In this document: piece after piece, positions 1 to 64,000 of the stretch
How the letters are laid out: each line of letters starts with the position of its first letter
How positions within the stretch are numbered: the first letter of the stretch is position 1
Assembly (NCBI GenBank): GCA_016934335.1
Contig: JAFGTC010000051.1
Span: 1 to 64,000 of the forward strand
From: Candidatus Omnitrophota bacterium
GTDB lineage: Bacteria > Hinthialibacterota > Hinthialibacteria > Hinthialibacterales > Hinthialibacteraceae
Reading direction: 5' to 3'
DNA: 64,000 nt
Translations under genes and position numbers: made by a program
The notes under the pieces: generated by a model
The model's input: the letters and a program-made list of their open reading frames with translations, nothing else
The model's database searches: none
What the model was told of the DNA's origin: nothing

Positions 1-1461
1 AACGCCGTCGACGCCGCCGTCGCCGCCGCTTGGGCGCTGGGCGTCTGCGAGCCCCAGGCTTCCGGAGCGGGCGGGCAGACGATGATGCTGATTCATATCG
101 CCGATACAAAACGCACATTCGCATTGGACGGCTCCTCGCGCGCGCCCAATCGCATTGTTCCGGGATCGTTCTCCAAGAGCCAATTGCTCAATGGGTATGT
201 CGCCGCGACGGTTCCCAGCACTCCGGCGGTCTTGGAATATGCGCGGCGCACCTACGGTTCGCTTCCTCTGTCTCGTCTCCTGGAACCGGCCATTCGTCTC
301 GCGGAAGCCGGAGTTGTCGTCAGCGACTTGTATCATCGTCTTCTCAAGCGCGAATTGAAGCGTCTGCGTTCGGGCGCCGCCGGCCCGATTTTTTTGAAAA
401 ACGGAGAAAAAGCGCATTCCGCCGGCGCGCTGTTCAAACAGCCTGCGCTTGCATCCACACTGCGGCAATTGGCTGAAAAAGGGATCGACGATTTTTATGC
501 CGGCGCCATCGCTGGCGCCATAGCCGATGATATGGCCAAAAACAAAGGATTGATTCATCGCGACGATCTCGCGCAGATTCCCTGGCCGATCGAACGGCGT
601 CCCTTGAGCGGGCGCTTTGAAAATAAGCGCATTCTTACTTTTCCTCCTCCCGGCGCGGGTCGCACTTTGATCGAAATGCTCAATATTTTCCAACAATTTC
701 CGCCTGCTCAGCGCGACCTGGATTCGCCGCTGGGAGCGGTGCGCCTCGCCGAAGTGATTCGCCGCGCTTTTCTCGACCGGCGAGACCGCCCTTTCGACCC
801 GAATTTTTACCCTCAGATCGACGACAAACGGATGTTGAGCGTGGAGTACAGCCAATTGATTGCCGGTCAGGTTCGAAATCGCATCCGGACGCACGGCGAT
901 ACGACCCATCTCACCGTCATGGATCGGCAGGGAAACATTGTCGCGTTGACTCAATCCATCGAACGTGTTTTTGGATCGGGCGTATGCTCGCCGGACTTGG
1001 GATTTCTTTACAATAACTACATGAGCGCTTTTGAATATGAGGATATTTCACATCCTTATTATTTGCGCCCCAATGCCGTTCCCTGGGCCAGCGTAGCGCC
1101 GACCATCGTGTTTCGAGGCCGCCGCCCCTGGCTGGCGCTGGGATCGCCGGGCAGCGAGCGCATCGCCTCCACGATTCTGCAGGTGCTTCTGCGTCTCGAA
1201 AAGCAGTCTCCCATGGACGCCGTGGCGGCGCCTCGCCTGCATTGTTCGCTGAAGGGCGTGGTTTACCTGGAGGCGTCCCGCATGCGCAGCGACATCCCCC
1301 GGACGCTTAGAAAGCGCGGTTTTGATATCATCGAGCGAGAACCGTTTTCGTTTTATCTCGGCTGCGTCCAGATGGTTTTGCGAGATAAAGATCTTTTCAC
1401 GGGCGTCGCCGACCTGCGCCGCGACGGTTCGGCCGGCGGCCCGGACTCGATTCGGTCATGA
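1..1461 (+). CDS. Gamma-glutamyltransferase (5' end cut by window edge)
   Basis: Gamma-glutamyltranspeptidases hydrolyse or transfer the gamma-glutamyl group of glutathione-like compounds, usually in the periplasm, and mature by autocleavage before a catalytic threonine. The reading frame is open from base 1 and begins inside the family motif NAVDAAVAAAWALGVCEP, so the N-terminus and any signal peptide lie outside the window. The autocleavage region is present as GDTTHLTVMD followed by GNIVALTQSIERVFGSG, so the nucleophilic Thr is intact. The glycine-rich loop reads GSPGSERI, where the family more often has GSPGGSRI. The stop overlaps the next gene by 4 bp (ATGA), so the two are probably translationally coupled. 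The family assignment is firm; the physiological substrate is not. Confidence 0.9.
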   Translation, partial: NAVDAAVAAAWALGVCEPQASGAGGQTMMLIHIADTKRTFALDGSSRAPNRIVPGSFSKSQLLNGYVAATVPSTPAVLEYARRTYGSLPLSRLLEPAIRLAEAGVVVSDLYHRLLKRELKRLRSGAAGPIFLKNGEKAHSAGALFKQPALASTLRQLAEKGIDDFYAGAIAGAIADDMAKNKGLIHRDDLAQIPWPIERRPLSGRFENKRILTFPPPGAGRTLIEMLNIFQQFPPAQRDLDSPLGAVRLAEVIRRAFLDRRDRPFDPNFYPQIDDKRMLSVEYSQLIAGQVRNRIRTHGDTTHLTVMDRQGNIVALTQSIERVFGSGVCSPDLGFLYNNYMSAFEYEDISHPYYLRPNAVPWASVAPTIVFRGRRPWLALGSPGSERIASTILQVLLRLEKQSPMDAVAAPRLHCSLKGVVYLEASRMRSDIPRTLRKRGFDIIEREPFSFYLGCVQMVLRDKDLFTGVADLRRDGSAGGPDSIRS

Positions 1462-2171
1462 GCAGTCATGAAAAACTTCCTTTTCTGCTTTCCAATCCCC
1501 ACGCGGGTTTGCGCATTCCTCCCGAAGTGCAATCCTGCTGTATTCTCTCGCAAAAAGACATCGTCGAAGACGGCGATGAAGGCGCCGGAGAAATTTATGA
1601 TTTAGCCTCTTATGTCCAGGAATGCATTTCGGCGGATATTGCTCGCGCGATCGTCGATCTGAATCGATCGCGCGATGATTTTCGGCCTGACGGCGTTGTC
1701 AAAACGCAGACCTGCTGGAAAGTACCCGTTTATTCAACCTATCCTTCCAAACTGATTATCGAGCGGCTTTTGAAGCAATATTACGATCCCTACCATCAGA
1801 GGCTTCGCGAACTGGCTGGATCTGTTCGCATGGGCGTCGATTGCCACACCATGGCGGCGCAAGCGCCGCCCATCGAAGCGGATCATGGCCAGGAACGCCC
1901 CTGGGTCTGCCTCAGCGACTTGAACGGGAACTCGCTGCCCCGGGGGTGGATGGACATTCTCCATGATTGTTTCTCCCGGCAATTTGAAGGCCGCGTTCGA
2001 GTGAATCATCCCTTTCAGGGCGGCTATATCACTCGATCTCATCATCATGAAATGCCGTGGCTCCAGCTGGAATTAACGCGTGCGCCGATTTTTTCCCCCG
2101 AGCAGAAAAGAAGCCGCGTTCTCGCTTCGCTTCAAAATTTTTGGGAAACCCTGCGAAAAGAAGAGTCGTGA
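1458..2171 (+). CDS. N-formylglutamate amidohydrolase family protein
   Basis: Proteins of this family (HutG/FGase-like) remove formyl or related acyl groups from N-acylated glutamate or similar amino acids using a zinc-dependent hydrolase fold. This 237-aa protein starts with the family pattern LLSNPHAGLRIP, continues with an early DGDEGAGEIYDLA stretch and a RAIVDLNRSRDD motif, and has GVDCHTMA as a likely metal-binding segment. The late NHPFQGGYITR and LQLELTR motifs also fit. The start ATG overlaps the stop of the gamma-glutamyltransferase gene. Together the two may recover glutamate from gamma-glutamyl or N-acyl compounds, but that pairing is inference. No histidine-utilisation genes are nearby, so a hut role is unsupported. 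Confidence 0.8.
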   Translation: MSSHEKLPFLLSNPHAGLRIPPEVQSCCILSQKDIVEDGDEGAGEIYDLASYVQECISADIARAIVDLNRSRDDFRPDGVVKTQTCWKVPVYSTYPSKLIIERLLKQYYDPYHQRLRELAGSVRMGVDCHTMAAQAPPIEADHGQERPWVCLSDLNGNSLPRGWMDILHDCFSRQFEGRVRVNHPFQGGYITRSHHHEMPWLQLELTRAPIFSPEQKRSRVLASLQNFWETLRKEES

Positions 2172-2302
2172 TCTCCGCCTCTGACGGTCATCAAAGCCGG
2201 AATACGTTATAATATCCAACAGATATCATTATGGGCTGCGGAGCGAGTTTTTATGACGCGGCGTTTTTGATCTTCGATCCATCGAAATGGGAGAAATAAA
2301 CG

Positions 2303-3415
2303 ATGAAAATTCTGGAATTATTGCGGATGATGATAGAAGAAAAAGCCTCCGATCTCTATCTCAAAGTCGGCATCCCTCCGGCGATGCGCGTCAACAGCGA
2401 CGTGCGGCGTTTGAAAGGCGATCCTATCACCGAAGAAGATATGATCGAATCATCCCAAATTTTACTGACCACCTATCAGTTGAAGATGTTCGAAAATCGC
2501 CCCGAACTCGATTTCGCCTACAACTTGGATTCCGGCGATCGTTTTCGCATCAATCTTTTTCGCCAGCAGGGGCATATCGGGCTGGTCGCCCGGCATATTT
2601 CCGACTCGGACTTGTCGTTCGCCTCGCTGCATCTGCCGCCCGTCATGCAGGAAATGGCTGCGCTTCCCCGCGGGCTGATCGTCATCACAGGGGCCACGGG
2701 CAGCGGAAAATCCACGACGTTGGCCGCCATGATTCATTTCATGAACAAGAATCTAAACCGGCATATCGTGACGATCGAAGATCCGATCGAATTCATCCAT
2801 GTCGACGATCAGTGCATCATCAACCAGCGCGAAGTCGGCTATGACACCAACAATTTTCAGGATGCGCTGCGTCATGTCGTGCGTCAAAGCCCCGATGTAA
2901 TCCTCATCGGTGAAATGCGCGATCAGGAAACCATGTTGACTGCGATTTCCGCCGCCGAAACCGGGCACCTGGTTCTAACCACGCTTCATACCGTCGACGT
3001 CTTCCATTCCCTCGACCGTATAATCAACTACTTCCCCGACCACCTCAAATCGCAGGTGCGCCAGGAATTATCCCTTTGCCTGGAGGGAATCGTTTCCATG
3101 CGGCTGCTGCGCCGGGCGGACGGCGCCGGGCGCATTCCCGCTCTTGAAATCATGCGCTCCACCCCCACCATCCGAAAATGCCTGGTTGAAAATGAATTGT
3201 GGAAAATGCGCGAACTCATGCAAAAGGGCAGAGAAGCCGGGATGCAGACTTTCAATCAGGCTCTCTTGGATCTTTTCAAACAGGAAGTCATCACTTTTGA
3301 GGAAGCCATGGCCGCCTCATCGAATCCCGACGAATTCCGCCTCAACTCCAAAGGCTTCTTCACCGGCACCGATTCCATAGGCCTCTACGAAGCCGGCCAA
3401 ACCATGAATTCATGA
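2303..3415 (+). CDS. PilT/PilU-family type IV pilus retraction ATPase (copy 1)
   Basis: This is a hexameric secretion ATPase of the PilT/PilU type, which powers type IV pilus disassembly and so twitching motility at the inner membrane. The 370 residues show the usual order: an N-terminal PAS-like domain with KASDLYLKVG, Walker A GATGSGKST at about residues 130-138, Asp box VTIEDPIEF, Walker B DVILIGEMRD, and His box AETGHLVLTTLHT. The INQREVGYDT segment and the C-terminal tail with acidic and Ser residues look more PilU-like than PilT-like. A second paralogue lies 1.5 kb downstream. No pilB, pilC or pilin-assembly genes are adjacent. The exact PilT or PilU identity cannot be decided without a tree. 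Confidence 0.92.
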   Translation: MKILELLRMMIEEKASDLYLKVGIPPAMRVNSDVRRLKGDPITEEDMIESSQILLTTYQLKMFENRPELDFAYNLDSGDRFRINLFRQQGHIGLVARHISDSDLSFASLHLPPVMQEMAALPRGLIVITGATGSGKSTTLAAMIHFMNKNLNRHIVTIEDPIEFIHVDDQCIINQREVGYDTNNFQDALRHVVRQSPDVILIGEMRDQETMLTAISAAETGHLVLTTLHTVDVFHSLDRIINYFPDHLKSQVRQELSLCLEGIVSMRLLRRADGAGRIPALEIMRSTPTIRKCLVENELWKMRELMQKGREAGMQTFNQALLDLFKQEVITFEEAMAASSNPDEFRLNSKGFFTGTDSIGLYEAGQTMNS

Positions 3416-3521
3416 AATCGGGCGCTTCTTCAAAGTCCAATCGTTACTCCGACCTTCTCAATTCGTAAAAACGATCGTTAAATGATATCTTCATTATGAG
3501 ATTTCAAGGTGGTTTTTTTTG

Positions 3522-4709
3522 ATGAAAACATTGTTGAATTGGATGACTGCGGTCAGCTGCGTTTTCGGATTATTTTCGTTCGCCTCGTGGGGTGACGCGT
3601 CTTCCTCCCTCTCGCCTCTGCCGGCTTTTTCTCCTTGTACAATTCCCTTGGAATGGAGCGCCGCCGAACCGCTCGAGAGCGCCACGTATACCATTTTTTA
3701 CCGCCGCGGCGGGGCGGGGGAATGGAGCGGCTGGCAAAGCGCCGCCTCATTGCAGGCCGTGAGCGCCACCCAGGGAGTGTTCGAAGCCGAACAGGGTGGA
3801 TCGTACGAATTTCGGTCGGCGGTCTTCTCACCGAAGGAAAGCGAAATGGCGATTCTCGCCGATTTCGATTTTTACGATTCGGATGACGGCTATTTTCTCG
3901 CCTCGGAGCGCAATTCCATCCATCCGGCTTGCAGCGCGGGCGGATTCAATCGCACTTTTCATATCCAAACGGATTCGGTCATCCAGGGGAACGGCTGCTA
4001 CAACTTTACCTTTCATTCCAACCTGAAGGATTTATCAAGCGTTCCGCCCGGCGCCCTCATCGGTCTACGCTTTGGAAAGGGCATTCCGGAGAAGGATTGG
4101 TCTTCTTTTCGATTTTTGGAATTGTACTATTGGGGCGATGTCCCCGGCGGCGTGGATTTGTGGATCGAATCCAGCAAAGTCGGCATTCGCCAGCCCCTCC
4201 ATCGTTTTTCGGAGGATGGAAACGAACTCAATCAATGGCACTCCATCCTGGTCGACCTCGATCGGGTCATGGGCGATCCCGAAGCCCGGCGCGAGATCCG
4301 AACGTTGGCGTTTGTGAAGCGCATCCACAATCTCGATTGGACGAAAAAGTACGAAATTCGCCTTGACGCGATTCGGCTCTGGCGTACGAGAAATTTTGTG
4401 AGAACCTCAATCGACGATACGCCGCCGGCGGCGCCCCAAAATGTGCGATATGAACGCAAGCCGAATGCGATTGAATGGACTTGGGATCCTTCCCAGGAAG
4501 ATCACTCGAATATCGCCGGCTATTCGTTCTTGTTCACTCAGGATCGGCGAAAAAAACTTCCCCCGACCATTTTGTCCGCCACGAACTTTGTCTCGATCCC
4601 CTTCAAAAAAACCTCGTTTTATCAGGAATTTTTCTTCATGGTGTCGGCCTGCAACGAAGCGGGGCTTTGGTCGCCGATTACGCAAAGCGGCTTCACCTCG
4701 AAGCCTTGA
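3522..4709 (+). CDS. Secreted protein with jelly-roll-like region and C-terminal FnIII domain
   Basis: I do not recognise a named family. The protein has a clear Sec signal peptide (hydrophobic residues about 6-25, then SWGDASSS). Next come a short Ser/Pro segment, a central part that reads like a galactose-binding or CBM-like beta sandwich (FRFLELYYWGDVPGG, then WHSILVDLDRV), and a C-terminal fibronectin type III-like domain starting near DDTPPAAPQNVRYE and ending in ACNEAGLWSPITQSG. ATG at 3522 is chosen because AAGGTGG lies about 10 nt upstream; the in-frame TTG at 3519 is less likely. It sits between the two PilT-type genes, which makes a link to pili or surface adhesion possible but unproven. 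Confidence 0.75.
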   Translation: MKTLLNWMTAVSCVFGLFSFASWGDASSSLSPLPAFSPCTIPLEWSAAEPLESATYTIFYRRGGAGEWSGWQSAASLQAVSATQGVFEAEQGGSYEFRSAVFSPKESEMAILADFDFYDSDDGYFLASERNSIHPACSAGGFNRTFHIQTDSVIQGNGCYNFTFHSNLKDLSSVPPGALIGLRFGKGIPEKDWSSFRFLELYYWGDVPGGVDLWIESSKVGIRQPLHRFSEDGNELNQWHSILVDLDRVMGDPEARREIRTLAFVKRIHNLDWTKKYEIRLDAIRLWRTRNFVRTSIDDTPPAAPQNVRYERKPNAIEWTWDPSQEDHSNIAGYSFLFTQDRRKKLPPTILSATNFVSIPFKKTSFYQEFFFMVSACNEAGLWSPITQSGFTSKP

Positions 4710-4916
4710 GGTGCGCTTTTGAAGGTTTAAGAAAAAATCACTCAGTCCACTAAACTCGCCGGAGATATTTATCGTCTGATTAGGGAGGAGGGCTTTTTCG
4801 AGAATCAGGGAGAGGAGCGCAAAACGTGGATTGATTCGACAATCGCGCCATTTTCGCTTATCATTATGATTATAACCATACAATGAAATCTTGTTTTTCC
4901 GTAAGGAGTCTCATAG

Positions 4917-6029
4917 ATGGAAATATCCGATTTATTTGAATTGACGGCCAGCATGGATGCGTCCGATTTGTTGTTGACCGCCGGAACGCCGCCGATGGTT
5001 CGCGTTCACGGATCGCTCAAGCGATTGAATTATCCCGATCTGACTCCCAAAGAAGTGAAGCGTTTGGTTTATAGCCTGCTGAACGAACAGCAGCGATTGA
5101 AATTCGAGGAAAACAAGGAACTCGATCTGTCATTGGGAATGGGGATCGAGCATCGCTATCGCGTCAATGTTTATCTGCAGAAAGGCTGCGTCGCCGCGGC
5201 GTTTCGCCCGATTCCCCATAAAATCCCTAAATTGAAGGATCTGGGGCTGCCGCCGGTCGTCTTTGATCTATCGTTTTTGCCCCAAGGCCTGATTTTAGTC
5301 ACGGGTCCGACCGGTCATGGGAAATCGACGACCCTGGCTTCCATCATCGATTTAATCAATACCAACAAATGCTGCCATATCATCTCCATCGAAGATCCGA
5401 TCGAATATATTCACACCCATCGCAACAGCGTCGTCGATCAGCGCGAATTGGGCGGCGACACGCACGCCTTTTCGACGGCGTTGAAATATTGCCTGCGCCA
5501 GGATCCTGATGTGATTCTAGTGGGTGAGATGCGCGACCTCGATACAATCGCCGCCGCGCTGACCGCCGCCGAAACCGGGCATCTGGTCTTGGCGACGCTT
5601 CACACCAACGATGCGGTTCAGACGATCGACCGCATCATCGATGTGTTCCCTGAACGGCAGCAGCAGCAGGTTCGCGTTCAGTTGTCTCTCTGTCTTCAGG
5701 CGGTGATCTCTCAGCGCCTGCTGCCCAAAGCATCGGGCAGCGGCCGCGTTCTTTCCGTCGAAGTGCTGCGAAATGTTCATTCGTCGGCGGCCCTGATTCG
5801 AGAAGGCAAAACCCACCAACTTTATACGGTCATCGAAACGGGAACCAAGGATGGAATGATGACCATGGACGCCTCTCTGATTCGGTTATACGAACGAGGT
5901 TTGATCACTCGCGAAGAAGCCGAATTGCACATGCGGCACCCGCCGTCTCTCGTCGAAGCCCTCTCCAAAAAAGGCGGTGAAAAAAAAGGCGAGGCGTTTA
6001 CTCGAAAACTGCTCGTGAAGCGCCCGTAA
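4917..6029 (+). CDS. pilT: PilT-family type IV pilus retraction ATPase (copy 2)
   Basis: This is a retraction ATPase for type IV pili. It has the PilT signature set: DASDLLLTAGTPPMVRVHG at the N-terminus, Walker A GPTGHGKST at residues 130-138 (the His variant common in true PilT), Asp box ISIEDPIEY, Walker B DVILVGEMRD, His box AETGHLVLATLHTNDA, and the downstream EGKTHQLYTVIETG region. It has the same length (370 aa) as the copy at 2303 but differs throughout, so the two are old paralogues rather than a recent duplication. It carries its own AAGGAG ribosome-binding site. A convergent bidirectional hairpin terminator follows at about 6057. Confidence 0.94.
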   Translation: MEISDLFELTASMDASDLLLTAGTPPMVRVHGSLKRLNYPDLTPKEVKRLVYSLLNEQQRLKFEENKELDLSLGMGIEHRYRVNVYLQKGCVAAAFRPIPHKIPKLKDLGLPPVVFDLSFLPQGLILVTGPTGHGKSTTLASIIDLINTNKCCHIISIEDPIEYIHTHRNSVVDQRELGGDTHAFSTALKYCLRQDPDVILVGEMRDLDTIAAALTAAETGHLVLATLHTNDAVQTIDRIIDVFPERQQQQVRVQLSLCLQAVISQRLLPKASGSGRVLSVEVLRNVHSSAALIREGKTHQLYTVIETGTKDGMMTMDASLIRLYERGLITREEAELHMRHPPSLVEALSKKGGEKKGEAFTRKLLVKRP

Positions 6030-6056
6030 TCCCGCCCTCTTTCTCTCAAAATAAAG

Positions 6057-6084
6057 CGGAGGCGCCCATCCCAAAGCGCCTCCG
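6057..6084. terminator. Bidirectional hairpin terminator between pilT and pit
   Basis: A 9-bp perfect stem, CGGAGGCGC at 6057-6065 and its complement at 6076-6084, surrounds a 10-nt loop. It lies between two convergent genes. Read on the minus strand, a T-rich stretch follows the stem, so it serves at least the phosphate-transporter transcript well. Confidence 0.7.
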
Positions 6085-6126
6085 TCATTCATGCAGTGAG
6101 GGGAAAGTCTATTCCTGCGAAATAGA

Positions 6127-7707
6127 TTACATTTCCGAAGAATCGGTTTCGCTGGCGAACAACATTTGTTCCGATTGGGTCGAATCGCCCACTAATTTCT
6201 GCCGGCGCTCCGTCGCTTCCTGCTGCATCCGCTCTTCTTGTTGGTCGGATTTTCGCTTCATGAACCAGCGCGTGGTTAAGTTAATGATCAGGCATACTAT
6301 GATGCCGATTGTTCCAAGCACTGTAATCATATAGGAGCAGAATCCGGTTAAGAGCGCGGCCAGCAAAGCGGATAAAAACCAACATGTCACAACCCAAATG
6401 GCTCGACCTAACTTCAATTTAGCGTCGCCGCGCTGGAAAATCTTGTCCGCCCAACCCGTCGATACAACGGCGGCGAACGAAACGTAGGTGGTTGAAACGG
6501 GCAGTCCCATGCCGGATGCGAAAGCGATGACGCTGGCCGATACGGATGTGATGACCGCCGCCCGCAAGGCGTCATAATGCTGCAATTTTTTGGATGGGGC
6601 GATTTCCGGTTTGGGCGCTAAGGCTTCTTCCGGCTGAGGTTTGGGGGCAAAAAGGCTCGCTATCCTGATGCACCAATTCGGAGCGTATAGACGCACGATG
6701 TCCCCTTGGCTTCCCGTATTGACGGCCGCTCGCGTTACGCGCTGGGCGTTGCGCGTCGTCATTCCGAGGGCCAGCAGCAAGCCGGATATGAGAAGCAGCC
6801 AGGAGGGTACGTCAATCTCGGGCGCCAGCTCGCCGTGCCTCAGGATCATGTAAGAGGCGACGCCCGGCGAAGCGCAGTTGGCTAAATCGTTTTGACCGAA
6901 TGCAATGGCGATGGCGATCATGCCGATCACCGCCAGGGAGGAAAAAAGATGACGATTGAATTTCTCTCCGCCCAGCTGCAGCACCGCCCATATAATGATT
7001 GAAAGTACGCACCATAATGCTAATAAAACGAATGGAACGCCTAATTCATCCAACGTAAACGACCGGATGGTTTTAACGAAGGCTACGTTTTTCATCCCCT
7101 TGATCAAGATGAAATAGCCGAGACCCGTCAACAAGGCGCCGGCGATCCAGGGGCCGTGCAATTTAACTTTTTCCTGGTTTTCGCAATCCTTCCCGATTAC
7201 GCCTCGAAAGATGCGCTGCACCATGAAGCCGAAAGCGCCGCTGGAGATAATCGAGCAGATAATCGCAACGATGACGACGCCGCTCTTATTCCAATGCACT
7301 GCATCGAATCCCCCGAGCACCAGGCCGCCGCCCAACAGAGAAAATACCAGACCGGCCGTCGTCGAGATGGGCATGCCGAAGGCGGAGAAGGAATAGAGCA
7401 GAACCGTATCGGTCAAGTAGACGCCGAGATAGATGGCCAAGGCGTCGTTCGTGGTAATCGTGGCGGCCATGGGATCGAAAATCCCTTTGCGCGCCGTCTC
7501 CATCACCGGCGAAGAGGCCCAAGCGCCGATAATCACCGCCAATCCTGCGATGCGCACCGCCATTTTTCGCTTCATGACTCGCGCACCGAATACGGCGTTC
7601 ACAATGTTGGTGGCGTCATTTCGACCGACTTCCACGGTATCCCAGATCAGCATGCCAATAGCGACGATGCCTGCGGTGTATGTAAAAAGGGATGCTTCTA
7701 TAAACAT
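6127..7707 (-). CDS. PiT-family inorganic phosphate transporter
   Basis: This inner-membrane permease belongs to the PiT/PHO-4 family and couples inorganic phosphate uptake to a cation. The 526-aa protein is highly hydrophobic. It contains the two family signature repeats: VGRNDATNIVNAVFGARV near residue 27 and FGQNDLANCASPGV past the middle, both variants of GxNDxxN. The conserved GMGLPVSTTYVSFAAVVS segment is in the C-terminal half. The C-terminus is a hydrophilic, glutamine-rich tail of about 40 residues. The typical PiT partner (a PhoU/DUF47 protein) is missing; the upstream minus-strand gene instead looks GrpE-like. Two hairpins lie between that gene and this one, so this transporter probably has its own regulation. 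Confidence 0.92.
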   Translation of the reverse strand: MFIEASLFTYTAGIVAIGMLIWDTVEVGRNDATNIVNAVFGARVMKRKMAVRIAGLAVIIGAWASSPVMETARKGIFDPMAATITTNDALAIYLGVYLTDTVLLYSFSAFGMPISTTAGLVFSLLGGGLVLGGFDAVHWNKSGVVIVAIICSIISSGAFGFMVQRIFRGVIGKDCENQEKVKLHGPWIAGALLTGLGYFILIKGMKNVAFVKTIRSFTLDELGVPFVLLALWCVLSIIIWAVLQLGGEKFNRHLFSSLAVIGMIAIAIAFGQNDLANCASPGVASYMILRHGELAPEIDVPSWLLLISGLLLALGMTTRNAQRVTRAAVNTGSQGDIVRLYAPNWCIRIASLFAPKPQPEEALAPKPEIAPSKKLQHYDALRAAVITSVSASVIAFASGMGLPVSTTYVSFAAVVSTGWADKIFQRGDAKLKLGRAIWVVTCWFLSALLAALLTGFCSYMITVLGTIGIIVCLIINLTTRWFMKRKSDQQEERMQQEATERRQKLVGDSTQSEQMLFASETDSSEM

Positions 7708-7814
7708 GATAAGGGAATTCCTGTCTTTTCCTGTCTTGCGGCGATTGAGTGATTTCGGTCGATTGTATAACGATGCTCTGTAATCTGGACTTAATGATCC
7801 CTAAAAAAATGATG

Positions 7815-7835
7815 GATCAAAACATTGTTTTGATC
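7815..7835. promoter_or_regulatory. Perfect 21-bp palindrome, candidate operator or attenuator for pit
   Basis: GATCAAAAC at 7815-7823 is followed by ATT and then its exact complement at 7827-7835. It lies about 110 bp before the transporter start. Read in the gene's direction it is followed by CATCA and a run of seven T, so it could be a transcription attenuator as well as a protein-binding site. Confidence 0.45.
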
Positions 7836-7891
7836 GATGAAACGTTGGCGATTTTGTTTATTCCGCATTCTAATGTAGCCGGCATAAAGAA

Positions 7892-7930
7892 AAAAGACCG
7901 GCGACAAGCTCCGCTTGCATCCGGTCTTTT
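7892..7930 (-). terminator. Rho-independent terminator after the GrpE-like gene
   Basis: A 10-bp perfect stem (AAAAGACCGG at 7892-7901 with its complement at 7921-7930) encloses a 19-nt segment that can pair internally. On the minus strand the stem runs into TTTTTT. It is placed to separate the GrpE-like transcript from the transporter gene. Confidence 0.75.
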
Positions 7931-8276
7931 GATAGTATGGAAGGTTGATGGGCAGCTCCGCCGCCAACTCTATGCAACCTTCGATTTTCGAAGGTTGGTC
8001 GGCGCCTCGGCAGTTCACTCGAATTTTCCTGTCGAAGTCCTTTTCAACCTTCTCAACAGCACCCGATCTCATTCTTTCACAAGACTTGTGCCATTGTGGA
8101 TTCCTGGATGGATTTTTACGGGATTTTTTACAGGAAATGTTGTGTAATCCTTTGTTTTGTATTAAGTTGCTTTTCATCAAGATTTCCTTAGCGTCATACA
8201 AATCCCCTCCAAAAAAAGGATTTCAGGAGGGGTAAAAATTGCCGTAATACTTGATAGGGGAGGAAAAATGGTTTCG

Positions 8277-8963
8277 TTACTCGGCTACGAGCACGACCCC
8301 TTCCTGAATTTCGCGGCCGTCGAAGGCGTAGCCGGGTTTCAAGACTCGGCAGATATGGCCCGCTTCTATTTCTTGAGACGGCTCTGTGCCGGATACGTGA
8401 ACGTACGTGGGATCGGGTTTTTGACCGATTATCGTAGTGTGTTGTAAAGGAATAGATTCAATCGCTTTATCGAATTGTTCGGCGGCTTGCTGCAATGGCT
8501 TATGGATGAAAAGAAATGTGTTCTTTAATAAACCCAGATTTCCTTCTTCGACCTTCTTTTCCATGAAACTCATTGTATCGTGAAATCGGTCGTAAAAAGT
8601 CAGCAAATTGGCCATTCGATCTTCTCGAATCGAGACCGTTTCTTTGCCTTTATAGGTGAAAACCTGGAAAATCAGAGTTTCTTCGCCAAAGAGAAATTCG
8701 CGCGGCCGACCGAGCCGGGCGGAATTCTCGCCAGATTCGGCGATGACGACATCCTTGGCGGCGCTTGTGAACCGCTGCAAATGATCGTAACACCGCCGGA
8801 TGGCGTCGCCGACGTCGCCCTTGATCGTTTCGGAATATTGTTCGAACTGCTCGCAGGCTTTAGAGAATCCGGCTTCCATGCCTTGAGGCTTGGGCGCAAC
8901 CAGACTCACTATCGTTTTCCAACTTTCCGCCAAAACATATAAATCACGCGGTCCGGTAATCAT
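8277..8963 (-). CDS. Divergent GrpE-like protein (nucleotide exchange factor fold)
   Basis: GrpE proteins release ADP from DnaK-type Hsp70 chaperones. The C-terminal half of this 228-aa protein follows the GrpE layout: an amphipathic segment with NLLTFYDRFHDTMSFMEKK, a helix with FIHKPLQQAAEQFDKA, then a PDPTYVHV stretch and the beta-domain pattern EAGHICRVLKPGYAFDGREI ending VVLVAE. This closely parallels the GrpE ending (GTVVEVLQKGY, then NGRVLRPA and V.VA). The first 110 residues are unlike GrpE and unrecognised. No dnaK or dnaJ is adjacent. A 13-bp palindrome (8964-8976) abuts the start codon. I infer an accessory or specialised GrpE; a housekeeping role is unlikely given the divergence. 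Confidence 0.6.
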   Translation of the reverse strand: MITGPRDLYVLAESWKTIVSLVAPKPQGMEAGFSKACEQFEQYSETIKGDVGDAIRRCYDHLQRFTSAAKDVVIAESGENSARLGRPREFLFGEETLIFQVFTYKGKETVSIREDRMANLLTFYDRFHDTMSFMEKKVEEGNLGLLKNTFLFIHKPLQQAAEQFDKAIESIPLQHTTIIGQKPDPTYVHVSGTEPSQEIEAGHICRVLKPGYAFDGREIQEGVVLVAE

Positions 8964-8976
8964 GTTTCAATGAAAC
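8964..8976. promoter_or_regulatory. Short palindrome abutting the GrpE-like start codon
   Basis: GTTTCAATGAAAC is a perfect odd-length palindrome that ends directly at the ATG. It lies between that ATG and the purine-rich GAGAGG further upstream. It could be a repressor site or could mask the ribosome-binding region; nothing in the sequence decides this. Confidence 0.3.
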
Positions 8977-9114
8977 CTCTCCAACTGGAATCATGTAGGA
9001 TTTTCTAGCAATGCTGCTCTGCGCCGATGAATTCCTCTTACAATTCTCTATGTTTCACTGAAGAATTGGATCGGTTTATCTATTTACATTATTTGCTAGG
9101 CGATTTGGTAAATC

Positions 9115-10449
9115 CTAATCGATTTTCGCTTTCGATTGCTCTATTTTAAGATAGCCGCAAATCATCAAGTCAACAAGCGAGAGAATCCCCAATCCCATGT
9201 AAATTGTCAGGAGGGGCTCCAAGGGCATGCGAAAGCGGGTTCTGGCGAAAAAAATCAGGCAGGCCGCCGTATACAATCCAATGACGGCGAGCAGCGATCC
9301 ATGCCGGAGGCGTCTCAAACAGGCGTAAACCGCCCCCAAACCGGCTATGAATAAAAAGAACGGCTTCCAGCGGATCGCGGGCCAATTTTCGCTTCCCGCA
9401 AGCAGCAGCCCCCGGCCTTGATTGTATTCTTCCCATGGCCAGGGTTCTTTATCGAGAAGATAGAGAAAATAAAATTTCCACCCGCAACGCGCCAAGGCGG
9501 CCTGGGGATCGTGAAGAATATTCCTTAGGCCCAATCGCAGAAACAAACGGTCTTCGCCCGCTTCGTTCGGACCGTGCTTCTGGATATATTCGCGCCGCAC
9601 GACTTCTTTGTAGCCGCTTTCATAATAGTTGAAGGTGGGATTGTTGCCAATAAACAAATTGACGCCTGAATTGGTCGAGATGAGAACGAAGGAGTGAAAA
9701 ATCAGTATATTGCGGAGAGTCCATGGGAAAATCGGCGCGGCCCACGCCAGGAAGGGAAGCCATCTTTTCCGCAATCCTCTCTTCGGGGGCGCGCAGGCGG
9801 CGATTTTCCATATCAGAACCGGCAGAAAAAATAATGCGATGGGGCGCGTCAGCGCCAACAGGCCCAGCCAAAATGAAAATCCGCTCAGGCGCCAGATTGA
9901 ACTGGTTCGATCGAGATAAAGACTCCATAACACCCACACTAGAAAGAGCGTGATGAAAAATGTTTCAGTCATGAACACCGAACAGAAAAAAATCGGATAC
10001 GTCATGAAGCCATACAAGAGCCCGATTAGAAACGATGTGAGTTCTCTATAGGAGTGGAGCCATCTTACACTTTCTTGATCGAGCAAGGGCTGCATCAGGC
10101 GCCTTGCGATCAAGTAAACCAAGACGGCTGAGATCGAGCCTAAAACGGATTGCGCCAGGCGAATCGATAACAATGGATTGCCGGGCGGCATGCGCAGACA
10201 TGCGGCCAGGAAAAGAGGATACAACGGCGCGCGGTAGGCCAATCGGTCGGGCGACTGCGCCAGATATCCCCCTTTCAAGAAATTCACCGCGCACAGGTAA
10301 TAATCCTCCATATCTGAAAACGGGCGCGGCTGGTCGGTGATCGCCCATAAAAATCGGGGAAGCAGAGCCAGAAAAAAGAGCAAAACAATCCATTTGAGCG
10401 AGGGAGAGGTCAGCGAGGCGGCGAAGCGTTTACGAAGGTTCTCTTTCAA
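9115..10449 (-). CDS. GT-C type membrane glycosyltransferase (GT39/ArnT-like)
   Basis: This 444-aa polytopic membrane protein has the plan of dolichyl- or polyprenyl-phosphate-dependent glycosyltransferases. It has a short basic N-terminus, a first membrane helix (about residues 20-36), then an acidic loop (PFSDMEDYYLCAVNFL), followed by AYRAPLYPLFLA, which resembles the ArnT/PMT motif after the first loop. Eight or more further hydrophobic segments follow, with a periplasmic loop containing FIGNNPTFNYYESGY. The start is TTG at 10447-10449, with AAGGAAC about 9 nt upstream and no in-frame ATG nearby. It probably moves a sugar from a lipid carrier to a surface molecule; donor and acceptor are unknown. 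Confidence 0.75.
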   Translation of the reverse strand: MKENLRKRFAASLTSPSLKWIVLLFFLALLPRFLWAITDQPRPFSDMEDYYLCAVNFLKGGYLAQSPDRLAYRAPLYPLFLAACLRMPPGNPLLSIRLAQSVLGSISAVLVYLIARRLMQPLLDQESVRWLHSYRELTSFLIGLLYGFMTYPIFFCSVFMTETFFITLFLVWVLWSLYLDRTSSIWRLSGFSFWLGLLALTRPIALFFLPVLIWKIAACAPPKRGLRKRWLPFLAWAAPIFPWTLRNILIFHSFVLISTNSGVNLFIGNNPTFNYYESGYKEVVRREYIQKHGPNEAGEDRLFLRLGLRNILHDPQAALARCGWKFYFLYLLDKEPWPWEEYNQGRGLLLAGSENWPAIRWKPFFLFIAGLGAVYACLRRLRHGSLLAVIGLYTAACLIFFARTRFRMPLEPLLTIYMGLGILSLVDLMICGYLKIEQSKAKID

Positions 10450-10522
10450 TGAATTAGTTCCTTGAAGTTGAATCGTTCATAAATCGATTGGAGATTATTC
10501 TCTCATAAGGAACCCCCTTCGT

Positions 10523-11173
10523 TCAACGTTGAATGGCTTGATATTGGACGGAGAATATTTTTCGCGATTCCAGGCGCCACTTGATTTCATAATGCGTGGC
10601 GTTTGCGGCGGCCTCGTCAAACTCGTGAATGGATTCTTGAGATGAATGTTTGCTTAGCACTCGAAAACAGCCGCTTGTTTGAATGCGGTCATGCGTTTCA
10701 TGAAAATATTTTTCGTGATCGGTTTTCAAGTGGAGAATGCCGCTCTTAGTCAGAGTTTCGGCCATTTTTTCAATAAAACGGGGATTGAACAATCGCCGTT
10801 TTTTATGACGCTTCTTCGGCCATGGATCGGGGAAATAGACATGATACGCTTGAACCGTCTTCGGTTGAATCAGAAGTTTCAGAACAAAATCCGCATCCCA
10901 GCAAAAAAAACGGCAATTTTCCCGCATTTCTTTGACAGCCCGCAGGAGTCCGATTCGTAAAATCTTTCGGGATCGTTCGATGGCGATGAAATTGACGTCC
11001 GGCCGGCGCTTCGATTCCGCCAAAATGAAGCGTCCCTTGCCCGCTCCGATCTCGATTTCGACAGGATTGTCATCGCCGAAAATCCGCTCGAAATCCAGAT
11101 GCTCGTCGATCGAGCCCGGCGCAATGAGATGCCGGTTCATTTCCGGCGTATATTCGTAAATCGTTTTTGCCAT
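10523..11173 (-). CDS. trmB: tRNA (guanine-N7)-methyltransferase
   Basis: TrmB uses S-adenosylmethionine to methylate N7 of G46 in the variable loop of many tRNAs. The 216-aa protein has the SAM-binding motif EIEIGAGKGRFI near residue 38, the acidic FIAIERS motif, and the TrmB fingerprint VYFPDPWPKKRHKKRRL. The latter is followed by a C-terminal LKTDHEKYF segment, in which TD is a known active-site feature. Length matches bacterial TrmB. It lies immediately upstream (in its own direction) of the GT-C gene, separated by about 70 bp, and is unrelated to it in function. Confidence 0.95.
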   Translation of the reverse strand: MAKTIYEYTPEMNRHLIAPGSIDEHLDFERIFGDDNPVEIEIGAGKGRFILAESKRRPDVNFIAIERSRKILRIGLLRAVKEMRENCRFFCWDADFVLKLLIQPKTVQAYHVYFPDPWPKKRHKKRRLFNPRFIEKMAETLTKSGILHLKTDHEKYFHETHDRIQTSGCFRVLSKHSSQESIHEFDEAAANATHYEIKWRLESRKIFSVQYQAIQR

Positions 11174-11314
11174 TTTTCTGCATCAAGAATTCATGATGAA
11201 CGCTATAAGTTTGGCCTCTGAAAATGCAGAGTCATCCAATATGTTCTGAAATGGCATTACTATAGCCAGCCCTTCGCCGCGGGCAAAGGGATTTCATCCG
11301 GAGGGATGATGCAA

Positions 11315-11339
11315 AAAAGGGGACGATTCGTCCCCTTTT
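11315..11339 (-). terminator. Rho-independent terminator after the LTD/CotH gene
   Basis: An 11-bp stem (AAAAGGGGACG at 11315-11325, its complement at 11329-11339) with a 3-nt loop is followed on the minus strand by TTTTTT. It lies about 50 bp past the stop of the large exoprotein gene. Confidence 0.85.
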
Positions 11340-11390
11340 CGCAGAAAATAATGACTTATGTTAATTTTGGCTTACGTTGATTTTAACGGA

Positions 11391-14300
11391 TCAATACAAC
11401 GACCATTGGAGAACCGCCGTGATATCGGGGCCGATCAGGAATTGGCCCGGCGCCAGGACGCCGGCGCTGATGCGCACTTCGTCGACGCGGCCCGGAACAA
11501 CGTCTTCGGTTCCCGCTTGGGATGAGCGGCGCGCCCCGACAAGGATGGGCAAGTCGCTGCCGGTTCTGAAACCGCTGTAATCGGAGACGCCGTCTTCGTA
11601 CACAATGCCGGTTGATACTGGATGGCCGTCCAGATACAAACGGACTTTGTCGGCCGCCGAAGAAGCGCCTAAATCCACCACCGCCGCATAATGATGAAAT
11701 TCACCATCGTAGGGAGCGATGCTTCCTATGGAGGCGGCGTGGAATCGTCCGGCGTAGCCGGTAGTTGAATCACCGTCGTTGAAGAAGAAATCGATCGAGC
11801 CCGGTTTGGAAAGTCCTACGCCGAATCGCCACACCCCGTCCGTCGAAGCGTTGGCGTCATCGTATCGGTCAATAAGAATGGCGGCGCCCGACGCATCGGC
11901 CGAAAACAAGGCGTAGCATTCCATCGTGACGCTCGTTTCCACATCGAGATAGGCTTCATTGCCGCCGAATTGAAATCCGTTTCCGATTGCGCCGTCCAGT
12001 TGCAGGGACATCGTGTTGGCCTGCTGCGTCAACGGTACGGTTTCAAAAGCGGGCGGGGCGGAAAAGGCGGAGGATCCCAACAGGCGTCCGTTCGAGAAAA
12101 GCCCGATTGAGTCTTGCGCGTCGCCTTCAAAGCGGTAATAGGCGATCACGCTGCCGTCGACCAGCGGCCCCATCGGCATAGCTTGAACGGCGACGCCTGA
12201 CGAAGTTCGGCGATCGGACGACACTGTTTTGATCGTGAAAATGTATGGTACGCCGTTTTGCAAATCGCGAATTCGAACGCGATTGTCGCCAATCGGCGTC
12301 GATTCGACCAGACCTTCCGGTTGATAAATATCCACTCGAATCAAGTCGGCGGCCGTCGGCAGGCTCCACTCCAGAAGAACCGATCCGTTCATCGGCGTTA
12401 CAACGATGTTTTCCACTTCCGGAAGAGCCAGTTTCGAACCGGTGTTGAAGGAAGTCGGCGTCGACCAGTCGCTCCAGAGCCCTTCCGCATTCTGGCATCG
12501 CACACGCCAATAATAGGTCGAGTCGGACGCGATGACGTAGGCGGGCGTCGTCGTCGAAAGAGACTCGTTTTCAACATAGGCGCTCCAATACGGAACGGCA
12601 AAATCGTCGCTGTCCGCTTGAATTTCCCATTCGGAGGCGGCGACCGTCTGCCCGGCCGGCGGCTCTGCTTGAAGATTCACGGAGCGCGCCGCGGCCAGCG
12701 CGCCGTCGGCGGGCGACAGATTGGTCGGTTGGGAAGGCGCATCCGCCGGGCGTACGTTCTCATCGTTGAGAATAAAGGCGCTCCGCGCGGTTACATATTT
12801 TTTAATTTCATCCAGCATGGAGTCGATTTCGCCGGGAGAGTTCCAGCGCTGCGCATTTTCTTCGATGGCGTCCTGCAGATAACTCCAATACGAATCGAGG
12901 ATCGGATCGAGGTGTTTGTTTGTGAAGATATGATCCGCCAGGCTGCGAAGCCGTTCGAAATATTGCGCGCGAAATTCCGGAACGCTCAGGAATTTGCGCT
13001 GCAGCTGATTGATGCCGAACAGACCTTCTTCCGCGCCGTATAACAAGCTGAAGTCGGATACGAGCGGGAACTCATCGTTGATATGAATTTCGCCCCAAGT
13101 GTGAATCATGTTCGAAGGCATGATAAACCAACGCCCATCCGCCTGGCGAACCGGATAATAATTTTTTTCGGCGCTGTCGACATGCGAAAGAAGCGCAATG
13201 GCGCAGAGGTAGTCCAGATACGTTTCAATATCCACATTGGCTTCGAAAAACGTCTTTAAATCAGCGGCGCTGTTCAATTCTTCGATAAACGAAGCCAGGT
13301 CGGCGATATCGTCTTCCTGGTCAATGGTGTTTTCGTATTTCTGGGCGTAGGCCTCCAAATTGGGCTCTACCGTCATGGAACTGATGCGCGATTTTACGCC
13401 CGCTTTGAAAATCTGCGTATCGGCGGGCATGCTGCGTTCGTCGAGGAAATCTTCGTTGTATTCCTCGATGCCCAGAAACAGTCCGTAATAGCCATCATTG
13501 AGCATGACTCGGTACGCCTGCGTCTTGGCGGCCGGCAGCCCCATTTCGTGTATAAACTGGAAGGCCATGTGCTCCAGGAAGCCGGCTTCGCCGCGCAGCA
13601 AGGGCGAGGTTTGATAATTGGCGTTCAGATTCATGACCCGCCGGCCCATCCAGCGGTTGTCTTTGGGAAAGCGGATTCTCCAGCTTTTCTTGGGCTTGTT
13701 ATTCAAATCGCCGCCCCGGTAGCGGATGCCGCCCGCTGAGAGAAGGTCGAAGACTTCACCGTCAATCACCACAAGCGACGGCTGTTCGTCATTGGAGTCT
13801 ACATTCCGGTTCAGCCAATCCAAAACCGTCCGTTCGGCGAACAGGTAGACTGTGGGATATTGGGGCGGATCGAGCCGATCTTCCACAAAAAACGCTTGCG
13901 TTTCCGTCTTTTCGCCGGGCAACGGCATGATCGCTTCTTGGCCGGCCGCGTTAACGGCGGAGATTTTATATCGCCATACTTCGTGAGGGCGCAGGGTTTC
14001 TGCATAATTCAATCGGAATGAATAAATCCCGTCGCCGGCGACGGCGTCTCCGCCGGTTCCATCGTCGAACATGGCCGCCGATTTCCAATCATCCAACACC
14101 AATCCCATCCCATAGGGAGAACTGCACCGTTGATAGTGAAGTTGCACGTCCGAAATGCCGGCTGCGTCTTCCACCTTCGCCGTGATGACGACGGAATCGG
14201 CCGCGTCCTCTCCCGCATCCAAAATCCGAGTTATCGATAAGGTTGGATTCAGCGAAAAATCGGAACTGCTCAAACTATAATTGTGCCCTTCCATCGCCAA

Positions 14301-16628
14301 TACGTTTTCACCCGGCTGAAGGTATTGAATAAACTGGGAGGCGTCAAACGATTCGGCGGAGCCTGCTTCGTGATTCCCATCCGCCGTTCGATCCCAAGCC
14401 GGGGGATTGCCGCTTACGTTGGCTCTGGCGATTTCGACGCCGTTGAGATAAGCGACAAAACTGTCGTCGTAATCGACGCTGAGAGTTAATGTTTCGTATC
14501 CGTCGGCATCGTCAAGATTGAAGGTTTTGCGAATATAGACGCTGACAAAACTGTTCCGCATGTTGATTTCAGTATTATCGTCGCCGTCGCCGTACCCGAA
14601 GCCGGCTTGACCCTGCTCCCAGGATGAAGCGTCAAAATCCAGCGCATTCCAATTGGAGGGGGGCGCTTCTGATCCTTCAAAATATCGCCAGATTTGATTG
14701 GCGCTTACCAGGTCTTTTTGTTCGGTGCGCACTTCGCTGACGGACGCGCTTGGATAAGAAGGCGTATGCGTGATCTCCATAATGCGCGGCGGCTCAACAT
14801 CGAGAACCTCGACATTGGGCGCCCCCGGGCTGGCAGGCTGCCCGCTGCGCCAGTTGTACGGCTGCCGGTTGTCACCATAGGGAGCGATCAATTCAAGCGA
14901 ATTGCCGTCGCCGTCAGGACGAACCGGCCAAGGGAATTTGTCGTTAAATTCAACGTAGTCGATGACAATCCCAAGATCGTTCGTTAAAGCCACAGCTTCG
15001 CCGGCGTTGTTGAGTTGGAGAATGAAATTGCCGATTTTATTGGGAACATCCGGATAAAGAGCCGTGTTTTTGCAGACAATCAAGAAGCCGCTGGCGGGAA
15101 TGACGGCGCCGTTTGGAAACAGAAATTCGACCCCGTCGCTGAAACGCCACCCGCTTAAATCGACTTGTTTATCGGATCGATTGAAGATCTCAATATATTC
15201 TTTCTCCAGATTATCGCCATATACTTCGTTTTCGGGATGATAAAAGAGTTCGTTGATCACGACGTCAAAGTCGTTATACTCCAGGTCGCTGATGGTTCGC
15301 GCGTTGGCTCGGCCCGGCGTGCCTCCCATGGCGGAAGCCGCCCAATTGTTGGCTTCTCCATTGGGGCGATTGACCTGAACTAACTCCAGGGATGCGCCTT
15401 CGCCGTCGGCGCCTTCCGGCCATTCGCTGCCGTCGTTGTATTCCACGGAGGCGATCAGACGATCATTGGGATCGAACAGGCGTACGGCGTCTTCGCTGTT
15501 GTTCAATGAGAAGGGAAGCCCTTCTAAGGCGGGGGCCTGCCAACCGGGATCTTTTTCATGAGCAATTAATAAATACCCGTTCGGAGCGATGAACGTGTTT
15601 TTCGGCAGACGGAATACATGAAGATCGTTCGAGTCTTTCAACGACCATAGTGATGCGTCGACTGCCTGGGCTGAGGGATTAAATAATTCAATCCATTCCT
15701 TATCGTCTCCGTCCGCTGAGGGATTGTTGTACATGATTTCATTGATCACAATCGCTCCCTCGTTAACTGGATGATCGTCGACTTTATATAAGTACATGCC
15801 GGCCGCCTGACTGCTGGGCGACGTGATGACCACACCTGACGAATTGACCGCTGTAATCATGTACTCAACGGAAGAGCCATCGGGCTGCGCGGGAACATCG
15901 GCGATGTAAACGCCGCCTTGAAGCCTCATGGCGGCGGTTATGCTTACCAGCCCGTTTAAATAATAATTCAATGAGACGCTGTTGATTTGATCGTCTTCCG
16001 CAAAAGCGGCTTCAATGCGCACCGTTTCGCTGGATGTCGGCGATTGAGGGAAATGGCGCACGCTCTGGAAGCGAGGCGGGATGGTTTGCAATCCGGTGTA
16101 ATTGGCGAATCCCGGCGTGGGGCGCTGGCTGGCTTTCCAATAAAGAACATTGTTGTTGTCGACGTTCGGGTGAACCAGCTCCAGCGAATACCCGTCGCCG
16201 TCGGCTTCCACGGGCCAGGGATCTGCGTCGTTATATTCTACGCGATCCGCTTCGATTCCGTTTGCATCGTAAAGCCGAATTTCCTCGCCGTCATTGGATA
16301 AATTGGATGGGGCGAAATTCCCGACGGTTTGAATCGATGAAGCCAGGTTATAAAAAGAACGAAGGAAAATTTCATTGCGGCATAACAGCAAATAACCATG
16401 GCCGTCGATCACGGTTCCCTGAGGAAACACAAAGTTGATTCCTTCCGTAAATTCCCAGCCGGATAGATCGACGGATTGATTGGAGGAATTGTATAACTCG
16501 AGATACTCGGAATCATATTCGTTGGATTGGGGATGATACATAATCTCATTGATGATTACATCGCTTGAGGCGGGCGGAATCCCGATTATTCCTCCAAGCA
16601 ATAGACACAAAATCAAATTGCGCAGCAT
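11391..16628 (-). CDS. Giant secreted LTD / CotH-like / FnIII / LamG protein
   Basis: This 1745-aa protein is exported (signal peptide residues 1-21, ending IPPASS). It contains three lamin-tail-type domains (about residues 22-150, 290-420 and 455-590), each with VINEIMYHP- or VINELFYHP-like starts and a VDLSGWxF-type motif. A jelly-roll-like segment follows (640-800; YLNGVEIARANVSG), then a CotH-kinase-like domain (about 920-1290; GGIRYRGGDLNNKPKKSW, LNDGYYGLFLGIEEYNEDFL), Fn3-like modules (1300-1480) and a C-terminal LamG-like lectin sandwich (1490-1735). The usual CotH sequence NYYLYRD...PWDLD is here NYYPVRQADGRWFIMPSNMI, so the expected metal-binding aspartates are absent. The start is supported by GGAGG 6 nt upstream. 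It is probably cell-surface or extracellular; whether it phosphorylates proteins is doubtful. Confidence 0.9.
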   Translation of the reverse strand: MLRNLILCLLLGGIIGIPPASSDVIINEIMYHPQSNEYDSEYLELYNSSNQSVDLSGWEFTEGINFVFPQGTVIDGHGYLLLCRNEIFLRSFYNLASSIQTVGNFAPSNLSNDGEEIRLYDANGIEADRVEYNDADPWPVEADGDGYSLELVHPNVDNNNVLYWKASQRPTPGFANYTGLQTIPPRFQSVRHFPQSPTSSETVRIEAAFAEDDQINSVSLNYYLNGLVSITAAMRLQGGVYIADVPAQPDGSSVEYMITAVNSSGVVITSPSSQAAGMYLYKVDDHPVNEGAIVINEIMYNNPSADGDDKEWIELFNPSAQAVDASLWSLKDSNDLHVFRLPKNTFIAPNGYLLIAHEKDPGWQAPALEGLPFSLNNSEDAVRLFDPNDRLIASVEYNDGSEWPEGADGEGASLELVQVNRPNGEANNWAASAMGGTPGRANARTISDLEYNDFDVVINELFYHPENEVYGDNLEKEYIEIFNRSDKQVDLSGWRFSDGVEFLFPNGAVIPASGFLIVCKNTALYPDVPNKIGNFILQLNNAGEAVALTNDLGIVIDYVEFNDKFPWPVRPDGDGNSLELIAPYGDNRQPYNWRSGQPASPGAPNVEVLDVEPPRIMEITHTPSYPSASVSEVRTEQKDLVSANQIWRYFEGSEAPPSNWNALDFDASSWEQGQAGFGYGDGDDNTEINMRNSFVSVYIRKTFNLDDADGYETLTLSVDYDDSFVAYLNGVEIARANVSGNPPAWDRTADGNHEAGSAESFDASQFIQYLQPGENVLAMEGHNYSLSSSDFSLNPTLSITRILDAGEDAADSVVITAKVEDAAGISDVQLHYQRCSSPYGMGLVLDDWKSAAMFDDGTGGDAVAGDGIYSFRLNYAETLRPHEVWRYKISAVNAAGQEAIMPLPGEKTETQAFFVEDRLDPPQYPTVYLFAERTVLDWLNRNVDSNDEQPSLVVIDGEVFDLLSAGGIRYRGGDLNNKPKKSWRIRFPKDNRWMGRRVMNLNANYQTSPLLRGEAGFLEHMAFQFIHEMGLPAAKTQAYRVMLNDGYYGLFLGIEEYNEDFLDERSMPADTQIFKAGVKSRISSMTVEPNLEAYAQKYENTIDQEDDIADLASFIEELNSAADLKTFFEANVDIETYLDYLCAIALLSHVDSAEKNYYPVRQADGRWFIMPSNMIHTWGEIHINDEFPLVSDFSLLYGAEEGLFGINQLQRKFLSVPEFRAQYFERLRSLADHIFTNKHLDPILDSYWSYLQDAIEENAQRWNSPGEIDSMLDEIKKYVTARSAFILNDENVRPADAPSQPTNLSPADGALAAARSVNLQAEPPAGQTVAASEWEIQADSDDFAVPYWSAYVENESLSTTTPAYVIASDSTYYWRVRCQNAEGLWSDWSTPTSFNTGSKLALPEVENIVVTPMNGSVLLEWSLPTAADLIRVDIYQPEGLVESTPIGDNRVRIRDLQNGVPYIFTIKTVSSDRRTSSGVAVQAMPMGPLVDGSVIAYYRFEGDAQDSIGLFSNGRLLGSSAFSAPPAFETVPLTQQANTMSLQLDGAIGNGFQFGGNEAYLDVETSVTMECYALFSADASGAAILIDRYDDANASTDGVWRFGVGLSKPGSIDFFFNDGDSTTGYAGRFHAASIGSIAPYDGEFHHYAAVVDLGASSAADKVRLYLDGHPVSTGIVYEDGVSDYSGFRTGSDLPILVGARRSSQAGTEDVVPGRVDEVRISAGVLAPGQFLIGPDITAVLQWSLY

Positions 16629-16767
16629 AAGTCGCCTCCATGTTGTTTGAGTTCGAAAAGAGTTTCTACTTAAAAATCATAGAAATTAAAGAACCTATAT
16701 CTCTCAGATAAAGGTACGATAACGTTTTTTTGCCGAAATGTCACATCGAAGAGAAAGGCGGCTGGAT

Positions 16768-18111
16768 TTATTCGCTCTTCCTCGCTTGCTCCAAATAGTC
16801 AAGCATTCGATCGGCGTGACGGACGAAATCGGATGTGGAAATTTCGTGCATTCCCTCGGCGGCGCCGAATTGTTCTTGATATTGCTTCAAATGAGAGCCG
16901 ACGAGCGGACTGAGCCAGCGCCCCTGTTCATCCAGCGCCCGGGCGGAGTTGTACGCGGCGCGCTTTAACTGTTCCAATGAAGGAATTGATTTTTGGCCGG
17001 CGATTTCGCGTCGTTCTTCCACCGGAGAGTCCAATAACTTCTCATAGATTTGCCGGAGTTTTGGATCCCAATAATTACCTTGCCAACTATAGCCGGGGCG
17101 GGCGAGCGAAACATCGTAGACGATTTCGCCTTCTTCCGTGCTGTAAATCGGTCGATTGTCTCCATACTGATACAAGCGCGCCAGTTTTCCGTTCGGCAGG
17201 ATGGATGCTTGCAGCCACTCAAAGGCCGGCGGACCTGCTTTCAGATATTTCTTGTCGCCGGTCTCTAGATAAACCTCGAGAAGAAGCCGCAGAGCGCCGA
17301 TCGATTCGGCGGACGTCAAACCGACCGGTTCGAAGCGCCGCGCGGGCGCCGGCTTCCCCTCAGGCGTGAATTGCTGCGCCCAACCGGCCTGCGGCGGTGC
17401 GCCCTGGAGCTGCAAAAGGCAATCCGCTCCTCGAACCGCGGCGTCGTAATATCGCTGATCTCCCAATTCATGATAGAGAAGGAATAAAGTGCGAATCACG
17501 TCCATCATGGCGTCGTCATTCAGCGTGATGTATCGAGAATATCCCTTGCCCAGCGGGTAGGCCTGAGGCCATCCGCCGTTTTCATACTGCGCGTCGATCA
17601 TAAATTGCGCACACCGCTCGACCGATGTGAGAAATTTTTGCTCGTGGGATTCTTTCCATAAGGCCAATAAATAACGGGTCGCCCCTTGGGTGACGTCGTC
17701 GTCAAACGTGCCCGATTTTTTTTCCATTTTCCCTGGAATGAATTCGTGAGGAAATCCTCCATGCTCCAACTGCCCGCGCATGAGAGCCTCTCCCGCCCGA
17801 ACGGCGATCGAAAGATAATCCGGCTCTTTGAGAATTTGATAAGCGCGCAGGTAAATTCCCGCTGCGCCTGGAGTTGCGGGCGGTTGGACGGTTATGATGT
17901 CCGGCGGCCGCACGGCGTATTCTCCCCATGTCATTTGATAATCGGATGTCCAGCGCATAGCCCAACCGCCGTTGCGCTGTAAGGTTTGCATAAACGAGAG
18001 AGCCCTTCGCAGAGATTTTTCCACGTATTCGTTTTCATCTATGCCTTGGGCAAATCCCGTGAGTGCGACTCCCCAGAAAAACAACTGAAAATACGTACAA
18101 ATTCTCCTCAT
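16768..18111 (-). CDS. Secreted pectate lyase, PL10 (Pec_lyase) family
   Basis: Family PL10 pectate lyases cleave polygalacturonate by beta-elimination. The 447-aa protein has a signal peptide (MRRICTYFQLFFWGVALTGFAQG) and the family landmarks: NGGWAMRW near residue 46, TFDDDVTQGATRYLL, YENGGWPQAYPLGKGYSRYI followed by TLNDDAMMDV, GWAQQFTPEGKPAPARRFEP with the conserved Arg, and GLTSAESIGALRLL. Length fits the family. Its stop lies 139 bp before the start of the giant LTD/CotH gene on the same strand, so both may be expressed together. It suggests use of plant or algal polyuronides. Confidence 0.88.
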   Translation of the reverse strand: MRRICTYFQLFFWGVALTGFAQGIDENEYVEKSLRRALSFMQTLQRNGGWAMRWTSDYQMTWGEYAVRPPDIITVQPPATPGAAGIYLRAYQILKEPDYLSIAVRAGEALMRGQLEHGGFPHEFIPGKMEKKSGTFDDDVTQGATRYLLALWKESHEQKFLTSVERCAQFMIDAQYENGGWPQAYPLGKGYSRYITLNDDAMMDVIRTLFLLYHELGDQRYYDAAVRGADCLLQLQGAPPQAGWAQQFTPEGKPAPARRFEPVGLTSAESIGALRLLLEVYLETGDKKYLKAGPPAFEWLQASILPNGKLARLYQYGDNRPIYSTEEGEIVYDVSLARPGYSWQGNYWDPKLRQIYEKLLDSPVEERREIAGQKSIPSLEQLKRAAYNSARALDEQGRWLSPLVGSHLKQYQEQFGAAEGMHEISTSDFVRHADRMLDYLEQARKSE

Positions 18112-18507
18112 TGCGCATCATCCTTTTTGATTAGATTTACATGAAATTCATGAATGTTCCGTATTATAAGCCTATTTTTTCGAGCGATAAACAATGCGAA
18201 TCGCATAAATTTCTGGAAAGGATGCGCGGATGCTGATCTCGCGTTTCCGATCGGAATCTTCTCTACTCTGTTCAATTTCGAGACATCTTTGATTCAATGG
18301 TGTCCTATACTGGTACAGAGCAGCGTAAGTCTTTGTTATAAAAATGTTTATACTGTATTCCATTGCGACTCGATCTATTCATTTTATAGCCTATAATTAG
18401 GGTAGACTTTTAGGGGGATAAATTGCTGATTGTTATGTACTTATAAATATTTATTTCTTGGGAGAACTTTACCCTTTTTGAGGGTTTGAATCCTGGATCT
18501 CTTAAAG
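18112..18507. other. Intergenic region between divergent genes
   Basis: AT-rich spacer between the pectate lyase gene and the sigma-54-controlled gene. I see no gene or convincing structure in it. The sigma-54 activator site expected upstream of 18508 could lie here, but no clear inverted repeat stands out. Confidence 0.5.
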
Positions 18508-18524
18508 TTGGCACGAGTATTGCA
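18508..18524 (+). promoter_or_regulatory. Sigma-54 (RpoN) promoter, -24/-12
   Basis: TTGGCAC at 18508-18514, five bases, then TTGCA at 18520-18524. The invariant GG and GC dinucleotides are separated by exactly 10 nt, as the RpoN consensus demands. The implied transcription start is near 18535, about 105 nt before the small membrane-protein gene. No competing match to the consensus lies in the rest of this spacer. Confidence 0.8.
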
Positions 18525-18641
18525 TTTTGATTAAGGCGAGATAAAAAATGGGAAGCAAAAAAAGTATGGAGGTTTTGAAGTTTTTTCGCCGTTCTTTCGT
18601 ATCATATATATAGAGAAGAAGGCACAGAAGGAGTAATGACA

Positions 18642-18932
18642 ATGAGTTCAATTATCAATGCAATGATCGTATCAGGGAATATGGCCAGTTTGCTTTTTGT
18701 AAGCGTGTTCGGAATGATGATAACCTGCCTGGTCATTTGGGTCATTCGATTTTACGAAAAATCCGCCCAAAAACAGCCAGTCAGTTTTTATAAACGACGC
18801 GTCAATCAACTTAGAGGCCGTTATAACTTGAATTCCAAAGAAATGAGTTTGCTTCGCGATTTCGCCCGCATGGAGCGCCAGCGAAGGAAAAAATATTACG
18901 AGTACTTAAACAGAAATTCAAAATATTTTTAA
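18642..18932 (+). CDS. Small single-pass membrane protein with basic tail
   Basis: I do not recognise the family. The 96-aa product has one transmembrane helix (about residues 15-37, LLFVSVFGMMITCLVIWVI) followed by a strongly basic cytoplasmic tail (FYKRRVNQLRGRYNLNSKEM, RMERQRRKKYYEYLNRN). The LNSKEMSLLRDFAR part weakly recalls the helical segment found before PilZ domains, but no PilZ motif is present. ATG at 18642 is preferred over the ATG at 18636 because AAGGAG is 8 nt upstream of the former and only 2 nt from the latter. It stands alone behind a sigma-54 promoter and before a strong terminator, so it is a monocistronic regulated unit. Confidence 0.7.
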   Translation: MSSIINAMIVSGNMASLLFVSVFGMMITCLVIWVIRFYEKSAQKQPVSFYKRRVNQLRGRYNLNSKEMSLLRDFARMERQRRKKYYEYLNRNSKYF

Positions 18933-19020
18933 TCGTGGTTTGCATCGCTGACTAGAAAATAGATAAAAAAAATAAAAGATTTTTTCTCTCTCTACTCTCA
19001 TACCTCCTCCCCAATTGGAT

Positions 19021-19052
19021 AAAGCCGCTTGGCGCAAACGCCGAGCGGCTTT
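19021..19052 (+). terminator. Strong hairpin terminator after the small membrane-protein gene
   Basis: AAAGCCGCT at 19021-19029 pairs with its complement at 19044-19052, and an inner GGCG/CGCC stem closes a CAAA loop. The hairpin is nearly continuous over 13 base pairs. Confidence 0.75.
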
Positions 19053-19238
19053 ATCGTTTCTCTAACCTGATTGACCTCGAATCTTGATCCATTTTTTATT
19101 CATTGATCGGATAGTCGATCAAGCCGATTCTTTGCCGGGATCAGGAAGGCTGGCGGTTGAAAAAAAACGCGCCGAATCGGATGGAACGGCGCGATTGGAT
19201 CGTCATGTAAATGAAATCGAAAAATCGAAATGACTTTT

Positions 19239-19790
19239 TTATTTCGCTGATTGTCCTTCTTGGTCTTCTTGGGATTCTTTTTCGGGTTGTACCAATTCAA
19301 TGGCAAGCAATTTGAATTTTGATTTGGATTTTGTCAATCCGCCGTCGAATAAAAAGAGGCAGCGGGTTTTATAAAATTTTAGTTTCTCGATTTTTAAGAT
19401 GTCTTTTTCGGTTTTACCCTCTTGAATAAACCATCGAACGGACGCCGGATAAAAGTCTTCCTGTAACGGATGCAATGTCAGATCCACAAAAATGGTTTTC
19501 TCTCGATCGAGCGGCAGTCGATTTTTCTCGCCAAACTTTATCGGTTGAGGCTTGGCGATCCAAAGGGGCGTGAACCGTCGAAATTCCCGGAGGATTTTTT
19601 GCATTTCTTCATCGTTGGATCGAAGGTTCTTTAATTGATTCTCCAGCGAGCGCAGTTTCTTATCGACAAAAAAAGTCTCCGATGTGGAGGCTTCGATCAA
19701 CGACGCGCGAATCCATTCGTCGGATTGCGCGAATCCATTCATGACGGAAAACAACATAGGGAGCAGGATGAATAATGGTACCGGCTTCAT
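19239..19790 (-). CDS. Exported protein of the ECF sigma operon, unknown function
   Basis: The 183-aa product has a Sec signal peptide (MKPVPLFILLPMLFSVMNGFAQ) and then a helical, charged region (KKLRSLENQLKNLRSNDEEM, about residues 40-65). The C-terminal half is predicted beta-rich and ends in a charged EKESQEDQEGQSAK tail. No family is recognised. The start at 19790 is chosen because CGAGGTAAAT precedes it and it gives a complete signal peptide; a longer frame to 19901 would overlap the anti-sigma gene. It lies 10 bp after the anti-sigma factor gene, making it the third gene of the operon. A role as periplasmic sensor partner or anti-sigma accessory is possible but unproven. Confidence 0.7.
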   Translation of the reverse strand: MKPVPLFILLPMLFSVMNGFAQSDEWIRASLIEASTSETFFVDKKLRSLENQLKNLRSNDEEMQKILREFRRFTPLWIAKPQPIKFGEKNRLPLDREKTIFVDLTLHPLQEDFYPASVRWFIQEGKTEKDILKIEKLKFYKTRCLFLFDGGLTKSKSKFKLLAIELVQPEKESQEDQEGQSAK

Positions 19791-19800
19791 ATTTACCTCG

Positions 19801-20376
19801 TTACGCCCGAAATCCGGAAAAGAATCCGAGAGGCGATCGAATATCGTTGGTTGGAGTTTCCTCCGGTTTAGGCTTCTCTTCCTCTTCCGAAAGCACTCCA
19901 TAAAGATCGTAACCCGCTTGAGGATTTTCGTTAAAGAAGGTTTTGTAATTTGAATAGTCCGAATCGATCAGAGGGGCGGCGTCAAGGCCGCTTTCCAACG
20001 GCGTCTGAATCAGAATGGGAACATAACAGATTAACAAAAGCGAAACCGCCAGAACGGTCTGCCACTGCCAGGATAGGCCCCGTATCATCTTGAACGGAGC
20101 GAGGCATCTCTGCGGCCATGATGACGGAGCCGGAGCGGCGCGCAGACGGCGGGCGAGTCGGACGTCAAATTCGGCTTCTTCTTCAGGGGATATCGAAAAT
20201 CCGGCATTGTCGCGAATAAGGCGGGAAACGGCGTGCAATTGCTCCAGAATATCTCGATCCTCCGCCGATGCTTCCAACTGCTTCTCCAGATGAAGAACCT
20301 CGTCGGGGGGCGATTCTTGATCGAGAAAACGCGAGAACGCTGCATGTCTTTTCTCGAAAACGGTCTGTTTTTTCAT
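19801..20376 (-). CDS. Probable membrane anti-sigma factor
   Basis: The 191-aa protein has an N-terminal cytoplasmic region rich in helices (FSRFLDQESPPDEVLHLEKQ, then DILEQLHAVSRLI), one transmembrane segment (about residues 103-122, TVLAVSLLLICYVPILI) and an acidic periplasmic tail (EEEEKPKPEETPTND). This layout is typical of anti-sigma factors that hold an ECF sigma factor at the membrane. The zinc-binding HxxxCxxC motif of ZAS-type anti-sigmas is not visible, so it would belong to another class. Its start (GGGAG five nt upstream) lies 138 bp downstream of the sigma gene on the same strand. The assignment rests on topology plus position. Confidence 0.65.
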   Translation of the reverse strand: MKKQTVFEKRHAAFSRFLDQESPPDEVLHLEKQLEASAEDRDILEQLHAVSRLIRDNAGFSISPEEEAEFDVRLARRLRAAPAPSSWPQRCLAPFKMIRGLSWQWQTVLAVSLLLICYVPILIQTPLESGLDAAPLIDSDYSNYKTFFNENPQAGYDLYGVLSEEEEKPKPEETPTNDIRSPLGFFSGFRA

Positions 20377-20514
20377 AATAACTCCCGAGCATGCCTTTCC
20401 TTCCGGAAGAGGCTCTGTTGAATAGACTTAGAAGGCGTTTTGGATCTTTCTTATCAGATCGACTGATTCTTCGAGGCTTCGATTCATGCGCCTTTTCCCC
20501 TTATGCTTCATTTT

Positions 20515-21081
20515 TTATACGAGTTCTTCGATTAATGTACTCAGTTCTCCAGCTAACATCCGGCGAGCGTGATAAAGCCGCGACATGACCGTTCCTTCAC
20601 GGCAATTCAGCACTTGCGAAATTTCTTTATAACTTAATCCGCCCAGTTCGCGCAATAAAAGCACTTTTTTATGCTTATCGGGAAGAATCTCGATGGCCGC
20701 TTTCACGATCCTCTCACGCTCTCTCTGATCCGCCATTTGAGCGGGATTGCTGGATTGATCCGGTATTTCAAAGATGAGACCGTCATCGTTCCAGGAATCA
20801 ATGCTGACGGCGCTGGTTCGTTTGCGGCTGCGAAGACGATCTTTGCAGTGATTGATCATGATTCGATACAGCCAGGTATACAGGGAAGATTGATTTTTAA
20901 ATGAATGAATCTTGCGATAGGCTTTAAAAAAAACCTCCTGTGCGGCGTCCATCGCTTCCTCTCGATCATGGAGAAAGCCATAGGCGACCTGAATGAGAGG
21001 ATTTCTATGCGTCCGCACCAACATCGAAAACGCATCCGCATCTCCCTCTTGAGCGCGCCGAATTAATTCCTGTTCTTCCAT
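20515..21081 (-). CDS. ECF-type RNA polymerase sigma factor
   Basis: Extracytoplasmic-function sigma factors have only regions 2 and 4 and direct RNA polymerase to stress or envelope promoters. In these 188 residues, region 2 is seen as DAFSMLVRTHRNPLIQVAYG, DAAQEVFFKAYRKIHSFKNQ and SSLYTWLYRIMINHCKDRLR. Region 4 is seen as LPDKHKKVLLLRELGGLSYK, EISQVLNCREGTVMSRLYHA and RRML, including the helix-turn-helix. A linker with NDDGLIFEIPDQSS joins them. AAGG 7 nt upstream supports the start. It heads a three-gene unit with the anti-sigma factor and an exported protein. Targets are unknown. Confidence 0.93.
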   Translation of the reverse strand: MEEQELIRRAQEGDADAFSMLVRTHRNPLIQVAYGFLHDREEAMDAAQEVFFKAYRKIHSFKNQSSLYTWLYRIMINHCKDRLRSRKRTSAVSIDSWNDDGLIFEIPDQSSNPAQMADQRERERIVKAAIEILPDKHKKVLLLRELGGLSYKEISQVLNCREGTVMSRLYHARRMLAGELSTLIEELV

Positions 21082-21650
21082 AGCTGTACCTTCTATTTGC
21101 TTAGACGCCGGAAATTTTTCCTCTATTCAAACCTTTATTCAAACCTTTTTGTGGATTGAGGATATGAATGATTTTTTTAAAACAGAATATTTTATGAAGT
21201 ACTTTATCGGACTAGGCGCGCGCCCCGGCTAAAGCCGAATGAGTTTTATGCGAAAAAGATTAATGTAAATCAAATATATTAAGTGTCTTATGTGTATCAT
21301 TGCCATGTGGATTTCCCCAAAGGGAGAGATGAAATGTAAATTTATTATTACGAAATCCATTTTTTCGTATTTCTTGTTTAAGTTAAAAATAAACAGGACG
21401 AAAACAATTTTAGCCGTCAATTTGTTTTAGCCCGTGATTTTTTTGGGGAAATGGGTTATAAGTATAAACCTAAAGTTTTTTTGTATTGGGGTATGTGGAA
21501 AAAAATGCAATTTAGCTATTGGGAAATTATCTTGCCTGTAATACAATAAGCTGAATTGTAAAAGTGTTCGGATCGCGGATTGGGTGTAAGACGTGAAAGA
21601 GAAAAATCATCGCATATCCTGTTTTACGTAGTACTTGAGTGAATTTTCTC
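21082..21650. other. Long AT-rich spacer upstream of the secreted repeat protein
   Basis: No gene is supported here. A perfect 12-bp tandem duplication (ATTCAAACCTTT, 21125-21148) lies just upstream of the ECF sigma gene, where its promoter would be. A short GC-rich patch at 21213-21222 (GGCGCGCGCC) with a neighbouring CGGC/GCCG hairpin stands out against the AT-rich background. I see nothing else. Confidence 0.5.
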
Positions 21651-21679
21651 TTGACACCACAAACCGATTTCCATATACT
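21651..21679 (+). promoter_or_regulatory. Consensus-quality sigma-70 promoter
   Basis: TTGACA at 21651-21656 and TATACT at 21674-21679 are separated by exactly 17 bp. Transcription should start near 21686, leaving a leader of about 207 nt before the secreted repeat protein. It is the best sigma-70 match I see in the window. Confidence 0.8.
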
Positions 21680-21893
21680 GCTGGAGACTTAATTTAGGTT
21701 GCATCGCTCTCGTGGCCTGGGTGTCTTTTGAACAACGGGGAGGGAGTCAAGTCTTTTTGCCGTTATTAACTAGGTTTACGTCTTATTTAGTGGTGTACCG
21801 AAATCGTATCGGAGTCGTGCTCGTCGTCTGTGAGAACAGAGTGGCGGGATAGTGAGGGAATAAGAAAAAACAACGAGCTCCAAGGAGGTCGAA

Positions 21894-23501
21894 ATGGCCC
21901 TGAAGAGGCTGCTGCTTGGCATCTGTGTGCTTTCAGTGGGATTGGCGAGTGCGGCGTATGCGCAGTTTCCTATGACTACCGCCAACCAGGATGGGATTTT
22001 TATCATGGATGCGATCGGGAGGGCGTTCAGCGCTCCATTGGATACGAATAATATCGGCCCGATCCTCTTTGAAGAACTGGAAGCAACGTCACAACAGTTC
22101 AATTTTACAATCCCCATCGTGCAGGATGTGGAATTGGTCGGCGACGCGGAAGGAGCGCCCAAAGGCGCCTATGTTCTTGACATTTATGGAGGCCAGTTCG
22201 CTCTCAATGCATCCTCCTATGTCACCAACCCTGACGTTCCGCGCATTCCGTCGCCGCGTTCGGATGGAATTGGGCTGTATGCGCCCGAACCTAAGTTCTC
22301 CATCCCGCCGTACTGGGGATTTGACGTCGCCAAGGATCTGGAGATCGCTCCGGATTGGCGCGACGTGACGAACGGTTATCGTGGATACTTTATTTTGGAT
22401 GCGGACGGCGTCGTGCATGCTGTTGGAGACGTCAACCTTCCAAAATACGTGTATTACGCGGCTGGATCGACGGAAATCGCCGATGCCACCTACCAATACA
22501 CGCTCTATCCGGAAACGATTGATGTCAGTGGTTCAAGCATCGATCCCGAAAATCTGCTGCAATGGGGTCATGTCTCGTATCCCGTCAACCAATCCTACGC
22601 TTCCAATGCCGTTGACAGCGTTACGCCCGTCTTTACGTATTTCGGCTTCGGCTCCGACATCGCCCGCGACCTCGAGGTTTCCGTGGAGTATGCAACTTTG
22701 ACTATGCCGTCGCAGACAATCGAGGGAGCGATCGAGACGCGAAAGATCGCCAGGACTAACGGATATTACATCATGGACGGTTTGGGCGCGGTCCATTCAT
22801 GCCGCCTCCCGCTGCACTTCGATGTGGATAATGACGGTTCGATTCGCTATGAGCAGGATTACCTAGGGGAAGACGGTGAATTGAATCCTCTGTTCGGCGC
22901 TCCCATCAACAATGCCGTCCTGGCTGTACCCTGGTATAGCGATCGAGAAAACCTTCCGTATTTCGGCGGCGATTTTGCCGTGGATCTGGAAATCTCGCCC
23001 AGCGGCAAGGGATTTTATCTCCTCGACTCTTACGGCGCGGTGCATACGGTCGGCGACGCTCGCAAAACCCTCTTCCCGCCGGAGGAAGTGGACGGCGAAT
23101 TGGTGGCCGCCAATCAAACGACGCCTTACTTTGGATTCCCCGTGGCTCGCGACTTGGCCGTCGTTCCCAATAACGCCAATCCCGCTCTGGGCTTAGTGGA
23201 AAATCGAACAGCGGTCGGCTACCTCGTCTTGGATGGATTCGGCACCGTGCATACGGCCGGCTCCGCTCAGACGTTCGAAGTGAGCGAAAAGGGCAATGGC
23301 GGCGACCATGTTTCGCTCTTCTCGCTGCTCTTCAAATCGGTTGAAACAACGCCGCTTTGGCTGATTCAGCAATCCCCGGTCAACAATTTTGTGGTGGGAT
23401 CGGAGGCCTATCCGGTTTCTACGGCCCCCAACTATCGCGACGTGATGATCGACTACTTTAATATCGCCACTTCGGCTCAATCTCCGAGCGGCCCTAATTA
23501 A
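21894..23501 (+). CDS. Highly expressed secreted repeat protein
   Basis: I do not recognise a named family. The 535-aa protein has a signal peptide (residues 1-23, ending SAAYAQ) and a repeated two-part unit. One part reads like PYFGFDVARDLEI (near 143, 250, 359 and 413). The other reads like GYYILDGLGAVHTVGDA (variants near 28, 89, 162, 287, 376 and 443). Such repeats with aromatic-Gly and LDxxGxVH motifs suggest a beta-propeller or solenoid. A strong promoter, a long leader, a full AAGGAGG ribosome-binding site and a strong terminator point to high expression as a single-gene unit. It could be a surface-layer or matrix protein; this is inference. Confidence 0.75.
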   Translation: MALKRLLLGICVLSVGLASAAYAQFPMTTANQDGIFIMDAIGRAFSAPLDTNNIGPILFEELEATSQQFNFTIPIVQDVELVGDAEGAPKGAYVLDIYGGQFALNASSYVTNPDVPRIPSPRSDGIGLYAPEPKFSIPPYWGFDVAKDLEIAPDWRDVTNGYRGYFILDADGVVHAVGDVNLPKYVYYAAGSTEIADATYQYTLYPETIDVSGSSIDPENLLQWGHVSYPVNQSYASNAVDSVTPVFTYFGFGSDIARDLEVSVEYATLTMPSQTIEGAIETRKIARTNGYYIMDGLGAVHSCRLPLHFDVDNDGSIRYEQDYLGEDGELNPLFGAPINNAVLAVPWYSDRENLPYFGGDFAVDLEISPSGKGFYLLDSYGAVHTVGDARKTLFPPEEVDGELVAANQTTPYFGFPVARDLAVVPNNANPALGLVENRTAVGYLVLDGFGTVHTAGSAQTFEVSEKGNGGDHVSLFSLLFKSVETTPLWLIQQSPVNNFVVGSEAYPVSTAPNYRDVMIDYFNIATSAQSPSGPN

Positions 23502-23530
23502 TTGTTTGCTGCGTTGATTGAATCTACAAG

Positions 23531-23562
23531 AAAACCCGGCGGTTTCGGTCGCCGGGTTTTTT
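23531..23562 (+). terminator. Rho-independent terminator after the secreted repeat protein
   Basis: AAAACCCGGC at 23531-23540 pairs perfectly with 23551-23560 around a 10-nt loop and ends in TTTTTT. Confidence 0.88.
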
Positions 23563-23727
23563 GCATAGTGCGAAAACGGAAAATTAGGTTTTCATTTGCT
23601 CCATTCTTTGCTATAAGTCTATAGGAAGGCGATTGGAGCGGCGCTCCTGGAGGAATAGAGAAATTCCTGGCGAATCGCTCGATTCGCAGATGGTTTTATT
23701 ATTAATAACTAATGGAGAAGATCAACT

Positions 23728-23964
23728 ATGGCTGTCCTTAGCGAGAGATGGGAAGACAATGCGGCAGGAAAATATTATGTAGACAAGAATTGCATTATGT
23801 GCGATGTGTGTTGTGACATCGCTCCCGAATTATTCACGGAAAGCGAAGACGGCGATCATCACATTCTGGCAAAGCAGCCTTCCACGATGTCGGAAGAAGA
23901 GGCTGTTCGAGACGCTATGGATCAATGTCCTGTGGAAGCCATCGGTGACGATGGATTGGATTGA
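23728..23964 (+). CDS. Single-cluster ferredoxin
   Basis: Small acidic electron carrier of 78 aa. Cys22, Cys25 and Cys28 (CIMCDVC) and Cys67 (in QCPVEAI) form the usual ligand set for one [4Fe-4S] cluster in the monocluster ferredoxin type, followed by the typical APELF. There is an extra Cys29 directly after the third ligand. The N-terminus (SERWEDNAAGKYYVDKN) matches the short ferredoxins found in Thermotoga- and Desulfovibrio-like bacteria. It is flanked by terminators on both sides (23531 and 23987) and so is monocistronic; the redox partner is not evident. Confidence 0.88.
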   Translation: MAVLSERWEDNAAGKYYVDKNCIMCDVCCDIAPELFTESEDGDHHILAKQPSTMSEEEAVRDAMDQCPVEAIGDDGLD

Positions 23965-23986
23965 AAGAATTTATTCGCTTTTGATG

Positions 23987-24020
23987 CCGCCTGAATCCCA
24001 CAACGGGAGCAGGCGGTTTT
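23987..24020 (+). terminator. Terminator after the ferredoxin gene
   Basis: CCGCCTG at 23987-23993 pairs with CAGGCGG at 24010-24016, followed by TTTT. The loop is 16 nt. Confidence 0.7.
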
Positions 24021-24227
24021 CTTATTGAAGTCTTCTACATGTTTCTTCGCAACGTAGAGCGTTTTTTTCTCTGAATCCATCTTCGTTCCCAATCCAGCTT
24101 TTCCAACAATCCCTCCAAATACGATTTCACGTTATCGTCTTGATTCGCAGGGAGTACAGTATGGAAGCGGCGTTAAGAAACGCCCATCAAATAAATTTTG
24201 GGGAAAGCGACCGCCAAGGAGATCTGT

Positions 24228-25313
24228 ATGTCCGAACGATGCATCGTCGTGGGGGGAGGCGTCGCCGGTCTGCTGAGCGCCCGTCGTTTGAGCGCCGAAG
24301 GATTTGACGTCATCCTCATGGATCGCAGCCGGATAGGATGCGAATCCTCTTGGGCGGCCGGCGGCATCCTGTCGCCTCTCCAGCCCTGGCGATCCCCCGA
24401 AGCCGTCGCGGCGCTGCATGAATGGTCGGCGCAGCGCTTTTTGTCTTTTGCGGACGAGTTGAAGCGGGAGACAAACATCGATCCGGAATGCATGCGGAGC
24501 GGCATGTTGATTCTGGATGTCACAGACGCTTCGCCGGCGCTGCAATGGGGGAAGCAGCGTTGCATCCCCATTGAACGCATGCCCGCCGGCGATATTCTGC
24601 GGCGCGAGCCGCTTCTGGCGCGAATAGGAGGCGAAGCCTTATGGCTTCCTCAAACCGCGCAAATTCGCCCCCCTCGTCTGATCAAAGCCTTGAGCAAAAG
24701 CATAAAATTGCGAGGAGTTCGCTGCGAAGAAAATACAGAAGTTGCTTCGATTCGCATTGAAAAAGGTCGAGCGGCGGGAGTGGAAGCCAATCGAAAATTC
24801 TGGGGCGCCGATCTTGTGCTCATCACAAGCGGCGCCTGGAGCGGCGCCCTGCTGAAATCCTTGAACATCGACAATGACATCCAGCCCGTTCGTGGACAAA
24901 TGATCCTTTTCAAAGCGGAGCCGAACAATCTTCTCAGCGTCGCCCAATGCGGAGATCGTTATTTAATTCCCCGGCGGGACGGCCGGATTCTCGCCGGCAG
25001 CACAGTGGAATATGCCGGCTTCGATAAACGCAACACTCGCGAGGGCGTCGCCTCTCTTCATGAATCAGCCGTACGTATGCTTCCTTTCTTAAGGGAATGT
25101 GAAATTGAATGTCAATGGGCGGGATTGCGTCCGGGAAAGAAAGACGGCGTCCCTATGATCGGGCCGCATCCTTCCGTCCAAGGATTATTCATGAACACGG
25201 GGCATTTTCGAAATGGAATGGCTTTGTCCCTGGCCTCCGTGCATGTATTGGTCAGTTCGATTCTTGGGCAAACGCCCGATCTTGATCCCCATCCTTATCT
25301 GCCGGATCTTTAA
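24228..25313 (+). CDS. thiO: FAD-dependent glycine oxidase (ThiO-like)
   Basis: ThiO oxidises glycine to iminoacetate for the thiazole half of thiamine. The 361-aa protein begins with the FAD dinucleotide-binding motif VVGGGVAGLLSARRL. It carries the ThiO hallmark ESSWAAGGILSPLQPW near residue 40, QPVRGQMI in the middle and GLRPGKKDGVPMIGPHP near the C-terminus, followed by GHFRNGMALS. AAGGAG 8 nt before ATG 24228 decides the start. No other thiamine gene is adjacent, so a related D-amino-acid or sarcosine oxidase function is a fair alternative, though the SWAAGGILSP motif argues for ThiO. Confidence 0.8.
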   Translation: MSERCIVVGGGVAGLLSARRLSAEGFDVILMDRSRIGCESSWAAGGILSPLQPWRSPEAVAALHEWSAQRFLSFADELKRETNIDPECMRSGMLILDVTDASPALQWGKQRCIPIERMPAGDILRREPLLARIGGEALWLPQTAQIRPPRLIKALSKSIKLRGVRCEENTEVASIRIEKGRAAGVEANRKFWGADLVLITSGAWSGALLKSLNIDNDIQPVRGQMILFKAEPNNLLSVAQCGDRYLIPRRDGRILAGSTVEYAGFDKRNTREGVASLHESAVRMLPFLRECEIECQWAGLRPGKKDGVPMIGPHPSVQGLFMNTGHFRNGMALSLASVHVLVSSILGQTPDLDPHPYLPDL

Positions 25314-25381
25314 AATCTGAAATATCATTCGCGCCTTAAAAGTGGTATCATAAAAAGATCGAAGTAGAGCCGGAGGTGATC

Positions 25382-26395
25382 ATGGTTGGCCGCCGCTGTT
25401 TTCTAACGCTGTTAAGCCAGTTGTCCGCCGGCGTCATGCTGAGCGCGGGCGCCAATGCTCCCGAAAGACAACGCAAAAAAGACCGGCTGGGCGAATGGCT
25501 GCCCGTCCGGAAATTGGGCGATACCGGGGAAGATGTGACCATGCTGGGGATGGGAGGATGGCATTTCGGCGAAGGAGAAGACAAAGACGGCCTGGCCATT
25601 TTAGAAGAAGCCCTGCAGCGCGGCGTTCGATTCATCGATTGCGCATCCGAATATCAGAATGGCGGCAGCGAACAGCGCATGGGGCGGATTCTGACGCCCA
25701 AATATAGAGATGTTGTTTTTTTGATGACGAAGGCGATCGGGAAAGATGCAAAAAGCGTAGAACAGGAATTGGACAATTCTCTGAAAAACATGAAGACCGA
25801 TCACCTGGATCTATGGCAGATTCATTCCATCGAAAGCCCGGAGGACGTTGATCGGCGCATCGAAAACGGCGTCTTGGATGTATTTCTTCAAGCCAAGGAA
25901 TCGGGTAAAGTTCGCTATATCGGTTTTACGGGCCATCGGAATTATCGGGCGCATCTCCGAATGCTGGAGCGTACCAAAAATTCGAATCCTTTCGACGCCT
26001 GTCAAATGCCGATCAACGCTCTCGACCCAAGTTATAAAAGTTTCATCGTCAACGTTCTGCCCAAGTTGGTCGAGCGGAAAATCGGCGTGATTGCCATGAA
26101 AACCCTGGCTTTCGGTAAGTTCTTTGACAAAAACATGCGTCCGGGCGAAAAGCAGAAAGAAGACAATAAACCGAATCAAATCATCCCCGGCCGCATGAGC
26201 TTAAAAGAGGCGCTTCATTTCGTCTGGTCGCTGCCGGTCAGCGTTCTGGTTTCGGGTATGTTGAATCCAAACGAAGTCAAGGAAAATGCCGCACTGGCCA
26301 AAAACTGGGAGCCGATGGAGCCTCTGAAAAGAGAAGCGTTGATTTCGAAAATTTCGGATATGGCGGGTAATCAGATCGAATGGTATAAAGAATAA
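25382..26395 (+). CDS. Aldo/keto reductase with probable Tat signal
   Basis: Aldo/keto reductases reduce carbonyls with NAD(P)H. The 337-aa protein shows the barrel landmarks: VTMLGMGGWHFGEGEDKDG, FIDCASEYQNGGSEQRMG with the catalytic Asp and Tyr, LMTKAIGKDA with the active-site Lys, LDLWQIHSI with the His, and VRYIGFTGHRN. The N-terminus GRRCFLTLLSQLSAGVMLSA has a twin-arginine motif (RRxFL) ahead of a hydrophobic stretch and an ANA-type cleavage site, so it is probably exported folded with its cofactor. GGAGG five nt upstream sets ATG 25382. The substrate is unknown. Confidence 0.85.
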   Translation: MVGRRCFLTLLSQLSAGVMLSAGANAPERQRKKDRLGEWLPVRKLGDTGEDVTMLGMGGWHFGEGEDKDGLAILEEALQRGVRFIDCASEYQNGGSEQRMGRILTPKYRDVVFLMTKAIGKDAKSVEQELDNSLKNMKTDHLDLWQIHSIESPEDVDRRIENGVLDVFLQAKESGKVRYIGFTGHRNYRAHLRMLERTKNSNPFDACQMPINALDPSYKSFIVNVLPKLVERKIGVIAMKTLAFGKFFDKNMRPGEKQKEDNKPNQIIPGRMSLKEALHFVWSLPVSVLVSGMLNPNEVKENAALAKNWEPMEPLKREALISKISDMAGNQIEWYKE

Positions 26396-26437
26396 TTGCA
26401 TGATTTTCAGGGTTTTTTGAAAGAAAGATTTTTCTCC

Positions 26438-28132
26438 ATGGATAAAACAGAAGCGAATCGAGCGCGTTTATATCACAACCTGGCGTCGCCGGCGGTATTA
26501 TTCTCCCTATTTGTTTTGGCGTTGTTCCTGCGAATGGGCTCTCTGGATTGGGGATTGCCTTTTCGGCTCCATCCGGATGAATGGAAATATGTGTCGGGGG
26601 GCGCCAATTGTCACAGAGGGCATTGGAATCCCAAGTACTTTCGCAATCCTCCCGGTTTTTCCTATCTGAATGCGCTTTGGCAGCCGGTTTGGCTGAAAAT
26701 CCATACGCCGGTCGAGGTTCCCGAATGGCTGGGAATTGATCCGATGTGGCTGAAGCCCCGCGAAAATGTGGAAGCGGCCTTTCTCTATCGTCCCTTCGAT
26801 TTGGTGTTGGGAGGGCGCATGCTCTCCGCCGTCATGGGCGCGATGACGTGTATAGCCGTTTTTTTTCTGGTTCGCACGCGTCTGCCCGATCTTTATGCGC
26901 TTGGAGCGGCGCTCTGGACGGCCGTCTCGTTCGCCAATGTTCGAGAAAGCCATTTCGCCGTCAACGATGCGGCGGCCGCCTGTCTTGTCAGTTGGGCGGC
27001 GGTTGCTGGATTGCGCGCCTATCGGAATGGCCGTCTTCGCTGGACGATCTTCGCGGCGGCCCTCGGGGGCGCGTCGGTTGCGTTTAAATATAACATGTTT
27101 CCCCTTATTCTCGCTCTGATGGGATTATGGGGTTTGCGCTTTTGGACGAGTCAAAAAGAAATGCGAAGAGCGAAGCGCTTCGGACGAATCCTTCGCGATA
27201 CCGCCTTGATTGGATTCGTCAGCCTGCTCTGCTTTCTTTTAATCTGTCCGTTCCCGATTATCGACGCCCCGGCGTTCTTCATGGAAATAGGCAAGCTTCA
27301 AACCGCCGCCGCCAAGCCTTGGCAGGGACAGGATGCGCGTTGGTCCGGCGTTCAATTAGCCGAAACCATTTGGATCAGCGAAGGGAGGCTTGTTGCTCTT
27401 TTCGCGCTGGCAGGCTTGTTTTTCACGTTTCGCCGCCGATATTGGGAATTTGCGATCTTTCCAATCTTATATGTTCTGCTAGTGACTTCTCATCCGCTTT
27501 TTTTTGTGCGATTCTCTCTTCCCCTGCTTCCATGGATTGCATTGTGGGGAGCGACGGCCGTTTATGAATTATCCCTGCGATGCAGGCGGCGGGCGATTAT
27601 CGCAGGGATTCTGGCCTCATCCATTTTCCTGCTTGGTGCGGTTGAACCGCTCCTCAAAGATTTGCGCAGCAATTATCTCTTGAAACAGACGGATTCCCGC
27701 ATTGAATTTTTACATTGGCTTCGCACCGAACGGTCGGAAAAAGCTTTGATGGCCCTGGATCAATTCTCCGTCCCGCTGGTCTATCGAAGCGTGGCGGACT
27801 TCTGGACCGCTCCATTGGATCCGCGAATTATCTATATTGACAGCCTGCCCTCGGATCAATTAGATCAACTCAATACTCTGAATAATCCGGTGGCATGGAT
27901 AGCCGTGAGCGATTTTGTTACATTGCCTGGATATCTGCCTGATTCCTATGAGGAAAGGCGGGAGGCTCTTTGCGCATTTGCCGGAAATGATGAACCGGTC
28001 AAAATCTTTCAACCTTTTGCGAATCAATGGCATCCGGGGCGATTGGATGCGGAGGACGCGTACAGTCCGTTTCGGAACTTGTGGAATCGGAGGCAGCCGG
28101 GCGCCGTAATTGAAATATTCGCGAAAACATAG
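26438..28132 (+). CDS. GT-C type membrane glycosyltransferase (GT39/PMT-like)
   Basis: The 564-aa polytopic protein has the layout of lipid-linked-sugar-dependent glycosyltransferases: a short N-terminus, a first helix (VLFSLFVLALFLRMG), then an acidic loop with LHPDEWKYV (the Asp-Glu pair expected of the catalytic first loop), a long periplasmic loop with RNPPGFSYL, and about ten further helices. The C-terminal 150 residues are a soluble periplasmic domain. ATG at 26438 gives the normal short N-terminus; an in-frame TTG at 26396, immediately after the upstream stop, would add 14 residues. It opens a block of surface-glycan-type membrane proteins. Donor and acceptor are unknown. Confidence 0.78.
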   Translation: MDKTEANRARLYHNLASPAVLFSLFVLALFLRMGSLDWGLPFRLHPDEWKYVSGGANCHRGHWNPKYFRNPPGFSYLNALWQPVWLKIHTPVEVPEWLGIDPMWLKPRENVEAAFLYRPFDLVLGGRMLSAVMGAMTCIAVFFLVRTRLPDLYALGAALWTAVSFANVRESHFAVNDAAAACLVSWAAVAGLRAYRNGRLRWTIFAAALGGASVAFKYNMFPLILALMGLWGLRFWTSQKEMRRAKRFGRILRDTALIGFVSLLCFLLICPFPIIDAPAFFMEIGKLQTAAAKPWQGQDARWSGVQLAETIWISEGRLVALFALAGLFFTFRRRYWEFAIFPILYVLLVTSHPLFFVRFSLPLLPWIALWGATAVYELSLRCRRRAIIAGILASSIFLLGAVEPLLKDLRSNYLLKQTDSRIEFLHWLRTERSEKALMALDQFSVPLVYRSVADFWTAPLDPRIIYIDSLPSDQLDQLNTLNNPVAWIAVSDFVTLPGYLPDSYEERREALCAFAGNDEPVKIFQPFANQWHPGRLDAEDAYSPFRNLWNRRQPGAVIEIFAKT

Positions 28133-28243
28133 GTTAAATTTTGGGCATTTATGTGTAAGATATTTATTGTATCGAATTTATTTTGGATGCCTTAAACTGG
28201 AAAAGGTTTCGCCTCAAATTCATAGTTGAAGGTGCATCGGGAT

Positions 28244-30433
28244 ATGGGCGATTCGAAGAAGAATCAAACTGTACTGATTTCTGATTTGGAAGATCTCCAG
28301 AGGATAATTGGAGATATAGAGCGCAAACTAGCGGATCGCGAACGAATCGTTAACGATATACAATTGTTCAAATCGATCGTCGACGCTTCGCCCGAAGCCA
28401 TCGCGCTGTACAATGCGGAAGGGGGCATTGTCTATAGCAACGCAGCGCACGAGAATTTATTTCATCGTCCTCTTGAAGAATCTCTCCAATTGAATGAGAC
28501 CGATTTTTTCCCTCCCGAATCGATCGATATCCTGAAAAATCAGATAAGGCCGGCTTTAATAGACGGACGCGATTGGGAAGGAGAATTAACCGCTCGCGAC
28601 GCCCAGGGACGCTTGTTTCCTCTATGGCTGCATCAAAAAGCCTTTTTGGATGAAGAGGGGGATTTTCTTTATTCTTTCGGCGTCATGCACGACCTTTCGG
28701 ATCGGAAATCCAAAAAATGGGCCTGCCTTTCCACATTCCCCTTAAAAAAAGCGGAGAGTCAAATTAGCGGAGTGATTGAGCATGTAGTCGATATTTCCGA
28801 GCGAAAACAAAGCGATGAAGCGCTGCAGACTACATTGTCTATTCAAGAAGCGCTGCTTTCCACCATCCCCGCTTTCGTTTATTTGAAAGACAAAGATCTT
28901 AAGTACATCTGCGTTAATCAAACCTACTCCGACTTCATTGGATTATCTCGCGAAGAGATACTCGATCGCTGCGATTTTGACTTTTTCCCGAAACAATATG
29001 CCGAAAAATTTCGCAGCGACGATATCCGCATTATGAAAACCAACACGCCCGCGTTGAATTATGAGGAAAAAGTCGAAACGCTGGATGGAAAAGTGATCTG
29101 GGCGTCGACCAGCAAAACACCGCTGCGGAATTCGAATGGATGCGCCGTCGGGATCGTAGGCGTCTCGATGGATGTCACAGAAAAAAAGCGATGGGAAGAA
29201 CATTTTCGTCAGGCGCAAAAGATGGAGGCTGTCGGTCATTTAGCCGGAGGCGTCGCCCATAACGTCAATAATTTATTGACCGGCATTATTGGCAACTTGA
29301 GCATCGCGCTTATGAAAGCCCCTAGCGGAATCTCCGATTATCTGCGTAAAGCGCAGGATGCTTCGCAGCGCGCCGCAGACCTGGCCGACAACCTGTTGGC
29401 GTTCAGCCGAAATTCAGAACTGAAATTAAAGCAGCTCAATGTCAATCAGATTCTTGAGAAAGTATATGATTTGGCGCGTCAGACCATCGACCGCCGAATT
29501 GATCTGCAAATCAATCTTGAAGAGGATCTTCCCCCCGTTTCGGCCGATCCCGCTCAAATCAGCACCGTTTTGATGAACTTGTGCATCAATGCGCGCGATG
29601 CCGTCAATCGAATCATCAACGAGAATATCTTTCCTCATCGGAAAGATGATCGCTTTGAAATCCGCCTTGAATCCGCCTTGCTGGATCCGCTGAAAAATCC
29701 GTGCGCCGCCCGAAAAGTTTCCTGCGCCGGCCCGATTGTCGTCCTTCGCGTTTCAGATAATGGGATCGGTATGGATAAAGAAACCCAAAAGCGGATATTT
29801 GAACCCTTTTTCACGACCCAGAAAACAGTCGGCGCCGGATTGGGATTGGCCAGCGCGTTCGGCAGCGTCGCCCAGCATAATGGTTGGATCGATTTTACCA
29901 GCGAATACGGCGTCGGAACGACGTTCAATGTTTATTTGCCCGCTTCACGGAGGTCGGAGGAGGTTGATGCGGTTGAGCAAGAAAATACGGGCCGCATCGA
30001 TTTACAAGGCAACGTAGATTTACAAGGCCGCGTTGATTTACAAGGCAATGAGTGCATCCTGATCGTCGATGACGAAGAAACGATCCTCCATCTTGCCAAA
30101 GAGGTTTTGGAGGAAAATGGATACGGCGTTCTATTGGCGAAGGACGGTCAACAAGGATTGGATCTTTATTTCCAGGAGCGCGACCGAATCGATTTGATCT
30201 TGTTGGATCTCTCTATGCCGAAAGTGTCCGGCAGGGAATTTTTGAAGAAAACACAAAATACAGATTCTTCGATAAAAATTATCGTCAGCAGCGGTTATTC
30301 AAGCAGCGTGGATGTTTCGTCGTTGAAGAACCTTGGCGTTTGCGGCATGCTCTCCAAACCTTATTATCCGCGCGATCTTCTCGATATGATCCGGCGATCT
30401 TTAGACGGAGTCGCGTCGCTCGAAACCGCATGA
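28244..30433 (+). CDS. Hybrid sensor histidine kinase (PAS-PAS-HisKA-HATPase-REC)
   Basis: This soluble hybrid kinase has 729 aa from ATG 28244, which has AAGGTG about 9 nt upstream. Domains in order: an N-terminal helix, PAS1 (about 45-155), a short leftover of a second PAC (about 157-187, WACLSTFPLKKAESQISGVI), PAS2 (about 195-315), HisKA with GGVAHNVNNLL (phospho-His about 338), and an HATPase with N box LMNLCINARDAV, SDNGIGMD and GAGLGLASAFG. A C-terminal receiver has VDDEE, phospho-Asp in LILLDLSMPK and Lys in LSKPY. The linker before the receiver holds three 18-bp repeats coding DLQG units. No transmembrane segment is seen, so the input is cytoplasmic. No separate response regulator or DNA-binding partner is adjacent. 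Confidence 0.92.
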   Translation: MGDSKKNQTVLISDLEDLQRIIGDIERKLADRERIVNDIQLFKSIVDASPEAIALYNAEGGIVYSNAAHENLFHRPLEESLQLNETDFFPPESIDILKNQIRPALIDGRDWEGELTARDAQGRLFPLWLHQKAFLDEEGDFLYSFGVMHDLSDRKSKKWACLSTFPLKKAESQISGVIEHVVDISERKQSDEALQTTLSIQEALLSTIPAFVYLKDKDLKYICVNQTYSDFIGLSREEILDRCDFDFFPKQYAEKFRSDDIRIMKTNTPALNYEEKVETLDGKVIWASTSKTPLRNSNGCAVGIVGVSMDVTEKKRWEEHFRQAQKMEAVGHLAGGVAHNVNNLLTGIIGNLSIALMKAPSGISDYLRKAQDASQRAADLADNLLAFSRNSELKLKQLNVNQILEKVYDLARQTIDRRIDLQINLEEDLPPVSADPAQISTVLMNLCINARDAVNRIINENIFPHRKDDRFEIRLESALLDPLKNPCAARKVSCAGPIVVLRVSDNGIGMDKETQKRIFEPFFTTQKTVGAGLGLASAFGSVAQHNGWIDFTSEYGVGTTFNVYLPASRRSEEVDAVEQENTGRIDLQGNVDLQGRVDLQGNECILIVDDEETILHLAKEVLEENGYGVLLAKDGQQGLDLYFQERDRIDLILLDLSMPKVSGREFLKKTQNTDSSIKIIVSSGYSSSVDVSSLKNLGVCGMLSKPYYPRDLLDMIRRSLDGVASLETA
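29999..30052 (+). repeat. Three tandem 18-bp repeats inside the histidine kinase linker
   Basis: Three units beginning GATTTACAAGGC follow each other in frame at 29999, 30017 and 30035. They encode repeated DLQG plus two variable residues, between the ATPase and receiver domains. Linker length could vary by repeat copy number. Confidence 0.85.
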
Positions 30434-30470
30434 CGAACATGAAGCGCTCCCATCTGGAGAGAGATTGATC

Positions 30471-32276
30471 TTAATCCTGTTTTTGAATCTGAAGTTGTTG
30501 ATCCAGTTGATCGGCCAGATCGTTTAATTCTTGAATACGTTGGGGATCGGCGGATTCGCCCAGGTAGTCGATCAGGTCGCGATAATGGCCGGGATAGACG
30601 GGATTGATCTCGATAATGCGTTCCAATTCGCGAATGGCGGCTTCTCGGTTTCCCTGCCGCCGGTAAATCTCCGCCAGCCATTTATGAGATTGGATGTCTT
30701 CCTGAAGCCGTATGGCTTGTTGAAAGGACTTGATCGCCTCTTGATTCCATCCCTGCCGGGCATAGTTTATGCCAAGCAGAAAATGCGTTTGATGCGACCA
30801 TGGATCAAGCGTCCGAGAGCGATCCAAATGATAAATGGCTTCCATCCCAACGCTTTCGAATCCCTGACGAAGATGCTGATTGCCTCGATATTGCAATAGC
30901 GCATGAAAACACAAGGCTATCGCCAGAATCGTCCCGAAGACTTTAAGCAGAATGGAGGAAGAGCCGGATTCGCCGCCCTCATCGCTGCATCTTGAGGATG
31001 CCGTCAAATAAGATCCAAGAGCGACGACCAGCAGCGTACTGGCCGGCAGGTGAAAAGGAAAACTCGAGAACGAGTGAATGACCGCCGTCCATACTCCCGC
31101 GTACGCCGCCCATGCAAACCAGGGGTGCTCCGGGCGTCGCAGCCTCCGGCTTGCCGCCCGGATCCAGGCCGCCGCCAGCCACCCTAGCGCTAAGACGCCC
31201 AGGGGGCCGCATTCCGCCGCAGTTTCCAGCCATTGAAAATGCGGCTGATCGACGGCCACCACGTAATCGCGGTCATGGGCGCGCCACTGTTGTTTATAAT
31301 TGATCCCCTGGTAATATTCATGAACCGTGAGGTAGTTGCCGAATCCTATGCCGGTTAATGGATTTTCGTTGATCATGATTCGCGTGGTCCGCCAATTGAA
31401 GCGGCGCGCCCCCATGCCCGACCACCAGTGCGACGATTCCCAGGCCTGCCTGTATAAAGAACGCCCGTGGCTGTTGTAGGGATTTTCCAGCATGTACCAG
31501 CCTATCGCAAACGCGATGATCCCCCCCAGCGCCAGCAGGCGCATCCAAGGAAGGCGAATCCCCCCGAACAAGGCGAATGCGGTGATGAGAGTAATCGTCA
31601 ATGCGACGATCTGGCCGGTGACGGCCCCGACGCAAAAAGTGACGGTTTGGCAGGCGGCGATAAGCAGGACGGCGGCGCCGGCCGCCGCAAATTCAATGAG
31701 GCTGCATTTTTTTCGAAGCCCCAATCCAATGGCGACCGGAAGAAGGATGGCGAGATAGCCGGCGAGAAAGTTGGGATTGCCCAGCGTTGAAATCACTTTG
31801 GCGCGCCAGTCGCGCACGCCTCCGCTCGAAGCCGCAAAATCGACGCCGTAATCCTGGAGGAGGCCGTAAAGCGCAATCAGGCAGGCGGCCGGCAGAAGAA
31901 TTCTCGCCGCCTGAACCGGCGATCCTCCCAGGCGCCAGAAGCGCAGGAAGCCGTAATAGAGGCTGATAAACATCGCCAGATTCAACAGCGCGCGAATTTG
32001 GATCGGCGTACGGTAATGAAGAACGGTTGACGCCAGCGATATCAGAAACAGCGCCAGCAGCGGCTTGCTTAGAGCCGATTGAACCAGGGCGCTTCTCCAA
32101 GGCTGATAACTGATCAGCATAATCCAAAGCGCGGCGCATAACATCAGCCAAACGGTTTTGGGAAGCAGATACGAGTCATACGTACTGATGCTGATGACCA
32201 GCGGCGTAAAGGCCAGGATGATGTAGGCCAGTAATTTCTCCCATTTTTGCAAAGAAATCGGTTCGGCTGCGTTCAT
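30471..32276 (-). CDS. O-antigen ligase/polymerase-like protein with C-terminal TPR domain
   Basis: The 601-aa protein has about 11 membrane helices with the Wzy/WaaL layout, including a large periplasmic loop containing the typical ENPLTGIGFGNYL motif and an Asp-rich HDRDYVVAVDQPHF segment, followed by tetratricopeptide repeats (about residues 480-590, with YARQGWNQEAIKSFQQAIRL and YRRQGNREAAIRELERII). Such proteins polymerise or attach glycan chains on the periplasmic face. Its start overlaps the stop of the upstream DUF2723 gene by 4 bp, so the two are coupled. The exact activity (ligase or polymerase) cannot be told. Confidence 0.82.
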   Translation of the reverse strand: MNAAEPISLQKWEKLLAYIILAFTPLVISISTYDSYLLPKTVWLMLCAALWIMLISYQPWRSALVQSALSKPLLALFLISLASTVLHYRTPIQIRALLNLAMFISLYYGFLRFWRLGGSPVQAARILLPAACLIALYGLLQDYGVDFAASSGGVRDWRAKVISTLGNPNFLAGYLAILLPVAIGLGLRKKCSLIEFAAAGAAVLLIAACQTVTFCVGAVTGQIVALTITLITAFALFGGIRLPWMRLLALGGIIAFAIGWYMLENPYNSHGRSLYRQAWESSHWWSGMGARRFNWRTTRIMINENPLTGIGFGNYLTVHEYYQGINYKQQWRAHDRDYVVAVDQPHFQWLETAAECGPLGVLALGWLAAAWIRAASRRLRRPEHPWFAWAAYAGVWTAVIHSFSSFPFHLPASTLLVVALGSYLTASSRCSDEGGESGSSSILLKVFGTILAIALCFHALLQYRGNQHLRQGFESVGMEAIYHLDRSRTLDPWSHQTHFLLGINYARQGWNQEAIKSFQQAIRLQEDIQSHKWLAEIYRRQGNREAAIRELERIIEINPVYPGHYRDLIDYLGESADPQRIQELNDLADQLDQQLQIQKQD

Positions 32277-34081
32277 GGCATGTTCTCGGTGGAATCGCTT
32301 TTTCTTTCTAATTTGTAAATATGGCCGCCGGGGATATAGGGATCATAAAATGTGGATATTTGCGCCCGGTCAATGGGAATCAATCCCAAATACTGAAACT
32401 TCGATTCTTCCATCCATGACCGGGGCGGGGGATTGACGAGCGAAAACGAGGTGATGTAAATCGGCCCTCTGGCCAGTAGAGGATCGATGAGTTCGCTCCG
32501 GATGCTTTGCAGCCAGAGGTCGCGGGATGCAAAGAGTTGGCCATGCTTCGGCGGAATGGCGATCGACAGCCTCCGGCTGATTTTCTCGCTGTACCAGTCC
32601 AGGCGAAGAAAGCCGGCGCCTACTAGGATTGTGTGGGGATGGCGGTTTTCGACGATTTGCTGATAGAGCAATGGATACAATTCATTGTCGGCGGTTTCGT
32701 ATGTCAACCCCGTAATCAATGGAGCGCCGTCCGGGATTTTGCGCCAAACGCCGGCGCCGTAGGCGGCCGCCGATCGATCCGTCATGCCCCCGAAGCGTTC
32801 CGGCAAGGCGCCGTTGCCTATGGCGTAATTCGACAAGGCGAAAGGACGCTCCAACAAGCCCTCCTTCCCGTCGAATCGCACCCATAAGGGAAGCAGGGAG
32901 GCCGTTAGAAAAAATAGAGCGGTTAGGCGAACGATCGATCTTTTGATGCCTTGGCTGCCGAAATCAGACAAAATACCCGCTATGCCGAACGCCAGGGGAA
33001 TCGTCAAAATGATCAGGGAAGGCAATAGAAAAACCTGCCAATCGCCTACGCGGTACAAAAAGACGAATCCTTGATAAACCGCCAGGCAAAGAATCGTGAA
33101 AACGGCCAGCCAATTCGCTTTTTTCCACAGAACCCAAAATCCCCATAGAAGAGGCAGAATCAGGATGCTGTAACATAAAAAAGGAAGCAGGAGCAGTTGC
33201 AAAAATCCTGTGAGAATGGAATAGAGATCCGATTGAAGAAGATCTTGCATGCTCTGCGCGATGATTCCTGCATACAATTCTCCGCTGATGAGCTGATACA
33301 GGCGCGCCGCATTGTCGGGATTATACCAGTTAATGGCGGGATCCTGCGATGCGCGCCAAGGGAAGTAAGCCAGGCACAAAAGAGGCATCAAAAAACAAAT
33401 CAGCGATCGCTGAATGGTTTTTGACCAGTTCCCGGATTCAATCGTCTGAATCCCGAACCAGTGCGAGGTCCGCCGGGAAATGCGCAGGAAAAAAAACAAA
33501 GCGATCAGGACTATAATGAAGATCGATAAGCGATGATGAACGAGCATGGCGCCGGCGAGAAATGCCAGCAGGGGTGTTGCGCGTTTGGGATTCTGCATCG
33601 CATAGCCGAAAAACCATAACGCCAGCGCGAATTGCAGCGCGAAAAGCGCATAGACTTCGGCGATCCGGCTTTGAGAGGCGGTCAGAGGAGTCAATGACCA
33701 AGCCAGCGCCGCCGCAAAGGCGGGCAGGGATGTCAACAAAGGTCTCTCTCCGAAAACCGTCTCCAATATCCGTCGAAGAAAACTCCACAACACCCATGCG
33801 GCCAGTGCGGAACAAACAGCGGAAAATAAATGCGCGCGAAATATAATCGTTCCGGCGGGCAGCGCTTGAAAGATTCGCAAAGCTAGCATATACAGGGGGT
33901 AGCCGGTGGGGTGAGGAACGCCCAGAATCCAGGCGCTGGCCGCCAATTCGGGTGAATCGCCCCATACCAAATCCTGGGGAAGCGTGAAAATGTACGCCGA
34001 TAAAGACAACAAACAAACCGCTGCACCGGCCCATCGGCTGAAAAGGCTGCTTGAGCGGGATTCTGTTTTTTTTGTCTGCAT
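32273..34081 (-). CDS. DUF2723 / TMEM260-like polytopic membrane protein
   Basis: DUF2723 proteins are polytopic GT-C-like membrane proteins; the human homologue TMEM260 is an O-mannosyltransferase. This 602-aa protein has the family signature directly after the first helix: WGDSPELAASAWILGVPHPT then GYPLYML. About a dozen membrane segments follow, then a periplasmic C-terminal domain. ATG 34081 is used because the first helix then starts near residue 17; ATG 34117 would add 12 residues. Either start overlaps the divergent membrane-protein gene if that gene begins at 33990. Glycan transfer to protein or lipid is the most likely role. Confidence 0.8.
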   Translation of the reverse strand: MQTKKTESRSSSLFSRWAGAAVCLLSLSAYIFTLPQDLVWGDSPELAASAWILGVPHPTGYPLYMLALRIFQALPAGTIIFRAHLFSAVCSALAAWVLWSFLRRILETVFGERPLLTSLPAFAAALAWSLTPLTASQSRIAEVYALFALQFALALWFFGYAMQNPKRATPLLAFLAGAMLVHHRLSIFIIVLIALFFFLRISRRTSHWFGIQTIESGNWSKTIQRSLICFLMPLLCLAYFPWRASQDPAINWYNPDNAARLYQLISGELYAGIIAQSMQDLLQSDLYSILTGFLQLLLLPFLCYSILILPLLWGFWVLWKKANWLAVFTILCLAVYQGFVFLYRVGDWQVFLLPSLIILTIPLAFGIAGILSDFGSQGIKRSIVRLTALFFLTASLLPLWVRFDGKEGLLERPFALSNYAIGNGALPERFGGMTDRSAAAYGAGVWRKIPDGAPLITGLTYETADNELYPLLYQQIVENRHPHTILVGAGFLRLDWYSEKISRRLSIAIPPKHGQLFASRDLWLQSIRSELIDPLLARGPIYITSFSLVNPPPRSWMEESKFQYLGLIPIDRAQISTFYDPYIPGGHIYKLERKSDSTENMP

Positions 34082-35729
34082 TTTTACTTTACTCGCCCTG
34101 GCGGCCTGCTGGCCCATCCTTTTTCATCCCGCTCGGCATCTCTCCGTCATGCCGACCGCCGATAAGGGGGCCAATTTATGGAATCTCTGGTGGGTTTATT
34201 ATGCTCTATTTGAACGCGGTATATCACCCCTGCGTTGCGATATGATCTTCATCCCCTGGGGGTGCGATCTACGATGCCATACTCTCTCCATCGCCAACGG
34301 CTTGATAGCCTCTCCCGTCACCGGGCGGCTGGGCCCGTCGATCGCCTATAATCTGCTGTTTCTTGTTTGGACTCTTTTGACCGGATGCTTTGCGGCGATG
34401 TGGGCGCAGCGATTCGGCGCCAGCCGCTGGACCGCCGTAATGGCGGGCGTGATCGCCGCCTTCGGCCCCTATCGGTGGGGGCATCAGAATCACTTGAATC
34501 TATTTTCAACTCCCTGGCTTTTCCTGGCCTTTTACTTTTGCGAACGCAGCGTGGAATCGAAAAACATTCGCTATGCCGCCGCTATTGCTTTGGCATGGAT
34601 CCTGGCCCTTTTTACCGATTGGTATTATGGATTATTTGTAGGATTTTATCTGACCATTCGGGCGTGCCTGCTTATCCTTACTCACAGAAGCGCCGGCAGC
34701 GTCTCCTGGGCGCTGAAATTTTGGATTGCTCCGGCCATTGTGGTTTATCTGGCCGTCTTTTCCTATTTTTTCGGCGCCCCGGCTTTGGAGAACTACGTCG
34801 ATTCGGTTCCTATGAAATTTTCCGCTTTTTGGTCGATGGATCTCATGCATTTTGTGCTGCCTTTATGGCTTCTGCCTCACTTTCCTCTTTTGCAGCAAAA
34901 CGAGGAATTCGGATTCCATCCCGGATTCGTTTGGATGCTGCTGCCTCTCGTTTTTTATCGATTCGCAGGAGGATCGCAGAAAGGGCGTGCAAATCGCACG
35001 TTTCTTCTGACGACGGCAGGCGTTTTCTTCTTATTCTCATTGGGCCCTGTCCTGATGTGGAACGCTCATCCCGTCCGAATTTTTTACGGCATCCCGGTTT
35101 TTCTGCCGGCGAGCGTTTTTGAGTTGATCCCCGGATTGACCGTGATTCGCGTCTACGCTCGATTCGCTTACATCGGTTTTACCGCCTGCCTTCTGCTGGG
35201 ATTGTTGGGTTTGCAAAACTGGATGCTTGTTCGGGGATGGCGGCGAAGAACCGGCATGGTTTATTTGATTTTGGCGGGATTTTTTTTCTTGGAAACCGGC
35301 TGGCGCTTTCCCCGGATGGTCGATTATCCATCCCCCCCTCTGTTTTTTTCTGAATCCCCCAAGCCGGTTTTGGAACTGCCGTTTGAACCCTCCATTTACG
35401 GCGGCTTGCATCTGTACCACCAGACTTTGCATAAACAGCCGATTTTCGTCGCCGAATTTTCACGCTTGGGGAAATATCGCCAAAAATATTTGGAAGATTT
35501 CCCCGCTTTGCCTCTTTTGAATCGGGCCGCCTGCGGGGAAAATCTCCCGGCGGATCCCGAATTTGATCGCGAATTCTTCTGCCGCGAATTGCATCGACTG
35601 GGACAGGCGCATATTATTTTGGGGGCCTTGGAATCGGGGGAATCCAACTCGGAGGCCTTGCGGGATTCTCTCCAGAATGTCCTTCGCCTTTGTCAGAAGG
35701 ACGGCGCATTGAATCCGTTAGAAAATTAA
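33990..35729 (+). CDS. Polytopic membrane protein, GT-C-like, unknown
   Basis: I do not recognise a named family. The 579-aa protein has a first helix (about 26-45, VFFVCIFTLLALAACWPILF), a long first loop with PTADKGANLWNLWWVYYALF and PWGCDLR, about ten more helices and a soluble C-terminal domain of about 130 residues. This resembles bacterial GT-C-type sugar transferases. ATG 33990 has GGGGAAG about 10 nt upstream. It lies inside the 5' coding part of the divergent DUF2723 gene. The next in-frame ATG, at 34149, avoids the overlap but would delete the first helix. It ends the surface-glycan-like block. Confidence 0.7.
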   Translation: MYADKDNKQTAAPAHRLKRLLERDSVFFVCIFTLLALAACWPILFHPARHLSVMPTADKGANLWNLWWVYYALFERGISPLRCDMIFIPWGCDLRCHTLSIANGLIASPVTGRLGPSIAYNLLFLVWTLLTGCFAAMWAQRFGASRWTAVMAGVIAAFGPYRWGHQNHLNLFSTPWLFLAFYFCERSVESKNIRYAAAIALAWILALFTDWYYGLFVGFYLTIRACLLILTHRSAGSVSWALKFWIAPAIVVYLAVFSYFFGAPALENYVDSVPMKFSAFWSMDLMHFVLPLWLLPHFPLLQQNEEFGFHPGFVWMLLPLVFYRFAGGSQKGRANRTFLLTTAGVFFLFSLGPVLMWNAHPVRIFYGIPVFLPASVFELIPGLTVIRVYARFAYIGFTACLLLGLLGLQNWMLVRGWRRRTGMVYLILAGFFFLETGWRFPRMVDYPSPPLFFSESPKPVLELPFEPSIYGGLHLYHQTLHKQPIFVAEFSRLGKYRQKYLEDFPALPLLNRAACGENLPADPEFDREFFCRELHRLGQAHIILGALESGESNSEALRDSLQNVLRLCQKDGALNPLEN

Positions 35730-35869
35730 TTGTCAAATCATGGATCGCTCCTCATCATATCATGAAACGGCTGCCCGAATCCCTGGCCGTTTCATGGAGT
35801 AATTCGACAGAAAAAGATTAAAAAAAAGTCTATTTTAAGGTAAATAAGCAATTTTCGGGCCGTGTTTGC
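35730..35869. other. Spacer with hairpin downstream of the membrane-protein gene
   Basis: A perfect 10-bp inverted repeat, CATGAAACGG at 35761-35770 and its complement at 35787-35796, could end the upstream transcript, although it lacks a clear T run. I see nothing else in the first half of this 395-nt gap. Confidence 0.5.
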
Positions 35870-35897
35870 TTGACAGCCAAGGCAAAAGATTTACCAT
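35870..35897 (+). promoter_or_regulatory. Probable sigma-70 promoter of ftsH
   Basis: TTGACA at 35870-35875 and TACCAT at 35892-35897, 16 bp apart. The -35 is perfect and the -10 keeps 4 of 6 consensus bases. It leaves a leader of about 220 nt before the ftsH TTG start, in which I find no recognisable RNA element. Confidence 0.5.
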
Positions 35898-36124
35898 TAT
35901 CTATTAGGATGGGCTGCGTGGATGCGGAGCGATTTTGGGTTTGAATAAGTAATTGTCGAATCCCGGAAATCCCATTCCATCATTATCTCTCCTGATCTTT
36001 CGGAATCGAGTCTCTTTCTTGTCTTTATGCATAACTTTACACTGGACGACTCGTTCCTTTATATCATAAAACCCGGTGCAAACCGGAAAAAAAGATCGAA
36101 ATTCCGAATAGGGGATGCTCGAAA

Positions 36125-38116
36125 TTGTTTAATAGAACAGTCTTATTCTATGGTTTATTGCTAGTTATAATCATTTTGGTTGTCAGTTCGATCCAAACTG
36201 AACAGACCGAAAAACTTGCGTACGATGATTTTGATGGAATCTTGAACGGCGAAGTTCAAGATATGCAGCTGCTCAAGGCTGTTGTTTCGGCCAGCAAAGT
36301 CAAAGGCTCGTATCGGAAAACCAGCGAACCCAACCGTGAATATCCCTACGAAGTAACTTTGGCCACCGACGGGCAAGTTCCCGATATCTTGAAGGCCTGC
36401 CGGGAGTATAAAAAGCAATATCCCTCCTTCGAGTATGAAAATGAAGCGGACAGCAACTGGATGTTCAGCATTATGACCAGTCTGCTGCCGATTCTGCTGT
36501 TGATCGGCGTTTGGTTCTTTATTCTTAAACAGATGCAAATCGGCGGCAGCAAAGCCATGTCCTTTGGCAAAAGCCGCGCCCGCTTGAATAATGAGGGACA
36601 GCCGAAAGTCACCTTCAACGACGTAGCCGGCTGCGATGAAGCTAAAGAGGAATTGAAGGAAATCGTTGAATTTTTAAAAGATCCCAAACGATTCCAGAAA
36701 CTGGGCGGAAAAATACCGCACGGCGTTCTCCTGCACGGCCCTCCGGGAACAGGAAAAACTTTGTTGGCTCGAGCCGTGGCCGGAGAAGCGAACGTGCCGT
36801 TCTTCAGCATCAGCGGTTCGGATTTTGTCGAGATGTTCGTCGGCGTCGGCGCCTCTCGAGTCCGCGATTTGTTTGAGCAGGGCAAAAAACATGCGCCTTG
36901 CATTATTTTTATGGACGAAATCGACGCCGTAGGACGCCAGCGCTTCGCCGGCGTGGGCGGCGGCCACGATGAACGCGAACAAACCCTCAACCAACTGCTG
37001 GTCGAAATGGACGGCTTCAACACCAACGAAGAAGTCATCTTGATTGCGGCCACCAACCGCCCCGATGTGCTGGATCCCGCCTTGCTGCGACCCGGCCGAT
37101 TTGATCGCCAGATTATCATCGACTTGCCCGACCTGAACGGCCGAAAGGGCATTGTTGAAGTTCATACTAAAAACGTGGTCGTGTCGAAAGACGTCGATTA
37201 TAACGTTCTTGCTCGGCGTACGCCGGGATTCTCCGGCGCGGATCTTTATAACACCGTCAACGAGGCGGCCTTGTTAGCGGCCAGAAAAGTCAAAGACTGC
37301 GTTCAAATGGAAGACTTCGAAGAGGCGATCGAACGCGTCACCGCCGGTCCGGAGCGAAAAAGCCGCGCTATAACCGACAAAGAAAAGAAAATTGTGGCCT
37401 ATCACGAAGCCGGTCACGCCGTCGTCGGATTGTTCCTGGCCGACATCGACCCAGTACACAAGGTCTCCATTCTGCCGCGCGGCCGCGCCCTGGGCTATAC
37501 CATGCACCTGCCCGTAGAGGATCGCTACCTGACCACCAAAAAAGAACTGCTTTCTCGAATGACGACTCTGCTGGGCGGCCGGGTCGCGGAAGATATTATT
37601 TTTCACGATGTAACCACCGGCGCCCAAAACGATTTAGAACGAGTCACCGATATTTCCCATAAAATGGTATGCAATTTCGGCATGAGCGAGAAATTAGGAC
37701 CGCTCACTTTTGGTTTAAACGAAAACCAAATCTTCTTAGGCCGCGACTTTTATAAAGATCGCGAGTACAGCGAGGAAATTCAATTCGAAATCGACAAAGA
37801 AGTTCGCCAAATTGTGGATGAATGTTACCACAAAGCTAAGCGTATTCTCGAAGAAAACAGGGATATCCTCGATAGCCTGGCGAATGCGCTTCTCGAACGC
37901 GAAGTTCTCTTGGCCGAAGAAGTGAAAAAGCTGGTTGACGAAACCGAGGCGAAGCGTTCCGGCCAATCGGAAGCCAACGGCGGTGAAGATCTCAAGTCGG
38001 ACGATCGGCTGGAAACGAACTCGAAAGACGAGCCGGTGGAAAACGCTTCTCAATCCGACGATGATTCGGCTTCTGAATCGGACGGCGCCGAGCGGCCGGT
38101 TGAAGAGGTGCTCTAA
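36125..38116 (+). CDS. ftsH: ATP-dependent zinc metalloprotease FtsH
   Basis: FtsH is a membrane-anchored hexameric AAA+ protease that degrades misfolded membrane proteins and regulators. The 663-aa protein has a first helix (about 5-22), a periplasmic domain, a second helix near 115-135, Walker A GPPGTGKT near 205, Walker B IIFMDEID, second region of homology [20 protein letters not shown], and the zinc motif HEAGH near 427. A poly-acidic C-terminal tail follows. The start is TTG at 36125, with AGGGGA 9 nt upstream. An ATG at 36114 opens only a five-codon frame that overlaps the start. A weak hairpin follows the stop. Confidence 0.97.
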
Positions 38117-38129
38117 CTGTTGTCAATAT

Positions 38130-38156
38130 GCCAACCAGCCGCCTACGCCGGTTGGC
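38130..38156 (+). terminator. Weak hairpin after ftsH
   Basis: GCCAACC at 38130-38136 can pair with GGTTGGC at 38150-38156. There is no T run, so termination is uncertain and read-through to folP is possible. Confidence 0.35.
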
Positions 38157-38300
38157 TTCCATTATACGCTATAACAACATCTCTTTTTGGATTTTATTCC
38201 GTTTGGACGGAGAAGGCAGGAGTCGCCGTCGAATGACCCGCTCATTTTATCGCATGAATTGGCGTGCTTATTCATCCGGATCGGCGCCGGGAGGAAAAGC

Positions 38301-39161
38301 ATGACGTCCCTTTGGCGCTGCCGCGATAGATCCTTTAAATGGGGCGATCGCACCCTGATCATGGGCATCGTCAATGTGACCCCGGATTCTTTCAGCGATG
38401 GCGGCCTTTTTTACGATAAAGGAAAAGCCATCGAACACGCTTATCGCTTAATCGCCGATGGCGCCGATATAATCGATGCGGGAGGCGCGTCCACACGCCC
38501 GGGAGCGGATCCCGTTCCGGAAGAAGTAGAACTCCAGCGAGTTCTGACGGTCGTGCAGGAAATTGCCGGCGTCGGCGGTTACCCGGTTTCCATTGATACG
38601 TTTTCTTACGAGGTCGCCGCTCGCTGTCTGGAAGCGGGCGCTTGCGTGATCAATGACGTCACCGGCCTCCAGAACGATTTACGATTGGCGAATCTCGCGG
38701 CGGAAAGCGGCGCAGGCCTGATCTTGATGCACATGCGGGGAACGCCCCGAACCATGCAATCCATGACCGACTACGAAAATTTGACGGAAGAAATTCGTTC
38801 CTTTTTCGCCCGGCAAGTAAAAGCGGCCAGGCAAATCGGCGTTTCAGACGATCAAATCGTTCTCGACCCGGGCATCGGATTTAGCAAAACAGCTGATCAG
38901 AATCTTGAAATCATTCAGAATCTCGATAAAGTGCGCTTCGATCATTTCCCTCTGCTGCTCGGGCCGTCCCGGAAATCCTTTATCGGAAAAATTACCGGCG
39001 CCGAGCCTCCCCACCGGCTTTATGGCACGATCGGCGCGGCGGCGGTCGGCATTATGAACGGCGCGGATATCGTACGAGTTCATGACGTGAAAGAAAACCG
39101 GGAAGCGGCTCTGGTTGTGGACTCGATCAAGCGGGGCATCGTGATCAACGCAGGAGGCTAA
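38301..39161 (+). CDS. folP: Dihydropteroate synthase
   Basis: FolP joins para-aminobenzoate to dihydropterin pyrophosphate in folate synthesis. The 286-aa protein has all signature stretches: IMGIVNVTPDSFSDGG near residue 15, DIIDAGGASTRPGA, VSIDTFSYEVA, INDVTGL, LMHMRGTP, VLDPGIGFSKT and LLLGPSRKSF. ATG 38301 is used because GGGAGG lies 6 nt upstream and the product then has normal length; a longer frame from 38187 is unsupported. Its last codons contain the AGGAGG that serves the following cdaA gene, so the two are closely coupled. Confidence 0.96.
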   Translation: MTSLWRCRDRSFKWGDRTLIMGIVNVTPDSFSDGGLFYDKGKAIEHAYRLIADGADIIDAGGASTRPGADPVPEEVELQRVLTVVQEIAGVGGYPVSIDTFSYEVAARCLEAGACVINDVTGLQNDLRLANLAAESGAGLILMHMRGTPRTMQSMTDYENLTEEIRSFFARQVKAARQIGVSDDQIVLDPGIGFSKTADQNLEIIQNLDKVRFDHFPLLLGPSRKSFIGKITGAEPPHRLYGTIGAAAVGIMNGADIVRVHDVKENREAALVVDSIKRGIVINAGG

Positions 39162-39163
39162 TC

Positions 39164-39940
39164 ATTTCTTCAGCCATTTGGATCAAGATTTTTGGACAAA
39201 GCGCGGGATACGCCATCGCGGAAATCGTCATCCTGTGGATTTTGTTCTATCTCATTCTGCGGGCGGTGCGGGGAACGCGCGCCGTTCAAATGGTCCAATT
39301 CCTGTTTCTTCTCATTATTCTGACTTATATCTGCAAAATATTAAATTTTCGAACCGTCTACTGGGTGCTGACCTCCCTGCAGGCGCCCATTTTTATCGCT
39401 TTGGTGATTTTATATGCGCCGGAGCTGCGCCGAGTCGTGAACGACTTAACCCAACTGCGTTTTTTTCGCAAATCCAAAGGCGCCATCGATCCTGTGATCA
39501 CCCAAGTCGTCAACGCCGCCAAGATTCTTTCGCGCCGTCATGTCGGCGCGCTGGTCGTCTTCGAAAAATCGGTCAGTTTGCAAAGCTTCATCGATACGGG
39601 CATTCCTGTGAATAGCGAGGTTTCTTCCGAATTGCTGGTTTCCATTTTTTCCCCTTTGACGCCTTTGCATGACGGGGCGGTGATTATACGGGAAAACCGG
39701 CTTGCCGCGGCCGCCTGCCTCCTCCCCTTGAGCGAACGGGAAGAGATCGATTCCAATTATGGAACTCGGCATCGCGCCGCTCTTGGTTTGGTCGAAGAAA
39801 CCGACGCCGTCATCGTGATTGTCTCCGAAGAAACCGGCGCCATGTCTTTAGCGATCGATGGAAGAATCACCCGGAACATTAATCCCGAAAATTACGAATC
39901 CATTCTCTGGCATGTCGTTCGGAAAGGAGGGCGGACATGA
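39164..39940 (+). CDS. cdaA: Diadenylate cyclase CdaA, apparent ATT start
   Basis: CdaA makes cyclic di-AMP from two ATP at the inner membrane. The frame has the membrane helices of CdaA (YAIAEIVILWILFYLILRAV, VQFLFLLIILTYICK, LQAPIFIALVILYAPELRR) and the DAC domain with LHDGAVII (DGA motif) and GTRHRAALGL (RHR motif), all intact. The first in-frame ATG/GTG/TTG is a TTG at 39242 that would cut the first helix and has no ribosome-binding site. In contrast, ATT at 39164 follows a perfect AGGAGG by 6 nt, directly after the folP stop, and restores a full N-terminus (258 aa). I therefore infer an AUU start. The stop overlaps cdaR by 4 bp. Confidence 0.85.
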   Translation: MSSAIWIKIFGQSAGYAIAEIVILWILFYLILRAVRGTRAVQMVQFLFLLIILTYICKILNFRTVYWVLTSLQAPIFIALVILYAPELRRVVNDLTQLRFFRKSKGAIDPVITQVVNAAKILSRRHVGALVVFEKSVSLQSFIDTGIPVNSEVSSELLVSIFSPLTPLHDGAVIIRENRLAAAACLLPLSEREEIDSNYGTRHRAALGLVEETDAVIVIVSEETGAMSLAIDGRITRNINPENYESILWHVVRKGGRT

Positions 39941-40707
39941 CTCGCTGGGGATCCAATGGCGGTTTGCTGTTCCTATCATTTCTGATGGCCGTCGGGATTG
40001 TTTGGATCAAAGGGCAGGAGCGCATCGACAGCCGCACCGTCGGCGGCGTTCCGGTCAGCGTGGAAAATCTTCCCGCCAATTTAGTCCTGCCCGAACGATG
40101 GAGTACGCCGGAAGCCACTGTTACGCTCCAAGGGCCTCGAAATGTTCTGGAAATGATTCGCGCCGTCCAATGCGGTTTCTTCATTCCTTTCTCGGATCAA
40201 ATCCTTCCGGAAGGGGATGAGCCCCGCAACATGATCCTCAATGCTTCGATGTTTCGCACCAGTATGACGAATGACGACAATCAGGTTCCCATTTCGGTCG
40301 TGGAAACTAGCATTCACCCGCGCCAGGCGTCCATTCATCTGCTGCCCTGGGATATCACGCAGGAACAGCCGGAGTATAAAGATTTGCTAAGTCCGGACGT
40401 AATCACCATCCCCATTTACCGGGTTCAAAAAGAAGTCTCTGTGATCGCCCCCGTGACCGGCTCGCCGCCGAATGGTTTGAAATTTCGCGATGTTGTAATT
40501 GATCCCCCGAAAATTCTGATTACCGGGCCGAAAGATGCAGTGGCCCGAATCAACTCGGTGTCGACCGACATCTTTGATTTAAATTATGTTTTGCCGCAAA
40601 CCCCTCCCCAATATATGGCTCTGCCTGATTTAACCAAGGATTTTTCCGTGTGGCCGGTTGAGAAAAATATTCGCGGTGTTACAGTAACCATAAGACTTGC
40701 GAAATAA
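39937..40707 (+). CDS. cdaR: YbbR-domain protein, CdaR-like partner of CdaA
   Basis: In many bacteria a YbbR-domain membrane protein sits directly after CdaA and modulates c-di-AMP synthesis. This 256-aa protein has an N-terminal helix (LLFLSFLMAVGIVWI) and periplasmic repeats ending in YbbR-like DPPKILITGPKDAVARI (third-domain motif). Earlier parts, including TVGGVPVSVENLP and STPEATVTLQGPRNVLEMI, fit the first YbbR domain. Its ATG overlaps the cdaA stop (ATGA), supporting a common complex. The usual third gene, glmM, is absent; pdxJ follows instead, 11 bp downstream. Confidence 0.82.
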   Translation: MTRWGSNGGLLFLSFLMAVGIVWIKGQERIDSRTVGGVPVSVENLPANLVLPERWSTPEATVTLQGPRNVLEMIRAVQCGFFIPFSDQILPEGDEPRNMILNASMFRTSMTNDDNQVPISVVETSIHPRQASIHLLPWDITQEQPEYKDLLSPDVITIPIYRVQKEVSVIAPVTGSPPNGLKFRDVVIDPPKILITGPKDAVARINSVSTDIFDLNYVLPQTPPQYMALPDLTKDFSVWPVEKNIRGVTVTIRLAK

Positions 40708-40718
40708 GGAATTGCATC

Positions 40719-41453
40719 ATGCCGCCGAAACTTTCCGTCAACATCGATCATGTCGCTACCTTACGTCAATCGAGAAATACGCTCTATCCCGATCCGGTCC
40801 ACGCGGCCGTCTTATGCCAGTTGGGCGGGGCGGATGGCGTCACCGTACACCCGCGCGAAGACCGCCGCCATATTCAGGATCGCGACGTTTTCATTCTCAA
40901 ACAAACCCTTCAGGTTCCTTTGACTCTCGAAATGGCCTTGACTCCGGCGATGGTGGATTTCGCGCTTCAAGTGAAGCCCTTTGCCTGCACATTGGTCCCC
41001 GAGGCCCGTGAAGAAAAAACCACAGAGAGCGGCTTGATGGTCAAAGGACGGGAGGAAAAATTGCAGCCCTTGATTCAACGGCTGCTGGATGCGGGAATCT
41101 TCGTAAGCATTTTCATCGACGCCCTCGAAGATCAAATCGCCGCCGCTCAATCCCTGGGCGTTCATACCGTGGAAATTCACACCGGCCCCTATGCGCTGGC
41201 CCAAAAGCCCGCGGAGGCGCAGCGCGAATTTCAAATCGTTCGTAAAATGACGGAATTCGCCTCCAACCTCGGTTTAACCGCCAACGTCGGACACGGGTTG
41301 CATTATCAGAATACCGAACTCATCGCTTCTTTGCCCGCCGTCGCTTGGGTTCACACGGGGCACAGCATTATTTCTCACGCCGTTTTTGTCGGTTTGGAGC
41401 GGGCCGTTCGCGAGATGAAGGAGGTTTTGTCTCGTTCGCATCTGATGCATTGA
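40719..41453 (+). CDS. pdxJ: Pyridoxine 5'-phosphate synthase
   Basis: PdxJ condenses 3-amino-2-oxopropyl phosphate with deoxyxylulose 5-phosphate, the last ring-forming step of DXP-dependent vitamin B6 synthesis. The 244-aa protein begins with LSVNIDHVATLRQSR and has GADGVTVHPREDRRHI, VSIFIDALEDQIAAA, VEIHTGPYA and a late NVGHGLHY followed by WVHTGHSIISHAVFVGLE, all typical. It is 11 bp after the YbbR gene and likely cotranscribed with folP-cdaA-cdaR. Confidence 0.96.
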   Translation: MPPKLSVNIDHVATLRQSRNTLYPDPVHAAVLCQLGGADGVTVHPREDRRHIQDRDVFILKQTLQVPLTLEMALTPAMVDFALQVKPFACTLVPEAREEKTTESGLMVKGREEKLQPLIQRLLDAGIFVSIFIDALEDQIAAAQSLGVHTVEIHTGPYALAQKPAEAQREFQIVRKMTEFASNLGLTANVGHGLHYQNTELIASLPAVAWVHTGHSIISHAVFVGLERAVREMKEVLSRSHLMH

Positions 41454-41679
41454 CGAAGATTTTTTGGTGACAGGCGTTTCTCTTAATAACTGAATAATAT
41501 TTACGTTCATCTTGTGGAAGCGATGCACTCTATCTAACAGGGCCTTTTCATAAAACAAGCAGCCTCGTGGGCGGCCGCGGCGTAAATGCCGTTATGTCTA
41601 CTACTATTTCAATCAATTAAGAATCTTACTCGCGGTTTTTCGTTTCAGTCGCCTGCGTTTTGATCTGGATCTGGCGGTC

Positions 41680-42420
41680 ATGATGCGGAAGGGCGCCGAT
41701 GTAAATCAATTCAATAGGAACCAAAAAAGAACAGTGATCAACCAACCAACGAAACATTCAGCTCTTATTATGCCATCCTTGTTAGCGGCTCCTTTCGATC
41801 ATCTCGGAAAGGCGATTCGCGATTTAGAAGACGCGGGAGCGATTCTTTTTCACTATGACGTCATGGACGGGCACTTCGTCCCCAATTTATCGGGAAGCCC
41901 CCATATTATTGAAGATTTACAGCGTACGATTCGCAGTCGCTTTGACGTTCATCTCATGACGTCCAATCCCGAACGCGTGATCCCCTGGTTCGATCTGATC
42001 TCTGTTCGAAGCATTTCCATCCACGCGGAAGCCTCCAAAAACATCCAGGCCGATTTCGAAGCGATTCGTTCTCAGGGCAAAAGCGCCGGCGTCGTTATCA
42101 ATCCGCCCACGCCTATGACTTCTCTCGATTCCTTGTTTGAACATGTCGACCAGGTGCTGATCATGACAGTTTTCCCGGGTTTGGGCGGGCAGCGTCTGAT
42201 TAAGGACGCTCTCAAGAAAATCGAATACTGCGCGCAAAGGCGCAACGCGCTGGGGCTCGACTTTGCCATCCAAGTCGACGGCGGCGTCAAAGAAGACACC
42301 ATCCGTTGGGTCTTCGACGCCGGCGCCACCGAGATCGTTTCGGGCTCCGCTATCTTTGAACGCCCCGATCCCGCCGAAGCCTATCGTCATCTAAACCGCC
42401 TTATCGGGAATGAAGCATAA
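41680..42420 (+). CDS. rpe: Ribulose-phosphate 3-epimerase
   Basis: Rpe interconverts ribulose 5-phosphate and xylulose 5-phosphate. The protein shows MPSLLAAPFDHLG, FHYDVMDGHFVPNL with metal-binding His and Asp, FDVHLM with the second His, MTVFPGLGGQ (usually MSVNPGFGGQ) and FAIQVDGGV with the catalytic Asp. The N-terminus is uncertain. ATG 41680 gives an extension of about 25 polar residues; GTG 41734 would yield a size closer to the family norm. A hairpin terminator follows. It is 226 bp after pdxJ, in the same direction. Confidence 0.9.
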   Translation: MMRKGADVNQFNRNQKRTVINQPTKHSALIMPSLLAAPFDHLGKAIRDLEDAGAILFHYDVMDGHFVPNLSGSPHIIEDLQRTIRSRFDVHLMTSNPERVIPWFDLISVRSISIHAEASKNIQADFEAIRSQGKSAGVVINPPTPMTSLDSLFEHVDQVLIMTVFPGLGGQRLIKDALKKIEYCAQRRNALGLDFAIQVDGGVKEDTIRWVFDAGATEIVSGSAIFERPDPAEAYRHLNRLIGNEA

Positions 42421-42459
42421 AATACCAATAATAGATACGCGCCAAAAGGGTATAAGATT

Positions 42460-42489
42460 GGGCGAAGCGCTTCTTGAACCGCTTCGCCC
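42460..42489 (+). terminator. Terminator after rpe
   Basis: GGGCGAAGCG at 42460-42469 pairs perfectly with 42480-42489 around a 10-nt loop, followed by GTTTCATTTTATT. It ends the folP-to-rpe direction of transcription. Confidence 0.75.
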
Positions 42490-42683
42490 GTTTCATTTTA
42501 TTCATCGCCATAATATTGAACAGCCGGTTGAAATTATGGATTCATTTGCCAAAACTCGATCTTTGAAGACTAGAAATTTTGTCGCGTTTCGAGTAAGTAA
42601 TAAAGAAGATGTTCATAAAGAATGGAAAGACGGATCGTCGATCCTTTGTTTTTGAGGATTCATCGATTTTTGTGGAGGGAATT

Positions 42684-43232
42684 ATGCAGCGTGGATTTAC
42701 ACTCATTGAACTTTTGATCGTCGTCGCGATTATCGGCATTTTAGCGGCGATCGCCGTGCCCAATTTTTTGAATGCGCAGGTTCGAGCCAAAGTCAGCCGC
42801 GTCTATTCGGATATGCGATCGATCGCCAGCGCGATTGAGATGTATAAGATCGACAATAACAATAAAGTTCCTTATCCCATCTTGCCGGAAGGCGGCACGG
42901 ATTGGTATATGCGCCAGGTTCGCATGACCACGCCCATCGCCTATTTGACGAGTTTACCGCTCGATCCCTTTTTTCTCCCCCAGAACAGTATGGATTCCGG
43001 CAGCCACGCCCGCAAAGGCGTCTATGACTATGTCGGGCGAGAATACGCAGGATCCGTATGGGGATTCGCAGTAGGCAGTCTGGCCCAAAACGCCGATTAT
43101 TTCATTCACAGCGCCGGCCCGGATCATGCCGGCTCTCCAACGCCGTGGACAAGCGAAAAAGTGTATGATATGTCGAATGGACTGCAAAGCGCTGGCGATA
43201 TCTTTTACATCGATTTTCATCCCGCTCAATAG
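42684..43232 (+). CDS. Type IV prepilin-like/type II pseudopilin protein
   Basis: The 182-aa product has a classical type III signal: a short leader MQRG followed by FTLIELLIVVAIIGILAAIA, with the G/F prepilin-peptidase site and Glu at position +5. The mature domain continues with helix QVRAKVSRVYSDMRSIASAI, which is GspG/pilin-like, then a C-terminal globular part with GSPTPWTSEKVYDMSNG. GGAGG 7-8 nt upstream sets the start. It could be a pilin or pseudopilin of the type II system; the nearby PilT-type ATPases are about 37 kb away. No pilin assembly genes are adjacent. Confidence 0.88.
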   Translation: MQRGFTLIELLIVVAIIGILAAIAVPNFLNAQVRAKVSRVYSDMRSIASAIEMYKIDNNNKVPYPILPEGGTDWYMRQVRMTTPIAYLTSLPLDPFFLPQNSMDSGSHARKGVYDYVGREYAGSVWGFAVGSLAQNADYFIHSAGPDHAGSPTPWTSEKVYDMSNGLQSAGDIFYIDFHPAQ

Positions 43233-43280
43233 AGCCGTCTCCGGAGAGAGCGAGGTTGGCGTCGTTCGCAGAGGCCGCCT

Positions 43281-44426
43281 CTACGCGCAGTCCTCCTCGC
43301 TTTGGATGACGCTTTGATACAATCTAAGATATTCATCGGTAATGGTCTCGAGTTCGAATCGTTCGATAATTAACTTGCGGGCCGCTTTTCCCATCTCGAC
43401 TTGCTTTTGCGGATTGGAAAGAATTCGAATAGCGGCCTGCGCCAAGGCTTGAATGTCTCCCACCGGCTCGAGATAGCCGGTGACGCCGTCTTGAACCACT
43501 TCGGGCACCCCGCCGACGCAAGTGGAAACCACCGGAGTTTCGCAGGCCATGGCTTCCGCGATCGCCATGCCGAACGATTCCCGCTCCGATGTCGAAAGGA
43601 GCAGGTCGGCGTCCTGCAAAATCTGCGATACGGAATTCTGGGAGCCTGCAAATTCCACTTTTTCTCGTAATCCCAATTGATTGATCAGCCACTCGGCCGC
43701 CGACCGGTCCGGACCCTCTCCCGCTAGAACCAGGCGGGCGGGAATATGAGCGGCGATCAGATCGAAGACTTTAATGACATCCAGAATCCGCTTCACAGGC
43801 CTGAAATTGCTGATGTGCGCAATTGTTTTAACGTTTCGATTCATGCGCCAGTCGTTGGAGGGAGGAGCGAACACTTCCGTATCGATCGGATTGTGGATGA
43901 CATGCATCTCTTTTTCGATATCGAACGTTTCCAGCGTCACGCGCTTCAGGTATTCGCTGACCGCCGTGACGGCGTTGCTGGATTCGATGCTGAACTCCGC
44001 CACCGGTTTGTACGAAGGCATCTGTCCTACCAACTCCGAATCGGTTCCATGAAGCGTGGTGACCACTTTCAACTTCTCGGCGCTTTTCTTGCAGAGCATC
44101 TGTTTGGCCAGAAAAGCCGACGTGCTGTGCGGGATAGCGTAATGAACATGTAGAATGTCGAGAGAATGTTCATTGACGGTGTGGTAAATCGTGGAGGCGA
44201 GCGCCAGCGTGTAGGGAGGAAATTTAAAAAGGGGATAGAGAGGAACATCGACGTGATGGTAATGAAATTCCTCGGTGACGCCTTCCAGCCTGCGGGGGAA
44301 ATCGTATGTGATGAAGCAGACTTGATGCCCGCGCCTCGAAAGCGACCTCCCCAATTCCGTGGCGACGATTCCGCTGCCGCCGATCGATGGATAACATACG
44401 ATCCCTATGTTTAAAGGCGAACTCAT
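43281..44426 (-). CDS. bshA: N-acetyl-alpha-D-glucosaminyl L-malate synthase, bacillithiol pathway
   Basis: BshA transfers N-acetylglucosamine from UDP-GlcNAc to L-malate, the first step of bacillithiol synthesis. The 381-aa GT4-fold protein begins with the characteristic IGIVCYPSIGGSGIVATELG, has VHYAIPHSTSAFLAKQ and TLHGTDSELVG, and the donor-binding ERESFGMAIAEAMACETPVV with ESFGMAIAEAMA typical of GT4. Length matches BshA. It follows the Maf-like gene on the same strand by 61 bp and converges with the pseudopilin gene. The other pathway genes (bshB, bshC) are not in the window. Confidence 0.93.
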   Translation of the reverse strand: MSSPLNIGIVCYPSIGGSGIVATELGRSLSRRGHQVCFITYDFPRRLEGVTEEFHYHHVDVPLYPLFKFPPYTLALASTIYHTVNEHSLDILHVHYAIPHSTSAFLAKQMLCKKSAEKLKVVTTLHGTDSELVGQMPSYKPVAEFSIESSNAVTAVSEYLKRVTLETFDIEKEMHVIHNPIDTEVFAPPSNDWRMNRNVKTIAHISNFRPVKRILDVIKVFDLIAAHIPARLVLAGEGPDRSAAEWLINQLGLREKVEFAGSQNSVSQILQDADLLLSTSERESFGMAIAEAMACETPVVSTCVGGVPEVVQDGVTGYLEPVGDIQALAQAAIRILSNPQKQVEMGKAARKLIIERFELETITDEYLRLYQSVIQSEEDCA

Positions 44427-44487
44427 GATTCCTATCCCCGGTTTCTCGATTTTACCGACTTCGCTATTCTAGGGCCGCGTCGGCGAT

Positions 44488-46458
44488 TCAAGAAGATAAA
44501 TCGATTGGTTTACTGCTTTTTCGGATTGATTGTTCATCCATTTGCCGATAAGCGTCCAGGTTGGATATAGCCAAATCGACGCATTGGATGAAATGGATAA
44601 TAATGGTTTTCAATTGAGGAACAAGTTTGGAATATTTTTCTCCGACCAGTTCTAAAAACGCATTCCCGCTGTTATCGCGGGCGCGCGCCGTTCGCTGCCG
44701 CAAAAAATACACCTGTTGAACCGATCCGCCGAGAAATGGATCGAATAAATCCTGCCCGCACATGTCGATCCAGATCTCTTCGAATTCGTTCCATCTTTGA
44801 TGCGCTTCGGCCAATTCGAGATTCTGGCGCCCGAGCAGCTCCTTCCATACTTGGATCATGGAGAGCAATTGATCGCATTGAACCAGAGATCCGGCGAGCA
44901 CTTCCCTCCCTTGTTTCATTCGGTCAATGACTCGGCCGTAGGGCGGCTTAGGACGTTGGCTTCGGAAGCGCTGGAAGCGTTCTTTGACGCCGGTTTGACC
45001 GAGAGACTGCTGCAGCGCCTCCCGCAGCGGCATGCGCTGAGCGCCTTCAAAATAAGCGCCGCCTTCGGTGGCGTCGATAAAAACCGTCTGCGGATTCTCT
45101 GCGATCGTTTTTTCCAATGCGCGTATGTATAGAGAGAAAGGAATCGTCGTGGGAACCTCCTCTCCATAATAGCCGGGAACCAGCGTCATTTTCCCCGATT
45201 CTTCCTTCGCTTTTCCCTCTTTTCCCCCGATTTCAATCGTTCCATCGGACTGCATGGCGCTCATCGATCGCGAGACGGCGGCGTCAGCGGCGTGCGTTGT
45301 TCCGCCATGGCGCGGAAAGGCGAAGTCAAAGCCCACTAGAATGATGGGCGAACACCCCAAATGGACGGCCAGATTCAAGGCGATATGACCGATGTTCATG
45401 GCTCGTTCCATCGTTCCATATTCGGACTCCGCATCAAAGAGATACTCAAGGATCTTCGTATGAGCATCGAACAGAGGAAGAAAAAAGGGATGGTCGATAT
45501 ATTTTTCCGTGATCAAACGCTGGCATTCGGGATGAAAAGCTAAAAAGGCTTCTCCCAGCGAATCTATCTCCTCGAAGTGGCTGAAATTGAGCGTCGTAGG
45601 ATCGCCGGTCGCGACCGCGTCAGGCGCGATTCCCCGTTTTTGAAATGTTTTCTGCGCTGTATCTACGATGATCAATGGCGCGCGGTCGTTTATCTCCCTT
45701 AAAAGGTGGATGTTTTTGTCTAACGATGGGCCGGCCGCCGAGACGATCGCGGGAAAACCTTTCATGAGCCCTTTGCAGTCTTTCAACGCATATCCGCGGG
45801 TTATGGCGGGCAGATTCATGAATACATTGAATTGATTGCGGCCCTGATTCTCTATGTTGGTGCGCATGTTGACTTCATCGTACGTCATGGTTTCCAAAAG
45901 AATTTTATGCGCTTGGCCGTAATAGTCGGCAAAACAGTGCAGCGAAGGTTGATGGGGAAGAATCAGGCAATTGTGAATGATCAAATCCGGCCGTATTTCC
46001 TGCAGTTGTTCGGGAAGAATCTCCGGATCGACGCCGGCGAAGAACAAAACGCCTTCTCTGGCGATTAAAGGCCGCAAGTCGAGAGTGGAAAAAGCCAATC
46101 GAAGAATGCGAGGATCCTTCTCGATGATGATGATGTGCCGCAGCAGAGCGTGATGCAGTTTGAGCAGGCTGAGTAGATGATATCCCAAGCCCGCGCCGAG
46201 AATCACGGCGTTGATCGGCGACTCGATCCTGATGCTTTCCGCCCACCGCTGAGCTTCCCGCATGGGATCGTAAGCGCTGTGCAGCAGCACCGGCCTCGCT
46301 TCGCGGGAAGCCTGGATTCGTATGGATGGTGCCCGGGTTTTTGTCGCAACCGCTTCCGCCCGAAACCCATCCATCGAGACCGTATTCAACAGCGAGGCCA
46401 AATCCGGCGATGAGGCTTCCAGCATCTTGAGATTGGATTGCAGAATGGTCGAACTCAA
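44488..46458 (-). CDS. Maf-type motility accessory factor (DUF115, flagellin glycosylation)
   Basis: Maf proteins add nonulosonic-acid-type sugars to flagellin. The 656-aa protein has the central DUF115 domain: FPAIVSAAGPSLDKNIHLLR, APLIIVDTAQKTFQKRGIAP then DAVATGDP, and GCSPIILVGFDFAFP with ATHA-like GTTHAADAAV downstream. An N-terminal Rossmann-like segment with INAVILGAGLGYHLLSLL near residue 80 and a C-terminal helical region complete the known layout. It follows the second motB by 65 bp and is in the same operon as motA and flbD, which supports a flagellar role. The sugar donor genes are not seen. Confidence 0.88.
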   Translation of the reverse strand: MSSTILQSNLKMLEASSPDLASLLNTVSMDGFRAEAVATKTRAPSIRIQASREARPVLLHSAYDPMREAQRWAESIRIESPINAVILGAGLGYHLLSLLKLHHALLRHIIIIEKDPRILRLAFSTLDLRPLIAREGVLFFAGVDPEILPEQLQEIRPDLIIHNCLILPHQPSLHCFADYYGQAHKILLETMTYDEVNMRTNIENQGRNQFNVFMNLPAITRGYALKDCKGLMKGFPAIVSAAGPSLDKNIHLLREINDRAPLIIVDTAQKTFQKRGIAPDAVATGDPTTLNFSHFEEIDSLGEAFLAFHPECQRLITEKYIDHPFFLPLFDAHTKILEYLFDAESEYGTMERAMNIGHIALNLAVHLGCSPIILVGFDFAFPRHGGTTHAADAAVSRSMSAMQSDGTIEIGGKEGKAKEESGKMTLVPGYYGEEVPTTIPFSLYIRALEKTIAENPQTVFIDATEGGAYFEGAQRMPLREALQQSLGQTGVKERFQRFRSQRPKPPYGRVIDRMKQGREVLAGSLVQCDQLLSMIQVWKELLGRQNLELAEAHQRWNEFEEIWIDMCGQDLFDPFLGGSVQQVYFLRQRTARARDNSGNAFLELVGEKYSKLVPQLKTIIIHFIQCVDLAISNLDAYRQMDEQSIRKSSKPIDLSS

Positions 46459-46523
46459 TACAAATACCTCGATGCTTTTCTCATGAAGGGAAATCTCTGC
46501 CTATTCATCGCAGTATGACGTTC

Positions 46524-47345
46524 TCATCGCATCGGAACAAAATCCGCATCATCCGGAATGATTTTCTGCTCCGCCGACCCTTCGAGAAGTCCATTGACGG
46601 TTTCAGAATCGGCCCCTTGCAGAAGAATGATTTCAACCCGCCGGTTCAACGATCGATTTTCGATGGCGTCATTGGGGAATCGCGGCCGATTGTCGGAGCA
46701 GGACATAAAACTCAAACGGTCTTCTTTAACTCGGTTATCGGGCGGCGCCGCCTCTTCCACCAGAAAAACCATGACTGACAGCGCTCTGGCTTCGGCTAAT
46801 TTCCAGTTGTCGCGATAAATCGAATTCGAGGGAACCGGAGAGGAGTCGGCATGCCCCTCGATGCGAATGCGCAGTTTGGGAAAGTCGCTCAGAATAACCG
46901 CGATCTCGTTTAATATCCGTTTTCCTTCCGTTGTCAGCACGCCTGTCCCAGGCTGAAATAAAATCCGGCCGGCGAGCGAAAACCGGATTCCCTCCCGCAC
47001 GCCTTCCACGATGATCTCTTTGGATTTTTCATCCGCGACGAGTCGAGAGCGCGCTTTTTGGGCGATGGCTTCTTTGGCCCGCTGGATGGTTTTATTTCGC
47101 TGCACCGGCTCGGCCTTCTGGGGCGTCTGGCTGATTGGCGGAACATAGGAGGTCGTAAACAAAAACGGCACTCGTCCCAGCGCCCCTTGAATCGAGTTGA
47201 TCGCCTGTGTAAATTTTTGCTGCTCAATGCTGGACATCGAAAAGAGCAATACAAAAAAGCACAACAGCAGAGACATCATGTCGGAAAATGTACACATCCA
47301 TTCCGGCGCTCCGCCGCCTTCTTCTTCTCGTTTCCGATCCGGCAT
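46524..47345 (-). CDS. MotB-type stator protein (paralogue 2)
   Basis: MotB proteins anchor the ion-driven stator to peptidoglycan. This 273-aa paralogue has one helix starting at APEWMCTFSDMMSLLLCFFV, with the essential channel Asp at position 22, and a C-terminal OmpA-like domain with RIRIEGHADSSPVPSNS and SLNRRVEII. The linker (residues about 60-120) is longer and more basic than in paralogue 1. It sits 15 bp downstream of the first motB, in one operon with motA. Both have intact key residues; an alternative or mixed stator is therefore possible. Confidence 0.85.
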   Translation of the reverse strand: MPDRKREEEGGGAPEWMCTFSDMMSLLLCFFVLLFSMSSIEQQKFTQAINSIQGALGRVPFLFTTSYVPPISQTPQKAEPVQRNKTIQRAKEAIAQKARSRLVADEKSKEIIVEGVREGIRFSLAGRILFQPGTGVLTTEGKRILNEIAVILSDFPKLRIRIEGHADSSPVPSNSIYRDNWKLAEARALSVMVFLVEEAAPPDNRVKEDRLSFMSCSDNRPRFPNDAIENRSLNRRVEIILLQGADSETVNGLLEGSAEQKIIPDDADFVPMR

Positions 47346-47360
47346 TGAAATTTTCCTTCT

Positions 47361-48167
47361 TTAAAGATTCTCGTCGTCAAGATGAATGAGCGGCGTTCGT
47401 GGATTCTTGACCAGAGGATCGCGAAAATACGATCCATCCCCCTCATCCGTCTGCACCAGCGTGATCTCCACCCGGCGATTCAGCGACCGGCCGATGGACG
47501 TATTTTCATCGACGTCCGGAACGGGGTTTGTATCCGCATAAGATTCATACGCGATTCGCTTCGGATTGACTTGACCGAAGGGACATCCCATCTCAACCAG
47601 ATATTTCATGACATTGTAGGCTCGATTCGCTCCCAAAAGCCAATTTCCGTATTGATCCGGCGTGGGCGTATTGTCTGTATGCCCCTCGATCAAAATGGGA
47701 TTTGAGGGAAATTGGATAAGCTCCTCCGCTATCTTTGTCAGGGCGTAAATCCCTTTGACGGTCAAATCGGCTTTCCCCCGGTCGAACAGGGCGTCGCCGG
47801 ATATCCGGAACGTGATTCCCTGCTCGGTTCCTGTGACTTGAATGACGTTCTGCAGGTTCCAGGATCGCACCTTTCGCTGCTCCTCCACTCGCAATTCGTC
47901 TTTGGCGTACGAGAGTCGCCGTTCAGGCTGAGCGGGGCGGGATAATTCAGGCGGCGTATGTTCGTCTTGGATGGTTTCTACTGTGTAAGGCGAGGGCCGC
48001 CCGCCAAAGGCGGCGCGAACGGAGCCCACCGCCTGGATCATTTTTTTCTTGTCGATCGTAGACATCGAAAAAAGAAGCACAAAGAAGCACAACAGCAGCG
48101 ACATCATATCGGAAAAAGTGCACATCCATTCGGGCGCGCCGCTGGATTTTTCTTCTTTCTTAGGCAT
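47361..48167 (-). CDS. motB: MotB-type stator protein (paralogue 1)
   Basis: This 268-aa protein has the MotB layout: SGAPEWMCTFSDMMSLLLCF with the channel Asp at residue 20, a linker, and an OmpA-like peptidoglycan-binding domain with ILIEGHTDNTPTPDQYG, WLLGANRAYNVMKYLV and RSLNRRVEITL. It directly follows motA by 32 bp and precedes a second MotB-like gene. As the gene next to motA and with the more classical OmpA motif, it is the better candidate for the main MotB. Confidence 0.88.
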   Translation of the reverse strand: MPKKEEKSSGAPEWMCTFSDMMSLLLCFFVLLFSMSTIDKKKMIQAVGSVRAAFGGRPSPYTVETIQDEHTPPELSRPAQPERRLSYAKDELRVEEQRKVRSWNLQNVIQVTGTEQGITFRISGDALFDRGKADLTVKGIYALTKIAEELIQFPSNPILIEGHTDNTPTPDQYGNWLLGANRAYNVMKYLVEMGCPFGQVNPKRIAYESYADTNPVPDVDENTSIGRSLNRRVEITLVQTDEGDGSYFRDPLVKNPRTPLIHLDDENL

Positions 48168-48199
48168 AAGTTTAAATCCCTAAGTATAATAACTCTCTT

Positions 48200-48964
48200 T
48201 TATTCTTCCCGGGGCGGTCGAATGCTGGGTGCGAGAAAGGCGAGTAATTTTTGTTCGAGTATTCGTGGATTATCGCCTGATTGAATCGACATCACGCCCT
48301 CGATGGCCACTTCTTTGATCAGTATCTCCTCCGCCGATCGCACTTTGAGTTTACCGGCCAGTGGAATGAATGCTAAATTCGCCAACAAAGATCCGTACAG
48401 CGTTGTGAGAAGCGCAATAGCCATGGCCGGCCCGATGGCGTTCGCGTCTTGAAGGTTTCCCAACATTTTCACCAGCCCGATGAGCGTGCCGATCATGCCC
48501 AGAGCCGGCGATGCGCTTCCCATATACGTAAAAATCGATTGGCCGCTCCGGTGGCGGTCTTCAATAAAAGCCAACTCCGTTTGCAGAATATCCTTGATCA
48601 ATTCCGGCTCCACCCCGTCGACGGCTAACCGCAGCCCGGAACGGACAAAATCGTCGTCAATTTCATCCATCGATCCTTCCAAAGCCAGGATTCCTTCACG
48701 GCGGGCGCGTTCGGATAAACTCACCAATGTACTCACCGTATCCAGAGGCGACTGCATCTTGGTGAAAAAAGCGTTTTTAACCACTCCGAATACGCCAAGA
48801 ACCATCGGGAGGGGAAAATTGACCAGCGTGACCGCAAACGTTCCCAAAACAACGATTAGGAAGGAGGAAGGATCCAAAAAATCCATCAGACTGCCGCCGG
48901 TGAGAATGGCCGCCGTCACGAGTCCAAAAGCGAGTACAAGTCCGACTAATGTTGAAAGATCCAC
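48200..48964 (-). CDS. motA: Flagellar motor stator protein MotA
   Basis: MotA forms the ion channel of the flagellar stator with MotB and exerts torque on FliG. The 254-aa protein has the four-helix MotA layout: TLVGLVLAFGLVTAAILTGG, DPSSFLIVVLGTFAVTLVNF, then a long cytoplasmic loop with SERARREGILALE (charged residues of the FliG contact region), followed by MGSASPALGMIGTLIGLVKM and ALLTTLYGSLLANLAFIPLA. It lies 33 bp after flbD, in the operon led by a sigma-28 promoter. Confidence 0.94.
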   Translation of the reverse strand: MDLSTLVGLVLAFGLVTAAILTGGSLMDFLDPSSFLIVVLGTFAVTLVNFPLPMVLGVFGVVKNAFFTKMQSPLDTVSTLVSLSERARREGILALEGSMDEIDDDFVRSGLRLAVDGVEPELIKDILQTELAFIEDRHRSGQSIFTYMGSASPALGMIGTLIGLVKMLGNLQDANAIGPAMAIALLTTLYGSLLANLAFIPLAGKLKVRSAEEILIKEVAIEGVMSIQSGDNPRILEQKLLAFLAPSIRPPREE

Positions 48965-48997
48965 AGAACAACTACCTCCGCCCCGTTAAATTCGATT

Positions 48998-49195
48998 TTA
49001 TTCCGCCCTGATATCCTGGAAAATCTCTCGCTTGTACGATACGCATTTCTCTCGCACTTCCTCAACCGACTCGAGCACGATGTATTTTCGTCCGGTTACA
49101 AGAGAAATGATGGTGTCCGGCGTGGCTTCCACCGTTTCAATCAACTCCGCATTCATCATAAAGGGCGTATTGTTGAGTCTGGTTAAATGGATCAC
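48998..49195 (-). CDS. flbD: Flagellar protein FlbD
   Basis: FlbD-family proteins are short (about 60-75 aa) and lie next to motA in many Gram-positive and spirochete flagellar operons. From GTG at 49195, with AGGAG 7 nt upstream, the product is 65 aa and begins VIHLTRLNNTPFMMNAELIE, then ETVEATPDTIISLVTGRKY and EEVREKC, an excellent match to the FlbD pattern. A longer frame to 49399 adds residues unlike FlbD and overlaps the sigma-28 -10 element, so it is not the true start. The exact role in motility is unclear in the family as a whole. Confidence 0.88.
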   Translation of the reverse strand: MIHLTRLNNTPFMMNAELIETVEATPDTIISLVTGRKYIVLESVEEVREKCVSYKREIFQDIRAE

Positions 49196-49398
49196 GCCGT
49201 TTCTCCTGAACAGGATCCCGGGCAGATATTTCTCTCTGTCCGAGTCCGAAATTGGTTTATGAAACTCTTCGGTCAGTTTTCTTCGAATTCGCTCGATTCG
49301 TTCGTTATCCGGCGATTCAGCATTCATTATTTTGCAACATGTAAAATATGTTTCTACTATGCTAGATTGATGTTCGATCGATTTCAAACCTGATACCA
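49196..49398. other. 5' leader of the flbD-motA operon
   Basis: About 190 nt of leader between the predicted sigma-28 start and the flbD GTG. It contains an in-frame extension of flbD that I do not believe is translated. I see no further structure. Confidence 0.5.
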
Positions 49399-49425
49399 TT
49401 ATCGGCGGTTCTTATTCGTATTTTA
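49399..49425 (-). promoter_or_regulatory. Sigma-28 (FliA) promoter of the flbD-motA-motB-motB-maf operon
   Basis: On the minus strand TAAA (49425-49422) is followed after exactly 15 nt by GCCGATAA (49406-49399), a perfect match to the FliA consensus. It lies upstream of the stator genes, as expected for late flagellar genes. Confidence 0.85.
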
Positions 49426-49511
49426 AAAAATAACTGGATTTAAATGGATTTTCATGTACATCGAGCGGGTGAATTTAAAAATCGATGCAATGTGTATCGG
49501 GATATTTCGGG

Positions 49512-49557
49512 GAAAAAGTCGGAAGCGCCGGAAATCATACTATATTCCCGGCGCTTC
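49512..49557 (-). terminator. Rho-independent terminator after flgE
   Basis: A perfect 10-bp stem (GAAGCGCCGG at 49522-49531, its complement at 49548-49557) encloses a 16-nt loop and is followed on the minus strand by TTTTT. It separates the hook operon from the stator operon. Confidence 0.85.
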
Positions 49558-49589
49558 ATCCTGTAGTTTTTAATGTCTCAATCGAATCA

Positions 49590-52589
49590 TTATCGTTTAA
49601 TGGACATCAATTCCGTCAGCATGTCATCCGTTGTAGTTATCACCCTGGCGCTGGCTTGATAGGCCCGCTGCGCTGTAATAAGGTTCACAAATTCCGACGC
49701 CAGGTCTACGTTCGAGAGTTCCAGTGTATTGGAATTGATGCTCCCGCCGTCAACGCCAGCCTCCAGATACCGGAATTCGCCCGTATTGTCTCCCTCTCTG
49801 AAGGTATACATGGTGTTTCCATACTGGGTCAATCCCCCTTCGTTGGTCACGGATCCCAGAAGAATTTTTCCCATGCTTTTCGAATCGCCGTTTGAGTAAA
49901 GCCCCTTTATTTCTCCGTTGTCGGCAATGGCTACATTCTCCAGCCTTCCCACGGGGCGTCCGTCTTGATTTTGCATCTGAGCGGTGTGGCTGCTGTCGTA
50001 ATAAGTTAACTTACTCAGATCGAGATCGAATGTCAGCGCCTCCGCTCCCCCGTTTTGAGGATCTCCATTATCCGCATCGAAGTTGATGACCGGCTGCCCT
50101 TCCGCTCCATAACGCTGGAATTGACCCTTGCTGTCGAAAATGATCGTCCCCGTCGTCCCCACAGGAACTTCCCGGGAATCGTTCGGAACGACGACTTGGT
50201 AATTTACCGTATTCCGAGTTTTTCCGTTATCATGGATAGTATTGGTTTCGAAACTCATTCCGTTTTGGACGACGACCCCCACCGGAGCGTCATCGCTCCG
50301 GTCGGCCACGCCGTCTCCATCAATATCGGCGGCCGCGCCGTATCCCTGCTGATTGAAAAGCGCCTGAAAAGCCGAGACTTCGGGATCGAATGCCTGGTAT
50401 CCGCTGAAATAATCCGCGTCGGCGGCGCTTGGCTGATAATAGACGCCTGAACTCAATGCCACCAACTGAACGCCGGAATCCAAGACGCCTGTGGGAGGAT
50501 CGGCGGTGGGATCGCCTTCAACCAGCGGGCCGGTGTCTGTATCTCCAATGCTGAAGGCGGCGGAAAGGTCGCTTCCGAAAATTTCGTCGGCCGTCGCTGT
50601 CGATAGAAATCCGGTGATGCTCTGAGCCGCGTCGCCTCGATCTGTATCGACGGCGTTATCATCGGTCGCCGGATCCGTGGATGAATCCAGCGTACTGACC
50701 TGGATCGATCGAGTCTTGGCGGCCAGGTCCAACATCAGCCCCATATTGTCTTTTCCTCCCGCCGCCTGAATCAAGTTTTGCGTTCGTTCATCATCCTCCG
50801 GCAGAGCGGAAGCGCCCAGACTGCCCCCTATGGCCTCAAACACAAAACTCCCGTCTTTGGAAATGGAAACTTTGATTTGAGGCTGAGTCGTCGGCGTCGT
50901 AAGCGCTGCGGCGATGTCCGGCGCGTCAAATTCAACCGGCAGCGCGGTTGTATCCATCTCGGCTAAACTGTTGGATACCTGCCGAAGCGCCGAATTAATG
51001 CGCGATTCGAGACTTTCTCGAATTGTTTCCAGCGTCGTGTTTTCGTTGATTCCTGCGTCGCCCAGCAAACCGCCGAGGTTGGCGGCGCTGGATGCGTTCA
51101 AAAATTCGCTGCCCGTCACATCGAGGCCGTTATCCGTGAATACGCTGCGGATCGTCTCGTCGGCGGGGTTGTTAAAAGCGCCGCCGTTGATCGAAACGGC
51201 GCCGTCCGTCAACCGCAGAGCAATCAAGTTGCCGTTCGCGTCCGTGTACGAATAGACGCCCTGCGTCGCCACGATGTTGCTGATTTGAGTGGCTGTAAAC
51301 GTGGCTGTGTTTGCGGCGGGATCGTTTTTCACTTCCGACAGTTCCACTTTCGCGGGGACTACGCCCTCAGGGATCAGGAAGCGGCCCTCGCCGTCTTTCA
51401 GGGACGAGATCTTGGCCTCGGCTTCCGCGGCGGGCGTTGTCGTATCGGCGGTCATTCCGACGGAAATTGTATGCGACGTTCCCAGCGAATCGTACACTTC
51501 AATGGAGGTGGTTCGATCCGCCTGCCGGGCGGTGTGAGTGGCGACGACTTCCCCTGCGCCCACATTCAACGTCTTGCTGAAATCCGGATCTCCTTCGTTG
51601 ACAAATAGATTCCCTACCAGCTGATTGGATTCCGCCGGCGGCGAGGATTGGCCTTGCCGGGCGTCCAGTCCGATGCGGACGCCTTGCAGGGCGTTCTCGC
51701 TCGTGTTCGAGAAGACGAACGAACCCTCCGAGTTGAAACTGACGGTTAGCCCGCTGTCGACGCCGGGCGTGGCTTCGGAAAAAGTGTTGGAGAAGAAACT
51801 GGTTAAGGCGTTCTGCATATCGGCGACTGTTGTGGTTGAGGTCACTGTAAGGATGACGCCTTCCCCCTTGTTATTGCCGTTAATGGCGGATAAATCGATC
51901 GGATTGTCAACGCCGCTCGGCGCATCATTCAGTTGAAGGAAGCCTGATTCGAATTGGATGACGTCGCCGTTGGCAAGACCGAGCGGCGTCCCGTTGGCGT
52001 CGAACAATCCCAACAGACTGCTGGTGCTTTCCGCATGGGCGACGGATGTCTTTTCTCCGACGCTGACGTCGAAATTCCCGCTCGCGCTGACTTGCGTCGT
52101 CGCCTGGGCGGCGGATTGCTGGGTGTAATCGATTTGCAGCGCGCCGGGCGTTTGCGCGGTCGAGAGTCGGCCGTCTGCGCTGGCTGTTTGCCCAATCAAC
52201 TTGAATCCTGAATCGGAATCGACGATGTAGCCCTCATCGTTCAGGGCGAAGTCTCCCGCGCGCGTCAAATATTGAGTTCCTGCGCCGTCTTCCAGAATAA
52301 AGAAACCGTCGCCGTTAATGGCCAGATCCAACAGGCGTTCGGTGCTTTCCGTGCTGCCCGGCGTAAAGATTTTATTGACGCTTCCCAGTTGAACGCCGTT
52401 TCCAATCTGGATGGGGTTGGAGCCTCTCACGCCGGCCGACAGCGTTTGATAAAAGATATCGTCGAATGACGTAGTGCTGGCTTGGTAGCCGACCGTGTTG
52501 ATGTTGGCGATGTTGTTTCCTATTACGTCGATATCCCTGCTTGATGCGTTCAGGCCGCTAAGACCTACGTACAAAGATCGAATCGTCAT
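49590..52589 (-). CDS. flgE: Flagellar hook protein FlgE (unusually large)
   Basis: FlgE builds the flagellar hook. The conserved ends are present: N-terminal MTIRSLYVGLSGLNASSRDI with IGNNIANINTVGYQ, and C-terminal SNVDLASEFVNLITAQRAYQ with ASARVITTTDDML. DLAINGDGFFIL near residue 88 is also typical. At 999 aa the protein is more than twice the length of common hook proteins. The extra length lies in the central variable surface domains, which are rich in Ala, Asp, Ser and Thr. GGGAGG precedes the ATG. It is preceded by a leader with five consecutive hairpins and followed by a strong terminator. Confidence 0.95.
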   Translation of the reverse strand: MTIRSLYVGLSGLNASSRDIDVIGNNIANINTVGYQASTTSFDDIFYQTLSAGVRGSNPIQIGNGVQLGSVNKIFTPGSTESTERLLDLAINGDGFFILEDGAGTQYLTRAGDFALNDEGYIVDSDSGFKLIGQTASADGRLSTAQTPGALQIDYTQQSAAQATTQVSASGNFDVSVGEKTSVAHAESTSSLLGLFDANGTPLGLANGDVIQFESGFLQLNDAPSGVDNPIDLSAINGNNKGEGVILTVTSTTTVADMQNALTSFFSNTFSEATPGVDSGLTVSFNSEGSFVFSNTSENALQGVRIGLDARQGQSSPPAESNQLVGNLFVNEGDPDFSKTLNVGAGEVVATHTARQADRTTSIEVYDSLGTSHTISVGMTADTTTPAAEAEAKISSLKDGEGRFLIPEGVVPAKVELSEVKNDPAANTATFTATQISNIVATQGVYSYTDANGNLIALRLTDGAVSINGGAFNNPADETIRSVFTDNGLDVTGSEFLNASSAANLGGLLGDAGINENTTLETIRESLESRINSALRQVSNSLAEMDTTALPVEFDAPDIAAALTTPTTQPQIKVSISKDGSFVFEAIGGSLGASALPEDDERTQNLIQAAGGKDNMGLMLDLAAKTRSIQVSTLDSSTDPATDDNAVDTDRGDAAQSITGFLSTATADEIFGSDLSAAFSIGDTDTGPLVEGDPTADPPTGVLDSGVQLVALSSGVYYQPSAADADYFSGYQAFDPEVSAFQALFNQQGYGAAADIDGDGVADRSDDAPVGVVVQNGMSFETNTIHDNGKTRNTVNYQVVVPNDSREVPVGTTGTIIFDSKGQFQRYGAEGQPVINFDADNGDPQNGGAEALTFDLDLSKLTYYDSSHTAQMQNQDGRPVGRLENVAIADNGEIKGLYSNGDSKSMGKILLGSVTNEGGLTQYGNTMYTFREGDNTGEFRYLEAGVDGGSINSNTLELSNVDLASEFVNLITAQRAYQASARVITTTDDMLTELMSIKR

Positions 52590-52617
52590 TTTTGAAAGAC
52601 CTCCCTGTCTTCATGGC

Positions 52618-52739
52618 GGCCTGCGGAGGCAGGCCCCTTCCCTCGAAAGGGAATGATTTAGATCGAAAAGCCTCCGGCTTTTCCAAACCGCTTCAGTCGA
52701 TCGGCGGTTTGCGGAGCCTCCTCAATGAGGTCCGGCTCC
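52618..52739. repeat. Cluster of five consecutive hairpins upstream of flgE
   Basis: Five perfect stems follow one another with almost no spacing: 52618-52635 (GGCCTGC stem, 4-nt loop), 52638-52653 (TTCCCT stem; loop reads TTCG on the minus strand), 52666-52682 (AAAAGCC stem), 52685-52710 (AAACCGC stem) and 52713-52739 (GGAGCC stem with inner CCTC/GAGG). They lie in the 236-nt gap before flgE. They may be a processed mRNA leader or a dispersed intergenic repeat element. Confidence 0.75.
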
Positions 52740-52825
52740 CATAAAACAAAGGTGCGGACATCGTATGATTCTTTATTCTCTATCATGCTTCGATCATGAA
52801 ATCCATTGTTTATATTAAGACGCGT

Positions 52826-53215
52826 TTATACAAAGACGGCGCTGCCGATTTGCGTGAAAATCTGGTTCGATCCGTGGGACGCATCCATCGCGGTGATCAC
52901 GGTTCGATTGTCGATATTGACCACAAAAGCGTTTTGCTTCATCACGATCAGTGAATTGCGCGAGCCTTTTTCTTCGGCTTTGTCGATGGCTTCATCGAGC
53001 TTTTCTAGGTCTTCCTTATCCAGATTGATGTCGCGCGTTTCCATGCGCTGACGGGCGTGAGCCGAGATGCGGACGTCTTGATCTTGCGGCTGCATCGCTT
53101 CCGATAAAACGCTTGAAAAATCCTTTCCGTCTCCGGCGGTGGGCTGCATCCCGATGGCCGGCGGCTGGAAAAAATCGGTGATGTTTGGCGTATTCGATAG
53201 CGCTATGGAATTCAT
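52826..53215 (-). CDS. Flagellar operon protein (TIGR02530-like)
   Basis: This 129-aa protein belongs to a small family found beside flgD and flgE in many flagellar operons. The C-terminal 85 residues fit the family: DVRISAHARQRMETRDINLD, EDLEKLDEAIDKAEEKGSRN, SLIVMKQNAFVVNIDNRTVI and QIFTQIGSAVFV. The start overlaps the flgD stop by 4 bp. The molecular role is not established; presence between flgD and flgE suggests hook assembly or cap function. The N-terminal 45 residues are poorly conserved. Confidence 0.85.
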   Translation of the reverse strand: MNSIALSNTPNITDFFQPPAIGMQPTAGDGKDFSSVLSEAMQPQDQDVRISAHARQRMETRDINLDKEDLEKLDEAIDKAEEKGSRNSLIVMKQNAFVVNIDNRTVITAMDASHGSNQIFTQIGSAVFV

Positions 53216-53892
53216 GAGGGATTGGTCCTTTCATAAACGCCCTGAATATCGTCGTACGAGACGGCGTTGCCGTCGACAATGAGAATCGGCGAGTCGTCCA
53301 CAAATGTGACGCCTTCGACATAACCCCGAAGATAAGTCGGATACTGGGTGATATTTCCTTCTTCATCGATCGTCGCGCCGATGGCTATCTGGTAGTCGCC
53401 TTCCGGCAGTTCTTGCCCTTGATCGTTTTTGCCGTCGAAATGATAGGAATTTTCGCCTGTATGCGACACGGAAATGAGTTCGCTGCGCACGATTTGACCT
53501 CTACTGTCGAAAATCGTGACGGCCTCGGTTCCCGTTTCCCGAGCGACGAAAGTGAAATCGAGTTCTTGGCCGGATTGCAGCGAGAATTCACTGGCGCCTA
53601 TGCTGACTTCCTTCCCGATGAGTCCTAACGCCTCGCTCGTGAAATCTTCGCTCTGGCCGTCAAGCATTTTCTCCAGCAGCAGGGTTTGCATTTGTTCCTG
53701 TTCCAGAGAACTGAACGTGGCCAATTGAGTGATGAATTCTGCATTTTCCATGGGATCGAGCGGATCCTGATACTGAAGTTGGGCGATCAAAAGCTGCAAA
53801 AATTCCTCTTGCCCGAGATCGTCGGAAGAGATGCTGCTCCCCGAGGTTGGAGACGCGTAAAGCGCGTCGATTGCTGACGATTCAGTTACCAT
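53212..53892 (-). CDS. flgD: Flagellar hook capping protein FlgD
   Basis: FlgD is the scaffold cap needed for hook assembly. The 226-aa protein has the conserved N-terminal motif EEFLQLLIAQLQYQDPLDPM plus ENAEFITQLATFSSLEQ. The C-terminal Fn3/tudor-like part has YHFDGKNDQGQELPEGDYQI (FlgD Ig-like motif, W replaced by F). It is 26 bp downstream of fliK and overlaps the next flagellar gene by 4 bp, so fliK, flgD and the following gene are one transcription unit. Confidence 0.95.
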   Translation of the reverse strand: MVTESSAIDALYASPTSGSSISSDDLGQEEFLQLLIAQLQYQDPLDPMENAEFITQLATFSSLEQEQMQTLLLEKMLDGQSEDFTSEALGLIGKEVSIGASEFSLQSGQELDFTFVARETGTEAVTIFDSRGQIVRSELISVSHTGENSYHFDGKNDQGQELPEGDYQIAIGATIDEEGNITQYPTYLRGYVEGVTFVDDSPILIVDGNAVSYDDIQGVYERTNPS

Positions 53893-53918
53893 GGCACTCG
53901 CTCCTTCGACTCAATCTT

Positions 53919-55880
53919 CTATAGAAAATAATCCCTGGCGGTCATTTGATCGGACCAGGACGCCCATTGCGTGTGTTTTGAATCCTGATGGCGGCGATGA
54001 TTCTGTCCGTTCTGTCTGTCATCGCCGGAACGGTGTTTCGATGATTCGTTCGATGAATCCTCATGGCGCCCCGGGTCGTTTTGTTTCAATTGGAATGAAT
54101 CTTTATTGACTGCCAGCCGGTCGACTTTCAATCCTTGTTCTTCAAATGCAGCGCGCAGTGTATGGAGGCTCTGATCCAACATGGCGCGGGTGTTCTCTTT
54201 GTCGGCGCTGATCTGCGCGGTGAGCGAACCGTTTTCCATGCTCATTTGCACATGGATCCGACCCAGCGATTCTGGATTCAGGCGCATGGTGATCTGACTT
54301 CGATCCGCCCCGATCGAACCTTGCACTCGTCGGACAATCTGTTTGGCCGCCGCTTCCTGCAATTCAACGATTTTCTCCGCGTAGTGCTGAATCATGCTGG
54401 CCGGTTGAGCCGCCCCTGCTCCATTTGACGCCGGCGATGACGCGGTTGATGACGGCGCCTGACTCTGGATCGCCGCCTGATCGGATTGGGCGTTGAGTTG
54501 GCCGGCTTGAGTCGGCCGAGACAGCTGAACGGCTTCCGATAAGGCTGCCTCGCGGCTTTTCAAAATAGATAAATCACTCGGAGTCGCTTTTTGCGATTCG
54601 CCCATCGATCCGTTTTGATTCATCGATATTGACGAATTCTTTGAGGCGCTTTCCATTTTTTGCTGAAATGGCTGCGCATCAACGGCTTTATTTGATTTGA
54701 AAAATCGATCCAAATCCTGAACCAGCGTTGAATTCTTACCATATCCAGCCGGATCTTTGGATGAATGATCTTTTCCCCCGCCCGCTGAATCCTGCTTCAT
54801 TTCGTTCTTGACTTCGCTGTTGTCCGGAGCGCTGCGGGTGATTTGGATCGTCTTTTGATTCTTGTCGCCGCTCTCTTCTCCGCTTTTTCCAATTGTGGAT
54901 TGAACGGCGGATTGAACGGCGGATTGAGACGATTCAGCGCGCATCGGACGCTCCGGCGCTTGTTGATTCGTCAATTCGACATCGGAGCCCTGGGGAGCCC
55001 TCTCTATATGCGCCTCGTTGGCCGGCGTTTTCTCCGATGTCTCATATAATCGCATTGATTCAGTTTGATTTAATTCTTTTTGATCAATTGAATGTTGATT
55101 CGCTTTCGTAATGGATGAATCTGAAACAAGAGTTTGGCCGGTTGATTTCGTCTTATCGCTGGTCGCAGTTTCCTGCGTATCATCTGAAATAATCGCCGTT
55201 TTTGTCAAATCGAAGAAAAGAGGCGAAGCCTTTGATTGGTCTGCCGCGGACCTATTCCCATGACCGGCCATGATGGCGCCTGCTTGATTGTTCTCTTTCG
55301 CATGATCCAAATCCACAAGCGTGAGGTTGGACTGGGCAAAAAAGGCGCTCGTTTGGGTAAAAAATGACAGGTTTACTTCACTTCCGTCTGTTTCATCTGG
55401 ATGAATGGCGCTCTCATTCTGCCGCTGCAGCATTTGTTCCTGATTCTGCTGAATCTCAACGGATTGCACATCGTTTATCTGTGTGAGTGAAAAATCGGAA
55501 TCGAGGGCGGGGATGCTTTTCTCATGGCTTGGCAGGCATTCATTCAGAGACGGCGTTACGGCGACTTCGCATGCGTCTTCACTGGAAGCAGCAGCGGATC
55601 CCTCTGTATTTACAATGTTTACCTTATTCCATGCCGCCGCAGGGGTAAGTTCTTCTCTCGAATGGTTGATCGCCCGATTATAATACTCTTGAAACGCCGC
55701 ATCGCCGCTTCCGGATGACGCAATCCCCTTGGAGGATTTTTGTCCTGGATTGACAATCGGATCATTCAGAAAGAATGCGATTGCTGCGTTTTCGTTCATC
55801 GGTACCATCCATGGTTCTATTCCTGGCGACTCCGGCCATGCCTTTGCATCAAAGCAAGGGTGATGCCAATCTAATTTCAT
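53919..55880 (-). CDS. fliK: Flagellar hook-length control protein FliK
   Basis: FliK measures the hook and switches the export specificity. The 653-aa protein is low-complexity (Gln, Ser, Asn, Lys) over its first 500 residues and has the conserved FliK C-terminal domain (about 525-610): ITMRLNPESLGRIHVQMSME, LTAQISADKENTRAMLDQSL and LRAAFEEQGLKVDRLAV. AGGA five nt before ATG 55880 supports the start. The middle contains an in-frame 12-bp tandem repeat (54897-54920) coding SAVQ units. It is the longer type of FliK, consistent with a large hook protein. Confidence 0.88.
   Translation of the reverse strand: MKLDWHHPCFDAKAWPESPGIEPWMVPMNENAAIAFFLNDPIVNPGQKSSKGIASSGSGDAAFQEYYNRAINHSREELTPAAAWNKVNIVNTEGSAAASSEDACEVAVTPSLNECLPSHEKSIPALDSDFSLTQINDVQSVEIQQNQEQMLQRQNESAIHPDETDGSEVNLSFFTQTSAFFAQSNLTLVDLDHAKENNQAGAIMAGHGNRSAADQSKASPLFFDLTKTAIISDDTQETATSDKTKSTGQTLVSDSSITKANQHSIDQKELNQTESMRLYETSEKTPANEAHIERAPQGSDVELTNQQAPERPMRAESSQSAVQSAVQSTIGKSGEESGDKNQKTIQITRSAPDNSEVKNEMKQDSAGGGKDHSSKDPAGYGKNSTLVQDLDRFFKSNKAVDAQPFQQKMESASKNSSISMNQNGSMGESQKATPSDLSILKSREAALSEAVQLSRPTQAGQLNAQSDQAAIQSQAPSSTASSPASNGAGAAQPASMIQHYAEKIVELQEAAAKQIVRRVQGSIGADRSQITMRLNPESLGRIHVQMSMENGSLTAQISADKENTRAMLDQSLHTLRAAFEEQGLKVDRLAVNKDSFQLKQNDPGRHEDSSNESSKHRSGDDRQNGQNHRRHQDSKHTQWASWSDQMTARDYFL
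54897..54928 (-). repeat. 12-bp tandem repeat inside fliK
   Basis: Two perfect GGATTGAACGGC units (54897-54908, 54909-54920) plus a partial third. They encode repeated SAVQ in the disordered part of FliK, so copy number could vary in frame. Confidence 0.8.
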
Positions 55881-56037
55881 GGTATCCTGTAGAGTGTTTA
55901 TTCAATAAATGCCTGAAAAACAAAGATAAATGATGAAATCTCAACGTCGGACTTCATCGAAATTTTGATTGGATGAGGAAAAAATTGCCGCTTTGGGCCG
56001 CCATCATTCTGAATTTTAAGTAAAGGGAGCAAAATCG

Positions 56038-56409
56038 TTGAGTGACGTTGTTTTTTTGGAAGATGTGATTTTATCCATACGGATTGGCTGCAGCAGCCAG
56101 GAACGCAGCGAGCGGCAGCCCGTGCGCTTGAATGTTTATATGCGTTATGATTGTCGTTCAGCCGGTCTCTCTGACAAACTCAAAGATGCGCTGAATTATG
56201 TCAAAGCCTATCGCATCTTGGAAGAATTATCCAACTCGCGGGAATTTGTTTTACTCGAACGATTCTGTGAAGTGGCCGCCGCCGCTCTGCTGGAGCTGGG
56301 CGCCGAATCGGTGCGCATCCAAGCGTCCAAAGTACGCTGCCCGATTCCTGGATTGCAGGGGCGCGTCGGCGTGGAAATTGAACGCTCTAAGGATGATTCA
56401 GGGAAATGA
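56038..56409 (+). CDS. folB: Dihydroneopterin aldolase
   Basis: FolB cleaves dihydroneopterin to the hydroxymethyl-dihydropterin precursor of folate. The 123-aa protein has VFLEDVILSIRIGCSSQER, with the early LExxxxxxIGxxxxER pattern, a central NYVKAYRILEEL, LLERFCEVAAAALLE with the conserved Glu, and the C-terminal KVRCPIPGLQGRVGVEIER with the active-site Lys. TTG at 56038 is the start, with AAAGGGAG about 9 nt upstream and no in-frame ATG near. It overlaps recG by 4 bp (ATGA). The second folate gene, folP, is 17 kb away. Confidence 0.9.
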   Translation: MSDVVFLEDVILSIRIGCSSQERSERQPVRLNVYMRYDCRSAGLSDKLKDALNYVKAYRILEELSNSREFVLLERFCEVAAAALLELGAESVRIQASKVRCPIPGLQGRVGVEIERSKDDSGK

Positions 56410-58694
56410 CGGAAACGGCGAAAGACCGTCTTCAGCAAAAAAATCCTCCTGACGCACGCGCCGGCGGATTGGAGACTCCCATTCAATTTTGTCCGGGCGT
56501 CGGCCCCCAGCGCGCCCGGCTGTTTGAAAAATTGAATGTTCAAACGGTTCGCGATCTGTTTTGGCATTTGCCCCGCGCCTACGAAGACTATCATCATATC
56601 TCTCCCATCCGCGGTTTGGACGTCGGCAAAACGGTCACGGTGATCGGCGTTGTAACCGCCGTCGAAGGCCGGCTTCCCCGCGGCCGCGGTAAAGTTCGGC
56701 ATATCCTCAATGCGCAGGTCAAAGACGCAACCGGCTATTTGAGCGTTGTCTGGTTCAACCAGCCTTATCTGCAAAAACAGATCAAAGTGGGTCAGCGGCT
56801 GCTGCTGCACGGCAAAGTCGATTATTTCGGCCCCATTCTTCAAATGTCCTCTCCCCGGCATCAGGAAATTTCGGCTGGTGATGACCAATCGGATTCGCCC
56901 GGCGTGGTTCCCATCTATCCCTTATGCGAGGGATTAACGCAGGCGGTAGTGTGTAAAGTTATCCGAAAAGCCTTGGAGCGATTCAGCGGCGACTGCCGGG
57001 AATTTTTGCCGGAGGCCCTATTAAAAACCAATGGCTTTCCCGCAAGAACCGAGGCTTTTCGCATTTTACACAATCCTCAGCCGGGCGAAGGCGCTCCAAC
57101 CCAGGAAGCGGCTTCGCTGCCGGAAGGCGCCGGCAGCCTCGAAGACGCCGAAGCCTCTTCAGCCGGCCTGCAATGCGGCGATGCGCGCTTGATCTGGGAA
57201 AAAGCCAGAAAGCGGCTGGTTTTTGAAGAATTTTTTCTTCATCAGCTGATCCTCAGGCAGTACAACGGAATCCGGAAGCAAACGCCGGGCGTCGCCCATC
57301 CCAAACCGGATCCGGATCCATGGACGCCGTCAAAGGAAACTCTCGATCTCTCCAATCCGCGCACATGGCCCGCGCAATTTGTTCGAAGTCTCCCTTTTCA
57401 ATTAACCCAAGACCAGATTCAAGTCTGCCGCGAAATCGAACTCGATATGCAGCGTCCCGCCCCCATGAGCCGCCTTCTGCAGGGCGATGTGGGATCGGGA
57501 AAGACGGTTGTTTCTTTGTATGCCATGATCGTCGCCGTCTCGGGCGGCGCTCAGGCCGCTTTGATGGCCCCGACGGAAATTCTGGCGCAGCAGCACGCCA
57601 ATACTATCCGAAAATTGACCCAATCGCTGCCCGGCTTGAATGCGGCGGTTCTCCGCGGCGGCGCCAAAGCCAAGGAGCGCCGGCTGAACCAGGATCTGAT
57701 TCGAACCGGCGCGGCGCAGATCGTCATTGGAACTCATGCGCTTTTCCAGGGACAGGTCGAGTTCAAAAACCTGGGCCTGGTCGTCGTCGACGAGCAGCAC
57801 AAATTCGGCGTCAATCAGCGGCAGCAATTGATCGAGAAAGGGATCCATCCCGATTTGCTGGCGGCCACCGCCACGCCGATCCCCAGAACCCTTTCTTTGA
57901 CCTTGTTCGGCGATATGGAATGCTCCGTCATCAAGTCGCTCCCCCCGGGGCGTCCTCCGGTCATCACCCGCTGGACGACGTGGGGCAAAGAGAAAAAAGT
58001 GTGGGAGTTTGTCGATGGGCTCATCGCTCAGGGGCAGCAGGTTTATGTCGTGTGTCCCATCATTGAACCTTCGGAGACGGCGCCTCATTTGCCCTCGACC
58101 GAAGCGGCGTTCGAACGCCTTTCGCAAACCTTTTTTCCCCATCGGCGCGTGGCGGTTCTACACGGCAGACATTCGGCGGAAATGAAAGAAGATTTCATGA
58201 TGCGAATGCAGGCGGGGCAAATCGATGTCGTCGTGGCCACCACGGTGATCGAGGTCGGCGTCGATCTTCCCAACGCCACCGTCATGGTTGTCTTGGGCGC
58301 CGAGCGCTTCGGTCTGGCTCAGCTGCATCAACTTCGAGGACGGATCGGCCGGGGAACTCAGAAATCGTATTGCGTGCTGATCACCCATCCGAACATCGCT
58401 CCCTACGCAGTAAAACGCATGCGCGTCATGGAAAAAACGAACGACGGCTTTTTAATCGCCGATGAAGATTTGCGGCTGCGCGGGGCGGGGGAGCAGTTCG
58501 GCACGCGCCAGAGCGGCCATATCAATTTCCGCCTGGCCGATCCCCTGCGCGACGGTCAACTGCTGCGCGAGGCGAATCAGGCGGCCTCTCAACTGTACCG
58601 GGCGGATCCAAGGCTTAAAAATCCGGAGCATCAAACAATGAAACAGGAATTGAAATTGACCTTCCATCGGATGGAAGCCTTCCGCCCGTCATAA
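56406..58694 (+). CDS. recG: ATP-dependent DNA helicase RecG
   Basis: RecG reverses stalled replication forks and acts on branched DNA. The 762-aa protein has the N-terminal wedge region (FCPGVGPQRARLFEKLNVQT; OB-fold with RGKVRHILNAQVKDATGYLS), Walker A LQGDVGSGKT near 359, DEQHKFGVNQR near 460, ATATPIPRTL, and the helicase C motifs ATTVIEVGVDLPNATVMVV and QLHQLRGRIGRG. Compared with usual RecG an acidic, Gly/Ala/Glu-rich stretch of about 45 residues is inserted near 220-265 (PGEGAPTQEAASLPEGAGSL), between wedge and helicase. It overlaps folB. Confidence 0.96.
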   Translation: MTETAKDRLQQKNPPDARAGGLETPIQFCPGVGPQRARLFEKLNVQTVRDLFWHLPRAYEDYHHISPIRGLDVGKTVTVIGVVTAVEGRLPRGRGKVRHILNAQVKDATGYLSVVWFNQPYLQKQIKVGQRLLLHGKVDYFGPILQMSSPRHQEISAGDDQSDSPGVVPIYPLCEGLTQAVVCKVIRKALERFSGDCREFLPEALLKTNGFPARTEAFRILHNPQPGEGAPTQEAASLPEGAGSLEDAEASSAGLQCGDARLIWEKARKRLVFEEFFLHQLILRQYNGIRKQTPGVAHPKPDPDPWTPSKETLDLSNPRTWPAQFVRSLPFQLTQDQIQVCREIELDMQRPAPMSRLLQGDVGSGKTVVSLYAMIVAVSGGAQAALMAPTEILAQQHANTIRKLTQSLPGLNAAVLRGGAKAKERRLNQDLIRTGAAQIVIGTHALFQGQVEFKNLGLVVVDEQHKFGVNQRQQLIEKGIHPDLLAATATPIPRTLSLTLFGDMECSVIKSLPPGRPPVITRWTTWGKEKKVWEFVDGLIAQGQQVYVVCPIIEPSETAPHLPSTEAAFERLSQTFFPHRRVAVLHGRHSAEMKEDFMMRMQAGQIDVVVATTVIEVGVDLPNATVMVVLGAERFGLAQLHQLRGRIGRGTQKSYCVLITHPNIAPYAVKRMRVMEKTNDGFLIADEDLRLRGAGEQFGTRQSGHINFRLADPLRDGQLLREANQAASQLYRADPRLKNPEHQTMKQELKLTFHRMEAFRPS

Positions 58695-58700
58695 ATCCAA

Positions 58701-58724
58701 GCGTGAATGGCGGCGTGAATGGCT
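58701..58724 (+). repeat. Short tandem duplication between recG and trpF
   Basis: GCGTGAATGGCG at 58701-58712 is followed by GCGTGAATGGCT at 58713-58724. It lies directly after the recG stop. Confidence 0.7.
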
Positions 58725-58752
58725 GATTGAATACATGAAAGCGGTGAGCGCG

Positions 58753-59448
58753 ATGCATTGTCAAATCAAAATCTGCGGAATCACGAACCAAGACGATTTG
58801 GAATTGATTGCGAAATGCGGCGCCGATTTTGGCGGCGTTTTAGTGGAGATCGATTCTCCGCGCGGTTTGATTCTCGAAAAAGCGCGGGATTTGTTCTCCC
58901 ATCCTCCTTTGCCGGCGGCGGCGGTTACTGTGGATCGCAGCCCGGAGGAACTGGCGAAATGGGCGGCTGAATTGCATCCCTTCGCCCTGCAACTGCACGG
59001 CCATGAATCGCCCGACCTGGCGGCCGAGTTAAAACCGAAAGTTGAATGCGAAATTTGGAAAGTGATTCATCTTCCCGCCGCCGAAGAAAATGAACCGGTG
59101 GACGTGAACGCCGTCGTCCAATCGATGAACGAATTCGCACAGGCCGGCGTGGATCGCTTCATCGTCGACGCAACGATTCAACGCGGGGGGAAGCGCCATC
59201 TAGGCGGTACGGGTAAAACTGTGGATTGGCGCGTCGCCAGAGCGCTGCGCGATCGATCGCCCAAGCCTTTCATGGCGGCCGGCGGCATTCACCCGGGCAA
59301 TGCCGTGGAAGCGGCGGCCGCCGTACGCCCCGACGGGATCGATCTGTCCTCCGGCGTGGAATTGACCAAAGGCAAAAAAGATCCCGATCGAGTGTTGCAA
59401 TTGATCGCGCGCGTGCGCGCCTGGGAAAGATCGGATGAAATATGTTGA
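58753..59448 (+). CDS. trpF: Phosphoribosylanthranilate isomerase (TrpF-like)
   Basis: TrpF isomerises phosphoribosylanthranilate in tryptophan synthesis. The protein has the KICGIT motif with the catalytic Cys (residue 8 from ATG 58753), VDRSPEELAKW, HPFALQLHGHE, the catalytic Asp in RFIVDATIQ near 139, GGTGKTVDW and MAAGGIHPGNAVEA then GIDLSSGVE. ATG 58753 gives the usual short N-terminus, though the frame is also open from ATG 58735. Positions 30-45 (GVLVEIDSPRGL) differ from the GFVFYPxSPR motif of TrpF, so a related phosphate-isomerase activity cannot be excluded. No other trp genes are adjacent. Confidence 0.8.
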   Translation: MHCQIKICGITNQDDLELIAKCGADFGGVLVEIDSPRGLILEKARDLFSHPPLPAAAVTVDRSPEELAKWAAELHPFALQLHGHESPDLAAELKPKVECEIWKVIHLPAAEENEPVDVNAVVQSMNEFAQAGVDRFIVDATIQRGGKRHLGGTGKTVDWRVARALRDRSPKPFMAAGGIHPGNAVEAAAAVRPDGIDLSSGVELTKGKKDPDRVLQLIARVRAWERSDEIC

Positions 59449-59461
59449 AGAACGGCGTTTC

Positions 59462-59959
59462 TTAGGAATAATCGCGCTTGCTGTGCGACATAACCCGGTA
59501 ATGCGCTTCTAAATCCTGATTCCACCACAATCTCCCGCTGAGAATCGTGATCGCTATCCCCAAAAGAAACGTTCCCGGAGCGAACCGGGGAGGAAAATAC
59601 AGAAATCCTGTGCTGAGTACGGTCAGGATGACGCCCGCGTATATGGTGGTGCGGATCACGCGCCATTCTTTGGGATCGAAGAACTTTCGTACGATTCGCT
59701 TGTTGAACCAGGGCGCCGAACCGGCCAGCATAATCCACCCCCCCGCGATGCTGATGAATTCATGATGCCCTCCCATAACATAAGAAAGAGCGAAGCCCAC
59801 CAAAACCACCGCGAAGCCGATAAGGAATACGATCTTCCGGTTGGAAAGCGGGCCGGGAAGATGATCCGTCAGAGTGAATTTGAAGTTGTATGATTTGACG
59901 GCGTATATCACGCCGGCCAAGCCGAGAATAACGAACAAAGTCCATTCCGATGTTTGCAT
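59462..59959 (-). CDS. Small polytopic membrane protein, unknown
   Basis: I do not recognise a family. The protein of 165 aa (from ATG 59959; a longer frame to 59995 is possible) has about four membrane helices (WTLFVILGLAGVIYAV, VFLIGFAVVLVGFALSYVMG, FISIAGGWIMLAGSA, TTIYAGVILTVLSTGFLYF) and a charged C-terminal tail. AGGAG is 16 nt before 59959, with a closer AGAAG, so the start is uncertain. It converges with trpF with a 13-bp gap. Confidence 0.55.
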   Translation of the reverse strand: MQTSEWTLFVILGLAGVIYAVKSYNFKFTLTDHLPGPLSNRKIVFLIGFAVVLVGFALSYVMGGHHEFISIAGGWIMLAGSAPWFNKRIVRKFFDPKEWRVIRTTIYAGVILTVLSTGFLYFPPRFAPGTFLLGIAITILSGRLWWNQDLEAHYRVMSHSKRDYS

Positions 59960-60260
59960 GATTCTTCTATTTATACTCCTGAAAACGGATTCCATCTAAA
60001 GCGCCCCCATTCGTTCAGGTTGGAAATTCAATGGGGAGCGGAACATCTTTCTATTGTGGCCGGCTATCCGATTCTTCGCAAGTCTTTTTTATGAATCATC
60101 CTGTATGTAAAGCCGGCGCCGCCGCCGTTTCAATCGCTCCAAGGCGTTTTTAAAAGTTATAATTTTCAAGTATGAATTCAATGATGAGGATTTTTTTATA
60201 TGAATCGCCAAGCGCTCCTTGACAGAACGCCGTCTTGAAAGAAGAATATGCATCGCAATT
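59960..60260. other. Intergenic region upstream of tRNA-Phe
   Basis: About 300 nt with no gene or distinct structure that I can support. It should contain the tRNA promoter. Confidence 0.5.
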
Positions 60261-60333
<73 letters not shown>

Positions 60334-60361
60334 CTTTCCCGCCTCTTCCTCCATCTCTTCG

Positions 60362-61936
60362 CTAAGTTTCGTTAAAATTCAAGTGATCCTGAAATAATAC
60401 ATCATAAATCGCATTTAAAAAAATCTCTTTTTTAAATTTTGCCGCTTGATCCTCGGCCTCGCCCCCGAAATCGTCAAATGGATCGCAATTGATCCGCTTG
60501 TAAGTTAAATACTCGCTTAAATCCAGTTGCGCATATTCTTTGGGCGTAAGCTCTTCGATGGGCAGTTCGATGATCCACCCCATTTTCTCCGCCTTCTCAA
60601 AAGCCAGGTTTCGTTCGAAGATAACCATTCTCTTTTGCGCATCTAACAAGGTCGGCATATGGCCGGTGTTTGAAACGATATTCTCCGTGTATTCTTTTTC
60701 TCGCTCTGCATCCGATTGGTCGTCCATTTGAAGATCCGGATTGCGGGCTTTCTCAACATCCGTTTCATAAATTTGCAGGAAAAGGGGGCTGGGATTTTTT
60801 TTCCCCGCAATCGCGGAAATCGTTTTGTTGACCTGGCGAAAATGAGTCAAATAATTCTGTACGGCAAAATGTCGCTTGATCGAATCTTTTCCATAAAAAA
60901 TAACATGCCGGGGAAAACATTGGATGAAAGAAGGCAGTGAGTCGTAACTTGTAGGGAGGTTTTCAAATACTTTTTGACGAAAACGGGGAGGGAAATCAGG
61001 GAAGGTCAACAAATCGTGCATATCGCCATGATTTTCAAGGGTAAATTGGGTTTCATCGTTGAAATGCCATAGATAAAATCGTTTTTCAATCTTTTGAATC
61101 TCTTCGGATTGGCTGGGAGATTTTTCGCCGGCCTTTTTCGAAATCAGGTCTTCCATCATCCCGAAAAAGGCGTACGTGCTATGGAGATGATTCATATAAC
61201 TTCGAATACGCTTTTCCAACTCGCGGCGAAGAAATTTCGCCTGGGCCGAAGATGACGTCAAACTCTTGTCCGATAGGCATTGATCCAGACTTTGCAGGCA
61301 TGATTTCAGCCAGAATTCCCAATTTTCAAGACCTTTCAGGGTCATCAGGATGCTTCCCGAATCGTCTTTTACCTGCAATCCAACGGAATCGTGGCAGATG
61401 ATCTTTTTCCCATGATTGCAAAGCATTTTCGTGAATTGGCGAATCGCCAGCCGATCCGGGGCGTCAGTGAGAGAAGAAGAGATGTTGTTATGTTCGAGCA
61501 GCCTTTGCGCCTGTTCTTGCGAGGCGTTCAGTGATTTTTCAAGAACAGGCTTGATAAAACTGGCCGCGAAATTGGATAACGTGGAACTGCGCGTGAGAAT
61601 TTTTTCCACATACAAGATCACGTTGGTTTTATTGACGGGCTTTCCCGTCGCATAATCGGCGCAGGCTCGGCTGAAAAATTCAAGATCCTCTCGGCTCAAT
61701 CCAATTTGATGCTTCTCAAACGTCTCCCGGACGATGCGCTCCCCCCAAACCCGGTCGTCGCTGGATTTGCGCCATTCCCATTTGTAAAAAGGAGATTGCA
61801 GAGATGATGCAAGGCCTCGCATCAGGCCCAATTCGCTCAGAACGACCTGACGCTTGTCTTCTTTGATGAAAAATACGAAGTAGGCGCCTCCTCCCAATAA
61901 TCCTGCAAGAATAAGAACCAGGATAAGATAAAGCAT
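60362..61936 (-). CDS. Unrecognised N-terminally membrane-anchored protein
   Basis: I cannot assign this 524-aa protein. It has one N-terminal helix (LYLILVLILAGLLGGGAYFV FF region, residues 2-23) and a large soluble, mainly helical, charged body with several Cys and His residues. The C-terminal part contains FDDFGGEAEDQAAKFKKEIF. No Walker or protease motif is visible. It sits alone between tRNA-Phe and an AGCS transporter. Codon use looks like that of its neighbours, and no integrase or att repeat is seen, so it is not clearly foreign. Confidence 0.6.
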   Translation of the reverse strand: MLYLILVLILAGLLGGGAYFVFFIKEDKRQVVLSELGLMRGLASSLQSPFYKWEWRKSSDDRVWGERIVRETFEKHQIGLSREDLEFFSRACADYATGKPVNKTNVILYVEKILTRSSTLSNFAASFIKPVLEKSLNASQEQAQRLLEHNNISSSLTDAPDRLAIRQFTKMLCNHGKKIICHDSVGLQVKDDSGSILMTLKGLENWEFWLKSCLQSLDQCLSDKSLTSSSAQAKFLRRELEKRIRSYMNHLHSTYAFFGMMEDLISKKAGEKSPSQSEEIQKIEKRFYLWHFNDETQFTLENHGDMHDLLTFPDFPPRFRQKVFENLPTSYDSLPSFIQCFPRHVIFYGKDSIKRHFAVQNYLTHFRQVNKTISAIAGKKNPSPLFLQIYETDVEKARNPDLQMDDQSDAEREKEYTENIVSNTGHMPTLLDAQKRMVIFERNLAFEKAEKMGWIIELPIEELTPKEYAQLDLSEYLTYKRINCDPFDDFGGEAEDQAAKFKKEIFLNAIYDVLFQDHLNFNET

Positions 61937-62023
61937 GATTTCGCCTCAAAATCACAAATGCCGATGCGCACAAAATACAATTTTGGCGCATGAATAACAA
62001 TCTTGGCTCAGTATACTACACTA

Positions 62024-63400
62024 TCAAAGGGGCGGCTTGGTTTCTTTATCCAGGCTGCGTGTTTCCTTGACTATAACCCCGGACAGAAAAATTAAAGCGA
62101 TTAAATTGGGAAGAGCCATCAAGGCGTTCATGATGTCCGAGAACGCCCAAACCGTGTCGAGTTTTCGGGTGGCCCCCAACAAGATAAAGAGCACCCAAAC
62201 GATGCGATAAGGAAGAACCGCCGCAAGGCCGAAAAGATATTCGATGCACTTCTCCCCATAATAACACCAGCCCAGTATCGTCGAATACGCAAATAGTAAA
62301 ATTCCGCAGGAAACGATCATTCCTCCCCATATGCCGGGAAGCCCCACTCGAAAAGCGGTGACCGTCAGCGGCGCGCCTGTCAGAGCGGCTCCATCCTCCC
62401 CCACGTGAGTCCATACGCCTGTGCAAAGAATGACCAGCGCCGTCATGCTGCAGACAATAATGGTGTCGATAAATGTGCCGGTCATCGAGACCAGCGCCTG
62501 CCGCATGGGATTGCTCGTCTTGGCCGCCGCCGCCGCGATTGGAGCGCTTCCCAGGCCCGCTTCATTCGAAAACAATCCTTTACTGATTCCCCAGCGGATC
62601 GTTTCGCGAACCACGCTTCCTGCGAATCCGCCGGCGGCCGCGGTTGGAGAGAAGGCGTGCGTCACAATCAGCGAGAGCGCCGAGGGGATGCGATCGATGT
62701 GAAGCGCCAGAATGACCAGGGCGCCGATTGCATAAATAATCGCCATGAACGGCACCAAAAACCCGGTAACCGAGCCGATGCGTTGAATCCCTCCCAAAAT
62801 TACGGCCGCCGTAAGAGACGCCATGATCAATCCCGCCGCCCAAGTCGGCAGCGTAAACGTCTCATTTAAAGCGTCGGCCACCGAATTGGCCTGCACCATG
62901 TTGCCGATTCCGAACGCCGCGATGCTTCCGAATATCGCAAAGAGAATCCCCAGCCATTTTATCCCCAAGCCCCGCTCTAAAGCGTACATCGGGCCGCCCA
63001 GCATCTCGCCTTTCGCATCTTTGACGCGATATTTAACGGCCAACAAAGCTTCGCCGTATTTCAAGGACATGCCCAGCAGGGCGGTGATCCACATCCAGAA
63101 CACTGCTCCCGGACCGCCGGAGGCGATCGCAATCGCCACCCCGGCTATGTTGCCCGTTCCAATCGTGGCGGCCAGCGCCGTCATGAGAGCCTTGAAATGG
63201 GAAATGTCTCCTTCGGCGGTCTCATCCGATTTGCTGAAAGCCAGCTTCAAGGCTCTCGGAAGATGCGTGAATTGGAGGAACGCCAGGCGGATTGTCAACA
63301 GCACTCCCGTCCCCAGCAGGATCACGATCAAAGGCATCCCCCATACATACGAATCGATCAGATTTAAAATATCGGAAAAACTCGCAAAAAAATCGGTCAT
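62024..63400 (-). CDS. Sodium/proton-dependent alanine/glycine symporter (AGCS family)
   Basis: AGCS proteins import alanine or glycine with sodium or protons. The 458-aa protein has about 11 helices and the family landmarks: [20 protein letters not shown] near residue 82, [52 protein letters not shown] near 270, and [24 protein letters not shown] 8 nt upstream supports the start. It precedes, on the same strand, the unrecognised 524-aa gene; the gap is 87 bp. Confidence 0.93.
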
Positions 63401-63624
63401 TCGGTGTTCTCCTAAAAAAGCCGGTTGAATTAAAATACATACTGATAGTAAATAGGCGTTCCGTTCAAGGGGGGGAGTTTATCGAGTGTAAAAAAATTGG
63501 ATGAGAAAAAGCGGATTCAATGGAAGAATAAAGCCGGTGAGAAGCGAGTTGTTGTGAAAATGCGCCGATCATCCATTCCGGCGTCGACGCCTATCCAATG
63601 CTTCTTTGCGAATCCGCCGAAACT
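63401..63624. other. Intergenic region
   Basis: 224 nt between two minus-strand transporter genes. I see no gene and no clear terminator or promoter. Confidence 0.4.
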
Positions 63625-64000
63625 TCAAGAGAGAATCATGGCCAGAATTTGACTGTAAACCGTCACTAAAACCATGGCGATGGGATAAATGGCAGTGTAT
63701 GCCAAGGGGGGAGTTTTCGAATCGATTTTACTGCTGACCACGCCGAGCGCCGGCGTCATCGTCATGGCCCCGCAGACCACCCCGATCGCCGCCAGATTCC
63801 CCAATTTGAACATATACACCGACATCAAGTAGGCGACGCCCATTGGGATTATGGTCGTCAATAGTCCAATCACCGTTATCAACGGGCCCGTCTCGCACAT
63901 TACGCTCCAAAACGATCCGCCCGCGCTGACGCCTGCTCCCGCCAGAAAAAAGACCAATCCAATCTCCCGCGTCAGATATTTGGCGGCGTACGGCACTCGA
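63625..64000 (-). CDS. AspT/YidE-type transporter, C-terminal part (5' end cut)
   Basis: Only the last 125 residues lie in the window; the frame stays open to the right edge. They match the C-terminal half of the aspartate-alanine exchanger (Asp-Al_Ex) domain: EIGLVFFLAGAGVSAGGSFW, PLITVIGLLTTIIPMGVAYL and CGAMTMTPALGVVSSKIDSK followed by YAIYP-type TAIYPIAMVLV. The GxxxTxTPAL motif is typical of the family. Substrate cannot be told. Confidence 0.8.
   Translation of the reverse strand, partial: RVPYAAKYLTREIGLVFFLAGAGVSAGGSFWSVMCETGPLITVIGLLTTIIPMGVAYLMSVYMFKLGNLAAIGVVCGAMTMTPALGVVSSKIDSKTPPLAYTAIYPIAMVLVTVYSQILAMILS

Follow-up and report, generated by a model that had tools for sequence, protein, structure and literature searches.

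The Pfam name usually makes CotH domains "kinases", and a giant exoprotein gene in a 64,000-nucleotide stretch of a Candidatus Omnitrophota bacterium (hereafter the window, meaning that whole stretch) raises the question of whether the CotH domain that it carries still deserves the label. The gene runs on the minus strand from an ATG start at 16628 to 11391 and encodes 1745 aa with an N-terminus that is, by eye, signal-peptide-like; its sequence points to a secreted, modular protein of surface type, with the following parts.

11391..16628, minus strand: whole gene, LTDx3 - linker/Ig - CotH - Ig/Fn3-like - LamG - C-terminal tag (open reading frame, Pfam and orthologue alignment)
16230..16574, minus strand: lamin tail domain (LTD) 1, residues 19-133 (PF00932, best of the LTD stretches)
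15399..15761, minus strand: LTD 2, residues ~290-410, limits approximate (Pfam LTD stretch; limits from orthologue alignment)
14889..15266, minus strand: LTD 3, residues ~455-580, limits approximate (Pfam LTD stretch; limits from orthologue alignment)
14001..14075, minus strand: choice-of-anchor X domain match, residues 852-876 (NCBIfam NF041940, 4.1e-08, above cut-off)
12774..13727, minus strand: CotH domain, residues 968-1285 (PF08757, 4.5e-46; AF2 model against 5jda)
12438..12650, minus strand: Rha78A-like Ig domain, residues 1327-1397 (PF25788, 4.8e-07, above cut-off)
12213..12413, minus strand: Fn3-like stretch, residues 1406-1472 (PF00041, 20.1 bits, under the cut-off of 25)
11448..11954, minus strand: LamG / concanavalin-A-like domain, residues 1559-1727 (PF13385, 3.5e-11)
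11394..11420, minus strand: C-terminal tag, last nine residues, ending QWSLY (consensus [TV]xVxxWxLY; orthologue and genome comparison)

A sequence-only reading of the locus had joined three lamin-tail modules, Fn3 modules and a LamG lectin to a CotH-kinase-like domain; Pfam confirmed the three LTD stretches (6.1e-62 for the whole protein, 207.2 bits against a cut-off of 34.3), CotH and LamG, while the Fn3 match stayed below its threshold. LamG gave no match in the whole-protein Pfam scan and appeared when the C-terminal 265 aa were scanned alone (43.9 bits against a cut-off of 27.6), as it did in 4 of 4 orthologue pieces. The AF2 model of this piece was unusable (pLDDT 35.9), and a PDB profile search with it returned two weak matches, both to Ig-type chains. 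When 61 genomes were searched, each of the other five family genomes proved to hold a single clear relative of the CotH domain (61, 57, 57, 50 and 50% identity). Four of these five relatives lie in open frames that align over the entire architecture; in G004 the frame reaches the contig end and the N-terminus is therefore missing. Scanning ten flanking genes across the orthologue loci revealed no conserved gene neighbourhood, and a TrmB-type methyltransferase adjoins only the orthologue genes of the window's genome (G000) and G002. The gene adjoining the exoprotein gene in the window (16768-18111, minus strand) encodes a protein of the pectic-acid-lyase family (PF09492, 7.8e-35) that also matches C5-epimerase, though less strongly.

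The identity of the domain itself is clear. The match to PF08757 scores 158.3 bits against a curated cut-off of 23.8 and covers positions 1-321 of the 322 in the profile. The AF2 model built for the domain (7 sequences, mean pLDDT 68.9, pTM 0.77) superposes on B. cereus CotH (5jda/5jd9) with Z-scores of 26.7/26.6 over ~304 residues at an rmsd of 2.8, whereas the next fold family, HipA, reaches Z 11.9, and the domain is therefore CotH. The model is weak at the catalytic loop (pLDDT <50 at domain residues 192-196) and does not settle side-chain geometry there.

Which residues an active CotH kinase needs is indicated by two published sources: the CotH mutants D228Q and D251A are given as catalytically inactive in PMC7821199, and PMC12189002 states that CotH retains the equivalents of PKA D166, N171 and D184, with Tyr142 and Trp245 binding ATP. 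The residue numbers in the latter source were fitted to the 5jd9 chain with a shift of one, which makes Trp245 the Trp of PWDYD and puts a Tyr at 142. The residue two after D251 is herein called the second acidic position ("D253", an extension of the CotH numbering). Tyr142 and Trp245 stack the adenine. Inspection of the DNA located PSNMIHTWGE at 13118-13089 on the minus strand, where the sequence-only reading had seen Asp replaced by Asn and Ile, and in alignment to 5jd9 PSNMIHTWG pairs without gaps with PWDYDATWG, a pairing obtained twice. The relevant residues of the window's domain, with their state in the six orthologues (window included), are given below.

13407..13409, minus strand: F1074 at the Tyr142 position of B. 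cereus CotH (aromatic in 6/6 orthologues)
13176..13178, minus strand: D1151, equivalent to CotH D228 and PKA D166 (conserved in 6/6 orthologues)
13167..13169, minus strand: E1154, at D228+3 (Glu in 6/6 orthologues against 2/101 other CotH domains)
13161..13163, minus strand: N1156, the metal-binding Asn, PKA N171 (conserved in 6/6 orthologues)
13113..13115, minus strand: S1172 replacing Trp, Trp245 in B. cereus CotH (alignment to 5jd9)
13110..13112, minus strand: N1173 replacing the DFG-like Asp, B. subtilis CotH D251 and PKA D184 (alignment, DNA)
13104..13106, minus strand: I1175 replacing the second acidic residue (Asp/Asn/Glu in 100/101 other domains)

Two residues expected of an active CotH kinase, the D228 and N171 equivalents, are thus present in the window as in all of its orthologues, while the metal-binding Asp at D251 is absent and the ATP-binding aromatic pair is broken, Phe1074 retaining the aromatic at Tyr142 and Ser1172 removing Trp245. 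Judged by its residues, the site is short of one of two essential Asps, of the Trp and of the acidic residue that follows, and remains acidic in part. The earlier observation is confirmed; its description, "without its acidic metal site", was right on D251 and the second acidic residue and too strong in its wording, since D1151 and N1156 remain. The structure prediction and CotH alignment that it had proposed as a check returned a CotH fold and an ungapped motif pairing. The sole candidate for another acidic residue near the metal site is E1154, whose placement is not fixed given the low pLDDT of the model there.

Two wider samples show how unusual these replacements are. The first was drawn from the class, whose 14 genomes gave 101 matches (98 retrieved, with G013:C177, G013:C651:9-614 and G013:C586 absent), and, together with nine outgroup domains, yielded 101 scored non-orthologue domains, with 1 of 108 rows lacking the motif. 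The second came from genomes outside the class (73 rows, 70 after duplicate removal, fragments included) and overlaps the first by about seven rows. Asp occupies D251 in 99 of the 101 non-orthologue domains of the first sample, both exceptions belonging to the lineage L119/L122, and in 68 of 69 in the second. The second acidic position reads D 63, E 25, N 12 and M 1 in the first sample and is D/N/E in 68 of 69 in the second, where 29 of the 69 carry Asn; with Asn so common, acidity at this position may be dispensable for function, which counts against the pseudokinase reading. The D228 column of the first sample contains D 90, E 9, S 1 and G 1. Trp245 is more variable (W 88, H 6, F 3, Y 2, E 2 and one gap in 102 rows of the first sample), being W in 46 of 73 rows of the second sample with mostly other aromatics in the remainder. 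Glu at D228+3, invariant in the orthologues, recurs in 3 of 70 rows of the second sample. Other orthologue groups of the same genomes retain D251 throughout (L005 group 6/6, L008 group 7/7, L011 group 5/5), although their tips are somewhat shorter on the tree. CotH domains number 11-17 in each of the six family genomes and 0-10 in the other eight class genomes. In the L008-type group (L008, L129, L131, L132, L136, L138 and L140, from G000-G005) Glu stands for D228 and Asp for the N171 equivalent in a motif E...GDDY with PWDxD intact in 7/7, which may represent a swapped catalytic loop.

Within the orthologue group the motif is lost by degrees. At Trp245, D251 and the second acidic position the six domains read W-D-R (G002), W-D-S (G003), N-D-Q (G004), I-D-V (G001), S-N-I (window) and E-E-S (G005). 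The second acidic residue is accordingly missing from all six, the Trp from four and D251 from two (Asn in the window, Glu in G005), with the D251 column staying within D/E/N and two of the four Asp-bearing members, G002 and G003, also retaining the Trp. The CotH match is free of stop codons in 6/6, and no gap occurs from the RW aromatic to WG in any of them. A sequencing or assembly error behind PSNMI was rejected, as three motif positions depart from the consensus for the family and the orthologues show intermediate and parallel losses; an alignment slip was rejected on account of the ungapped stretch in the six and the reproduced pairing with 5jd9. Mean identity among the six is 0.546 for CotH, compared with 0.57-0.61 for the LTDs, 0.54 for LamG and 0.38-0.40 for two linker/Ig stretches, and among 16 columns that form the family core, the clade deviates, D251 aside, at the Trp (4/6), the second acidic position (6/6) and one Gly (2/6). 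Since CotH is as conserved as its neighbours and the departures are few, the decay is aimed at one motif and is not domain-wide. This bears on the idea of a passive relic, in which drift abolished the kinase and CotH persists just for lying between needed modules: the graded motif loss across the family would be compatible with it, but a level of conservation matching LTD and LamG, uninterrupted frames in every orthologue and the retention of core residues outside the motif make it very unlikely.

On a tree of 104 domains (four of the 108 rows, L034, L130, L106 and L010, were omitted) the six orthologues form a single clade (SH-aLRT 100), in which G001+G004 branch first, followed by G002, the window and the pair (G003, G005). 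The window and G005 sit on different branches, and the Asn and Glu losses of D251 are therefore independent. Parsimony places four D251 changes on the tree, two of them in the orthologue clade, which makes up 3.3% of the tree length; the p value for enrichment in the clade (0.003-0.006) is too optimistic, because the window was picked for lacking D251 and one clade loss is thus an ascertained event. Another scenario is that the four D251-bearing orthologues are active and that only the window and G005 copies are dead, through recent genus-level losses and with no pseudokinase lineage at all, a scenario that overlaps the best explanation as far as the window's own copy is concerned. D251 in 4/6, accompanied by the Trp in G002 and G003, speaks for it, yet the second acidic residue is gone from all six while D/E/N occupies that position in 100/101 and 68/69 other domains (about seven shared between the samples), and we regard this scenario as rather unlikely.

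We favour, as the likely though by no means certain explanation, that the domain belongs to an orthologous lineage in which PWDxD is eroding and that this copy is a pseudokinase retained for a structural or binding role; the CotH of the window would then probably have ceased to work as a kinase and serve the cell surface as a structural component. The explanation builds on the observed sequence, fold match, loss pattern and conservation of the rest of CotH at the level of its neighbour modules. The ancestor of the lineage lost the second acidic residue; the Trp is gone in four of the six members and D251 went independently in two (Asn in the window, Glu in G005). The window's copy would not use Mg-ATP for phosphate transfer at any useful rate. 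Selection would maintain CotH as a rigid, folded module, structural or ligand-binding, flanked by the LTDs and LamG, and these neighbours may attach the protein to glycans or to other proteins of the surface, while the C-terminal [TV]xVxxWxLY tag may direct sorting or anchoring. The pseudokinase suggested from the sequence at the outset gains from the loss of D251 and Trp and from the separate loss of the Asp in a second orthologue; it is weakened by the partly kept metal site and by D251 remaining Asp in 4/6 orthologues. A catalysis-free domain need not keep the D228 and N171 equivalents, the Tyr142 aromatic and the other core positions that this one keeps, and the sole argument for a role in binding or as a scaffold is domain company. 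Other LTD-CotH proteins were checked for the same loss, and a loss general to such proteins was rejected, as L001 and L030 read PWDLD and L018 reads PHDWD (LTD-type by eye), all with the canonical motif.

The most interesting of the rivals is an enzyme with altered chemistry, in which CotH would act as a metal-poor or Mg-independent kinase, or in nucleotidyl or acyl transfer, with E1154 and D1151/N1156 replacing D251. Precedents exist in CASK, which is active without the DFG Asp, and in SelO, which catalyses a different reaction, and SidJ is reportedly another, going by a title ('Bacterial pseudokinase catalyzes protein polyglutamylation...'). The invariance of D1151 and N1156, the aromatic at the Tyr142 position in all six orthologues and the Glu at E1154 (6/6 against 2/101 others) would suit such an enzyme. 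Had the pocket taken on a new chemistry, however, conservation would be expected in it, whereas position 251 varies as D,D,D,D,E,N and the Trp position as W,W,N,I,S,E; moreover, E1154 is not placeable in the AF2 model, which falls below pLDDT 50 at domain residues 192-196, and we judge an altered enzyme distinctly unlikely.

The preferred pseudokinase reading has a parallel elsewhere in the family. The two exceptional domains of the first sample, L122 (G003:C55, PENLM) and L119 (G005:C179, PERLD), both have Glu for Trp245 and have Asn and Arg, respectively, for D251. They occur in two of the six family genomes and, like the window protein, combine the loss of Trp245 and D251 with an N-terminus that is LTD-type by eye; unlike it, they are ~980 aa long and occupy a separate branch of the tree. 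Being separate and likewise without D251, they imply that pseudokinase-like CotH arose at least twice in the family. Among the matches listed in a literature search there was no dedicated paper on CotH pseudokinases, and a search for 'CotH kinase' together with 'lamin tail domain' found nothing; in PMC9758233, four Legionella kinase families are placed near FAM20/CotH. The annotation 'CotH kinase' may cover non-catalytic exoproteins, and one orthologue group that spans near-canonical to motif-free domains makes catalytic loss testable residue by residue.

The C-terminal tag extends beyond the orthologues, whose C-termini read VEDWALY, VDDWSLY, ISDWTLY, VDEWALY and VTEWSLY. The WxLY-stop DNA pattern occurs 82 times in the window's genome, compared with 38 for the reverse pattern; 14 of the 82 distinct matches read Trp for stop and 68 have a true stop. 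Of these 68, 52 close an open frame of at least 150 aa, whereas none of the 17 places of the YxLW-stop control does. T or V stands at -9 in 46 of the 52 tagged frames and V at -7 in 37, a crude rule finds a hydrophobic N-terminal core in 37 of the 43 uncut ones, and two, the thioredoxin-like L062 and L203, appear by eye to be chance matches. In G005, 13 of 30 retrieved places end such frames, one of them (L305) reading WTFY. In raw counts, WxLY-stop outnumbers its reverse control in G000, G005 and, to a smaller degree, G004, but barely does so in G001-G003 or in most genomes beyond. The tag, which ends ~50 otherwise different and mostly secreted G000 proteins and many in G005, may serve as a signal for sorting or anchoring that has not been described, and could mark an unknown surface-sorting route. 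Searches for known machinery gave no match to exosortase PF09721 in the window's genome (E<=0.001; 94% complete), the control being matched in 1 of 14 genomes, and none to SprA TIGR04189 of Type IX secretion, which was likewise missing from the control genomes; a literature search for the 'WxLY' tag gave only unrelated work among the matches listed. It is conceivable, and we put it forward tentatively, that in this family of uncultured bacteria with large genomes extracellular CotH kinases have become pseudokinases on two occasions and are displayed, with ~50 other exoproteins, via the undescribed nine-residue [TV]xVxxWxLY tag, which unknown machinery for export or anchoring would read.

Set beside known systems, the window's domain is closest to the Bacillus CotH spore-coat kinase (5jd9/5jda; PF08757), with which it shares the fold, the D228 and N171 equivalents and the aromatic at Tyr142. 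Where Bacillus CotH has Trp245, D251 and the next acidic residue, it has Ser, Asn and Ile, and while the solved chain of B. cereus CotH comprises 359 residues, the window's CotH is embedded in a 1745-aa LTD/LamG exoprotein. HipA-type kinases provide the next best fold match (Z ~10-12) at ~10% identity, and are not known to occur in the company of LTD or LamG. Eukaryotic pseudokinases with a changed DFG Asp resemble the window's domain in keeping the HRD-type Asp while the DFG Asp is replaced, but they are unrelated in sequence and mostly intracellular, whereas the window protein is, as its sequence indicates, secreted and bacterial.

Follow-up and report, generated by a model that had tools for sequence, protein, structure and literature searches.

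The c-di-AMP synthase gene cdaA almost certainly begins at a conserved, weak AUU or AUC codon in one bacterial family, and its translation is probably throttled there

The window (the whole stretch of DNA analysed, 64,000 nucleotides) carries cdaA, the gene for a membrane diadenylate cyclase, between folP and a gene for a YbbR-domain protein (Table 1). A Shine–Dalgarno sequence (SD), AGGAGG, is followed by six bases, CTAATC, and then by an ATT codon in the cdaA frame, as an initial annotation of this DNA had reported. The same annotation placed AGGAGG directly after the folP stop. Its coordinates hold, but the motif lies inside the final folP codons (GCA GGA GGC TAA), ahead of the stop codon TAA at 39159–39161. 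The ATT is the second of two tandem in-frame AUH codons (AUH denoting an AUU or AUC start in the cdaA comparison); the first is an ATC which overlaps the folP stop as TAATC. The cdaA frame stays open over 26 codons upstream, with no ATG, GTG, TTG or CTG among them, and its first canonical start is a TTG at residue 27 of the long form. An Rfam search of the window returned nothing besides a tRNA.

Table 1. Features at the folP–cdaA junction (window coordinates)
Feature	Position	Strand	Evidence
folP (dihydropteroate synthase), upstream gene	38301–39161	+	TIGR01496, 316 bits; adjoins cdaA in 6/6 genomes of the family
Shine–Dalgarno sequence of cdaA, AGGAGG, in last folP codons	39152–39157	+	predicted anti-SD duplex −10.3 kcal/mol; strong SD also in G001–G004
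ATC overlapping folP stop, second candidate start	39161–39163	+	sequence; GGAG spacing 4 nt
ATT, most likely cdaA start codon	39164–39166	+	7 nt past GGAG; compare ATC at 8 nt in G001–G004
cdaA, membrane diadenylate cyclase, 258 aa + stop	39164–39940	+	TIGR00159, 236.5 bits; Pfam DAC
First transmembrane helix (TM1), residues 14–36	39203–39271	+	conserved in six genera; helix in low-confidence model
TTG, first canonical in-frame start, unlikely start	39242–39244	+	sits within TM1
YbbR-domain (CdaR-like) gene	39937–40707	+	Pfam PF07949, 46.6 bits; ATG overlaps cdaA stop (ATGA)

The protein belongs to the CdaA equivalog family TIGR00159, where its 236.5 bits exceed the curated cut-off of 188.8 bits, and has the corresponding layout of N-terminal membrane helices followed by a Pfam DAC domain (residues 117–234). 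An AlphaFold model places the helices at residues 14–36, 40–60 and 63–96; the model is of low confidence (mean pLDDT 59.8) and was used for helix positions only.

The family, which is uncultured, was sampled with six genomes from six genera, all drafts (G000–G005), with G006–G009 as outgroups; G000 is the draft genome containing the window (5.96 Mb in 316 contigs). In the five other genera of the family cdaA encodes a protein of 63–66% identity and lies directly after folP. The start region reads AGGAGG-CTAATC-ATT in G000, AAGGAG-AACAGGCC-ATC in G001, GGGAG-ATAGAACC-ATC in G002, AGGAGG-AAATATC-ATC in G003 (with another ATC before, the second ATC lying at 8 nt), GAGGAG-CGAGAACC-ATC in G004 and TAAGG-TTCATTTTC-ATG, with a weak SD, in G005. 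An AUH codon with a strong SD is therefore present in five of the six genera, at 7–8 nt from GGAG (8 nt for the ATC of G001–G004), while the outgroup genes carry ATG. The recurrence of the arrangement in four further genera exceeds chance. Among the genomes with AUH, the codons between the start and an invariant W vary and the AUH codon is constant, and the non-canonical start is therefore either ancestral to the family or arose early in it. Alignment with relatives had been put forward as a check for a base error at the ATT; since other genera carry ATC at the equivalent site, a sequencing error is very unlikely and was rejected as the source of this codon.

A usable canonical start is absent from three of the six genomes (G000, G003 and G004). 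Of the remaining AUH genomes, G001 carries an in-frame ATG after another five codons, far from the SD and with none in range, and G002 has a TTG upstream which lacks an SD; either codon could be used. Across many phyla, a canonical start that keeps TM1 is missing from 3 of 71 cdaA genes that could be scored, scoring being dependent on an anchor motif which left ten further loci unscorable. All three (L001, L003 and L006, from G000, G003 and G004, respectively) are from this family. The earlier view that no canonical codon has support comparable to that of the ATT is borne out. With an AUH codon at SD distance, kept in five genera behind a strong SD, cdaA would fall into the class of genes with conserved AUH starts.

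The strength of the SD appears to vary with the start codon. Pairing energies were predicted for the 15 nt upstream of the start against an assumed anti-SD, CACCUCCUUA; the 3′ end of the 16S rRNA was located in G003 only, where CCTCC is observed. The cdaA genes with AUH have predicted values of −8.3 to −10.3 kcal/mol, and those with ATG have −4.0 (G005), −3.3 (G006), −4.4 (G008) and −1.7 kcal/mol (G009), compared with a median of −6.0 kcal/mol for 444 ATG genes. At cdaA, then, a strong SD accompanies a weak start codon and a weak SD accompanies ATG. Over the few lineages compared, this suggests that the conserved trait is a low initiation rate and not a particular codon. The apparent trade-off is a prediction which can be checked in laboratory strains.

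Several other readings of the junction have to be weighed. Initiation at the TTG, or at an equivalent internal codon, would leave CdaA without half of TM1 and make the upstream homology incidental. In its favour, TTG is an ordinary start codon, and an open frame follows from 39242. However, the frame also continues upstream of it, as had been claimed from the start, and conservation across six genera covers the residues encoded there (W..FG...A..EI.IL). Between the conserved W and approximately the TTG, the genomes differ by 0.33, 0.22 and 0.51 differences per site at codon positions 1, 2 and 3, a third-position bias of the kind expected of coding sequence. The TIGR00159 match begins at residue 18 (profile position 14). 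Because the TTG is residue 27 and TM1 spans residues 14–36, a start there would be expected to cut the helix in half; the first helix had been said to be removed altogether, and while damage to it is upheld, the low-confidence model indicates that it would not be wholly lost. A TTG start is accordingly held to be very unlikely. Together, conservation across genera, SD spacing, the missing canonical starts and the coding signal before the TTG strongly support a start at the AUU or the adjacent AUC, and in five of the six genera of the family it is almost certain that cdaA is translated from one of these weak, non-standard codons. Between these two codons, the AUC at 39161 could be the true start here, used by ribosomes which have just terminated folP. 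The TAATC overlap is reminiscent of TAATG junctions at which translation is coupled, and four relatives use AUC. Nevertheless the ATT is the better candidate because it lies 7 nt from GGAG (8 nt in the relatives), as opposed to 4 nt for the ATC, and where G003 has ATC-ATC it is the second codon that is found at the common distance. The AUC is possible, but clearly the less likely of the two. A further possibility is that CdaA is made as a FolP–CdaA fusion, either through readthrough of the folP stop or through programmed frameshifting at the SD-like AGGAGG beside it; in prfB an SD-like sequence close to the stop codon stimulates frameshifting. The relative frame of folP and cdaA differs between genomes, however, which excludes fusion as a conserved mechanism, and G001 and G004, where the frame is the same, have an in-frame stop between the genes. 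The chance that a fusion accounts for CdaA is taken to be negligible.

It might also be supposed that the lineage uses AUH codons widely, owing to an altered initiator tRNA or a lax IF3, such that cdaA is nothing special. The infC gene of the family does have a conserved AUU start, found in five genomes and with the same AGGAG...ATT layout in G001, and the same is probable for a second gene, which encodes a membrane protein. Against this, a search of the window's genome with one stem pattern found a single tRNA with an initiator-type anticodon stem, which has the anticodon CAU, and no altered (non-CAU) initiator. Scans for AUH starts by homology (250 shared families), by coding score (1,788 genes in 2.69 Mb of stretches from six genomes) and at 597 junctions yielded no more than one candidate in addition to cdaA and infC. 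AUH starts are thus rare in the family, and these partial genomes and the one tRNA stem pattern gave no sign of a lineage-wide change in start usage; general AUH usage is considered very unlikely. The infC loci (L031, L138–L141 and L144) share the conserved arrangement AGGAG...TTY-TCN-ATT, in which the AUU lies ~11 nt past GGAG, a longer distance than usual, and a variable canonical codon lies further in; the IF3 of the family has a normal family score.

The further candidate is a gene for a polytopic membrane protein, directly after a gene ending RYLDAYRxxTGKEW.... AAGGAG is followed 7–10 nt later by ATT in G000 (L276, C37:57622–59649, − strand), G003 (L275, C60), G004 (L272, C15:11705) and G005 (L277, C7), and G002 has ATG. 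No canonical start precedes TM1 in G003; in G000, G004 and G005 canonical codons lie slightly downstream. On this pattern it is probably a second AUU start in the family, with weaker support than cdaA. Many other leads from the homology scan were rejected as antisense or other-frame shadows. Conservation ahead of the gene that begins at 33984 was traced to the antisense of the gene at 32273–34117 and set aside, and gene C81:67823–68614 of G005 was dismissed as an AUH match on account of a TTG at normal distance from GGAG. Given their annotated starts, the divergent genes 32273–34117 (−) and 33984–35729 (+) overlap head to head by ~130 nt (33984–34117); the true start of the latter gene is probably further downstream, unless the overlap is genuine.

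Weak start codons are known to limit expression elsewhere. The infC and pcnB genes of E. coli have AUU starts, and their expression is limited at initiation. They resemble cdaA in their start codon, which is also that of infC in its own family. However, neither bears on a nucleotide second messenger: pcnB is the gene for poly(A) polymerase, and at infC it is IF3 that regulates its own synthesis. The sigR gene of Streptomyces starts at GTC and is repressed by IF3, an effect demonstrated both by supplying infC in excess and in infC fidelity mutants (PMC5472188). Like cdaA, sigR is a regulatory gene with a non-canonical start after a very strong SD, conserved in one lineage and missed by gene callers. 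Its partner gene rsrA overlaps it in an ATGA, much as the YbbR-domain gene overlaps cdaA. In contrast, its codon is GTC and not AUU or AUC, its product is a sigma factor and not a second-messenger synthase, and the effect of IF3, experimental for sigR, is drawn by analogy for cdaA. In Staphylococcus aureus, ccpN (AUA) and cvfC1 (AUU) have been found by ribosome profiling and reporters to possess conserved AUH starts with extended SDs; output from AUU and AUA starts is ~10% of that from AUG in poor medium, and in rich medium ccpN reaches up to 30% (PMC13009471). These genes share with cdaA a conserved AUH start and a strong or extended SD, but they are other genes from another phylum. The closest likeness in protein is to CdaA/DacA (TIGR00159) itself, with the same three N-terminal helices, DAC domain and neighbouring YbbR-domain gene. 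The difference lies in the start: apart from the three named above, every scorable cdaA gene has a canonical one which keeps TM1.

The explanation which joins these observations, and which is considered highly likely, is that cdaA starts at the AUU at 39164 (or, less likely, the AUC at 39161), and that inefficient initiation disfavoured by IF3 holds CdaA low. The strong SD, probably aided by ribosomes that have only just left folP at its stop codon, would position the ordinary fMet-tRNA (CAU) on the AUU, with which it would pair imperfectly. IF3 would discriminate against such a codon, making initiation inefficient, and weak initiation would keep CdaA, and hence c-di-AMP synthesis, low. The site in the sixth genus (G005), an ATG behind a weak SD, may be about as weak. 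Translation initiation is thus the step at which production of CdaA is probably throttled. By analogy with sigR and the S. aureus AUH genes, cdaA would be translated at a fraction of the AUG rate and should respond to IF3; translation limited by IF3 is the natural reading, in line with infC, pcnB, sigR and ccpN. Such control is plausible because infC here has a conserved AUU start and because IF3 repression is established for sigR (PMC5472188), and it is likewise plausible, on the same analogy, that c-di-AMP synthesis is sensitive to the level of IF3. A reason to throttle the synthase may be found in the behaviour of c-di-AMP, which has been termed an ‘essential poison’: too little or too much impairs growth, and its level must be tuned (PMC10243994). 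A more far-reaching and doubtful proposal is that IF3 level is a real input to c-di-AMP signalling in the family, through an initiation-fidelity regulon to which infC (AUU) and cdaA (AUU/AUC) both belong. Were this so, changes in the supply of free IF3 or of 30S subunits would alter c-di-AMP and hence osmotic and cell-wall control.

The start of cdaA is almost certainly a real, conserved non-canonical start; the phenomenon is known, and a literature search for cdaA with a non-canonical start found no such report. Bacterial non-canonical starts with experimental support are few, and standard gene callers are blind to them; calling with canonical codons only would give a cdaA lacking half of its first membrane helix. 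A weak start conserved family-wide on a c-di-AMP synthase would amount to a second-messenger throttle that has evolved at the level of translation. Two further observations concern neighbouring genes. Two genes upstream of cdaA, ftsH appears to be TTG-started at 36125, at a conserved LFN(R/K)T, and in G002 and G004 there is likewise no better start before this motif. Downstream, the gene at 42609–43232 is type IV pilin-like (FTLIELLIVVAIIGILAAIAVPNFLNAQ), and several copies of its kind occur in these genomes.
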